DNA from: Silvibacterium sp.
GTDB lineage: Bacteria > Acidobacteriota > Terriglobia > Terriglobales > Acidobacteriaceae
Direction of reading: 5' to 3'
Assembly: GCA_030037215.1 (NCBI GenBank)
Contig: JASHRS010000043.1
Span: 1-39,782, forward strand
Length of the DNA stretch: 39,782 bases
Each line of letters starts with the position of its first letter. Position 1 is the first letter of the stretch. The notes below the pieces were generated by a model that had not been told where the DNA came from, did not search any database, and saw only the letters and a list, made by a program, of their open reading frames with translations. This document shows, piece after piece, positions 1-39,782 of the stretch. The position numbers and the translations under genes were made by a program.

Positions 1-70
1 TTCGGCCAACCATTACTTTGTTACATTCTCCGGTTCAGATCGAATGGACAACCTCTTGAAACTTCACAGG

Positions 71-113
71 TGCCCTATCCTTGCGCAGTCTCATCGCGCA
101 AGGGTGGGAAAGC
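71..113. repeat. Palindromic intergenic element, copy 1 (REP-like)
   Basis: Arms at 79-86 (CCTTGCGC) and 96-103 (GCGCAAGG) pair perfectly over 8 bp around a 9-base loop. An outer CCC/GGG pairing (73-75 with 106-108) lies beyond a small internal loop. The 3' flank reads GGGTGGGAAAGC, almost the same as the flank of the hairpin at 35478-35519, while the stems differ. Conserved flank with a varying stem is typical of REP/BIME-type elements. No U-tract follows, so it is not a simple terminator. The family assignment is inference. Confidence 0.5.
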
Positions 114-253
114 TGACTCTTTGTGATGAATTTCCCTGTCAAGCCCCCAACCCATCGAAGTCCTCATCACCTCATTCATTCCGAAAGGAATAAAACCCTT
201 CCCGAAGCTGCCGGAAATTACCCTCTGACTTGCTAAAATAGAACTAGGAACAG

Positions 254-290
254 AAAAGGGCCGCTCTTTGAAGGCGGCCCTTCTTATTTG
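254..290. terminator. Bidirectional rho-independent terminator
   Basis: A perfect 9-bp stem (AAGGGCCGC at 256-264, GCGGCCCTT at 274-282) with a 9-base loop is flanked by A/T-rich sequence on both sides. On the minus strand it is followed by TTCTGTT, and it lies downstream of plsC, so it probably ends the dapF-ldcA-mpl-plsC transcript. On the plus strand it is followed by CTTATTTG and could end a transcript entering from the left. Confidence 0.65.
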
Positions 291-528
291 CCCAAAAAGC
301 GAAAAGAATCCATGAGTTACGACAAAACCTGCAAAATCAACGATCTAAGTCGCCAGCAAATCAGCAAACCGCGCAGAATCAACAGCTTAGGGCCGCAAAA
401 CCATCATCAGAGAATCCGCAAACCGCGCAGAATGAATCATTTGCGCCATCCCCCTGTCTTCAGAGAGTCGATAACTGCAACAGAATCAACGAACTATGCT
501 GCCATCCAAGGAAAAAAGGAGCAAAATT
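283..528. other. Gene-poor stretch with short direct repeats
   Basis: No convincing gene. A plus-strand reading frame runs through it but is rich in Arg/Gln/Asn/His and continues antisense into plsC, so I reject it. The stretch holds an exact 16-bp direct repeat (GCAAACCGCGCAGAAT at 364-379 and 418-433, 54 bp apart) and three copies of AATCAAC (near 332, 377 and 485). It could be a decayed gene or an untranslated 3' region of plsC. Confidence 0.4.
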
Positions 529-1230
529 TCACGCCTCATCGAGCCCCGATTCAATCGCACGCCGCACAGCTTCCATCAGCTCCTCGCGCGTCGCATAATC
601 CCGTGGCTCAATCGGAGCATGAAAGATCACCCGCACCGTCCCCGGATGCACTTTCAGGCTCCCTTTCGGCATCAGCTTCGCTGTGCCCATAATCGTCACC
701 GGAATCACCGGCGCTCCGCTCTCCATCGCCAGGTAAAACGGCCCCTTTTTGAAGGGAAGCAGTTTTCCATCCGGCGAGCGCGTGCCCTCGACGAACGACG
801 TAACATTCACGCCGCTCGCCAGTACCCTCACCGCCGCTTCCACGCTCTGCTTCGCGCCTTCAACGCTCCCGTCGCGATCAACCGGAATGAACCCCGCCAG
901 CTTCATTCCATAACCCAACACTGGAACCTTCAGCAGCGACCGCTTGATGAACACCGACGTCCGCCTCGGCAGCAGTGGCAACAGCACCTGAGGGTCAAGG
1001 TTCGATACATGATTGGAGAAAAACAGGTAAGTCCGTTTCTCATCGAGTGGCGCGCGCCACTCTGCCTCCACCCGAACCCGCACCACGCGCAGTCCGATCC
1101 GCACAATGCCGAGACTGGCATGGTAGATGAACGATACATTGCCCGAAACAACTGTCCACGGAATCCCCACCAGCGCCACCGGGATCCCGAGCACCATATA
1201 AACAACCAACAGCGTAAGCGCGACGAACAT
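529..1230 (-). CDS. plsC: 1-acyl-sn-glycerol-3-phosphate acyltransferase (PlsC family)
   Basis: Transfers an acyl chain to lysophosphatidic acid to make phosphatidic acid, the second acylation of phospholipid synthesis, at the inner membrane. The 233-aa product has a hydrophobic N-terminus (about residues 1-30), then the HX4D catalytic motif NHVSNLD (His74, Asp79), the acceptor-site motif FVEGTRS (148-152) and the PVIPV segment (174-178), in the order and spacing of the PlsC/LPLAT family. Its ATG directly follows the mpl stop (TGAATG), so it is very probably translationally coupled and is the last gene of the dapF-ldcA-mpl-plsC operon. Substrate specificity cannot be read from the sequence; other lysolipid acyltransferases share these motifs. 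Confidence 0.9.
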   Translation of the reverse strand: MFVALTLLVVYMVLGIPVALVGIPWTVVSGNVSFIYHASLGIVRIGLRVVRVRVEAEWRAPLDEKRTYLFFSNHVSNLDPQVLLPLLPRRTSVFIKRSLLKVPVLGYGMKLAGFIPVDRDGSVEGAKQSVEAAVRVLASGVNVTSFVEGTRSPDGKLLPFKKGPFYLAMESGAPVIPVTIMGTAKLMPKGSLKVHPGTVRVIFHAPIEPRDYATREELMEAVRRAIESGLDEA

Positions 1231-2667
1231 TCAGCCTCGCGCGGCGACGGAAAGCTGCCTCAGACGCTCCGGCAGCTTCTCATAAATTCCATCAAATCCG
1301 CCATTGGACAGAATGGCAACCACATCCCCGGCTCTCAACTCCGGCGCAATGCTCTCGACAATGGCGTCTGCGTCCTTCAACAGAACCGCATCGCGTCCCT
1401 CGCGTCGAAGCGCATCGACCACATGTTCGGGATGCATCCGCTCGTCCACCGGAATGCTCTCCAGCTTGAACACTCCTGCCATCACCACCCGGTCCGCCAG
1501 TGACAGACTCGTAACCAGTTCCTGCTCAAAGACATTCCGCCGGAGTGTGTTCGACCTCGGCTCCAGCACCGCCCACAACCGCCGTCCTGGATACGCCTCG
1601 CGCAGCGCCTTCAGCGTCTCCCGGATCGCCGTCGGATGGTGCGCAAAGTCATCGACGATCGTGATGCTGTCGATCTCCGCCCGCACCTCAAGCCGCCGTT
1701 TCACGCTCTGGAACGTCGCCAGCGCCTCCTTAATCGCACTCAGCGGAACGCCCTGCCCAAACGCCAGAGCAGCAGCAGCAGTCGCATTCAGAGCATTGTG
1801 CGCGCCGGCCATAGGAAGCCTGAATTCAGCCCACGTCTTCCCGTCTCGCCACATGCTCCATCGGCTCTGCGCGCCTTCATGCGTCAGGTCACGCACCTGC
1901 CAGTACGAACCGTCCTTGAACCCATACCGCTCAACCCTGCAGAACGCCTTACTCACGCACTCATCCACATTCGGCGCGCCGTCAAACGCCACTATGCGCC
2001 CGCGCCGCGGAACCAGGTTCACCAGCCGCTTGAACGCCGTCTTTACCGCGTCCAGGTCGCGATAGATATCGGCGTGATCGAACTCCACGTGCGTCAGAAT
2101 CAGCGCATCCGGAAAGTAATGCATGAACTTCGGCCCCTTGTCGAAGAACGCCGTGTCATACTCATCGCCTTCTAGAATCATGGGACGCGTATCCCGCAGC
2201 TGAAAGCTCGTCCCGAAGTTCTCCGCGACCCCGCCAATCAGGAACGACGGCGCCAGCGCCGGATTCCCCCGCGAGGCAACCTCGTAAATCCACGCCAGCA
2301 TGCTCGTCGTCGTCGTCTTGCCGTGCGTGCCCGCCACCACCAGCGACTCGCGCCCCGCCACAAATTCGTCGTGAATTACCTGCGCCAGCGATACGAATGG
2401 AATCTGCTGGTCGAGCACGCACTCCAGCTCCACATTGCCCCGCGAGATTGCGTTGCCCACAATCACCAGATCAGGTCGCGGCGTCAGATTCTTCTCCGCA
2501 AACGGCTCGGCCACCGGAATCTTCAGGCTTCGCAGCAAGTCCGACATTGGCGGATACGCCGCCTGGTCCGATCCCGTAATCCGATGCCCCTTCAACTGCA
2601 ACAGCCCGGCCAGCGACGCCATCGCCGTCCCGCAGATTCCGATCAAATGAATGTGTTTCCCTTCCAT
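1231..2667 (-). CDS. mpl: UDP-N-acetylmuramate:L-Ala-gamma-D-Glu-meso-DAP ligase
   Basis: Murein-recycling ligase that joins recovered tripeptide L-Ala-gamma-D-Glu-meso-DAP to UDP-MurNAc in the cytoplasm, bypassing MurC, MurD and MurE. The 478-aa product is a Mur ligase with the glycine-rich N-terminus HLIGICGTAM (7-16), the ATP P-loop GTHGKTTTT (113-121), a central segment with EGDEYD, and a C-terminal domain with DDFAHHPTAI. The N-terminal GSDQAAYPPMS is characteristic of Mpl rather than MurC. It is preceded six bases earlier by ldcA, whose end carries its AAGGGG ribosome-binding site. Pairing with ldcA, which generates tripeptide, and dapF, which makes meso-DAP, strongly supports a recycling role. 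MurC is the only realistic alternative. Confidence 0.92.
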   Translation of the reverse strand: MEGKHIHLIGICGTAMASLAGLLQLKGHRITGSDQAAYPPMSDLLRSLKIPVAEPFAEKNLTPRPDLVIVGNAISRGNVELECVLDQQIPFVSLAQVIHDEFVAGRESLVVAGTHGKTTTTSMLAWIYEVASRGNPALAPSFLIGGVAENFGTSFQLRDTRPMILEGDEYDTAFFDKGPKFMHYFPDALILTHVEFDHADIYRDLDAVKTAFKRLVNLVPRRGRIVAFDGAPNVDECVSKAFCRVERYGFKDGSYWQVRDLTHEGAQSRWSMWRDGKTWAEFRLPMAGAHNALNATAAAALAFGQGVPLSAIKEALATFQSVKRRLEVRAEIDSITIVDDFAHHPTAIRETLKALREAYPGRRLWAVLEPRSNTLRRNVFEQELVTSLSLADRVVMAGVFKLESIPVDERMHPEHVVDALRREGRDAVLLKDADAIVESIAPELRAGDVVAILSNGGFDGIYEKLPERLRQLSVAARG

Positions 2668-2673
2668 GACCCC

Positions 2674-3597
2674 TTAAACCTGCACCGCCGCTTCCAGGTA
2701 CCTGAGCTTCGGCTCATCTTCGAGCGCCAACTCCGCCCGGATCCCGAACGGCAACGTCACGTTACCATGCGAGACATGCCCCGAGCGCAACCCCATTGCA
2801 ATCGGCCCGTCGAACCAGTCGAGCACGCGCAGAATCACCTGATCAACAAGATCAGGGCTTGTCCCCGGCGACACGCATTCCAGCATCTCGCCAAAAACAA
2901 ACCCCGTCACGCCGTCGAACTTACCCGCCAGCACCATCTGCCGCAGCATCCGGTCGATCTGATACGGCTTCGTGCCCACATCTTCCAGAAACAGCAGCTT
3001 GCCTTCCGTCTGTGGCGCGAATGGCGTGCCCAGCGACGCCGTGAGAATGCTCAAACATCCTCCGTACGCAATGCCTTCCGCCCGTCCCGCCCTTAAAATC
3101 CGCATTCCTTCCGCGGCGCCAACCTCGATAAGCCTTCCATTCAACGCGGCCTTGAAGCTCGCCTCATGCACGCCATTGTCGCGCGAGAAATCCCCTGCCA
3201 CCAGCGGCCCATGAAACGCTATCAATCCGGTCTTATCCAGCATCCACGTCTGCACTGCAGTAAGGTCGCTGTAGGAGAAAAACGGCTTGGGATTGGCGCG
3301 GATCAGGTCTAGATCAAGGTCTTCCAATAAATAATTCGACCCGTAGCCGCCGCGCGTCGTAAAAACTGCCTCCACTTCCGGATCGGCAAACGCTGCGTGC
3401 AGATCGGCCAGCCGTTCTGCCGCTGTCCCTGAAAAATACGGCGGTTCTTTGCCCAGCGCGTGCTTACCTGTCACTACTTCAAAACCGTGCGCGCGCAGCG
3501 CAGCTATTCCCTTCTCAATCAGTTCCGGCTTCGCGCTGCTGGCCGGAGCAATCACCGCTACGCGCGCGCCTTTCGATACGGCTGCGGGTTTCACCAC
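2674..3597 (-). CDS. ldcA: Murein LD-carboxypeptidase (peptidase S66 family)
   Basis: Cytoplasmic L,D-carboxypeptidase that removes the terminal D-Ala from recovered murein tetrapeptides, giving the tripeptide used by Mpl. The 307-aa product has no signal peptide and matches S66 in order: TTRGGYGSNYL (80-90), nucleophile Ser110 in FSYSDLT, Glu205 in FLEDVGTKPYQ, and His274 in SGHVSHGN. The start is GTG at 3597, overlapping the 3' end of dapF by 7 bases (GTGGTGA), so the two are translationally coupled. MccF-type immunity proteins share the fold, but operon position between dapF and mpl favours LdcA. Length is normal for the family. Confidence 0.9.
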   Translation of the reverse strand: MVKPAAVSKGARVAVIAPASSAKPELIEKGIAALRAHGFEVVTGKHALGKEPPYFSGTAAERLADLHAAFADPEVEAVFTTRGGYGSNYLLEDLDLDLIRANPKPFFSYSDLTAVQTWMLDKTGLIAFHGPLVAGDFSRDNGVHEASFKAALNGRLIEVGAAEGMRILRAGRAEGIAYGGCLSILTASLGTPFAPQTEGKLLFLEDVGTKPYQIDRMLRQMVLAGKFDGVTGFVFGEMLECVSPGTSPDLVDQVILRVLDWFDGPIAMGLRSGHVSHGNVTLPFGIRAELALEDEPKLRYLEAAVQV

Positions 3598-4385
3598 GCC
3601 TCTCCACTTGCAATCAGCTCCGCCGGACCGGTCAGCATGATCTCCGTGCCATCTCCGGCCCAGTCCACAATTTGCTCACCGCCCGGCGCGTGCACCTGTA
3701 AAGGAGACTGCAGCCCGCGCAGCGCAATCGAAGCCGTCGCCGTAGCGCACGTCCCCGTGCCCGAAGAGGTCGTCGGCCCCACGCCGCGCTCGAAAATCCG
3801 AATCTCGATCGAATTTGTGTCCGTCACGCGAACAAATTCCACATTGGTCTGCTCCGGAAAATCGGGATGGAAGCAAACCTCCTGCCCCAGTTCCTGCCAT
3901 CCGCGTCCGTGTGCCGCAAACTCCGGCCCATCGACAAAAATTACGAAATGCGGATTCCCCGTTGAAACCGCAACTCCGGATACTTTGGCCCCATCCGCCA
4001 GCATGATCACTTTGTCTGCAATCTCCGGCACGCCCATGCCCTGCGCAAACTCAAAGCGATGTCCCTCAGCCTTCATCACGCGGCATTCGCGCAGTCCGGC
4101 GTCCGTTTCAATCTGCACCGTATCTCCTGCGCTGAGCCTTCTCCGGCATGCCATCCAGGCGGCCACGCATCGCGTTCCGTTGCCGGAGATTTCTGCGACA
4201 GAGCCATCGGCATTGATCAGATGAATCCTGCCCGCGCGTTCGCCTGTCCACTCGAAAAACTCTACGCCGTCAGCTCCGATCCCTGTATTTCGTGCGCATA
4301 GCTTGACCGCCAGCGACGCGTCGGCATTGCCTTCGACAATCAGAAAGTCATTGCCGCAGGCATGCGCCTTGGTAAAACCTGCCAT
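3591..4385 (-). CDS. dapF: Diaminopimelate epimerase, second catalytic Cys position is Ser
   Basis: Interconverts LL- and meso-diaminopimelate for lysine and peptidoglycan synthesis. The 264-aa product has the DapF layout: FTKAHACGNDF (4-14), GADGVEFF (38-45), the first catalytic cysteine Cys73 in GNGTRC, GNPHFVIF (143-150) and the second active-site loop from ERGVG (199-203). In that loop the usual ACGTG reads SSGTG, so Ser208 stands where the second catalytic Cys is expected. A cysteine occurs five residues later (Cys213). Whether this form epimerises normally is unknown. A strong GGAGGATGA ribosome-binding site precedes ATG at 4385. First gene of the operon with ldcA, mpl and plsC. Confidence 0.88.
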   Translation of the reverse strand: MAGFTKAHACGNDFLIVEGNADASLAVKLCARNTGIGADGVEFFEWTGERAGRIHLINADGSVAEISGNGTRCVAAWMACRRRLSAGDTVQIETDAGLRECRVMKAEGHRFEFAQGMGVPEIADKVIMLADGAKVSGVAVSTGNPHFVIFVDGPEFAAHGRGWQELGQEVCFHPDFPEQTNVEFVRVTDTNSIEIRIFERGVGPTTSSGTGTCATATASIALRGLQSPLQVHAPGGEQIVDWAGDGTEIMLTGPAELIASGEAW

Positions 4386-4458
4386 TCATCCTCCGGACTG
4401 TAGTTGAATTACCTTTCCAGCCCGATAGAGCTGCCGCCTGGCGCACTTCCGGGAGGAA

Positions 4459-6072
4459 TTATCTGGGCCTGATGCTACCACCGGGCTCACGCACGTCAGA
4501 ACGGTAAAAACGCACGCAGGGTTGACCAGTCGAGCACACAATGTTGATCAGCGTCAGCCCTTCTGGATGCGCTGCGACAGCCTTGGCAACCGGATCATTG
4601 TCGGTGGTAATGACATAATTGGCGGACTTGGCTGGGGCATTCAGCGCAGGCTTCCACCTGTAATAGTCGGCTTCATTGATCGTGCGCTTCAGTGCAACGC
4701 CGGCCTGTTGGTATGCCCCGGGATGCTCCGACAAATAAGCCAGGATTGTGCTGTCCGGCGGCAGCGTCTCAAGCCCACGCGCGTACGCTGCCTCAAACGG
4801 AATGCGGGTACGCGAATTCGCGATCATCTCCTGCAAAACAAGTGGAGTCGCGCGCGCCAGCACATAGCTGTTCCCGACAATTAGCAGAGCAATGGCGCCA
4901 ACGACCCACGCCTGTAGTTCCGGCCATCGATTCCCAATCTGCAGCGCAATCCATGCAGCGCAAAAACCCAGTGCGAGCGCAAACACCGGGAGCATCTCCA
5001 TCCCATAGCGCGTGTTGTAAAACGAATGCGGCCACCACGGAGGAATAAAAATCGGAACCGATCCATAAGCCACCGAATACGCATAAAACGGCAGTGGAAC
5101 CCACAATAGCAGCGCAGCCAGAATATGCTGCGACCTGTACCGGATGCCCGCAACAACCGTCCCGGCAAGCGTCAGCCAAAGAAGAATGTTCGCCAGCCGC
5201 GGCCATATCGCTCCCAATTCCGCCGCTTTCAGGAAATATAGCGCAGCCACGCGCATGCTGTGCCATCCCGGATAGTGTGGCGACCCTGGCTTCGTCGTAC
5301 GAATCTCAATCGCCCGCGCTGAATACGGCCCGCGAAGAAAATCCAGAGGATCGCCGAACTGCCGCTGGCAATAGGCCATCCAGATCAGGGGCGCAGCCGC
5401 CAGCATAACTGTAAAGAGCACAAATGCTCCGCCAACTCCGGTCTTCCATAAGTTGCGCTTGCGCAGCAAAGGAGCAATCGCAATGATCCACGTAAAGGTT
5501 GCGAAGATCCATCCGTCATAGCGCGTATACACGGCAGCAACCAGCACCAGTCCACAAAAGATGAGCATCCTGACCGCACGTGCAATCTCCTCATGATCAA
5601 GTGCGCGCAAATACTCAACCAGAAAAATTACTGCCCAGATCATCTCCGCCACACAGAGTGGCTCATTCAGAGCCGTCGTTTGCGCGTAGAGCAATCCTGG
5701 ATTAAGTGCAAAGAACAACAGAGCAATCAGCGATGGCAGCGGCTTCAGCCACACCCGCGCAAGTCGGTAGATCCCAGCCGCGCCAAACACATAGGCGCCA
5801 ATCGAAGGAAAGGCTCCTGCTACCCCCGACTGCCACCACGCCATGCGCCATACAAACGGCACTATCAACAGATGCGGCAACGGAAGCCAAACCGATCCCA
5901 GTTGGCTCAGCCCCGCATTGGTTGAATCGATCAGGCGACGCGCTATGGCCATATGCGCAACCGCATCCCCGCTCAGCAGCAACAGATTATGCGAATAGCA
6001 GAAGGACAGCGCGAAGAGCGAAACCAGCAGCGCGCTCCACGCGACGGCAAAGGTCTCGCCGCGCAGTGCCAT
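4459..6072 (-). CDS. GT-C fold integral membrane glycosyltransferase
   Basis: A multispanning membrane protein (537 aa from this start) with about ten hydrophobic segments. After the first one comes SGDAVAHMAIARRL, an acidic first periplasmic loop as in the PMT/ArnT (GT39/GT83-like) glycosyltransferases that use polyprenyl-phosphate sugars. A soluble C-terminal part (roughly the last 100 residues) carries no motif I recognise. The frame is open back to 6177, but that start would overlap the kinase gene by 62 bases; ATG at 6072, just before LRGETFAVAW, is preferred, though its ribosome-binding site is weak. A TTG at 6123 overlapping the kinase stop is another option. Donor and acceptor are unknown. 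Confidence 0.75.
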   Translation of the reverse strand: MALRGETFAVAWSALLVSLFALSFCYSHNLLLLSGDAVAHMAIARRLIDSTNAGLSQLGSVWLPLPHLLIVPFVWRMAWWQSGVAGAFPSIGAYVFGAAGIYRLARVWLKPLPSLIALLFFALNPGLLYAQTTALNEPLCVAEMIWAVIFLVEYLRALDHEEIARAVRMLIFCGLVLVAAVYTRYDGWIFATFTWIIAIAPLLRKRNLWKTGVGGAFVLFTVMLAAAPLIWMAYCQRQFGDPLDFLRGPYSARAIEIRTTKPGSPHYPGWHSMRVAALYFLKAAELGAIWPRLANILLWLTLAGTVVAGIRYRSQHILAALLLWVPLPFYAYSVAYGSVPIFIPPWWPHSFYNTRYGMEMLPVFALALGFCAAWIALQIGNRWPELQAWVVGAIALLIVGNSYVLARATPLVLQEMIANSRTRIPFEAAYARGLETLPPDSTILAYLSEHPGAYQQAGVALKRTINEADYYRWKPALNAPAKSANYVITTDNDPVAKAVAAHPEGLTLINIVCSTGQPCVRFYRSDVREPGGSIRPR

Positions 6073-6115
6073 CCGCTCGGTATAGGCTGCGGAGGTGCCT
6101 GCCTTGTTTCCGGCT

Positions 6116-7051
6116 TTACTCAAGGTGCGAGAGTTCGCAGAAGAGCGCAAAACGTTCCTCAATTTCCCCAGGATCAAGCTGTTGCAGCCGCTCTATCCCA
6201 AAGCGTTCCACGGCAAACGATCCCATCACGCCTCCGTAGAACATTGCTTTCTTGAAGACCGCCGGGGTCAATTCTTTCTGTGAGGCGATATAGCCGAAGA
6301 AGCCCCCCGCAAACGAGTCGCCGGCTCCTGTCGGATCGACCACTTCTGCAAGCGGCAGCGCCGGAGCGCGGAACATACGAATCGCCCTGCCATGGTTGCC
6401 GGGGAAAGACCTCTCGCTGAAGAATGCCGACGCGCCGTACTCGCCGTGCTTCACCACAAGGCTCTTCGGCCCCATCGCAAGAATTTTCTCCGCGGCAAGA
6501 ACCATGTTCCCTTCATGTGCGAGCAGCTTCGCCTCCGTGTCGTTGATCAGCAGACCATCCAGCCCCTTGAGCATACGCGCCAGGTTCTCCGCATGATCAT
6601 TAATCCAGTAATTCATCGTGTCGCCGCACACCAGTTTCACGCGCGGCATCTTTGCGCGCACATCCGCCTGCAAAACCGGATCGATGTTTGCCAGGAAAAG
6701 ATATTCCGAGTCTTCGTACTCCGCCGGAATCTTCGGTGAAAAACTCTGAAAAACATTCAGTTCGGTATTCAGGGTCTGCGCTTCATTTAGATTTTTGAGG
6801 TACGATCCGCTCCAGAAAAAACTCTTGCCCTTTGTGTGCTCAATGCCGCGCGTGTCAATGCCGCGCCTCGTCAGAACCGCCTCATGCTCCGCAGTAAAAT
6901 CTTCGCCGACCACGGCGATCACGCGCACATCAGTGAAGTAGCTCGCGGCCAGCGCAAAATGCGTTGCTGCACCGCCTACGCAGCGCTCCGCCTTGCCTGA
7001 CGGTGTCTCAATTGTGTCAAATGCAACACTGCCTACTACCAGAATCGACAT
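6116..7051 (-). CDS. PfkB/ribokinase-family sugar or nucleoside kinase
   Basis: ATP-dependent kinase of the ribokinase superfamily, 311 aa. It shows the N-terminal GSVAFDTIETPSG and CVGGAATHFALAA segments (substrate lid and glycine motif) and the C-terminal signature DPTGAGDSFAGGF (239-251) with catalytic base Asp245. Its start lies three bases after the stop of mtnP, so the two are co-transcribed. The neighbour suggests a role in methylthioadenosine or nucleoside salvage, for instance adenosine or a ribose derivative, but PfkB sequences are poor guides to substrate. The short, divergent N-terminal lid is more like the adenosine-kinase/ribokinase side than phosphofructokinase; that is an impression only. 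Confidence 0.85.
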   Translation of the reverse strand: MSILVVGSVAFDTIETPSGKAERCVGGAATHFALAASYFTDVRVIAVVGEDFTAEHEAVLTRRGIDTRGIEHTKGKSFFWSGSYLKNLNEAQTLNTELNVFQSFSPKIPAEYEDSEYLFLANIDPVLQADVRAKMPRVKLVCGDTMNYWINDHAENLARMLKGLDGLLINDTEAKLLAHEGNMVLAAEKILAMGPKSLVVKHGEYGASAFFSERSFPGNHGRAIRMFRAPALPLAEVVDPTGAGDSFAGGFFGYIASQKELTPAVFKKAMFYGGVMGSFAVERFGIERLQQLDPGEIEERFALFCELSHLE

Positions 7052-7054
7052 TCG

Positions 7055-7933
7055 TTATGCCTTCGAATCCTCGTTGAGATATTTGCCGATCAAAAGATCG
7101 AGTTTCCTGCGCGTTTCCGCGGGAATTACTTTGGGATCGGTGAGTATCGCGTGCTTCAATGCTGAAGCGCAGGCGCAGTTGCGTTCGCGAGGCATAGCCG
7201 CAACCGCTGCCTTCACCACTTTGCAGGCATTCGCAGAGTTCTGCTGCAGCACAGCAACGATCTGCTCCACAGTTACGTCGTCATGCCCCTCGCGCCAGCA
7301 ATCGTAGTCCGTCACCATGGCCATGGTCGCATAACAAATCTCCGCCTCACGCGCCAGCTTGGCCTCCTGCAGGTTGGTCATACCGATCACATCTGCTCCC
7401 CAGTTCCGGTAAAGATTCGACTCAGCACGTGTCGAAAACTGCGGCCCTTCCATGCAGACGTACGTTCCGCCCCGTTTGGTGACAATTCCTTCATGCTCGC
7501 AACCCTCGGCGATTGCTTTACCGACTGTCGCACACACTGGATCGCCGAACGCTACATGAGCCACCACCCCATCGCCGAAAAACGTCGAGATACGGCGGAA
7601 CGCACGGTCAATAAACTGATCGGGAATCACAAAATCCGTCGGCTTATGCTCCTCCTTGAGCGAGCCGACGGCTGAAACAGAGATAATCCGCTCCACGCCC
7701 AGCTTTTTCATCGCATAAATATTGGCGCGAAAGTTCAGTTCCGAAGGAAGAAAGCGATGTCCGAGTCCGTGCCGCGCCAGAAAGGCCACTTTGCGCCCCT
7801 CAAGTTCGCCCAGTACAAATGGATCGACAGGGTCGCCAAAGGGGGTTTCCACGCGCTCTTCGCGCACAGATGTAAGTCCGGGCATGCAATACAAGCCGCT
7901 GCCCCCGATAATTCCAATTTCCGCTTGCTGCAA
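7055..7933 (-). CDS. mtnP: S-methyl-5'-thioadenosine phosphorylase
   Basis: Phosphorolyses methylthioadenosine, a by-product of polyamine and related SAM-dependent reactions, to adenine and methylthioribose-1-phosphate. The 292-aa product has the PNP-family phosphate-binding GIIGGSGLY near the N-terminus, [45 protein letters not shown], and the TDYDCW segment whose two Asp residues favour 6-aminopurines, separating MTAP from guanosine/inosine phosphorylases. The start is TTG at 7933, with a GGAG six bases upstream. It heads the three-gene unit with the PfkB kinase and the GT-C protein. No mtnA, B, C or D gene is present in the window. Confidence 0.93.
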
Positions 7934-7966
7934 ACCTGGCTCCGCGTCTGAGAATTGGGCGAATCC

Positions 7967-9499
7967 TCAGTATAAATGGAGCGCCGCGCGCATCATTCCG
8001 CAGTGAGCCATAAAATCCACCAGTGCGCCGGTAAGATTTGGCAAGGGCTGCGCCTCGGCAGTAATTGCATTCTGCCCGTTGCCGCCCTGCGCACCGACCA
8101 TCAGAAATTCCAGCTTGCGCGCCAGCGGCAGGTCAAAGCTCTCGCTCACAAAAACCAGATTCCCCTGTGTCGAAATCAGCATTGGACCTTCACTGGTCTT
8201 GTAGATTTGCTCATTTGTGTCCGTCTCATCCTGTGTGTCGCGCACAACGCCGGAATACTGTTGTCCCAGTTCCCCGGCGTACATCTTCGCAAAGGCTGTC
8301 GCAGCTTCCGGCGTCTTCCATTGCGAGAGATAAAGCAGTGAAATCGACGACGTGGAGTTCTTATCCGGCGCCGACTTCTTCTGCACCACGTAGTAAATCC
8401 CGCCATCCCATGCCGCAGTCAGCTCCGCCGACATCTCCGGACCACCGAAAAGCTCCGTCAGCATGCGCACATCAAGCTGGCCCATCACGCCTACGTCATA
8501 CGGGCTGTAATCCGCATCGAGCAGCCCGTGCACATCCGGCATCGTCAGCAACGGAATCTTCGCCTGGCGCTCATACGCACGCGGATTCATGATCTCGAAG
8601 CTGGTAGCCGGAGGTCTGTCCAGAACGCCTGCAAATGCTCCCGCCGCGCCTTTGTCCTCCAGCATGTCCACTTCAAACTTCAGGCCGTCCTGATAGGGGA
8701 AAAGCAGCGACTCATGCAGCACGAGTGGCGCACGCGCCAGCACAGGGGAATCAGCATCGGCGCCCTGCTCGTCCGCGAGCTTCTTCACCACATCAGGATT
8801 GGAAAGAATGCTGCTTCCATGCGGTTTCAACTCATAATCCACCAGCACCGCCATGGCCTGGCCTTCGAGCACCGCTTCGCGTGCCGTGTCTTCCTCATCC
8901 GTAGCAATATGATGGTTGTCCTCTGTCACATTGTGCGAAAGATCGTCGCTGCTCTGGTCTTCCCACTTGTCCAGGTCCACATGCTGATCCTGCAGCGCAT
9001 GCGTCAGTTCATGCGCCAGCACTGGCTTCTGCGCGTCTGGGGCAATCCAGTCCAGCAGGTTCACCGTCTTGGTCTTGCTGTCGTAATAGCCGGCAATCTG
9101 CTCCTTCAGCAGGCTCACAAGAAATGGCTGCAGGTGGAAATCCTCATCGAGCAGGCCGAATTTCTTCAGAACAATCTCCGACCGCTCCATCCGCTTCGCA
9201 TCCTTGTCGTTCTTCATTTTGTCTTCTAGATACTTTTCGACCGCATCCCTCGTCGTCAGTCGCCTCTTTACTTTGCTCTTGATGGGCAGTTCTGAATCAT
9301 CCGAGGCAAATTGAAGAATCGTATCTACCGAAGCAAAAAGCTCTTTGGCCTGTGCCTCAGTAATGTGCGTTTCCGGCTGGCTTGCCTGTGCCGGTGTCTG
9401 CTGTTCCGTTGGATTCTGTGTTTGGCCCCAGGTAATTCCTGCGGCAAGTGCGGCAATCGTCAGCAGTCCCGCCAGGCGTTGGATTCTCTGTATCTTCAT
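7967..9499 (-). CDS. Secreted zincin-like metallopeptidase-type protein
   Basis: A 510-aa exported protein with a clear signal peptide (basic MKIQRIQR, hydrophobic core to about residue 25). The central feature is LAHELTHALQDQH with the zinc-binding HExxH motif (His163, Glu164, His167). About 45 residues on comes AREAVLEGQA, whose Glu212 is a good candidate for the third zinc ligand as in gluzincins. The rest has no motif I can name. The start has a clean AAAGGGA ribosome-binding site. The gene is divergent from ygfZ across only 44 bp. A secreted peptidase is likely, but substrate and maturation are unknown. Confidence 0.75.
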   Translation of the reverse strand: MKIQRIQRLAGLLTIAALAAGITWGQTQNPTEQQTPAQASQPETHITEAQAKELFASVDTILQFASDDSELPIKSKVKRRLTTRDAVEKYLEDKMKNDKDAKRMERSEIVLKKFGLLDEDFHLQPFLVSLLKEQIAGYYDSKTKTVNLLDWIAPDAQKPVLAHELTHALQDQHVDLDKWEDQSSDDLSHNVTEDNHHIATDEEDTAREAVLEGQAMAVLVDYELKPHGSSILSNPDVVKKLADEQGADADSPVLARAPLVLHESLLFPYQDGLKFEVDMLEDKGAAGAFAGVLDRPPATSFEIMNPRAYERQAKIPLLTMPDVHGLLDADYSPYDVGVMGQLDVRMLTELFGGPEMSAELTAAWDGGIYYVVQKKSAPDKNSTSSISLLYLSQWKTPEAATAFAKMYAGELGQQYSGVVRDTQDETDTNEQIYKTSEGPMLISTQGNLVFVSESFDLPLARKLEFLMVGAQGGNGQNAITAEAQPLPNLTGALVDFMAHCGMMRAALHLY

Positions 9500-9517
9500 T
9501 CGTTTCCCTTTAGCGAG

Positions 9518-9525
9518 ACTATAAT
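9518..9525. promoter_or_regulatory. Overlapping divergent -10 elements
   Basis: The 44-bp gap between two divergent genes contains TATAAT on the plus strand (9520-9525) and TATAGT on the minus strand (9523-9518). No good -35 is visible for either. Predicted transcript starts would leave leaders of only about 10-12 bases, just room for the ribosome-binding sites. The sharing of one AT-rich core implies mutual exclusion of polymerase. Placement is inference from consensus. Confidence 0.4.
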
Positions 9526-9543
9526 TTTCTTGGAACCTTTACT

Positions 9544-10653
9544 ATGGGCACCGCGCCTCAGACCGCCGCTGAATCCGTGCTGGAAACACCGCTTGCCGGG
9601 CATCTGCATCTTCCGGAATCGGCGTCGGTCGCTTGGCAGGGTGCCCTTACGCCTCATGTTTTCACCACTTTGGATCAGGAACTCGCTGCTTTGACCACCG
9701 GCGCCGGCGTCTATGATCTCGGCTACAAAACCTGGCTGCAGATCACTGGTTCCGACCGCCTTCGTTGGCTGAATGGCATGGTCTCGAACACCATTCAGGG
9801 GCTTCCTGAAGGGCATTGGAATTACAACTTCCTGCTCAACGCTCAGGGACGCATTCAGGGTGATGCAAACATCTACCGCACTGCGGAAAACCTTATTCTT
9901 CAAACCAGTCGCTCGCAGATTACCCGCCTCTCCGCACATCTCGACCACTTCATCATCATGGATGACGTCGAGCTTCATCCATTAGACGCAGCGCAGACCG
10001 CAATTGGCATCGCCGGCCCCAATGCTCCGCAAATTCTCTCAGCACTTGGTCTCGTCGTGCCTGAAGAAGGCGCGTTCACCAGTACGAGCTTCAACGGAAC
10101 AGGATTCACGCTCGTTCATGCATACAGCCCGATTGTCCCGCGCTTCGAAATCTGGCTCCCGGTATCAGCGCTTCATGACCTCTGGACCACACTCCAACAC
10201 AAAGAAGCCGCCCCTGCCGGCATCGCCGCCATAGAATCCCTGCGCATCCTCGAAGCAACTCCGCTCTACGGCGTCGATATTCAGGACCGCCATCTCGCGC
10301 AGGAAACCAGTCAGACTCGCGCTCTCAACTTCAACAAGGGTTGCTATCTTGGCCAGGAAATCGTCGAACGCATCCGCTCCCGCGCTACCGTGCACCGCAC
10401 CCTGCGACAGTTTTCGGTCCAGAACGCGCCCGCAGCCCTTGCGCCCGGCCAGATCATCGAGCTTAATACCGAAGGTGTGGAGCGTAACCCTGTCGGCGAG
10501 CTCACTAGCCTCGCACACTACGCGCTGCCCGTATTCAATGGATCTCTGGCGCTGGGTTTCATCCGCACAGAAGCCATTGAACGAGGTCTTCCCATCACTC
10601 ATGCTGACGGCGACGTCACAGTACTCGACGCACCGCCTGCATTCGGCAATTAA
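9544..10653 (+). CDS. ygfZ: Folate-binding Fe-S cluster maintenance protein YgfZ
   Basis: Tetrahydrofolate-dependent protein that helps assemble or repair iron-sulfur enzymes such as MiaB-type radical SAM proteins. The 369-aa product has the GcvT-like fold with ITGSDRLRWLNGMVSNTI near residues 66-83 and the YgfZ signature KGCYLGQE, with conserved Cys267. It lacks the C-terminal extent and context of a glycine-cleavage T protein, and no gcvH or gcvP is near. It begins a tight operon with the DUF1844 gene (8-base gap), the PhnP-like hydrolase and ribF. Confidence 0.88.
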   Translation: MGTAPQTAAESVLETPLAGHLHLPESASVAWQGALTPHVFTTLDQELAALTTGAGVYDLGYKTWLQITGSDRLRWLNGMVSNTIQGLPEGHWNYNFLLNAQGRIQGDANIYRTAENLILQTSRSQITRLSAHLDHFIIMDDVELHPLDAAQTAIGIAGPNAPQILSALGLVVPEEGAFTSTSFNGTGFTLVHAYSPIVPRFEIWLPVSALHDLWTTLQHKEAAPAGIAAIESLRILEATPLYGVDIQDRHLAQETSQTRALNFNKGCYLGQEIVERIRSRATVHRTLRQFSVQNAPAALAPGQIIELNTEGVERNPVGELTSLAHYALPVFNGSLALGFIRTEAIERGLPITHADGDVTVLDAPPAFGN

Positions 10654-10661
10654 GGAAAGCT

Positions 10662-11279
10662 ATGTCTGAAAAGCCACCTGTATTCACCGTCACCGACCGC
10701 CGCAAATTTACGCTTGAAGGCGAGCTCCGCGACGAAGCCACCGAAGCGCCCATGCAGGAAGAAACCTCGAAACCCGAATCGAAGCCTGAACAAGCTCCCG
10801 GTCCGCGTCTTGTGACCACTTCGCCTGTATCAAACGATGCCGCCGCTCATGAACCTAGCTCCGAGCCCAGCGAAACCTCTGAAGACGTGCCTGAAGTGAC
10901 CGCGCAGGAAGAAGCCGCTGCCCATCACGCCTATCAACAATCGTCTGAACATATCGACACCATGCTGCGCGCCGCCAATCCCGCAGCAGGAGCGACGCCT
11001 GCTGTCACCTTCGAGCATGTCGTTCAGTCCATTTACCTTTCCGCCATCGTCGCTCTTGGCGCGGCTACAGAACCAGGGCAAAAACCGCGTATCGACATCC
11101 TTGGCGCTCGCCAGAGCATCGACATGCTCGGCGTCTTGCAGGAAAAAACCAAAGGCAATCTGACAGAAAAAGAGCAGCGTCTTCTCCAGAATGCGCTCTT
11201 CGAGGTCCGCATGATGTTCCTCGAAGTCACGAATGCCATCGCGCAGCAGGCGGCCAAGCCTCCGCAGGGGAAGAAATAG
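10662..11279 (+). CDS. DUF1844 domain protein
   Basis: A 205-aa protein of unknown function. Residues 1-90 are low-complexity and rich in Glu, Pro, Ala and Ser, probably disordered. The C-terminal part from about residue 105 (TFEHVVQSIYLSAIVALGAA, then IDILGARQSIDMLGVLQEKT and EKEQRLLQNALFEVRMMFLE) is a helical DUF1844 domain. Such proteins occur in acidobacteria and deltaproteobacteria, often beside the same neighbours. It is preceded by an AAGGAAAG ribosome-binding site and lies 8 bases after ygfZ and 9 before the hydrolase gene, so it shares their transcript. No catalytic motif is visible; a structural or adaptor role is possible but unproven. Confidence 0.85.
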   Translation: MSEKPPVFTVTDRRKFTLEGELRDEATEAPMQEETSKPESKPEQAPGPRLVTTSPVSNDAAAHEPSSEPSETSEDVPEVTAQEEAAAHHAYQQSSEHIDTMLRAANPAAGATPAVTFEHVVQSIYLSAIVALGAATEPGQKPRIDILGARQSIDMLGVLQEKTKGNLTEKEQRLLQNALFEVRMMFLEVTNAIAQQAAKPPQGKK

Positions 11280-11288
11280 CCCCTGCGC

Positions 11289-12065
11289 ATGAAGGCCGAG
11301 ATCATCATCCTTGGAAGCGGCACATCTATGGGCGTTCCCACGCTCGGCTGCGACTGCGCCATCTGCACCTCGATCGATCCGCGCAACACGCGCACCCGTC
11401 CATCGATCGCCGTACAGTGGGATGCGCACACCGTCATCATCGACACCGGGCAGGACTTCCGCCAGCAGGCGCTGCGCGAGCACGTTCGTCACATCGACGC
11501 TGTCTTCTATACCCACGCCCATGCCGACCACGTCCTCGGAATGGATGACCTGCGTCCGCTCAGCTTCCGTCATCCGAATGGCCTCCCGCTTTATGCTGAT
11601 AGCGTCACAGCCCATGTTTTGCGCCGAATCTTCGACTACACCTTTTCGCCTGACGCGAAATACCCCACGCGCGCCCGCGTCGACCTTCGCCCCTTGAACG
11701 ATCATGAATCCGTCGAGATCGCTGGCCTTCGCTTCCAGCGCGTGCCCGTTCTGCATGGAGACATGACCGTCGCCGGATACCGCTTTGGCCCTGCCGCCTA
11801 TCTCACCGATATGAACGACATCCCCGACACCAGCCTGCGGCTGCTCGAAAATCTCGACGTCCTCATCATCGACGCTCTGCGCTGGCAGTACCATCCCAGC
11901 CACAACAGTGTGGATCAGGCGCTCGACTGGATTTTGCGCCTCCAGCCGCGCCGCGCTTTTCTTACGCACATCGCGCACGAATTGGAGCATGCGAAGACCG
12001 AAGCCGTGCTGCCCTCTCACGTGCACCTGGCTTATGACGGCCTGCGTATCCCTATCGAGTTCTGA
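11289..12065 (+). CDS. PhnP-like metallo-beta-lactamase-fold phosphodiesterase
   Basis: A 258-aa MBL-fold hydrolase. The N-terminus GSGTSMGVPTLGCDCAIC carries the two-cysteine insertion seen in PhnP-type phosphodiesterases, followed by the dinuclear metal motif THAHADHVLGMDDLRPL (HxHxDH), LHGDMTVAGYRFGPAAYLTD, DALRWQYHPSHNS and LTHIAHELEH. PhnP acts on phosphoribosyl 1,2-cyclic phosphate in phosphonate breakdown, but no phn genes are present here, so the physiological substrate is open. tRNase Z and RNase J share the fold but not this N-terminus. It lies in the ygfZ operon, three bases before ribF. Confidence 0.85.
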   Translation: MKAEIIILGSGTSMGVPTLGCDCAICTSIDPRNTRTRPSIAVQWDAHTVIIDTGQDFRQQALREHVRHIDAVFYTHAHADHVLGMDDLRPLSFRHPNGLPLYADSVTAHVLRRIFDYTFSPDAKYPTRARVDLRPLNDHESVEIAGLRFQRVPVLHGDMTVAGYRFGPAAYLTDMNDIPDTSLRLLENLDVLIIDALRWQYHPSHNSVDQALDWILRLQPRRAFLTHIAHELEHAKTEAVLPSHVHLAYDGLRIPIEF

Positions 12066-12068
12066 TTT

Positions 12069-13010
12069 ATGCAAGTTTTTCGCTCACTCGCCGATCTTCC
12101 ACCATCGCTTGGCCGCACTGTGCTGGCCATCGGCAATTTTGACGGCGTGCATCGCGGCCATCAGGCCATCCTGCAGAATGTGCGCAGTCGCGCAATTGAA
12201 ATCGGAGCAAAATCCGTTGCTGTTACCTTCAACCCGCATCCCGTTCGCTTCCTTCGCCCCGATCAGGCCCCGAAACTCATCACGCCGCTTCCGCAAAAGC
12301 TCGATCTTCTCGCCGCAACCGGAATCGATGCGACCGTCGTCATTCCCTTCACCCGAGAATTTTCGCAGCTCTCCGCACTCGAATTCGTGCGTGACGTGCT
12401 GCTCAACTCCCTTCACGCTTCTGAGGTTCACGAAGGTGACAATTTCCGCTTCGGGCACAACGCCAGCGCCGGCCCGGCAGAGCTCGCGCAGCTTGGTCGC
12501 GAACTTGGTTTTTGCGTCGTTGCGCAGCCTGCGCTCTATGTTCGAGGCATTTCGGTTTCAAGCTCGCATGTGCGTCGGTGCATCGCCGCGGGAAATATGG
12601 CAACCACACGCGCCCTGCTCGGACGGCCATTTTCCATCTGTTCAACCCCCGTCCGCGATCGTGGCCTCGGCACGCGCCTCACAGTTCCCACCATTAACCT
12701 CGCACCCTACGATGAGCTTCTTCCCGCCGATGGCGTCTACGTCTCACGTTTGAAAATAGGCGCGGAAATTTTCAACGCCGTTACCAACGCCGGACACCGC
12801 CCCACCTTCGGCGGCAACACGTACACCATCGAATCGCACCTGCTCGATTTTCGCGAGATGCAGCTTACGCCCGACACACCGCTCGAATTATGCTTCCTCT
12901 CGCGCATCCGTGAAGAGCGCAAGTTCGATTCCCCGGCTGCGCTGAAGGAGCAGATTCTGAAAGACGTGGCCCACGCCCGCCGTTATTTCAAGCTTCTCAG
13001 GCACGTTTGA
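12069..13010 (+). CDS. ribF: Bifunctional riboflavin kinase/FAD synthetase
   Basis: Converts riboflavin to FMN and FMN to FAD. The 313-aa product has the N-terminal nucleotidyltransferase domain with IGNFDGVHRGHQ (18-29), FNPHPVRFL and the GDNFRFG variant of the usual GxDFxFG, then GISVSSSHVRR, and the C-terminal kinase domain with VPTINLAP (the PTxN metal motif, usually PTAN) and NAGHRPTFGG. The length is normal. It is the last gene of the ygfZ operon, and its stop is one base from the stop of the convergent fcl gene, with no terminator between them. Confidence 0.93.
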   Translation: MQVFRSLADLPPSLGRTVLAIGNFDGVHRGHQAILQNVRSRAIEIGAKSVAVTFNPHPVRFLRPDQAPKLITPLPQKLDLLAATGIDATVVIPFTREFSQLSALEFVRDVLLNSLHASEVHEGDNFRFGHNASAGPAELAQLGRELGFCVVAQPALYVRGISVSSSHVRRCIAAGNMATTRALLGRPFSICSTPVRDRGLGTRLTVPTINLAPYDELLPADGVYVSRLKIGAEIFNAVTNAGHRPTFGGNTYTIESHLLDFREMQLTPDTPLELCFLSRIREERKFDSPAALKEQILKDVAHARRYFKLLRHV

Positions 13011-13011
13011 C

Positions 13012-13974
13012 TCACTGCCGAAGCCGCGCTTCAAAGTCCTTCGCCACTTCGCGAATCCCTTCGTCCAGCGGTGTCTGCGCCTTCCATCCCAGCGCGTGAA
13101 TCCGGCTCACATCCAGCAGTTTGCGTGGCGTTCCATCCGGTTTTGATAGATCAAAAACCAGCTTGCCCTCGAACCCAACCGCGTGGCAGATCAGCTCCGC
13201 CAGCTCGCGGATCGTCAAGTCCTCGCCGGTGCCGACATTAAGTAGTGGCGGCTCATCGTCCCTGAGCAGCGAATCGAATTCCTCACCTGGAAGATTCATC
13301 AGAAACACGCATGCCCGCGCCAGATCGTCGCTGTGCATGAACTCGCGCCGTGGTGTGCCGCTGCCCCAGACAGTAATTTCGTCCATCCCCGCAATCTTTG
13401 CCTCCACAGTCTTGCGGATCAGGGCTGCGAGCACATGCGAAGTCTCCAGGTCGAAGTTGTCGCCCTGCCCGTAAAGATTCGTGGGCATCGCTGCCAGGAA
13501 TTTCGTCCCATATTGCCGATTAAAGGCCCAGCACGTCTCAACTCCCGCAATCTTTGCGATCGCATAGGGACGGTTCGTCATCTCCAGCGGCCCTGTCAGC
13601 AAAGACTCCTCGCGAATCGGCTGCGGAGCCAGCCGCGGATAGATGCAGCTCGACCCGAGAAACAGAAGCCGCCGCACGCCGTTGGCCTGCGCCGCATTTA
13701 AAACGCTTGCCTGAATCGCAAGGTTTTCGCGGATAAAATCTCCCGGCATCTCGTTGTTCGCCAGAATGCCACCAACCTTCGCCGCAGCTAAAAACACATA
13801 CTCCGGCCTTTTCCCCGCAAAGAACTGCTCCACATCCTGACCACGAGCAAGATCGAGCTCCGCGCGTGTCTTCAGCAATAGGTTCGTGTAGCCCTGCCTG
13901 ACCAGTTCGCGATGGATTGCGCTACCCGCAAGCCCGCGGTGGCCGGCGACAAAGATTTTGCTGTCCTTGTCCAT
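13012..13974 (-). CDS. fcl: GDP-L-fucose synthase
   Basis: NADPH-dependent epimerase/reductase that turns GDP-4-keto-6-deoxymannose into GDP-L-fucose. The 320-aa extended SDR has the nucleotide motif GHRGLAGSAI (11-20), the LGSSCIYP segment supplying Ser108 and Cys110, and the catalytic Tyr137-x3-Lys141 in YAIAK. These match the catalytic Ser, Cys, Tyr and Lys known in E. coli GDP-fucose synthase. It follows gmd by 16 bases and uses the gmd product, so the pair is a complete two-step GDP-fucose route from GDP-mannose. Confidence 0.94.
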   Translation of the reverse strand: MDKDSKIFVAGHRGLAGSAIHRELVRQGYTNLLLKTRAELDLARGQDVEQFFAGKRPEYVFLAAAKVGGILANNEMPGDFIRENLAIQASVLNAAQANGVRRLLFLGSSCIYPRLAPQPIREESLLTGPLEMTNRPYAIAKIAGVETCWAFNRQYGTKFLAAMPTNLYGQGDNFDLETSHVLAALIRKTVEAKIAGMDEITVWGSGTPRREFMHSDDLARACVFLMNLPGEEFDSLLRDDEPPLLNVGTGEDLTIRELAELICHAVGFEGKLVFDLSKPDGTPRKLLDVSRIHALGWKAQTPLDEGIREVAKDFEARLRQ

Positions 13975-13990
13975 TGGTCTTCTTTCGGGG

Positions 13991-15073
13991 TTATTCGTGA
14001 AAGTTGTATGCGGTAAAGCCGTGCTTCTTTACCAGTGCATCGCGTTCGGCCGCGGAGCGGTCAGCATCCACCATCTCTTTCACGAGCTCTCGAAAACTCG
14101 TGCGCGGCGACCACCCCAGTTCCCGCGCAGCCTTGGACGCATCGCCCACAAGCGCATCCACTTCTGTCGGACGAAAATATCGCGTATCGACCGCTACAAT
14201 CACATTGCCCTTGTTATCGAGAGCCTTTTCTTCCTGGCCTTCACCCTTCCAGTGCAGCTTCATTCCAAGCATCTCGGCTGTCAGGTTCACGAAATCGCGC
14301 ACACTGTGCTGTTCGCCCGTGGCAATCACATAGTCCTTCGGCTCTTGTTGCTGCAATATGCGCCATTGCAGCTCAACATAATCGCGCGCATGGCCCCAGT
14401 CGCGCAGCGCATCCAGATTGCCCAGATACAGCGTCTTCTCAAGACCCGCCTGAATCCGCGCCAGTGCGCGCGTAATCTTGCGCGTCACAAAAGTTTCGCC
14501 ACGCATTGGTGACTCATGATTGAATAGAATTCCATTGCATGCATACATCCCGTATGCCTCGCGATAATTCACCGTGATCCAGTAGGCGTATAACTTGGCA
14601 ACGGCATATGGCGAGCGCGGGTAAAAGGGCGTCGTCTCGCGCTGCGGCACCTCCTGCACCAATCCATAAAGCTCAGAAGTCGATGCCTGGTAAAAGCGCG
14701 TGTGCTTTTCGAGACCGCAGATACGAATGGCCTCCAGCAATCGCAGCGCGCCCAGCGCATCGATATTCGCCGTGTACTCCGGCTCTTCAAATGAAATCTT
14801 CACATGACTCTGTGCGCCGAGGTTGTAAATCTCGTTCGGCTGCAGCTTCTGCACGATATGAAGCAGCGAACCGGAATCGGAGAGGTCCCCATAGTGCAGA
14901 ATCAGCTGACGATTCTCAACATGCGGGTCTTCATATAGATGATCGATGCGCTTTGTATTGAAAAGCGACGACGGGCGCTTGATGCCGTGCACCTCATAAC
15001 CCTGCTTCAACAAAAATTCAGCGAGGTAGGCGCCGTCCTGCCCTGTGATTCCAGTGATAAGGGCTTTCTTCAA
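13991..15073 (-). CDS. gmd: GDP-mannose 4,6-dehydratase
   Basis: Dehydrates GDP-D-mannose to GDP-4-keto-6-deoxy-D-mannose, first step to GDP-fucose and related deoxysugars. The 360-aa SDR has [17 protein letters not shown] (7-23), the GIKRPSS NADP-specific loop, [11 protein letters not shown], the catalytic YAVAK, and [16 protein letters not shown] typical of Gmd. The start is TTG at 15073, read MKKALITG, supported by an AGGGAGAG ribosome-binding site; no better start is seen upstream. It lies between the wcaI-like gene and fcl on one transcript. Confidence 0.94.
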
Positions 15074-15107
15074 CAGGTTCTCTCCCTGAAAGTTACAGAT
15101 GACTGGC

Positions 15108-16406
15108 TTATTCTAGCGGATTGCCCTGCAGGTCATTTCCCGAAGCGGCTCGCATGCTGGTGTCGGCAACCAATCGTTCTATCGCAGATTCGAAGCGCAG
15201 CAGTACCGGATCGCGTGCAAGCTCCTGCTCGGCAAAAACTCTCGCCGCACAACCCATGCTCCTGCGCAGTATCGGGTCTTCTGCAAGCATCGTGACCGCA
15301 TGTACAAGCTCCTTTAGATTTCCAGGTGCGACAGCAATCCCACGGCCCTCCACGGCGTGTGCTACCTGCGTGCCTTCCGCGGCGGTAGCAATCACCGGGC
15401 GTCCGCTTGCCAGCATTCCCGTCAGCTTCGATGGCATCACCAGATCGGCGGCACCAGCCCTCTGTGGCAACAGATGAATATCCGCTACATTCAACAGATC
15501 GTTCAGCCGTTCCAGTGGCTGTAGCGGAAGAAAAGACACGTTTTCAAATCCTGATACCGACTGTTGCAGTTGAGTGCGGTAGGCGCCGTCTCCGCAAAAT
15601 ACAAAGTGATAGTTGCTGCACTCGCGCAGCGCGTTTGCAAGTTGGGGCAAAACCTCTAGCCCCTGCTTGGCTCCCATGTTCCCGGAATAAAGCAGAACAA
15701 TTTTGTCCCGTTCAATCCCCAGTTCAGCTCGAAATGGGCTGACTTCGTCGCGCGGCTTGATGGCATGAATGTCCACCCAGTTAGGGAAGAGCACCGTACG
15801 CGAAGCATCGATCCCTTTCTCCGACAGACGTTTCATCATCCCGGCAGAAATCGTCGAAAACTGGGAGAAGCGGCTCCGCAAAAACCGCTCGCAGCTTTGG
15901 GCCAACCGGTGGACCTTCCCGCCCGACGGCAGCAACCCCAGATCGAACGCGGCATCAATCTCAAAATCCTGAGTATGCAGCCACGTCGGTGCCCCACAAA
16001 GCCGTGAAGTTAGCAGCGCAACAGGCGTGCAGGTAAAAGCAGGTTCAACCGTAAGCACCAGGTCCGGCCGCCATGCAGCATGTGCCAGCATCACTGGAAG
16101 ACTGCTTGTCGCAAAGGAGGAAAGGTGCACAACACGCTTCAAGCCATTCGGATTCGCAGGAACCCATAGCGGGCAGCGATAGATTTTGACTCCCGCCGCC
16201 GACATCTCACTGCGATATTGCCACCAGGCATATCCCTCGCTCACCCGCCACGCCGGATAATATGGAGGAGTCGTCACCACACGAACTTCATGCCCGCGTC
16301 CGGCAAGCCACTCCATCATCTCTCCGGAGTATTTGCCGATTCCGGTAAGCTCAGGCGTATAGTTCAGCCCTAGAAAGAGAAGCCGCAAAGGTCCTTTTCC
16401 TCGCAT
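15108..16406 (-). CDS. WcaI-like family 4 glycosyltransferase
   Basis: A 432-aa cytoplasmic GT-B glycosyltransferase. The N-terminus [24 protein letters not shown] and the stretch [13 protein letters not shown] are hallmarks of the WcaI type, which in colanic acid synthesis is associated with fucose addition to the lipid-linked repeat. The C-terminal domain has [20 protein letters not shown] and the donor-binding [28 protein letters not shown]. It is followed 34 bases later by gmd and fcl, so a fucosyltransferase for an exopolysaccharide is the natural reading, but acceptor and product are not known. No polymerase or flippase gene is in the window. Confidence 0.85.
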
Positions 16407-16537
16407 TCCATTCGTAATCTGGCAGATTTAGCTGTGGCGTTACATGTAGATAGAGTTAGTGTATCCTCGAACGTCTTATCGCCGTCTGTGATGTTTCAGG
16501 ACTTTTGCACAGGTAACCAGTTAGAGTAGCAATCAAC

Positions 16538-17386
16538 ATGAGAAATTCCGTCCGGCAACGCTTGGCTTCGCAGCCGCTCGCTGCAGCGGGTCTTTTTCTT
16601 TTGATGCTTTTCACCGCGATGGCGCTGCTTGCCCCTTGGCTTGCGCCTGCAAATCCTGCGGCAATCGATCTTGTGCACCGCCTTGCACCCCCCAGTGCTG
16701 CGCACTGGTTCGGCACCGATGAACTCGGACGCGATATTCTCTCCCGGGTCATCTTTGGTGCGCGTCTGTCCTTGCTGGTGTCGGTTTCTGTGGTTGCCAG
16801 CTCGCTCTCGCTCGGCATCCTGCTCGGCGGTATCGCCGGATACTACGGCGGTGCCATCGACACTGTATTAAATATTTTCGCCATGAACGCGTTCATGGCG
16901 CTGCCCGGCATTCTTCTCGCCATCGCTTTCGTCGCATTCTTGGGTCCCGGACTCATCAACCTCATCCTTGCGCTCTCTATTGGCGGATGGGTCGGCTACG
17001 CCCGCTTGGTGCGTGGACAGGTGTTAGCCGTGCGCGAACGCGAATTCGTGGAAGCTGCGCGCGCCCTCGGCGCGAGCGACCTGCGTATCTTCTTCCGCCA
17101 TATCCTGCCCAATATCGTGCAGCCGCTGATCGTTCAATCCGCCATCGGCATGGCGGGCACAGTGCTGGCAGAAGCCACGTTGAGCTTTCTCGGGCTCGGC
17201 GTTCCTCCACCAACCGCAAGCTGGGGCTCAATGCTCAACGATGCTCGTTCACATCTTTTTGATGCTCCGCATTTGGTCGTCTTTCCCGCAATTGCGGTCA
17301 TGCTCTGCGTGCTTTCGTTCAATTTCATTGGCGACGCGCTCCGCGACTACCTTGACCCGCGCACTCGAATGAGTGTCGGACTCTAG
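16538..17386 (+). CDS. DppC/OppC-like ABC transporter permease (orphan)
   Basis: A 282-aa inner-membrane permease of the peptide/nickel ABC import family, with about six membrane segments. An N-terminal helix (residues 13-35) is followed by the HWFGTDELGRDILSRVIFGAR segment typical of DppC/OppC and the cytoplasmic EAA loop EFVEAARALGASDLRIFFRHILPN. It ends LDPRTRM, also typical. The usual partners (DppB permease, two ATPases, binding protein) are absent on both sides, so it must work with components encoded elsewhere or be a relic. Its stop is one base before the start of the phosphoesterase gene. Confidence 0.88.
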   Translation: MRNSVRQRLASQPLAAAGLFLLMLFTAMALLAPWLAPANPAAIDLVHRLAPPSAAHWFGTDELGRDILSRVIFGARLSLLVSVSVVASSLSLGILLGGIAGYYGGAIDTVLNIFAMNAFMALPGILLAIAFVAFLGPGLINLILALSIGGWVGYARLVRGQVLAVREREFVEAARALGASDLRIFFRHILPNIVQPLIVQSAIGMAGTVLAEATLSFLGLGVPPPTASWGSMLNDARSHLFDAPHLVVFPAIAVMLCVLSFNFIGDALRDYLDPRTRMSVGL

Positions 17387-17387
17387 A

Positions 17388-17849
17388 ATGCGCATCGGCG
17401 TCATTTCTGACACGCACGGTCTCTTGCGTCCGGAAGCCATCGCCGTGCTTCAGGACGTCGATCACATCCTCCATGCAGGCGACGTAGGCGATCCCGCAAT
17501 CCTCCAGACCCTACGCACCCTTGCGCCCCTCACTGCCATTCGCGGCAACATTGACACCACCGGCCCTTGCGTTCAACTCCCCTCAACCGAATTTATTGAA
17601 CTCGCGGGTCACAACATTTATATGCTCCACAGTCTCGCCGATCTCGATCTCGACCCGGTCGCAGCAAAAGTCTCCGTCGTTATCAGCGGACACTCGCATA
17701 AACCAAAGATCGAACATCGCAAGGGCGTTCTCTATTTCAATCCGGGAAGCGCTGGCCCGCGGCGCTTTTCTCTGCCCATTTCGCTTGGATTAATCGAAAT
17801 TAACGTGACTGTAATCACTCCACACCTCGTTAAACTACCAGCCGAATAA
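17388..17849 (+). CDS. YfcE/MJ0936-type metallophosphoesterase
   Basis: A 153-aa calcineurin-like phosphodiesterase. The motifs come in order: GVISDTHG (DxH), HAGDVGD, AIRGNID, and the paired histidine motifs MLHSL and SGHSHKP, which together form the two-metal site. Small proteins of this type hydrolyse phosphodiesters in vitro; physiological substrates are largely unknown. ATG at 17388 is chosen because it gives the standard N-terminus MRIGVISDTHG and follows the permease stop by one base; a GTG at 17373 would overlap it. Coupling to the permease gene suggests co-expression. Confidence 0.87.
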   Translation: MRIGVISDTHGLLRPEAIAVLQDVDHILHAGDVGDPAILQTLRTLAPLTAIRGNIDTTGPCVQLPSTEFIELAGHNIYMLHSLADLDLDPVAAKVSVVISGHSHKPKIEHRKGVLYFNPGSAGPRRFSLPISLGLIEINVTVITPHLVKLPAE

Positions 17850-17913
17850 GCCTTCACCCGATGCGCGCTTTCATAGCGTTCCAATAACCCCATCAATTAC
17901 AATTCACTCGACA

Positions 17914-18324
17914 GTGGAACTGCTCTCCAATCTCCTGTGGCTGGCGCTATCCTCTCTGCTCCTCGGCTTCTGGCTTCTGCACAGGAACCGCTGGACTGAT
18001 GAGTCCTTGCGCACCAGCCTTGGGGTGCAGTTCGTTGCGCTGGCGCTGCTCATTATTGTTCTGCTTCCGGTCGTCTCGCTCACGGATGACCTTCAGGCCT
18101 GCACCGTGCCGGCCGAATCCGAACACCTCGCACGCCGCAGCGACTTCCAGACCTTCACCGATTATTCCCTGCACGCGGTCTCCGTCGCCATTGCCGGACT
18201 GGCTCCTTTTCACGCCCCTCCCCAGCCTCAGACATTGGCCTGGCTGTCGCTTCCAATAGAAAAAGAAGCCATCGGCGTGAGATACCTCCATATTCTCGGC
18301 ATCCGTCCCCCTCCCGCTGCTTAA
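17914..18324 (+). CDS. Small membrane protein leading the metal-efflux cassette
   Basis: A 136-aa protein I cannot name. It begins at GTG with a hydrophobic helix (about residues 3-20), a basic stretch LHRNRWTDESLRTS, a second helix (about 37-57), then an extracytoplasmic tail with TDDLQAC and ending in Pro-rich sequence. One cysteine follows the second helix. A TACAAT -10-like sequence lies 10 bases before the GTG, so the transcript may be nearly leaderless. It precedes the TolC/MFP/RND genes in the same orientation. From memory, acidobacterial RND cassettes often start with such a gene having a (T/S)DDL motif, but I cannot verify this here. Confidence 0.65.
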   Translation: MELLSNLLWLALSSLLLGFWLLHRNRWTDESLRTSLGVQFVALALLIIVLLPVVSLTDDLQACTVPAESEHLARRSDFQTFTDYSLHAVSVAIAGLAPFHAPPQPQTLAWLSLPIEKEAIGVRYLHILGIRPPPAA

Positions 18325-18465
18325 ATCGCGGATATTCCTTCGTCTTTCTTTCTGTTATTCGGGCTTGCGCTCTTCTATCTCTGTTTGAAGTCGGACTTTA
18401 CACATTTACGCAGACTCGGACGCCATATAGGTGCCGCCTGCAACCGCTCGTTTGGGTGTTCATGT
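18325..18465 (+). other. Leader of the efflux outer-membrane gene
   Basis: This 141-bp stretch separates the small membrane protein from the TolC-like gene. A frame from TTG at 18385 runs into the TolC gene but lacks a signal peptide, so I treat it as leader. No clear promoter or terminator is visible. Confidence 0.4.
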
Positions 18466-19716
18466 ATGAAATCGATTCGATTCTGGAGCTTCGGCTTCCC
18501 GCTCGCATGGCTGTTCGCTGCGCACGCTCTCGCGCAGACGGCCGCAGCGCCTTTGACTCTGCAACAAGCCATCGATATGGCCCGCGCAAAAAACCCCACA
18601 CTGATCTCCGCGCAGCAGCATGTCTCTGCGACAAAGGCCAGCGAAATCACGGCTGGTTTGCGCCAGAACCCAAGCTTTACCGTCTCCGGTTCCGACGTCT
18701 CGCTGCCCGCCGATAATCCAGCCAGTCCGTATTCGTATTCCGCAAATGTCAGTCGCCTTTTCGAACGCGGGCAAAAGCGCCGCTGGCGTCTCGACGTCGC
18801 CCACGCAACTACTGACGTTACCGAAAGCCAATACAAAGACATTGAGCGGCAGACCATCCTGCAGGTCAAAGACGCATTCACAAATATGCTCGCAGCAAAA
18901 GCAGCGCTCAGGATCGCCGACGACAACCTCACCAGCTATCGGAAGACCGTCGATCTCTCCAGCGTGCGTCTCAAGGACGGCGACATCAGCCAAACCGACT
19001 TCGAGCGCATCGACCTTCAGCAGGCCGAGTTCGAGTCTGACTACGACGATGCACAGCTTAACCTCACCCAGGCCAGTGACCAGCTTCAATTACTGCTCGG
19101 CATTCAGAAACCGGCCGATACTTTCGACATCACTGGCGTCCTCGACCCTCCGGGTCTCGCAGTTACTCTCCCTCAATTGGAGCAAGACGCGCTCGCGGCG
19201 CGCCCTGACTATCAGGCAGCCGTTCAGTCTGTGACCCTTGCCGACGCCAACGTAAAGCTGGCTGATGCCGACGGCACTACAGACCCCACCATAGGCGGCG
19301 AATACGACCGTGCCGGAACCTACAATTCCGCCGGGTTTCAGGTCTCCATTCCGCTCCGCCTCTTCGACCGCAATCAGGGCGAAAAAGAGCGTACCCGCTA
19401 CGAGGCGCAGTCCAGCCGCTTCGCTGAAGTCGCAGCCCGCAACCAGGTCATCAATGACGTGGATCAGGCCTGGGCCGGTTACCAGGCCGCTCTCAGTCTG
19501 GCCAAACGCTATCACGGCCACTATCTCGATGAGGCCACTCATGTGCGCGACAACCTGGAATATAGCTACCGTCGCGGCGGTGCATCGCTCCTCGATTATC
19601 TCGACGCTCTGCGCGACTACCGGCAGATCAACCTCGACGCGCTCAACGCCGACCAGCAGGTCTGGCTAAATATTCATCAACTCAGCTTTGCCGCAGCTAC
19701 GGAGATCATTCCATGA
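18466..19716 (+). CDS. TolC/CzcC-family outer-membrane efflux protein
   Basis: Forms the outer-membrane and periplasmic channel of a tripartite efflux pump. From ATG at 18466 the 416-aa product has a good signal peptide (MKSIRFWSFGF..., cleavage after AHALAQ, about residue 25) followed by two OEP repeats rich in long helices, starting with LTLQQAIDMARAKNPTL and later VTLADANVKLADADG and LDYLDALRDYRQINLDAL. The frame is open from TTG at 18385, but that start would put 27 non-signal residues in front. Its stop overlaps the adaptor start (ATGA), so translation is coupled. The sequence looks more like the CzcC/CusC metal group than drug-efflux TolC. Confidence 0.88.
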   Translation: MKSIRFWSFGFPLAWLFAAHALAQTAAAPLTLQQAIDMARAKNPTLISAQQHVSATKASEITAGLRQNPSFTVSGSDVSLPADNPASPYSYSANVSRLFERGQKRRWRLDVAHATTDVTESQYKDIERQTILQVKDAFTNMLAAKAALRIADDNLTSYRKTVDLSSVRLKDGDISQTDFERIDLQQAEFESDYDDAQLNLTQASDQLQLLLGIQKPADTFDITGVLDPPGLAVTLPQLEQDALAARPDYQAAVQSVTLADANVKLADADGTTDPTIGGEYDRAGTYNSAGFQVSIPLRLFDRNQGEKERTRYEAQSSRFAEVAARNQVINDVDQAWAGYQAALSLAKRYHGHYLDEATHVRDNLEYSYRRGGASLLDYLDALRDYRQINLDALNADQQVWLNIHQLSFAAATEIIP

Positions 19717-20819
19717 CCACCGCCCGCAACCGTAAAATAATCCGCCAGCTCGCAATTGTGGCTTCCGGCACGCTTCTGCTCACCATTGGCTGCGATCATC
19801 AACAGTCGCCACCAGCCGGCAACGCGGGCGCCACGGCACAGGATGTTGTTGAAACCGTCACCGTGCATTCGCAGGCTGTCAGCAACCAGCTCACGCTCGC
19901 TGCGCGCATCATGGCAAACCCTACCAGCGTTGTTCATGTTTACCCGCCCATCAGCGGACGCGTTGTCTCGCTCAAAGTGCTGCCCGGTCAGGAAGTCAGT
20001 AAGGGCCAGCAGATCGGCGTGCTTCAAAGCAGCGATGCCGCGCAGGCCCGCTCCGACTATGAAAAGGCGAAGATCGAAGCAGATCGCGCCGATCTGCAAC
20101 TCCAGCGCGCCAAAGATCTCTTGCAGCATCAGGTCATGGCGCAGCGTGATTATGATGACCTCAAGGCACTCGACGACGCAGACCACTCCGAACTGGAGCG
20201 TGCACGTCAGGCTCTGGCCATCCTCGGCTTCGACCCCGGCTCTACCTCTGACACTATCCCACTGCGCGCACCCATCTCCGGAGTCGTGCTCGACGTCGGT
20301 ACCGGAACCGGCGAGCTGCAGCGTTCCCTCGACAACGCAACCGCCATCGCCACCATCGCCAACATCGACTCCATCTGGGTCGTCGGCGATCTCTACCCGC
20401 GCGATCTCGGCTCAATAAAAGTCGGCCAGCCCGCCGCCGTTTCTGTCAACGGATACCCCAGCATGCTGCTTCACGGCGTCATCGACAATATCTCTGACTC
20501 CGTCGATCCCACGTCGCTCACCCTCAAGGTTCGCGTCGTGCTGCCCAACCCCGGCTACAGGCTTAAGCCTGACATGTATGCAACCATCGCAGTTACAAAT
20601 CAAAAAGGAACGGCAATTGTCGTGCCCTCAACGGCGGTCATCCGCAACGGCAAACAGGACTTTGTCTTCGTGATGGATGCGAACAACAAGCCCGTCCGGC
20701 GCGATGTGGTCGTGGGCGAAACCAGCGACACCACCGACCAGATCACGCAGGGCCTTCAGGACGGCGATCGTGTCGTTTCCACAGGCGCTGAATTGCTGCG
20801 CGAAGCCGAGGCTCAATAA
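19713..20819 (+). CDS. RND efflux periplasmic adaptor (membrane fusion protein, CzcB-like)
   Basis: Links the inner-membrane RND pump to the outer-membrane channel. The 368-aa product has an N-terminal export signal ending LLLTIGCDH, so it may be a lipoprotein anchored at Cys27, although the lipobox is not ideal. Then come a lipoyl-like half (VYPPISGRVVSLKVLPGQEVSKGQ), a helical hairpin (about 110-165), the second lipoyl half with APISGVVLDV, a beta-barrel and a C-terminal membrane-proximal domain. No His-rich metal-binding extension is visible. It overlaps tolC by four bases and the RND gene by one (TAATG), so the three are tightly coupled. Confidence 0.9.
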   Translation: MTTARNRKIIRQLAIVASGTLLLTIGCDHQQSPPAGNAGATAQDVVETVTVHSQAVSNQLTLAARIMANPTSVVHVYPPISGRVVSLKVLPGQEVSKGQQIGVLQSSDAAQARSDYEKAKIEADRADLQLQRAKDLLQHQVMAQRDYDDLKALDDADHSELERARQALAILGFDPGSTSDTIPLRAPISGVVLDVGTGTGELQRSLDNATAIATIANIDSIWVVGDLYPRDLGSIKVGQPAAVSVNGYPSMLLHGVIDNISDSVDPTSLTLKVRVVLPNPGYRLKPDMYATIAVTNQKGTAIVVPSTAVIRNGKQDFVFVMDANNKPVRRDVVVGETSDTTDQITQGLQDGDRVVSTGAELLREAEAQ

Positions 20820-23800
20820 TGCAATCCTTCATTCGCACGCTCCTGCGCTTTCGCAACGTCGTTCTCATCATTTTTGTGGCGTCGCTTGCCATTGGTTTCT
20901 TTGCCTTTACCCGGCTTGACATCGAAGCTTACCCAGACCCATCGCCTCCGATGGTCGAGTTCATCACGCAAAACCCTTCCTGGTCTGCCGAAGAAATGGA
21001 ACAGCAGGTCACGATCCCATTGGAAACGGGCCTTTACGGCACCCCCAAGCTCGACCAGATTCGCTCCATCAGCATCTTTGGCCTCAGCGACGTCAAGCTT
21101 TATTTCTCCTTCGATAGCGACTACTTCACTGACCGCCAGGAAGCCCTCAATCGCCTCCAGGAAGTTAACCTTCCCAATAATCTGCAGCCACAGCTCTCGC
21201 CTGAGTCTCCCATCGGCGAAATCTACCGTTACCAGCTCGAAGGCCCCGGCTACTCACTCAACGAACTCAAAGCCACGCAGGATTGGCTCGTCGTACGCGA
21301 ACTCAAACAGGTCCCCGGAATTATTGATGTTGCCACCTTCGGTGGAACTACGCGCCAGTATCAGGCTGAAGTTGATCCGAACAAGCTGCTCGCCATGGGC
21401 GTCACCATGACGCAGGTTGTCAACGCTGTCGCTGCCAGCAACGCCAATGCCGGAGGCAACTATCTTACCCTCGGCAGCCAGAGCGTCAATGTGCGCGGCA
21501 TCGGTCTCCTGCACACACTCGACGACATGAAAAACATTATCGTCTCCGAACGCAACGGTACGCCGGTTCTTCTAAGCGATGTAGCCACCGTCCAGGAAGG
21601 CCATCAGCCGCGCCTCGGCAAAGTGGGTCGTAATGAAAACCCCGACATCGTTGAGGGCATCGTCCTGCTGCAAAAAGGCGGCGAATCGCTCCCTGCGCTC
21701 GCCGGCCTCAAGCAAAAAATCCACGACCTCAACACCGGGAATCTGCTGCCGCCCGGCATGCACATCTCAACCATCTACGACCGCACCAAGCTCATTGACA
21801 CCACAACGCACACCGTGCGACGTATCATCCTGTTCGGCCTTGTCCTCGTCACGCTAGTGCTCTTTGTCATGCTTGGCGATCTGCGCATCACGGCCATCGC
21901 CGCCATTACCATCCCCTTCGCGGTGCTTTTCGCCTTCGCCATGATGGTCCTCACTAACCACTCCGCGAACCTTATATCCATCGGCGCCATCGACTTCGGC
22001 ATCCTCGTCGACGCTTCCATCGTCGTGCTCGAAAGCGTCTATCGCAAAATCTCGCGCCGTGTCGAAGGCGAAGATGTGGGCGAGCTCATCATGGAAGGCG
22101 TAGGCGATGCGGCTCGTCCTGTCCTCTTCGCGACCTTCATCATTCTCGTTGCCTTCCTGCCGCTCTTTACCATGGAGGGCGTACCAGGAAAAATCTTCGC
22201 CCCTATGTCCGTAACTTATGGATTTGCGCTCACCGGGGCACTCATCTTCGCGCTCGTCTTTGCTCCCGTTCTCGGGTCCTATGCCGTTCCGAAACAAATC
22301 AAGAAAGAAGCAACCGAAACCTGGCTCAGCCGCTTTTTCCGCAAACACTACGACCGCTTGCTCATTCTCTCTCTCCGTTTCAGCAAGCTCACCTGGACCA
22401 TCGCCATTGCCTTTCTCATCGGAGCCGTTATTCTCTTCAAATTTGTCGGCGGCGAATTTATGCCCGCGCTCGAAGAAGGCAATCTCTGGATTCGCGCTAC
22501 CATGCAGCAGGATATCTCTTTCCAAGAATCGGAAAAAATCACTGACCAGATTCGTGCCGTGATGCGTTCTTACCCTGAGGTCACGCAGGTCGTCTCGCAA
22601 ATGGGCCGTCCCGACGACGGAACCGACGTAAGCACTTTCAACAATTCTGAATTCCTCGTTGATCTCAAGCCTGTAGACCAGTGGCGTCCTCAATTCCACA
22701 AGAACAAGGATGAGCTGATCGCGGCCATGCAAAAAAGCTTCCAGCAATTCCCCGGCATCGACTTCAACTTCTCTCAGAACATTCAGGACAACGTAGAAGA
22801 GGCCATGTCCGGGGTCAAGGGTGAGAATTCACTTAAGCTCTTTGGCAGCGATTTCGATGAGCTGACACGCATCGCCGATCAAATTCGGGACATCATGGAA
22901 AAAGTCCCCGGCATCACCGACGTCGGCGTCTTTGACGTGACCGGACAACCCAGCCTCCTCGTCTCCATCGACCGCACTAAGGCGGCGCGCTACGGCCTTC
23001 AGCCACAGGACGTGAACAACATCGTGCAGGCAGCCGTCGGTGGCGCGCCCGTCACGCAGATCATCGACGGCGACCGCCGTTTTGACTTCGCCGTTCGCTA
23101 TGCACCGCAATTTCGCAGCACACCCGAAGAGATCGAGCGCATTCTCGTGCCCACTCCCGACGGCAATCAGGTGCCGCTCAGCGCCATTGCCAACGTCACC
23201 CTCCGCAACGGAGCCTTCATGATCTACCACGAAGGCGGGCGCCGCTACATCCCCATCAAATTCAGCGTGCGCGGACGTGACCTCGCCTCCGCCATTCAGG
23301 ACCTGCAGCAGCAGTTGAACGCAAAAGTAAAACTTCCTACCGGCTACAACTACACCTGGGCAGGTGAATTCGACAGCCTGCGAAAGGAGCAAAAGCGGCT
23401 GGCTCTCATCATTCCCGTCAGTATCGCCATCATTCTTGTTTTGCTCTACATTCAGTTCCGCACTTGGAAAGACGCTCTCATCGTTGTGGCCACGCTTCCC
23501 TTCGCGGCCATCGGAGGAGTAATTACGCTCTGGCTCACAGGCACGGCGTTCAGCATCTCCGCGGCCGTCGGCTTCACCTCGCTTACAGGCGTGGCCACGC
23601 TTTGCGCCGTCGTCTTCCTCGCCGGAATTCGCCGCGCGCAGCGCGAGGAGGGCGCTGTTCACGGCCTCGAAAAAGGCTGCCTCGACGAGATGCGTCCCGT
23701 CGTCATGGCTTGCATGGCTGCAGGCTTCGGACTGCTCCCCGCTGCCGTCGCCACCGAAATCGGCTCGCAGACCCAGCAGCCTCTTGCGCGCGTGGTCGTC

Positions 23801-23887
23801 GGTGGAATGGTCACGACTCTGCTCGCAATTTTGTTTATTCTGCCGCTGATGGCGCGCCAGAAGGAGAAAAATTCTGAGTCAGCCTAA
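20819..23887 (+). CDS. Heavy-metal efflux RND pump, CzcA/CusA family
   Basis: Proton-driven inner-membrane pump, 1022 aa, with two six-helix halves and two large periplasmic loops. The fourth-helix motif IDFGILVDASIVVLES keeps the HME-type acidic residues Asp392, Asp398 and Glu405, which separates metal pumps from drug pumps. Typical HME segments include RSISIFGLSDVKLYF, PALEEGNLWIRATM, SQMGRPDDGTD and EEAMSGVKGENSLKLFG. I did not see the methionine ladder expected of CusA copper pumps, so divalent cations (Co, Zn, Cd or Ni) are more likely; this is inference. Its last nine bases overlap the convergent murB gene. Confidence 0.9.
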   Translation: MQSFIRTLLRFRNVVLIIFVASLAIGFFAFTRLDIEAYPDPSPPMVEFITQNPSWSAEEMEQQVTIPLETGLYGTPKLDQIRSISIFGLSDVKLYFSFDSDYFTDRQEALNRLQEVNLPNNLQPQLSPESPIGEIYRYQLEGPGYSLNELKATQDWLVVRELKQVPGIIDVATFGGTTRQYQAEVDPNKLLAMGVTMTQVVNAVAASNANAGGNYLTLGSQSVNVRGIGLLHTLDDMKNIIVSERNGTPVLLSDVATVQEGHQPRLGKVGRNENPDIVEGIVLLQKGGESLPALAGLKQKIHDLNTGNLLPPGMHISTIYDRTKLIDTTTHTVRRIILFGLVLVTLVLFVMLGDLRITAIAAITIPFAVLFAFAMMVLTNHSANLISIGAIDFGILVDASIVVLESVYRKISRRVEGEDVGELIMEGVGDAARPVLFATFIILVAFLPLFTMEGVPGKIFAPMSVTYGFALTGALIFALVFAPVLGSYAVPKQIKKEATETWLSRFFRKHYDRLLILSLRFSKLTWTIAIAFLIGAVILFKFVGGEFMPALEEGNLWIRATMQQDISFQESEKITDQIRAVMRSYPEVTQVVSQMGRPDDGTDVSTFNNSEFLVDLKPVDQWRPQFHKNKDELIAAMQKSFQQFPGIDFNFSQNIQDNVEEAMSGVKGENSLKLFGSDFDELTRIADQIRDIMEKVPGITDVGVFDVTGQPSLLVSIDRTKAARYGLQPQDVNNIVQAAVGGAPVTQIIDGDRRFDFAVRYAPQFRSTPEEIERILVPTPDGNQVPLSAIANVTLRNGAFMIYHEGGRRYIPIKFSVRGRDLASAIQDLQQQLNAKVKLPTGYNYTWAGEFDSLRKEQKRLALIIPVSIAIILVLLYIQFRTWKDALIVVATLPFAAIGGVITLWLTGTAFSISAAVGFTSLTGVATLCAVVFLAGIRRAQREEGAVHGLEKGCLDEMRPVVMACMAAGFGLLPAAVATEIGSQTQQPLARVVVGGMVTTLLAILFILPLMARQKEKNSESA

Positions 23888-24898
23888 CCAGACCGGCTCT
23901 GGTTCCAGCCTGATTCCAAATCGCTCATCAACCTGCGCGACAATCCTGTCGCGCAGCGCCAGAATATCCGCCGCTGTCGCGCCTCCACGGTTCACCAGCG
24001 CGAGCGTGTGGCGGCTGGAAATTCCTGCCGCTCCCATCGTATAGCCCTTGTGGAATCCTGCGCGCTCGAGCAGCCACGCTGCCGGAACCTTCACTGCGCC
24101 TTCGCCTGTCGGATAGTGTGGAACCTCAACACCCTCGGCCTTCGCAATCCGCGCAAAATGGTTGGCTGAAATCACAGGATTCCTGAAGAAGCTGCCCGCG
24201 CTCCTGCAATCCGGATCGCCGGGTACGATATACATCCCCTTGCCGCGCCGAATCTCTCTTACCGCTGCACTCACTTCTTTCAAGGAGGGCGTCACCGAAC
24301 CTTGAAAATATCTTTTTAAGTCTGCGTACGCGATGCGCGGCTCGCCATTCTGCCGCAGCCTGAAACTCACATGCGTCACAATATACTTTCCGCGCTGCAT
24401 CGTGTTGAAAATGCTCCGGCGATACGCAAATCCGCAATCCGCATTGGAAAATTCCTCAAACTTCAGTGTCGTCAGATCGAGCACACGCACCCGCGTCACC
24501 GTATCCGACACTTCCTGCCCATACGCGCCTACATTCTGAATCGGTGTTCCGCCCACAGTTCCCGGAATCCCTGCCAGGCACTCCACGCCTCCATATTCCT
24601 CATCGACCAAATGTCTGACAAAGCCGTCCCAGTCTTCACCCGCTGCCACATCGAAGACATCCTCCCGCTGCTCAATGCCCTTGAGTGTGATATGCAGCAC
24701 CAGCCCGGTAAACCCTTCGTCCGAAACCAGCAGGTTGCTCCCGCCACCCAAAACAAAAAGCGGCAGACCGCGCGCTCGCGCAAATTCTACTGCTTCCACA
24801 ATCTCAGCTTCCGTCAACGCCTCCGCAAACCACCGCGCCGGCCCCCCAATTTTGAAGGTCGTATACGGAGCCAGCGCAACCTGTTCGCGAAATTCCAT
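23879..24898 (-). CDS. murB: UDP-N-acetylenolpyruvoylglucosamine reductase
   Basis: FAD- and NADPH-dependent reductase making UDP-MurNAc, second committed step of peptidoglycan synthesis. The 339-aa product has TFKIGGPARWF, VLGGGSNLLVSDEGF, the FAD-binding GIPGTVGGTPIQNVGAYGQE, CGFAYRRSIF, the catalytic Ser in AGSFFRNP, and a C-terminus ending LEPEPVW like E. coli-type (type I) MurB. The start ATG is five bases after the glyS stop, so it is the last gene of the glyQ-glyS operon, an unusual partnership. The 3' end overlaps the convergent RND pump gene by 9 bases. Confidence 0.94.
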   Translation of the reverse strand: MEFREQVALAPYTTFKIGGPARWFAEALTEAEIVEAVEFARARGLPLFVLGGGSNLLVSDEGFTGLVLHITLKGIEQREDVFDVAAGEDWDGFVRHLVDEEYGGVECLAGIPGTVGGTPIQNVGAYGQEVSDTVTRVRVLDLTTLKFEEFSNADCGFAYRRSIFNTMQRGKYIVTHVSFRLRQNGEPRIAYADLKRYFQGSVTPSLKEVSAAVREIRRGKGMYIVPGDPDCRSAGSFFRNPVISANHFARIAKAEGVEVPHYPTGEGAVKVPAAWLLERAGFHKGYTMGAAGISSRHTLALVNRGGATAADILALRDRIVAQVDERFGIRLEPEPVWLG

Positions 24899-24903
24899 CG
24901 AAG

Positions 24904-26997
24904 CTAGCCGGTCACAATCTCCGAAAAGTCGGCAATCGAGGAGAAATTCCCCAGCACGGTTCCGATCAGCACCAGCCGGTTGCCACGCACCGCAGGATCC
25001 TCGACCATCACCATCACCTTATCGAAGAAAAGATCGACATGCGGACGCAGAGTTGCGATCTGCTCTAATGCGTCACCGTAGGCGTGCTCTGCGCGCAGTT
25101 TTTCGACTGCCGGAGCCAGCTTCACTGCATGCTTATACAGTCCTTGCTCGGCAGCCTCAGTTAGCAAAGCAGCCTTCACGCCATCAGGAATAACTTCGTT
25201 CTTTTCCTTTGCCTGCCGCACGATATTCTTCATTCGTTTGAACGCCGCCGAGATAGCCGCAAAGTCATCCGAGCCGCGCACGGCGCTTAACGCTTCTGCC
25301 CTCGCAATCGCATCGCGCACATCAGCGAACCCCGCCGCCAGCACAGCATTCACCACGTCATACGCAAATCCGCGCACGTCGCGCAGATAAAATTCCATGC
25401 GCTCGCGGAAAAACTCAGCGACTTTCTCGTGCAAGCCGCTTTGACCATGCAAAGCCGCTTTCGCAAGATCAGAAAATGTCAGCGGTAACTCTGACTCAGC
25501 CAGAATCTTCACGATGCCGTTCGCGGCACGACGCAATCCGAACGGGTCTTTCGATCCCGTCGGCTCTAGGCCGATTCCAAACATCGATGAGATGGTCTGA
25601 AAACGGTCCACAATTCCCAAAATCTTGCCTTCCACTGTTGGCGGAATCCGGTCATCCACACCAGCAGGTGAGTACTGCCAGTAGATCGCCTGCGCCACCA
25701 ATTCCCCCAGCTCCTGCGCCCGCGCATAAAGGCCGCCAACGACGCCCTGTAATTCGGTAAACTCCTTCACCAACTCCGTCGTTAAGTCGGTCTTCGCGAG
25801 CCGCACCGCAGCCAACAACGCAGTTCTGTCCGGCTTTGCGCCGCGTTCAGTGGCCGCACCCGACAACTGCTCTGCAATACGCAGATTCGCTTCTGTCTTG
25901 TCCCAATAACTCCCCAAATCCTTCTGGAAAGTCACCGACTTCAGCATCTCCACACGGTTCTCAAGCGGAATCCTCTGATCGAAATCCCAGAAGAACCTCG
26001 CATCGTTAAACCGCGCCCGCAGCACGCGCTCATTCCCATGCCGGATCACTTCGTCCGCACGTGCCGAAGCCTGGGTATTCAGCACCGCCAGGAAATAAGG
26101 AGCCAGCTTGCCCTGCGCATCCTCGACCGCAAAATATTTCTGGTGATCACGCATCACTGTCACCAGAGCTTCTTCCGGCAGCTTCAGATACTCGGGCTCA
26201 AAGCTCCCCAGCAGCACCGAAGGCCATTCCGTCAGGTGCGTCACCGTGTCCACCAGTGCTTCGTCCTCACGCCAGCGCGTACCCGAAACTGCTCTCGTCG
26301 CCCCATCCAGCCCTTTGCGGATCCTGTGCCTCCGCACCTCCACATCGGCGATAACATGCGCATCTTCCAGTACCTTCAGGTAATCTTTCGCATGCTCCAC
26401 CATCAGCGCGCCGGCGCCATGCAGAATCCGGTGCCCATACGTCAGGTTCGCTGCATGCACCCCGGCAAACTCCACCGGAACGATCGCATGATCGAGCAAA
26501 GCTAGCAGCCACTTTACCGGACGCACGAACCGCTCCGGCTTGCCCGCCCTCCAGTACATGTTCTTGGGCCAGTAAAGCGCGGCTAGCTCCTTCGGCAGTT
26601 GCTCCGTAAGAATCCCCACCGCGGCCCGTCCCTTGCGATGCGCTGTTGCCGACACATACTCGCCCTTCGGGGTCGTAATCTTCTCAAGTGAGCCAATCTC
26701 CACGCCGGCCTTCTTCGCAAACGCATGCCCCGCCGGAGTTGCCTCGCCATCCTTGAACGCCACCGCCCACGACGGGCCTGTAAGCTGCTCTTCGATATCT
26801 GCCTGCGCTGCGCTCACGCCCTTCACGAACACCGCCAGCCGTCGCGGTGTCGAATAGCTGTGAACCTCATGCACATCATGCAGTAAGCGCTCGCGCGTCA
26901 GTAGCTCCTCCACTCTCCGCGCAAGCTCCGCCTGCGCCGGAGCAATCATCCGCGCCGGAATTTCCTCAAGTCCAATTTCGAATAAAAAATCTGGCAT
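24904..26997 (-). CDS. glyS: Glycyl-tRNA synthetase beta subunit
   Basis: Large tRNA-binding subunit of the alpha2beta2 glycyl-tRNA synthetase, 697 aa as usual. The N-terminus reads FLFEIGLEEIPARMIAPAQAEL, followed by family segments such as HSYSTPRRLAVFVKGV, EWPSVLLGSFEPEYLKLPEEALVTVMRDHQKYFAVED, RARFNDARFFWDFD, KTDLTTELVKEFTELQGVVGGLYA and DPFGLRRAANGIVKIL. The C-terminal region contains the anticodon-binding domain. It begins 10 bases after glyQ and is followed by murB after five bases. Confidence 0.96.
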   Translation of the reverse strand: MPDFLFEIGLEEIPARMIAPAQAELARRVEELLTRERLLHDVHEVHSYSTPRRLAVFVKGVSAAQADIEEQLTGPSWAVAFKDGEATPAGHAFAKKAGVEIGSLEKITTPKGEYVSATAHRKGRAAVGILTEQLPKELAALYWPKNMYWRAGKPERFVRPVKWLLALLDHAIVPVEFAGVHAANLTYGHRILHGAGALMVEHAKDYLKVLEDAHVIADVEVRRHRIRKGLDGATRAVSGTRWREDEALVDTVTHLTEWPSVLLGSFEPEYLKLPEEALVTVMRDHQKYFAVEDAQGKLAPYFLAVLNTQASARADEVIRHGNERVLRARFNDARFFWDFDQRIPLENRVEMLKSVTFQKDLGSYWDKTEANLRIAEQLSGAATERGAKPDRTALLAAVRLAKTDLTTELVKEFTELQGVVGGLYARAQELGELVAQAIYWQYSPAGVDDRIPPTVEGKILGIVDRFQTISSMFGIGLEPTGSKDPFGLRRAANGIVKILAESELPLTFSDLAKAALHGQSGLHEKVAEFFRERMEFYLRDVRGFAYDVVNAVLAAGFADVRDAIARAEALSAVRGSDDFAAISAAFKRMKNIVRQAKEKNEVIPDGVKAALLTEAAEQGLYKHAVKLAPAVEKLRAEHAYGDALEQIATLRPHVDLFFDKVMVMVEDPAVRGNRLVLIGTVLGNFSSIADFSEIVTG

Positions 26998-27007
26998 CTT
27001 TATGTCT

Positions 27008-28048
27008 TTACTTTTCCGTTTCCTGCTGCGCCACGTAAGCCTTCGCTACTCCCACTGCCAGCGCGCGAATCCGCGCAATCACGCCCACCCGCTCCGTCAC
27101 TGAGATTGCTCCCCGCGCATCCAGCAAATTGAACAGGTGCGAGCACTTCAGGCACAGATCGTAGGCCCCAAGCACTGGAAACCGCTGCTGCTGCTCCTTC
27201 ACATCTTCAGCAAGCACGGGATCGCTGTCATGCACCAGACGGTCATGAATCTTCTCATGCCGCTCGGCGGCCTTCTCGGCCTTTGCAGAAAAGCTGTCGT
27301 TGTAGCTCTTGAGCAGCGCTTGGCACTCGGCTTCATACAGCCGCAGGTGCTCCCATAACTTGTCGACTTCCGCCGCCTCAAAGTTGTAGACCGAAAACTG
27401 CAGCTCTTCCTGAAAGCGAATCTCGCCGTAGGTCACATTGCGCCCGGTCTTCGGATCGCGCGCCCACACAACGTCATAGATCGAATCCACATCCTGCAGG
27501 AAGGCCGCAATGCGCTCCAGCCCATACGTAATCTCGCCGCTGATCGGGTCCAGGTCGATGCCGCCGCACTGCTGGAAGTATGTGAACTGGGTAATCTCCA
27601 GCCCATCCAGCATTACCTGCCAGCCGATCCCCCACGCGCCCAGTGTTGGAGACTCCCAGTTGTCTTCCTCAAACTTGATGTCGTGCTCGGCCAGGTCAAT
27701 CCCAATCGCTTCCAGCGATGCGAGATAAACCTCCTGAACATCCTCCGGAGGCGGCTTCAGAATCACCTGGAACTGCGTGTGTTTATATAGCCTGTTCGGA
27801 TTCTCTCCGTACCGCCCATCCGCGGGTCGGCGCGACGGCTGCGCATACGCAATGCTTACAGGCTTCGGCCCCAGCACGCGCAAAAACGTGTCGGGAGACA
27901 TCGTTCCCGCGCCCACTTCCACGTCGTAGGGTTGTTGCAGCACGCAGCCGCGTTCAGCCCAAAAGCTCTGCAGTCGAAACAGCAGTTTCTGAAAAGTGAG
28001 CGGCGCAGTTTTAGCTGAAGTAGTCGAGGTCGTTATTGTAGCTGGCAC
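27008..28048 (-). CDS. glyQ: Glycyl-tRNA synthetase alpha subunit
   Basis: Catalytic class II subunit that activates glycine. The 346-aa product has [33 protein letters not shown] (split here only for description: residues 17-49), [44 protein letters not shown] and [10 protein letters not shown]. It is somewhat longer than the roughly 300 aa typical, owing to a 16-residue Thr/Ser-rich N-terminal extension and a longer C-terminus. The start is GTG at 28048 with GGAAA upstream. A start closer to LTFQKLL is conceivable but no better codon is obvious. First synthetase gene of the glyQ-glyS-murB operon. Confidence 0.94.
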
Positions 28049-28084
28049 GTATGATTTCCGTTGGATTGAGCGCTTTCCCCGATT

Positions 28085-28513
28085 CTAAATGAGTTTCTTC
28101 ACTGCCTTCTCTGTCAACGTCTTCACGCCAAGTTCGGTAAGCGACGGCAGTCCCATGCTCACGCGTACCGCATCGGCCACATGCCCCAGCTCTTTCGGAT
28201 CAAGATTCTCATCAATCTGCACTGCATATTCGTAAAACGGCGTAATCGGAATCCCATTCAGCAGCGCCCGTTCCGAAACCACTCGATAGGTGCTCTTCCA
28301 GATCACCCCGCGCCGCGATGTGCTGACCGACTGCTCAAAGGTCAGTCCCTGAATAGCCGAGTCCTTCCCTTGTTGAAATGACTCCGCCTTCTCAGCTCTC
28401 AGCCGCTCCTCAAACGCATTCAGCCGCCGATGATGCACCGTCCACAGATATGTCATAGGAATGGCCAGCCCAAATCCGATCAAAAACCACGCGAATCCCC
28501 AAAGTTGATTCAT
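28085..28513 (-). CDS. Single-pass membrane protein of unknown function
   Basis: A 142-aa protein I do not recognise. One N-terminal membrane helix (WGFAWFLIGFGLAIPMTYLW) is followed by a charged, probably coiled segment (HHRRLNAFEERLRAEKAESF) and a soluble domain without known motifs. ATG at 28513 is chosen because AGGAG lies just upstream; the frame is open to a GTG at 28540. It lies 36 bases ahead of glyQ on the same strand and 40 bases after the winged-helix gene, so it may be transcribed with either. Confidence 0.6.
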   Translation of the reverse strand: MNQLWGFAWFLIGFGLAIPMTYLWTVHHRRLNAFEERLRAEKAESFQQGKDSAIQGLTFEQSVSTSRRGVIWKSTYRVVSERALLNGIPITPFYEYAVQIDENLDPKELGHVADAVRVSMGLPSLTELGVKTLTEKAVKKLI

Positions 28514-28552
28514 AGCTCCTGCCATCCCTTTCGAGTTCACTCAACGTACAGT

Positions 28553-28861
28553 CTATCGAGCCTTTCGGCTGCCTTCTTCCCGTTTCCAGGGAGCCAGCAC
28601 TTTGTACCTCGGCGTCGCTGTCACCGTTTGTTTCGTTACATCCAACAGCTTCCGTCGTACCAGCCATCCGACTGCCGATTGCGCCGAGCTCTTGGATACG
28701 CCCACCGACTCCGCAAGCTCCTGATAGCTGATCTGGACCGCCTTCCCGCTCCGTTGCTCTTCCGCCGCCAGCCACAGATACACCAGGAAACCCACCGGTC
28801 TGCGGTCATGGCCCACCAGATCGCGCATCAACACATCCACCACGTAATCATCGAGCTTCAT
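28553..28861 (-). CDS. Winged helix-turn-helix transcriptional regulator
   Basis: A 102-aa DNA-binding protein. After MKLDDYVVDVLMRDLVG comes a winged HTH: VQISYQELAESVGVSKSSAQSAVGWLVRRKLL, in which the second half is the recognition helix, followed by a basic C-terminus. No effector domain is present. The frame is open to 28996, but starts up there would overlap the divergent VOC gene; ATG at 28861 fits the domain. A perfect 8-bp inverted repeat (28861-28887) overlaps this start codon and its likely promoter, so autoregulation is a reasonable inference. No good ribosome-binding site is seen, so the transcript may be leaderless or nearly so. Confidence 0.75.
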   Translation of the reverse strand: MKLDDYVVDVLMRDLVGHDRRPVGFLVYLWLAAEEQRSGKAVQISYQELAESVGVSKSSAQSAVGWLVRRKLLDVTKQTVTATPRYKVLAPWKREEGSRKAR

Positions 28862-28887
28862 TGCTATACCAATTATCAATATAGCAA
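28861..28887. promoter_or_regulatory. Perfect inverted repeat at the winged-helix gene start (operator candidate)
   Basis: TTGCTATA (28861-28868) and TATAGCAA (28880-28887) are exact reverse complements separated by 11 bases. The dyad touches the start codon of the winged-helix gene and covers a GATAAT sequence on the minus strand that could be its -10. It also lies just upstream of the candidate VOC promoter. The size and symmetry suit a dimeric regulator; the neighbouring protein is the natural candidate. Confidence 0.5.
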
Positions 28888-28898
28888 CTCTTACCAGA

Positions 28899-28927
28899 TT
28901 GCGCCTATCCAAAACCCGGGATATGGT
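28899..28927 (+). promoter_or_regulatory. Candidate sigma70-type promoter of the VOC gene
   Basis: TTGCGC at 28899-28904 and TATGGT at 28922-28927 are separated by 17 bases. The predicted start near 28934 gives a leader of about 20 bases containing the strong GGAGGGG ribosome-binding site. Consensus match is partial (three and four of six). Confidence 0.4.
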
Positions 28928-28955
28928 CTGAGGTGTTTCCAATGGAGGGGAAAAA

Positions 28956-29321
28956 ATGATTCGCGGATTAAAAATCGTCAGCATCCCCGTTCGCAATCAG
29001 GACGTTGCTCTGGACTTCTACACCACAAAGCTGGGCTTCAAAGTCGCAACCGATCAGCCCTTCGGAAACGGACAGCGTTGGATCGAACTCCGCATCCCAG
29101 GCTCCGACGTCGGCCTCGCTTTGTTTACCCCTCCCGGATACGAGAGCCGTATCGGCGGCTTCCAGCCCATGACCTTCTGGTGCGACGACGTCCTCGCCAC
29201 TGCCGCGCTGCTCAAATCCAAAGGAGTCGAGCTTACCGCGGAGCCGAGGAAGGAAACTTGGGGAACGATGGCCAAATTCAAAGATCCCGACGGAAACGAA
29301 TTCGTATTCTCTTCCAGGTGA
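28956..29321 (+). CDS. VOC (glyoxalase/dioxygenase fold) protein
   Basis: A 121-aa vicinal-oxygen-chelate protein with the usual two beta-alpha-beta-beta-beta units: VSIPVRNQDVALDFYTTKLGF near the start, then FWCDDVLATAALLKSKGVEL and KDPDGNEFVF at the end. The last motif supplies a conserved metal-ligand Glu. Small VOC proteins act as glyoxalase-like enzymes, epimerases or antibiotic-binding proteins, and the sequence alone does not say which. GGAGGGG lies seven bases before the ATG. It is divergent from the winged-helix gene, which may regulate it. Confidence 0.85.
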   Translation: MIRGLKIVSIPVRNQDVALDFYTTKLGFKVATDQPFGNGQRWIELRIPGSDVGLALFTPPGYESRIGGFQPMTFWCDDVLATAALLKSKGVELTAEPRKETWGTMAKFKDPDGNEFVFSSR

Positions 29322-29366
29322 CGGCACAGTGCACGCGTCGGGTGATTTCCTGGCCGAACATCCGTC

Positions 29367-29837
29367 CTACCCAGGCGTCTTCACTTTGGTTTTCATCATT
29401 ACTACGGCTTTTTCCAGACGTTTCGCGCGCGTCTCTTCTTTCTTGGCCTCGGCAATCCATCGGCAATACTCTTTGCGATGCGTATAGCTCAACGAATCAA
29501 AAAACTCGCGCAAACCTTCTCTCTTCATCATCCGCTCCAGCTCCGCCGGAACCTCCAGTGTGCGCTCTTCATCATCCTTCCACACAGTTACGTCCAGAAC
29601 ATCGCCGGTCTTCTTACTCAACTTTTCGCGTATCGCCTTCGGCACATGCAGCATATGCTGCGGATGTCCGTACTTGATCAACGACCCTGTATACCCCACG
29701 CCGTCAAACGTCGCCTTCACCGGAACCTTGCCCCGCGTCCCAAACTCAGCCTCTGTGTCATAGGGAAAGAACACAAACGTCCCGCCCATTCTTGCCGGCT
29801 CAATCTTTGCCTTGAATCTGTATTTCTTCGCCGCCAT
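29367..29837 (-). CDS. YdeI/DUF1905 family protein
   Basis: A 156-aa cytoplasmic protein. The N-terminal half (FKAKIEPARMGGTFVFFPYDTEAEFG to about residue 95, including GHPQHMLHVPKAIRE) is a DUF1905 beta-barrel. The C-terminal half (VPAELERMMKREGLREFFDSLSYTHRKEYCRWIAEAKKEETRAKRLEK) is the helical YdeI/OmdA region, found in proteins linked by some studies to peptide or bacteriocin tolerance. The true function is unsettled. It follows recO by 21 bases on the same strand. Confidence 0.82.
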   Translation of the reverse strand: MAAKKYRFKAKIEPARMGGTFVFFPYDTEAEFGTRGKVPVKATFDGVGYTGSLIKYGHPQHMLHVPKAIREKLSKKTGDVLDVTVWKDDEERTLEVPAELERMMKREGLREFFDSLSYTHRKEYCRWIAEAKKEETRAKRLEKAVVMMKTKVKTPG

Positions 29838-29858
29838 CGTCTAACCCTCTGCGCTCCG

Positions 29859-30587
29859 CTATGAAAGCTGATTCAGCGCCTGCACCGACCGTAATTTCCG
29901 TTCCAGATGCCGCTCCAACCCCTGCAGTGCAAACCTTCGCAGGTCAGCAGCCCGGTTTCGCGGCCATTCCTCCTCAGCCAGCGCCGCAACCGGCTCGCGA
30001 AACATCCTCGCCGCTACTCCGAGCGACTCCGCTGAAAGCACACGCGCTGCCGGATGCCTGTGCTCCACACACACAAGCCCGTCATGCTGTGCCTCAAAAT
30101 ACGCCGGTTCGCTTCCAAACGCACGCCCACACGCCGTGCAGCGGACAATCTCCGGCATCCACCCCATCAGCCGAACCATCCACAATCCGAAATACGTCAC
30201 CGGAAGCCATATGCGCCCTGCGCGCGTCTGTTCCAGAACCGCCAGCGTCAGTCGAAACACCGCATCCTGTGGATCATGGTCCTGCAGCGTCTCCTCCAGC
30301 ACCTCGACATAGAACTCAAGCGCTGCAGCCCGCCCATAATCCACCGGCTCACTTAGTGGAGAAGCCACTATCTCGCACGCATCCAGTCGTACCAACTCTT
30401 GCCGCGGCTTCTCCACATAGCTGGCCAGCACATACGTCATCGGCTCCAGCGCCCCGCCAAAGCGCTTGCGCGATTTGGCTGCGGACTTGGCCACGCCCTT
30501 CAGCTTGCCCTGGTCCCGCGTAAAAAACGACACGATCTGGTCCGCCTCATGGATCGGCCACGTGCGAAGAATCAGTGCTTCAATCAC
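29859..30587 (-). CDS. recO: DNA repair protein RecO
   Basis: Recombination mediator that, with RecR, helps load RecA on SSB-coated single-stranded DNA. The 242-aa product has the N-terminal OB domain (ALILRTWPIHEADQIVSFFTRDQGKLKGVAKSAAKS, residues 4-39), the helical domain, and a metal-site segment CTACGRAF with a later Cys and His (VCVEH). Start is GTG at 30587 with no strong ribosome-binding site. It is divergent from glnA and leads the YdeI-like gene. Confidence 0.92.
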   Translation of the reverse strand: MIEALILRTWPIHEADQIVSFFTRDQGKLKGVAKSAAKSRKRFGGALEPMTYVLASYVEKPRQELVRLDACEIVASPLSEPVDYGRAAALEFYVEVLEETLQDHDPQDAVFRLTLAVLEQTRAGRIWLPVTYFGLWMVRLMGWMPEIVRCTACGRAFGSEPAYFEAQHDGLVCVEHRHPAARVLSAESLGVAARMFREPVAALAEEEWPRNRAADLRRFALQGLERHLERKLRSVQALNQLS

Positions 30588-30656
30588 AAAGTAAGCCTAC
30601 AACCTCTGCGCAACCGCACCATTTAGCCCGGTTCGCCGCAGCATAAAAATTATCAA

Positions 30657-30684
30657 TTTACGGAATTACTTTTTTTAATATCAT
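30657..30684 (+). promoter_or_regulatory. Candidate promoter for the glutamine synthetase gene
   Basis: TTTACG (30657-30662), 16 bases, TATCAT (30679-30684), in an A/T-rich block (30643-30690) with a run of seven T. It would give a leader of about 125 bases, in which a short hairpin (GAGCC/GGCTC at 30749-30760) is followed by TTTT, perhaps a weak attenuator. I see no sigma54 site or GlnR-like box. Confidence 0.35.
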
Positions 30685-30818
30685 TCTTTTGCTGCCCGCT
30701 CCGCATTAGTCTTGAATCGTAGCCAGATCACCCCTCGATTTGACCCCTGAGCCACGGCTCTTTTCCGGCCGCGCAATCTTGGAGATGTCTGCGCGTAAAA
30801 TCCAACCTGAGGAGATAC

Positions 30819-32252
30819 ATGTCCACCGAGCTTCGTAATTTCTTGTCGCTGTCTTATGAAGAATTGGAAGAGCTGAACCTGAAAGCGAAAGACCAGCGCC
30901 GCAAGCGCGTCGATCCCGGCAAGATTCAGGAGGAGCGGCTAAAATACCTCACCGATCAGAAGGGCATTAAGGCTGTCACCGTTCTCTTCAGCGACCTCGA
31001 AGGCCGCCTTCACATGCTCGACTACGACAAGAAATTCCTCATCAAGAGCTACGACAACCTTACCTTCGATGGTTCGTCCATCCGCGGCTTCACTGCGCAG
31101 CGTGAGAGCGATCTCCGTCTCGGCATCGATTGGGCTGCCTTTTACTATGCGCCCGCTGATTACTTCGGCGCTGGCAAAGTGCTGGTTTTTGGCGAAGTCA
31201 TCGACAAGAATGGCGCAGGTTACTCTGCCGATATGCGCGGCGTGCTCAAAAGCTACGCCCAGGGCCAGTATGACAAGCATGGCTACACCCTGAATGCCGC
31301 CAACGAAATCGAGGGTTTTCTCTTCGCAGGACTCGACGCGGAAAGGCGCTTCCCTGATACCCGCAGGTTCGAATACGTCAACACCGGCGGCTATTACCAC
31401 TCTCTGCCCGGCGACCCACTCCGCACCTTCATCGACACTGCCGCTGAAGTGCAGCGCTCCATGGGCTTCGAAAACGAGAAGGACCATCCCGAAGTCGCAC
31501 CCTCGCAGTTTGAGATCAACTACGGATACGGCGAAGTCGTCGCCGCCGCCGATCAGATCCAGCTCTACAAGCTCATCTGTCGTCAGGTGGCAACCAAAAT
31601 GGGGATGACTGCAAGCTTCCTGCCCAAGCCCGTCGTCGGTGTCAACGGCAGCGGCATGCATACCAACGTCTCGGTCAGCAACAAAGAGGGCAAGAACGCC
31701 TTCTGGGACCCGAAGGGCGAAGAAAAGCTGGCTGCCTTTGCCTGGGAGTTCGTCGACCGCATCCTCACACATGGCAACGACATCTGCTTGCTGTTGAACC
31801 CGAGCGTGAACGCTTACCGTCGCCTCGATCCCCACTTCGAAGCGCCGAATCAGATCAAGGCCTCGGCCGTCGATCGTGGCTCAATGGTTCGCATCCCCAT
31901 CGGCAACGAGAAATCGTCGCGCGTCGAAGTCCGTTCGGTCGCGCCCGACGCAAACCCATATCTCGTTCAGTATTCGATCTTCCGCTCCGGGCTCGAGGGT
32001 GAAACGGCCAAAATCGCCAACCTGCGTCAGGCCGAGCGCTATCTACCCGACAACATCTATACTGCGCTGGATAACTTCCGCAACTCAACATGGATCACGA
32101 AGCTGCTCGGCGAAGACGTCAAGGTGCGCTTCGCAGACCTCAAGCAGGCCTCGGCAGACCGCTGCCCGCGCCTGCTCGGAACCTTCGTTAAGCCCGAGGA
32201 AGTCCAGTTCCACCACGAGGTCTACAACCAGTTTCTCTGGAACCAGTTCTAA
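30819..32252 (+). CDS. glnA: Type I glutamine synthetase, divergent form
   Basis: ATP-dependent ligase making glutamine from glutamate and ammonia. The 477-aa product has the type I layout: FDGSSIRGF with the ammonium-site Asp, the metal-binding NEIEGFLF, GVNGSGMHTNVSV, NPSVNAYRRLDPHFEAP with flap Glu341, RIPIGNEKSS and EVRSVAPDANPYL. It departs from ordinary GlnA in several places. GSGMHxH is GSGMHTN, so the second His is Asn. ESDLRLGIDWAAFYYAPADYF replaces the usual substrate loop, and the C-terminus ends YNQFLWNQF. The normal adenylylation segment NLYDLP reads NIYTAL. A strong TGAGGAG ribosome-binding site precedes the ATG. Substrate is probably glutamate; a related amine ligase is possible. 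Confidence 0.85.
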   Translation: MSTELRNFLSLSYEELEELNLKAKDQRRKRVDPGKIQEERLKYLTDQKGIKAVTVLFSDLEGRLHMLDYDKKFLIKSYDNLTFDGSSIRGFTAQRESDLRLGIDWAAFYYAPADYFGAGKVLVFGEVIDKNGAGYSADMRGVLKSYAQGQYDKHGYTLNAANEIEGFLFAGLDAERRFPDTRRFEYVNTGGYYHSLPGDPLRTFIDTAAEVQRSMGFENEKDHPEVAPSQFEINYGYGEVVAAADQIQLYKLICRQVATKMGMTASFLPKPVVGVNGSGMHTNVSVSNKEGKNAFWDPKGEEKLAAFAWEFVDRILTHGNDICLLLNPSVNAYRRLDPHFEAPNQIKASAVDRGSMVRIPIGNEKSSRVEVRSVAPDANPYLVQYSIFRSGLEGETAKIANLRQAERYLPDNIYTALDNFRNSTWITKLLGEDVKVRFADLKQASADRCPRLLGTFVKPEEVQFHHEVYNQFLWNQF

Positions 32253-32262
32253 CTGGCGAACA

Positions 32263-32304
32263 CAAAAGCGCCCCCGGTCCGATCATCGATTCGGGGGCGT
32301 TTTC
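32263..32304. terminator. Bidirectional terminator between glnA and the cytochrome-like gene
   Basis: CGCCCCCG (32269-32276) pairs with CGGGGGCG (32292-32299) over 8 bp, followed by TTTT on the plus strand and, read from the other side, by TTTTG after AAAAG on the minus strand. It sits between the convergent ends of glnA and the gene at 32307. Confidence 0.75.
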
Positions 32305-32306
32305 AT

Positions 32307-32537
32307 TTATGCGGCAAGCCCTTCGTCCATCCATCTCTTGAAGGTCTTTACCTGCTCCTCAGGCCACGGAGACCCAGGCGGCATCGAGCCATTGGACACT
32401 GCGCCATAGACCGACTGCGCATTAGCCGGCACACGCATCCACGCCGGGTCATCCAGCAGTACTCCATATGAGCTCATACAATCCACATCCTCTTCGCGAA
32501 ACAGGGGACGAATGTCCTTCGCAAAACTCAAAGCCAT
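32307..32537 (-). CDS. Haem-less cytochrome-c-like small protein
   Basis: A 76-aa protein that looks like a small cytochrome-c-type domain without haem attachment. It starts MALSFAKDIRPLFREEDVDCM and ends SMPPGSPWPEEQVKTFKRWMDEG, both frequent in cytochrome-c-like modules of oxidases and tyrosinase-associated proteins. The CxxCH motif is missing; only one Cys occurs, in DCMSSYG. No signal peptide is present, so it is predicted cytoplasmic and unable to bind haem covalently. ATG at 32537 is chosen because AAGGAGGGTGAT lies directly upstream; the upstream frame to 32567 has no such site. Function unknown. Confidence 0.75.
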   Translation of the reverse strand: MALSFAKDIRPLFREEDVDCMSSYGVLLDDPAWMRVPANAQSVYGAVSNGSMPPGSPWPEEQVKTFKRWMDEGLAA

Positions 32538-32599
32538 ATCACCCTCCTTCAATCCGGCCTTCAACACCTGACAAACAGGCTCACTGCGGCCTTCAATCG

Positions 32600-33250
32600 C
32601 TATTGAACCTTCACGCCTGGTGGGATAACCGCAACCGACACCTGAATCTGATTCTCATTCGACAGATGCACGTTCCCTTTGGCCTGCGTCAGTGTGCCGG
32701 AGTTAGGATCCGTCACGGAGCTGGTAAGCGTCAGTCCCGGCACTGCATGTGGTCCTGACGATCCGCTCTGCGCATCGGAAGTTCCATTCATCCTCCCCGT
32801 GTCTCTGGCGCTTGTATCGAAAGCACGATCCTGCGACTGGCCGCTGCTTCCACCCATCTCTGTCTCAAATGTGGCAACGTTTATGATGGTTGCCTTCACC
32901 GGAATCTCTTTGCCGCCTTTCACCTGGAGCTTATCGATCGTCAGCACCATCTTCGAGTCGCTTTTGTGCTCTGACGGAGTCACGGAGTCCACATGACCCT
33001 CAAGCACTGAACCGGCAGGCACAACCGTGCCATCGTTCAGAGTCGTGCCAGCAACCGTTTTTGCGCTAAAGCTGTCATCAGCCTTCGCTTTCTTTGCGTC
33101 GATGGTTTTATCGATATTGGCTATAACGGTGGTCATCTGGATCGTGCCTGCCTGCTCATTCTGAGCATAGGCGGACAGAACATTCGCAGGAATGCAAGTT
33201 GCAAGGATAGTGAGGAGTGCTCCGCGCGCCGCCCCGTGTTTTGTCATCAT
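32600..33250 (-). CDS. Secreted protein of unknown function
   Basis: A 216-aa exported protein. From MMTKHGAARGALLTILATC the signal peptide ends near SAYAQNE. The mature part has a beta-rich middle, with GTTLNDGTVVPAGSVLEGHVDSV (a pattern seen in proteins that set an adjustable barrel) and LTIDKLQVKGGKEIPVKATI, then a Gly/Ser/Asp-rich linker and a C-terminal strand region. No catalytic motif. ATG at 33250 is supported by AAAGGAAA; the frame is open to 33292. It lies 62 bases ahead of the cytochrome-like gene and may be co-transcribed with it. Confidence 0.65.
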   Translation of the reverse strand: MMTKHGAARGALLTILATCIPANVLSAYAQNEQAGTIQMTTVIANIDKTIDAKKAKADDSFSAKTVAGTTLNDGTVVPAGSVLEGHVDSVTPSEHKSDSKMVLTIDKLQVKGGKEIPVKATIINVATFETEMGGSSGQSQDRAFDTSARDTGRMNGTSDAQSGSSGPHAVPGLTLTSSVTDPNSGTLTQAKGNVHLSNENQIQVSVAVIPPGVKVQ

Positions 33251-33319
33251 TTGCGTTTCCTTTCTTTGGCTTTGGCAGCAGATTGGACTCATTACGACTT
33301 GGAATACAGGCTTTTAAAC

Positions 33320-33371
33320 TGCAGAATACCCCATCCGGTAGGTGCGGGGCCCATAAGACTCGCTGGGCACC
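33320..33371. repeat. Palindromic intergenic element, possible copy 3
   Basis: In the 258-bp gap between two divergent secreted-protein genes, TACCCCATCCGG is followed by GGTG...CCCA (33341-33353) and TGGGCACC (33364-33371), giving an 8-bp stem with a five-base bulge and a 10-base loop. The CCCCATCC and GGTGCCC-type motifs recall copy 1 at 71-113. The relation is tentative. Confidence 0.3.
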
Positions 33372-33427
33372 GTCTTCGCCTGCGAAGAAATTTACACCAT
33401 CCCGACAATCCCGTGACAACACCACTT

Positions 33428-33488
33428 GCATGGGAACCTAGACTCCATGCAACAAATTCGCACAGCCCTGATCACACGAGATCGTGTG
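33428..33488. promoter_or_regulatory. Two inverted repeats upstream of the beta-propeller gene
   Basis: GCATGG (33428-33433) and CCATGC (33445-33450) form one dyad with an 11-base spacer. CACACGA (33473-33479) and TCGTGTG (33482-33488) form a second, with a two-base spacer, 20 bases before the start codon at 33509. The second has the compact form of a TetR- or LacI-type operator but could also act as an RNA hairpin. No regulator gene lies beside it. Confidence 0.45.
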
Positions 33489-33508
33489 TTCAGTCATGGA
33501 GGATAAAC

Positions 33509-34627
33509 ATGGAACTGAACTACCCAGGCTCCCTTCGAATCCCCCTGTTGGGCCTGATGCTATCGACTTTGGCGGCTGCCGGTGGCACGCCCCTTGCTGC
33601 CGGTCAATCGTTCATTGGACCTTTCAACACTGTCACCCCCATCAGCTCCACCGTACCCGCAAATGGTGATGTAAATCCATACGGGGTCGCACAGGTTCCT
33701 CTGACTAAGGGAAATCTGGTCGAGGGCCGATTCCTTATCAGCAACTTCAATAACATCCAAAATCAACAGGGAACAGGCACCACGATCGTGCAGATCGCGC
33801 CTGATGGAACCTTCTCTCTCTTTGCCTGGATCGATCCGAGCAAAGTCTCTTGTCCCGGAGGCATTGGGCTCACCACCGCGCTCGTGGCCCTTCGCAGCGG
33901 GTTTGTGATTGTCGGCAGTCTGCCTACCGTCGGCGGTGCTTCTTCGACTGCCGAGGCTGGCTGTCTCATCGTCCTCGACAGCTGGGGCAATGTGGTTGAA
34001 ACAATTTCTGGTCATCACCTGAACGGCCCATGGGACATGACCGCTGTGGATGGTGGCGACCTCGTGGCATTATTTGTGACCAACGTGCTCAACGGCACCG
34101 TAGCCGCAAATGGGAGTGTTGTGAATCGCGGAACCGTCGTTCGTTTGTTGCTCGGCACTTTTGGCGACAGGCCGCCTCAATTGTTCGACAGCACCGTCAT
34201 CGCTTCAGGGTTTCCCGAGCGCACTGATCCCACTGCATTGGTCATTGGGCCCACGGGTGTGGCGTTTGATTGGGACAGTGGGATTCTTTACGTCGCTGAC
34301 AGTCTGAACAACCGAATTGCCGCAGTTCCTAATGCGTTGTTCCGTTTCGACTCGGATAATTCTCCCTACACGGTATCCCAGGGTGGAAAGCTCAACGATC
34401 CGCTTGGCCTTGCGCTCACGCCGAATCATCACCTCGTGGAGGCAAACGGGGATGATGGGAACATTGTCGAAATAAATCCGCAAACCGGTCGACAAGTCGC
34501 CGCCAAGCTTGTCGATAATACCCCGCCGGCGCCTCTGGGAGCAGGCGCACTATTTGGCCTGATTGCCGTGAACGACGGCGTCTATTTTGTAGATGACGAC
34601 TCGAATTCCTTCAACCTGCTTCACTGA
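33509..34627 (+). CDS. Secreted beta-propeller (NHL/SMP-30-like) protein
   Basis: A 372-aa exported protein with a signal peptide (residues 1-32, ending near LAAGQS). The mature part has repeated propeller-like units such as QIAPDGTFSLFAW, IGPTGVAFDWDSGILYVADSLNNRIAAVPN and KLNDPLGLALTPNHHLVEANGDDGNIVEINPQTG, which resemble NHL repeats. No catalytic residues can be assigned; such proteins bind ligands or act as lactonase-like enzymes. ATG at 33509 is supported by a GGAGGAT ribosome-binding site; the frame is open upstream to 33236, but the signal peptide fixes this start. Confidence 0.8.
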   Translation: MELNYPGSLRIPLLGLMLSTLAAAGGTPLAAGQSFIGPFNTVTPISSTVPANGDVNPYGVAQVPLTKGNLVEGRFLISNFNNIQNQQGTGTTIVQIAPDGTFSLFAWIDPSKVSCPGGIGLTTALVALRSGFVIVGSLPTVGGASSTAEAGCLIVLDSWGNVVETISGHHLNGPWDMTAVDGGDLVALFVTNVLNGTVAANGSVVNRGTVVRLLLGTFGDRPPQLFDSTVIASGFPERTDPTALVIGPTGVAFDWDSGILYVADSLNNRIAAVPNALFRFDSDNSPYTVSQGGKLNDPLGLALTPNHHLVEANGDDGNIVEINPQTGRQVAAKLVDNTPPAPLGAGALFGLIAVNDGVYFVDDDSNSFNLLH

Positions 34628-34650
34628 TCGCAAATGTAATAGCTCATCAG

Positions 34651-34687
34651 GGGATGGCACTGGCGAAACCACGCTTCGTGCCGTCCC
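34651..34687. terminator. Hairpin between convergent genes, no U-tract
   Basis: GGGATGGCAC (34651-34660) pairs with GTGCCGTCCC (34678-34687) over 10 bp including one G-U, with further pairing inside the loop. It lies between the beta-propeller and Nim-like genes. No run of T follows on either strand, so its termination role is uncertain. Confidence 0.4.
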
Positions 34688-34712
34688 GTGGTGTTAGGAA
34701 TGAACAGGCTAG

Positions 34713-35387
34713 TCACTTCTGACGATCGGCCTGCTTCCCACCGCGTTCGTAAGTCAGATATCTCGGCACCTTCGCTCCCGCCGCCAGCCTCGAATCCGCC
34801 ACTGGCTCTCCGGCACTTATTGAGAGCGGCAGTATGCCCGCCCAAACGTTCAGCGCATAATCGTCCTCTTCATCAAGCGGAGGACCTGTGCGAATCTTCG
34901 CCGAAGCCTCTTCAATCGGTAGCGTCAGCACCGCCGTCGCCTTCAGCTCCTGCGCCGTCGGCTTGCGAACGTCATCCCACCGTCCGCGAATGATGTGCTC
35001 TGAGATCGCCCGCAGAGCCGTCGTCTTCTCCGCGTCATCCTCAATCAGTCGCGCTTTCCCTAGCACGACGACCGAACGATAGTTCATCGAATGATGGAAG
35101 GCCGACCGCGCCAGCACGATGCCATCGAGAACAGTCACAGTCACGCACACATCCACGCCTCCGGCCAGCGTGCGCAGCATGCGGCTCGCGGCCGAGCCGT
35201 GCAGGTACAACATGTCGCCCGACCTCCCATATCCGGTCGGAATCACATACGGCTGTCCATCCACCACAAACCCCACATGGCAGACAAACGCTGCATCTAG
35301 AATCCCGTAGATAGTTTCTAGTGAATAGTCGCCGCGCTTCGGCAGGCGATTCACTCGCGTGCGGTCAGTAGGTGCGTTCAAAGCCAT
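34713..35387 (-). CDS. Nim-like pyridoxamine 5'-phosphate oxidase family protein
   Basis: A 224-aa flavin- or haem-binding split-barrel protein. The N-terminal half reads VCHVGFVVDGQPYVIPTGYGRSGDMLYLHGSAASRMLRTL, followed by VCVTVTVLDGIVLARSAFHHSMNYRSVVVLGKARL. This is the pattern of the PNPOx-like group that includes the NimA nitroimidazole resistance proteins; His in FHHSMNYRS is typical of them. The real physiological substrate of such proteins is mostly unknown. It lies alone on its strand, convergent with the beta-propeller gene. Confidence 0.85.
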   Translation of the reverse strand: MALNAPTDRTRVNRLPKRGDYSLETIYGILDAAFVCHVGFVVDGQPYVIPTGYGRSGDMLYLHGSAASRMLRTLAGGVDVCVTVTVLDGIVLARSAFHHSMNYRSVVVLGKARLIEDDAEKTTALRAISEHIIRGRWDDVRKPTAQELKATAVLTLPIEEASAKIRTGPPLDEEDDYALNVWAGILPLSISAGEPVADSRLAAGAKVPRYLTYERGGKQADRQK

Positions 35388-35477
35388 CGTTCACTCACAG
35401 TCCTTTTAATGAAAAAAAACAACCAGAACTCGCAACAAATCTACATCCACGACCAACGGGAGTGACCACGCGAAATC

Positions 35478-35519
35478 GGGGTCCCCGGCACGCGTTCTCT
35501 GCGTGCTGGGGTGGGAAGC
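35478..35519. repeat. Palindromic intergenic element, copy 2 (REP-like)
   Basis: CCCCGGCACGC (35483-35493) pairs with GCGTGCTGGGG (35501-35511) over 11 bp with one G-U, around a seven-base loop, preceded by GGGGTCCCC and followed by TGGGAAGC. The 3' flank GGGGTGGGAAGC closely matches that of copy 1 at 71-113. There is no U-tract. It sits in the 205-bp gap between the Nim-like gene and the ferredoxin gene. Confidence 0.55.
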
Positions 35520-35539
35520 GTTTGCCTGGACTGCTAGTC

Positions 35540-35575
35540 CCCAAAGCAAAACGCGCAGCCCTCAGGCCGCGCGTT
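35540..35575 (-). terminator. Terminator of the ferredoxin gene
   Basis: AACGCGC (35550-35556) and GCGCGTT (35569-35575) form a 7-bp stem, with GCC/GGC continuing inside after one mismatch. On the minus strand it is followed by TTGCTTTGG. It lies 18 bases beyond the ferredoxin stop. Confidence 0.6.
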
Positions 35576-35592
35576 GCAAGTCCTGCTTCGTT

Positions 35593-35853
35593 CTACCGTC
35601 CATAGAACGTGGCATTCTTCCCCGCATAGCTGGCCCATTTTTCCGGAAGGTCGTCAGCCGCATAGATCGCCGACACCGGGCATACTGGAACGCAGGCGCC
35701 GCAATCGATGCACTCTACTGGATCGATGAACAGCTGTTCCGACTCGCTAAACTTGGACTCGTCTTTCTTGGGATGAATGCAGTCCACAGGACAGGCGTCC
35801 ACACAAGCTGTGTCCTTGGTGCCGATACAGGGTTCAGCGATTACATATGCCAT
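35593..35853 (-). CDS. Ferredoxin, seven-iron type
   Basis: An 86-aa electron carrier with eight cysteines. The first motif is C9-x7-C17-x3-C21-P-x2-C25 and the second C48-x2-C51-x2-C54-x3-C58-P. The widened first motif, lacking the usual CxxC, matches the [3Fe-4S][4Fe-4S] FdxA-type ferredoxins: by analogy Cys9, Cys17 and Cys58 bind the 3Fe cluster and Cys21, Cys48, Cys51 and Cys54 the 4Fe cluster, leaving Cys25 free. The C-terminal tail is short. AGAGGAA precedes the ATG. Monocistronic, with its own terminator. Confidence 0.9.
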   Translation of the reverse strand: MAYVIAEPCIGTKDTACVDACPVDCIHPKKDESKFSESEQLFIDPVECIDCGACVPVCPVSAIYAADDLPEKWASYAGKNATFYGR

Positions 35854-35904
35854 GACAGATTCCTCTTTGGATTTCTTGTTTGAGTTCTCGGTGCTTCGAA
35901 CACA

Positions 35905-35932
35905 ATTGTACCGCGAGGCTCCGTTTGAGCAA
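35905..35932 (-). promoter_or_regulatory. Candidate ferredoxin promoter
   Basis: On the minus strand TTGCTC (35932-35927) and TACAAT (35910-35905) are separated by 16 bases. The predicted transcript start near 35898 leaves a leader of about 45 bases. Confidence 0.5.
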
Positions 35933-36052
35933 CAAAATCACGATTCCAAAGCCGAATTGCCCGCAGTGGAACGCGATTGTTCTTCAAGCGAGACTGGACA
36001 GAACACTAAGGACAAAGTTTACTCAATAGGGAAAAATTTCCGAGGAGCTCCG

Positions 36053-37975
36053 ATGCGCTTTCATTTCCTCAAAGCTCTCTTCCTGTCTGCTTCAACCGCC
36101 GCCCTTACTGCCGTTGCGGCTGCACAATCTGTCCCACCAATCACTCTCGACATTCATTTGGACCAGGTCAAAGCTCACTCCAGTCCGCTGCTCTACGGGC
36201 TTATGACCGAGGAGATTAATCACTCCTATGACGGCGGTCTTTATGCTGAACTGATCAGCAATCGAACCTTCCATCCGAATGATTCATGGCGTTCACCCGT
36301 CGAACGCTGGTCGCTTGTCGAGCTCGGCAATTCCAAAGCCTCCTTCGCGCCCGACAAAACCACCGGCCCGAGCACCGCCCTGCCTTATAGCCTCAAGCTC
36401 ACCGTCGATCAGGCCTCGGCAGCCGCTCCAGCCGGCATTGCCAATGCCGGGTACTGGGGTATTCCCGTCCGGCCACTCATCACCTATAGTGGTTCGCTTT
36501 ATGCAAAGAGCGTAGCGGACAGCGGCCCCATTCACATCGCGCTCGTCAATAACGACACCGGCCTGGAAGCCGCCCACGCCGACCTTCCGGCTCTGAGTAG
36601 CGAGTGGAAACAGTACCATTTCACGCTTACCACCGGCCTCATACAGGCGTCCTCTCTGTACCGCTTCGAAATCACCGCCAGCCACCCCGGAACCTACTGG
36701 TTCAGCCTTGCTTCTCTCTTCCCGCCGACTTATCACGACCGTCTTAACGGCAACCGCATCGACATCATGGACAGGCTCGCCGCCATGCATCCAGCTTTCC
36801 TGCGCTTCCCGGGCGGCAATTACCTTGAGGGCAATACCATCGCCGAGCGCTTCGAGTGGAAAAACACCATCGGTTCCCTAGTCGACCGTCCCACGCATCT
36901 CAGCCCCTGGGGCTATCGCTCGTCCGACGGTCTTGGCCTGCTCGAATTTCTTGAATGGTGCGAAGACCTCCACATGCAACCTGTCCTCGCCGTCTACGCG
37001 GGCTACTCGCTGCAGGGACAGCATGTCAATCCCGGTCCCGATCTCGCATCCTACGTCGAAGATGCGCTCGACGAAATCCAGTACGTCACCGGCGATACCT
37101 CCACAAAATGGGGAGCCGAGCGCGCTAAAGACGGCCATCCCCAGCCCTTTGCTCTTAAGTACGTCGAAATCGGCAACGAAGACGAGTTTGACAAGTCCGG
37201 AACCTACGACGGCCGCTTCGCTCAGTTCGACAAGACCATCAAGGCCCAGTATCCCGATCTCCAGCTAATCGCCACCGCTCCTGTCACCAGCGTTAAGCCC
37301 GATGTCCTCGACGAGCACTACTACCGCATGCCCCAGGAGTTCTTCAACGATGTTCATCACTACGACAACACCGATCGCAGCGGCCCCAAAATCTTCGTCG
37401 GCGAGTGGGCCACGCTCGAAGGCACTCCCACTCCTGACTTCGGAGCTGCCCTCAGCGACTCCGCATGGATGACCGGCCTTGAGCGCAACAGTGACATCGT
37501 GATTATGGCCGCCTACGCACCGCTCTTCGTGAACATCAACTCCGAAGCCATGCAGTGGGCGCCTGATCTCATCGGATACAACGCGCTTGAGAGCTATGGC
37601 TCACCCAGCTACTATGCGCAGGTCATGTTCAGCACGCATCACGGTGACGAGATTCCGCAGACTCAGGAAACAGGCAACGCTCCAAAATTCTATTACTCTG
37701 TCACTCGCCAATCGCAAACGGGAGAGGTCTATTTGAAGCTCGTTAACGCCGGCTCAGACCCACAGTCCGTCGCCGTGACCCTCGATGGAGCAAAGAGTAT
37801 CGATAAGCTTGCTACCGTCGTCGCCCTCAGCGCAAAGACGCCCGCCGCAACCAACTCCATCGAGCACCCCAACAACATCCATCCTGTCGAATCCGGCTTC
37901 AAGAGCGCTGGCCGCAACTTCATCTACACGGTGCCACCCTACTCGATCCAGGTGCTGCAGCTTAAGACAAATTAG
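36053..37975 (+). CDS. Secreted alpha-L-arabinofuranosidase (GH51)
   Basis: Retaining glycosidase that releases arabinose from arabinan or arabinoxylan, 640 aa, exported by a signal peptide (MRFHFLKALFLSAS..., cleavage near AAAQS). The N-terminal part contains LYGLMTEEINHSYDGGLYAELISNRTF, then a CBM4/9-like beta-sandwich (about 130-230), the TIM barrel with PGGNYLEGNTIAERFEWKNTIG, the acid/base Glu376 in VEIGNEDEF and the nucleophile Glu451 in VGEWAT, and a C-terminal beta domain. ATG at 36053 is supported by GAGGAG; the frame is open upstream to 35777 but overlaps the ferredoxin gene. It fits a plant-polymer-degrading lifestyle. No other CAZyme is in the window. Confidence 0.92.
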   Translation: MRFHFLKALFLSASTAALTAVAAAQSVPPITLDIHLDQVKAHSSPLLYGLMTEEINHSYDGGLYAELISNRTFHPNDSWRSPVERWSLVELGNSKASFAPDKTTGPSTALPYSLKLTVDQASAAAPAGIANAGYWGIPVRPLITYSGSLYAKSVADSGPIHIALVNNDTGLEAAHADLPALSSEWKQYHFTLTTGLIQASSLYRFEITASHPGTYWFSLASLFPPTYHDRLNGNRIDIMDRLAAMHPAFLRFPGGNYLEGNTIAERFEWKNTIGSLVDRPTHLSPWGYRSSDGLGLLEFLEWCEDLHMQPVLAVYAGYSLQGQHVNPGPDLASYVEDALDEIQYVTGDTSTKWGAERAKDGHPQPFALKYVEIGNEDEFDKSGTYDGRFAQFDKTIKAQYPDLQLIATAPVTSVKPDVLDEHYYRMPQEFFNDVHHYDNTDRSGPKIFVGEWATLEGTPTPDFGAALSDSAWMTGLERNSDIVIMAAYAPLFVNINSEAMQWAPDLIGYNALESYGSPSYYAQVMFSTHHGDEIPQTQETGNAPKFYYSVTRQSQTGEVYLKLVNAGSDPQSVAVTLDGAKSIDKLATVVALSAKTPAATNSIEHPNNIHPVESGFKSAGRNFIYTVPPYSIQVLQLKTN

Positions 37976-37990
37976 CAAACTGCGTTCAGC

Positions 37991-38031
37991 AAAAAAGTCA
38001 GGGCAGGATTCGCCTCCTGCCCTCTGACTTT
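37991..38031. terminator. Bidirectional terminator between GH51 and glutaminyl cyclase
   Basis: AGTCAGGGCAGGA (37996-38008) pairs with TCCTGCCC...TGACT (38015-38029), a 13-bp stem with a two-base bulge and a six-base loop. On the minus strand it is followed by TTTTTT, so it is strong for the glutaminyl cyclase transcript; on the plus strand only TTT follows. Confidence 0.75.
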
Positions 38032-38050
38032 CCTGAACATCGAATATTCT

Positions 38051-38830
38051 TTATCTCTTTATGATTTGAATCTCAAACAACCGCGGCCACAGTTTCCCCG
38101 TCACAAACAGTCGATTGTGCTCATGGTCGTATGCAATCCCATTCAGCACCGCGTCATTGCTGCGAATCTCGATCGCTGGCAGAATGCCGCTCAGGTCAAT
38201 CCAGCCAAGAACCTGCCCCGTCTCCGGTGAAATGCGCGCGATCTTGTCCGTCATCCATACATTCGAATAAATCTGGCCGTGAATGTATTCCAGCTCATTC
38301 AGATTCTTCACAGGATCGCCATGATCCGTCACACGAATGCTTCTTACCTCGGCAAACGTCTCCGGATTCAGAAAGTGAATCGTATCGCTTCCATCGCTCA
38401 GAATCAGATGCTTTCCATCCTGTGTCAGCCCCCAACCCTCCCACGGATAATGGAAGGTCCGCAACAACCGGAGGGTCGCGCGATCATACACAAACGCCAC
38501 ATGCGCCTTCCACGTAAGCTGAATCAACGTATCGCCCCAGTTCGTCAGCCCCTCCGCAAAATACTGCGAAGGCACGTTCACCTCCCTGATCACGCGTCCC
38601 GTCTCCAGATCGTCCTCACGCAGCGTCGACTGTCCGTTCAGCCCGGTGCTCTCATAAAGATGCCCGTTCACATATACCAGCCCCTGCGTAAACGCCTGCG
38701 CATCGTGCGGATACGCATGCACCACGCGATATCCGTCTGCCGCTTCGCGTGCGAAGGTAGCAGGCACAAGGCAAAGCAGCACGCAAACCGCAAAGGACCG
38801 CACCAGTCCCGCAGCAACTCTTTTCTTCAT
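38051..38830 (-). CDS. Secreted glutaminyl-peptide cyclotransferase (propeller type)
   Basis: Converts N-terminal glutamine to pyroglutamate in peptides or proteins. The 259-aa product has a signal peptide (residues 1-27, ending ATFA) and the five-bladed propeller of the plant/bacterial glutamine cyclotransferase family: VVHAYPHDAQAFTQGLVY, YESTGLNGQSTLRE, FAEGLTNWGDTLIQLTWK, FHYPWEGWGLTQDGKHLILSDGSD, and ELEYIHGQIYSNVW. It follows suhB by 12 bases. Periplasmic protein maturation or peptide processing is plausible; the targets are unknown. Confidence 0.9.
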   Translation of the reverse strand: MKKRVAAGLVRSFAVCVLLCLVPATFAREAADGYRVVHAYPHDAQAFTQGLVYVNGHLYESTGLNGQSTLREDDLETGRVIREVNVPSQYFAEGLTNWGDTLIQLTWKAHVAFVYDRATLRLLRTFHYPWEGWGLTQDGKHLILSDGSDTIHFLNPETFAEVRSIRVTDHGDPVKNLNELEYIHGQIYSNVWMTDKIARISPETGQVLGWIDLSGILPAIEIRSNDAVLNGIAYDHEHNRLFVTGKLWPRLFEIQIIKR

Positions 38831-38842
38831 TTGCGATTTCCC

Positions 38843-39730
38843 TTATTCACGCAGATGGGCCGCTCTCAGCGCCGCAAACTCTGCCGGCGTCGGAATCGGT
38901 TCAAGCTCTTCTCCTGCAAACATTGTGCGGAAAAATCCCAGCATCTCGTCCAGCAGCAATCCATTCGTCGCCAGAATCTCTTTGCTGTCCAGCTTGAACG
39001 GGCTGCCGTCAAAGCCGGTCATTGTCCCGCCAGCCTCTGTCACCAGCAGCGAGCCTGCACCTGTGTCCCACGGATTCAGATTAAACTCCCAATACGCGTC
39101 CACACGCCCGCACGCCGTATACGCCAGGTCCAGAGCAGCCGCCCCCGCACGCCGGACTCCATGCGACCGTAGCGTGAACTGCTGATAAAAGTGGATATTC
39201 GGATTATCATGCCGCTTGCGGCTGGGAAATCCCGTCGCCACCAGCGCCTCGGCCAGCACGCGTGTTCGCGACACATGAATGCGCGCGCCGTTCAGATACG
39301 CTCCCTTGCCCTTCTCTGCCGTAAACAACTCATCGCGCAGCGGGTCGTACACCACTCCAGCAACGATCTCGCCGTCTTCGGTTGCCGCGTGTGATGCCAG
39401 GCGCCGCTCCAATCCCATAGACACGCAGAAAACCGGAAACCCATGCGCAAAATTCGTCGTCCCGTCCAGTGGATCGATATACCACCGGTATTCGCTCTCC
39501 AGATGCGAGCGCGTTCCCTCTTCGCCGTAAATCCCGTGCTCAGGAAACGCCGCATGCAGCCGTTCCACAATCAGCTTCTCCGATGCGCGGTCCGCTTCCG
39601 TCACCAGGTCTGCGTCGCCCTTGTATTCCGTTGCAACGCCCTTGTGATAGTAATCACGCAGTAGCACACCGGCTTCAAGCGCAATCTTCGAAGCGGATGC
39701 TGCAAGCGTCAGTTTCTCTGGGACATTCAT
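38843..39730 (-). CDS. suhB: Inositol monophosphatase family protein (SuhB-like)
   Basis: Mg-dependent phosphatase of the IMPase fold, 295 aa. The metal-site motifs are GEEG (Glu70/Glu71), DPLDGTTNF (Asp86, Asp89) and WDTGAGSLLVTEAGG (Asp222). Substrates of the family include inositol-1-phosphate, fructose-1,6-bisphosphate, histidinol phosphate and PAP; the sequence does not decide, so the symbol is by family. The ATG overlaps the stop of an upstream gene (ATGA), and the glutaminyl cyclase gene follows. A Glu/Pro-rich C-terminal tail of about 30 residues is longer than in E. coli SuhB. Confidence 0.88.
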   Translation of the reverse strand: MNVPEKLTLAASASKIALEAGVLLRDYYHKGVATEYKGDADLVTEADRASEKLIVERLHAAFPEHGIYGEEGTRSHLESEYRWYIDPLDGTTNFAHGFPVFCVSMGLERRLASHAATEDGEIVAGVVYDPLRDELFTAEKGKGAYLNGARIHVSRTRVLAEALVATGFPSRKRHDNPNIHFYQQFTLRSHGVRRAGAAALDLAYTACGRVDAYWEFNLNPWDTGAGSLLVTEAGGTMTGFDGSPFKLDSKEILATNGLLLDEMLGFFRTMFAGEELEPIPTPAEFAALRAAHLRE

Positions 39731-39782
39731 CGCACATCCTCTGGCGGCAATGCTTCAACCTCTGCAGGCCTGCGCGCTCGCC
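39727..39782 (-). CDS. 3' end of an unidentified gene, cut by the window edge
   Basis: From the right edge an open minus-strand frame reads RARRPAEVEALPPEDVR and stops at TGA overlapping the suhB ATG (ATGA). The four-base overlap is the usual sign of translational coupling, so this is probably the end of a real gene. Only about 17 residues are visible and no family can be named. Confidence 0.5.
   Translation of the reverse strand, partial: RARRPAEVEALPPEDVR

Follow-up and report, generated by a model that had tools for sequence, protein, structure and literature searches.

A putative DapF epimerase of Acidobacteriota with serines aligned to both catalytic cysteine positions

We analysed a 39,782-nucleotide stretch of DNA from Silvibacterium sp. 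(the window), which encodes a homologue of DapF that, judged by alignment with solved structures, lacks both catalytic cysteines and has Ser67 and Ser208 in their places. Catalysis by canonical DapF relies on a thiolate and a thiol, and a serine hydroxyl is much less acidic than a thiol, which counts against catalysis by serine. We nonetheless consider that the gene probably codes for a functional LL-DAP/meso-DAP epimerase, with the two serines replacing the cysteines. This reading of activity and mechanism draws on homology, fold, invariance of the serines, retained DAP contacts, the single copy of the gene, and its pathway and gene neighbours. We file the protein as a Ser/Ser variant (residues at the first and second site) within the DapF family, apart from canonical DapF. 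Among the titles and abstracts of one open-access library, no description of a natural Ser/Ser DapF was found.

The gene and its neighbours are listed in Table 1. The first-pass annotation had called the open reading frame a DapF homologue, in agreement with the family profiles, and its coordinates stand; the strand has been corrected to minus, as the plus strand has stops in that frame. The start of the ldcA-like gene and the end of dapF share 7 bases, and the genes dapF, ldcA-like, mpl and plsC-like appear to form an operon with plsC-like last; the operon with ldcA and mpl had been proposed before, and gene calls and profile matches bear it out. The neighbours of dapF in the window's own clade belong to peptidoglycan recycling (mpl, ldcA) and membrane lipid (plsC), and relatives of mpl also lie near dapF in two other genomes (G025, G056). 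Upstream of dapF, a 572-residue open reading frame (window 4459-6177, minus strand) has no Pfam match at 1e-8; relatives of it occur near dapF in L246 and L247.

Table 1. The dapF gene, its neighbours and residues discussed in the text, in window coordinates.
Feature	Position	Strand	Evidence
dapF homologue, Ser/Ser type, 264 aa	3591..4385	minus	TIGR00652 195.1 bits (cut-off 114.65); PF01678
LD-carboxypeptidase, Peptidase_S66, ldcA-like	2674..3597	minus	PF02016, PF17676; NF008424 below cut-off
mpl, UDP-MurNAc:tripeptide (meso-DAP) ligase	1231..2667	minus	TIGR01081 417.1 bits, cut-off 388.7
Acyltransferase, 1-acylglycerol-3-phosphate type, plsC-like	529..1230	minus	PF01553 93.4 bits; TIGR00530 below cut-off
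Ser67, codon TCC, aligned with first catalytic Cys position	4185..4187	minus	sequence and PDB alignments
Ser208, codon TCG, aligned with second catalytic Cys position	3762..3764	minus	sequence and PDB alignments
Cys73, codon TGC, non-catalytic second Cys of CGNGxRC	4167..4169	minus	sequence and PDB alignments
Cys213, codon TGC, helix Cys shared with canonical DapF	3747..3749	minus	sequence and protein alignment

In all five PDB alignments printed, the CGNG of the PDB chains falls on SGNG of the window protein and their ACGTG (SCGTG in one chain) falls on SSGTG, with no gaps at either motif. The two cysteines that mark DapF at CGNGxR and ACGTG are here Ser67, in SGNGTR, and Ser208, in SSGTG. 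In H. influenzae numbering we take these positions to be Cys73 and Cys217, with numbering and motif labels matched to the PDB alignments. The first-pass annotation had placed Ser208 correctly at the second catalytic position. Its catalytic Cys73, in GNGTRC, aligns instead with the second cysteine of CGNGxRC (Cys in four of the five chains, Leu in the fifth), and the catalytic position is that of Ser67; because this non-catalytic cysteine was taken as catalytic, only half of the change was noticed. A misaligned loop that puts Cys213 in the normal position is contradicted by the same gap-free alignments.

An AlphaFold model of the window protein, built from a 26-row alignment (pLDDT 96.5, pTM 0.92), has the two-domain DapF fold with the residues at the catalytic positions at helix N-termini. 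The two central helices of the model span residues 68-81 and 209-223, so that Ser67 and Ser208 each directly precede a helix, as the catalytic cysteines of known DapF do (excerpt of PMC12039745). The closest structures are 9mro (Z 34.2, rmsd 2.2 over 254 residues), 7vdy (33.9) and 3ejx (33.8), followed by 5m47 (31.6), and 9mro, 3ejx and 5m47 are ligand-bound DapF chains. The fold by itself says nothing on function.

The Ser/Ser form is clade-wide. Among the window's own genome and its nearest relatives (61 searched), 56 have a DapF match, one each by TIGR00652, and all 56 are Ser/Ser. The same serines occur in named isolates and in a complete chromosome, and both are invariant in the window's class. 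A phylum-spread search of Acidobacteriota gave a match in 193 of 198 genomes. We read 128 of the 192 genomes G061-G252 and found 80 Ser/Ser, 45 Cys/Cys and 3 Cys/Ser; this is not a random sample, as it comprises the 30 best-scoring genomes, then mostly at least one per family, then members of the window's family. By family, 45 of the 73 read have Ser/Ser only, 24 Cys/Cys only and 3 Cys/Ser only, and one (f31) has both Ser/Ser and Cys/Cys. The 223 distinct proteins aligned comprise 115 Ser/Ser, 98 Cys/Cys, 7 Cys/Ser, 1 Ala/Cys and 2 fragments. The Ser/Cys form was found neither among these 223 nor in later sets of 59 and 40.

Two genomes of the window's class (G052 and G055, 100% and 98% complete) have no DapF match at E 0.001, though their relatives match, and are candidates for carrying another DAP epimerase. 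In family f29, five Ser/Ser loci (L078, L082, L096, L108, L376) carry a cysteine three residues past Ser208 (SSGTC or ASGTC), which L066 and L095 of the same family lack. Four f31 genomes (G118, G248, G128, G153; L091-L094) have three DapF matches, one of them a divergent Ser/Ser gene; in sister genomes the extra matches are pieces of one Cys/Cys gene. Second DapF-like matches in G676, G720, G759 and G760 lie within very long open frames (1314-1350 aa) that may represent fusions, and a DapF-like match in an 864-residue frame of a Clostridia MAG (L059) has Ala at the first site and Cys at the second.

Outside Acidobacteriota we inspected mainly the best matches to the Ser/Ser profile, with the phylum of each group as in the starting records. 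In Pseudomonadota 377 of 398 genomes match, and the 50 read (30 best and 20 spread along the matches listed) are 46 Cys/Cys, 3 Cys/Ser and 1 Ser/Ser. The best 30 from Bacillota (96 of 119 genomes matching) are all Cys/Cys, and 29 new loci from Bacteroidota (118 of 118) are 28 Cys/Cys and 1 Ser/Ser. Scanning IMG/VR with the Ser/Ser alignment yielded two confirmed contigs, both Cys/Ser. The DapF of these contigs (L190, L191) and of L235, L239 and L245, all Cys/Ser, has ASGSCSCA or ASGSSSCA at the second site and is related to a Paracoccaceae Cys/Cys protein.

Among the 115 Ser/Ser proteins the first serine is encoded by TCN in 94 and AGY in 21, and the second by TCN in 113 and AGY in 2; serine is thus retained across both codon families at both sites. 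In 107 Ser/Ser proteins, the residues that align with DAP contacts from the literature, namely Asn12, Asn58, Gly68, Asn69, Asn144, Asn181, Glu199, Arg200, Gly209 and Thr/Ser210, are conserved at 98-100%. The DAP-contact residues were mapped by alignment from an excerpt of PMC12039745, and Asn12 from one of PMC5296763; Asn12, Asn58, Asn69, Asn144, Asn181, Glu199 and Arg200 are all present in the window protein and reach 99-100% in the 107. Asn144 is found in 100% of these proteins, but 31 of the 45 Cys/Cys proteins of Acidobacteriota have Val there (f37, f14 and f39 are among the families concerned), which makes the Ser/Ser proteins the more DAP-like at that site. These Cys/Cys proteins, among L061-L189, may prefer another substrate; on TIGR00652 they score anywhere from high (f37) to close to or under the cut-off. 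Position 146 is less uniform: of the 107 proteins, 76 have His, 25 have Gln, and Asn and Val occur in 3 each, which counts against an epimerase.

No new conserved acid or base near the serines and specific to the Ser/Ser proteins was recognised in the alignment columns, which counts against catalysis by serine. Conserved Ser/Ser columns that differ from Cys/Cys proteins of the Pseudomonadota type are 30, 38, 40, 64, 76, 183, 202 and 240. Most Acidobacteriota Cys/Cys proteins have the same residue in columns 30, 38, 40, 202 and 240, and 58% have it in column 64. Columns 76 and 183 differ from both Cys/Cys sets, are not shared by the two other Ser/Ser groups, and lie outside the DAP contacts in the published excerpts.

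The pathway setting suggests that an epimerase is needed. We searched 58 genomes for Ddh (meso-DAP dehydrogenase); 43 of them are Ser/Ser, the state of all 43 having been read. None of the 43 has Ddh over the cut-off, the two positives being Cys/Cys genomes, and LysA is over the cut-off in 36 of the 43. MurE carries the DNPR motif, which we take to go with meso-DAP, in all four genomes read for it (G000, G002, G025 and G593). LysA needs meso-DAP, and without Ddh the known routes yield LL-DAP and require an epimerase. Taken together, the lack of Ddh over the cut-off, LysA and the MurE motif imply that meso-DAP must be made. Two findings count against the epimerase reading: weak Ddh matches below the cut-off occur in 17 genomes, the window's own included, and LysA is not over the cut-off in G057, G065, G102, G105, G116, G118 and G248. 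The window's own genome (89% complete, in 314 contigs) has one PF01678 gene, Ddh below the cut-off only, and LysA; no second, canonical DapF was found in this assembly. As proof of an LL-DAP route in that genome, the DapL profile TIGR03540 was rejected, its matches being below the cut-off.

Ser/Ser dapF lies next to DAP genes in other genomes. In a 1.3 Mb genome from the Pseudomonadota search (G593, L263), six such genes stand in a row, with lysA and aspartokinase on one strand, and dapB, dapA, Ser/Ser dapF and an aminotransferase, DapL/DapC-like but below cut-offs, on the other. In a genome from the Bacteroidota search (G849, L331), the gene after Ser/Ser dapF encodes an LL-DAP aminotransferase, with 671.1 bits on NF004937 against a cut-off of 585. 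Each of these two genomes has one DapF match. In G118 of f31 (L262), the gene after Ser/Ser dapF resembles ArgE/DapE deacylases but scores below their cut-offs. The DapF proteins of G593 and G118 fall in one divergent Ser/Ser group, to which the G849 protein (L302) was assigned by motifs only. The strong operon evidence therefore comes from this divergent group (L243, L302) and not from the window's clade, which counts against the epimerase reading. At ten other Acidobacteriota Ser/Ser loci (L247, L250, L252-L259) the annotated adjacent genes are not DAP genes, which we regard as neutral.

The Ser/Ser protein might bind a DAP-like substrate and carry out another reaction (dehydration, elimination or isomerisation), or act on another amino acid, with meso-DAP supplied by another enzyme. 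We consider this unlikely, although it has precedents: in the proline racemase superfamily, a 3-hydroxyproline dehydratase has lost the cysteine pair and has Ser90/Thr256 (excerpt of PMC4113996), and HisR is a predicted DapF with a different substrate (excerpt of PMC11602996). In the fold comparison, moreover, O-ureidoserine racemase (7vdy) ties with DapF. The retained DAP-contact residues, the need for meso-DAP deduced from Ddh, LysA and MurE, and the proximity of Ser/Ser dapF, in two genomes of other phyla, to dapA/dapB/lysA and DapL-type genes all argue against it, and weaken the suggestion of the first-pass annotation that the enzyme acts on another substrate.

It is very unlikely that catalysis has been lost and that the protein survives as a regulator, in the manner of E. 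coli DapF, which stimulates RppH independently of its epimerase activity; with both cysteines changed to Ala, that protein still binds and stimulates RppH (excerpt of PMC4227774). A regulator would not need the substrate contacts, which are kept. Within the window's class, moreover, both sites carry serine only, and the protein is the sole DapF match in genomes that need meso-DAP.

That another cysteine (Cys213, Cys73 or Cys30) does the chemistry is hardly credible. By alignment these are frequent in the 115 Ser/Ser proteins (Cys30 in 113, Cys73 in 101, Cys213 in 73), but none of them is universal. Of the three, seven proteins keep Cys30 alone; Cys30 itself is missing from two, and the chain of L168 as trimmed contains a single cysteine in total. 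By alignment no cysteine is universal in the Ser/Ser set. Cys213, the helix cysteine of ACGTGAC, accompanies the catalytic cysteine in 98% of 53 Cys/Cys proteins, nearly all from Pseudomonadota, and the Acidobacteriota Cys/Cys proteins have Cys73 in 36 of 45 and Cys213 in 0 of 45. The five gap-free PDB alignments also fix the catalytic positions. As substitute bases Cys213 and Cys73 were rejected, being absent from 42 and 14 of the 115, respectively, and the earlier proposal that Cys213 has taken over is contradicted. Of the three options then put forward, use of serine is the best supported, but for two positions and not one. Error in sequencing or alignment, for which the incomplete, 314-contig assembly might speak, is refuted by the clade survey: the genomes of 55 further relatives carry the same serines, as do named isolates and a complete chromosome.

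The history of the substitution was explored with three trees. In a 125-row tree that includes the catalytic columns, 99 Acidobacteriota rows, all Ser/Ser, form one branch (support 97/91). From a careful 72-row tree and a quick 139-row tree the two catalytic columns were removed, and groups were named after the trees had been seen. The 139-row tree omits 84 of the 223 proteins: fragments, most close relatives of the window, near-copies and most Pseudomonadota Cys/Cys proteins. The 72-row tree omits 67 more (47 Ser/Ser, 19 Cys/Cys, 1 Ala/Cys), among them all four members of the divergent Ser/Ser group and long-branch Cys/Cys proteins. In the 72-row tree the main Ser/Ser group (22 rows, 99/96) neighbours Cys/Cys and Cys/Ser DapF from other phyla, a Ser/Ser pair from family f12 lies inside a group of Cys/Cys and Cys/Ser proteins (100/100), and the two are joined in 0 of 200 bootstrap trees. 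A single origin of the Ser/Ser form is rejected in this tree (p-AU 0.0044) and not rejected in the 139-row tree (p-AU 0.407); we therefore grade a repeated origin as likely, not proven. The Cys/Ser form arose more than once, a single origin being rejected in the 72-row tree with p-AU 1e-8. Because Cys/Ser occurs but Ser/Cys was never encountered, change probably began at the second site.

If the window protein is an epimerase, one serine of the Ser67/Ser208 pair would take the alpha proton from bound DAP and the other would donate a proton at the opposite face, so that the two-base, cofactor-free scheme of DapF would be retained with oxygen replacing sulphur. The helix N-termini and protonation of the substrate amine may help to make the serine basic enough. 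Serine does occur naturally as a catalytic residue in this fold, in a 4-hydroxyproline epimerase with Ser93 and Cys (excerpt of PMC4113996), which speaks for the serine reading. Engineered cysteine losses count against it: C. glutamicum DapF loses nearly all activity as C83A or C221A (excerpt of PMC5296763), and turnover of HisR is greatly lowered by the single changes C67S and C209S (excerpt of PMC11602996). A plausible, putative gain would be escape from oxidative inactivation, which in Cys/Cys DapF comes about through a disulfide; in C. glutamicum such a bond between the two cysteines switches the enzyme off (excerpt of PMC5296763). With moderate confidence we favour the joint picture of a thiol-free, oxygen-based two-base deprotonation of the alpha carbon, which would have originated at least twice from Cys/Cys through Cys/Ser, second site first, would serve most Acidobacteriota families as their usual DAP epimerase, and would be insensitive to oxidation and to cysteine-alkylating inhibitors.

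The accepted account of DapF, a model cofactor-independent racemase, rests on the thiol/thiolate pair; if a clade does the same job with two serines, sulphur is not required. The clade would then supply natural enzymes for measuring how a hydroxyl abstracts a proton that is only very weakly acidic, and antibacterial leads that attach covalently to the cysteines would have a narrower reach. The Cys/Ser forms of other lineages offer intermediates for testing how the pair changes. The case also warns that, when proteins are annotated by family score, the absence of both catalytic residues goes unnoticed.

Comparison with known systems places the protein nearest to DapF. PhzF isomerases share the fold (5iwe, Z 26.2) at about 12% identity, and their chemistry is other than that of DapF. 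O-ureidoserine racemase (7vdy, Z 33.9) is as close in fold as DapF, with 32% identity, but differs in substrate according to the PDB title. In the proline racemase superfamily, 4-hydroxyproline 2-epimerase B9JQV3 has a related fold and a natural serine as one catalytic residue, in a Ser93 and Cys pair; unlike the window protein it has one serine only (Ser/Cys), acts on another substrate, and has its serine held by an Asn three residues on, whereas Ser67 precedes Gly68-Asn69-Gly70 (excerpt of PMC4113996). The window protein lacks such an Asn-held serine and by sequence falls outside that superfamily, Pfam giving PF01678 alone at E 0.001. The trans-3-hydroxyproline dehydratase B9K4G4 (Ser90/Thr256) likewise lacks both catalytic cysteines, but is not an epimerase, and its Thr256 is described as having a non-catalytic orientation (excerpt of PMC4113996). 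With DapF itself (TIGR00652, PF01678; H. influenzae 1gqz, C. glutamicum 5m47, Anabaena 9mro) the protein shares family, fold, DAP contacts and pathway setting, and differs in having two serines for the two catalytic cysteines. The H. influenzae variants C73S (2q9h) and C217S (2q9j) have folds similar to that of the model (Z 30.2 and 29.7); these are single laboratory mutants, whereas in the window's clade both changes are natural, occur together and are clade-wide.
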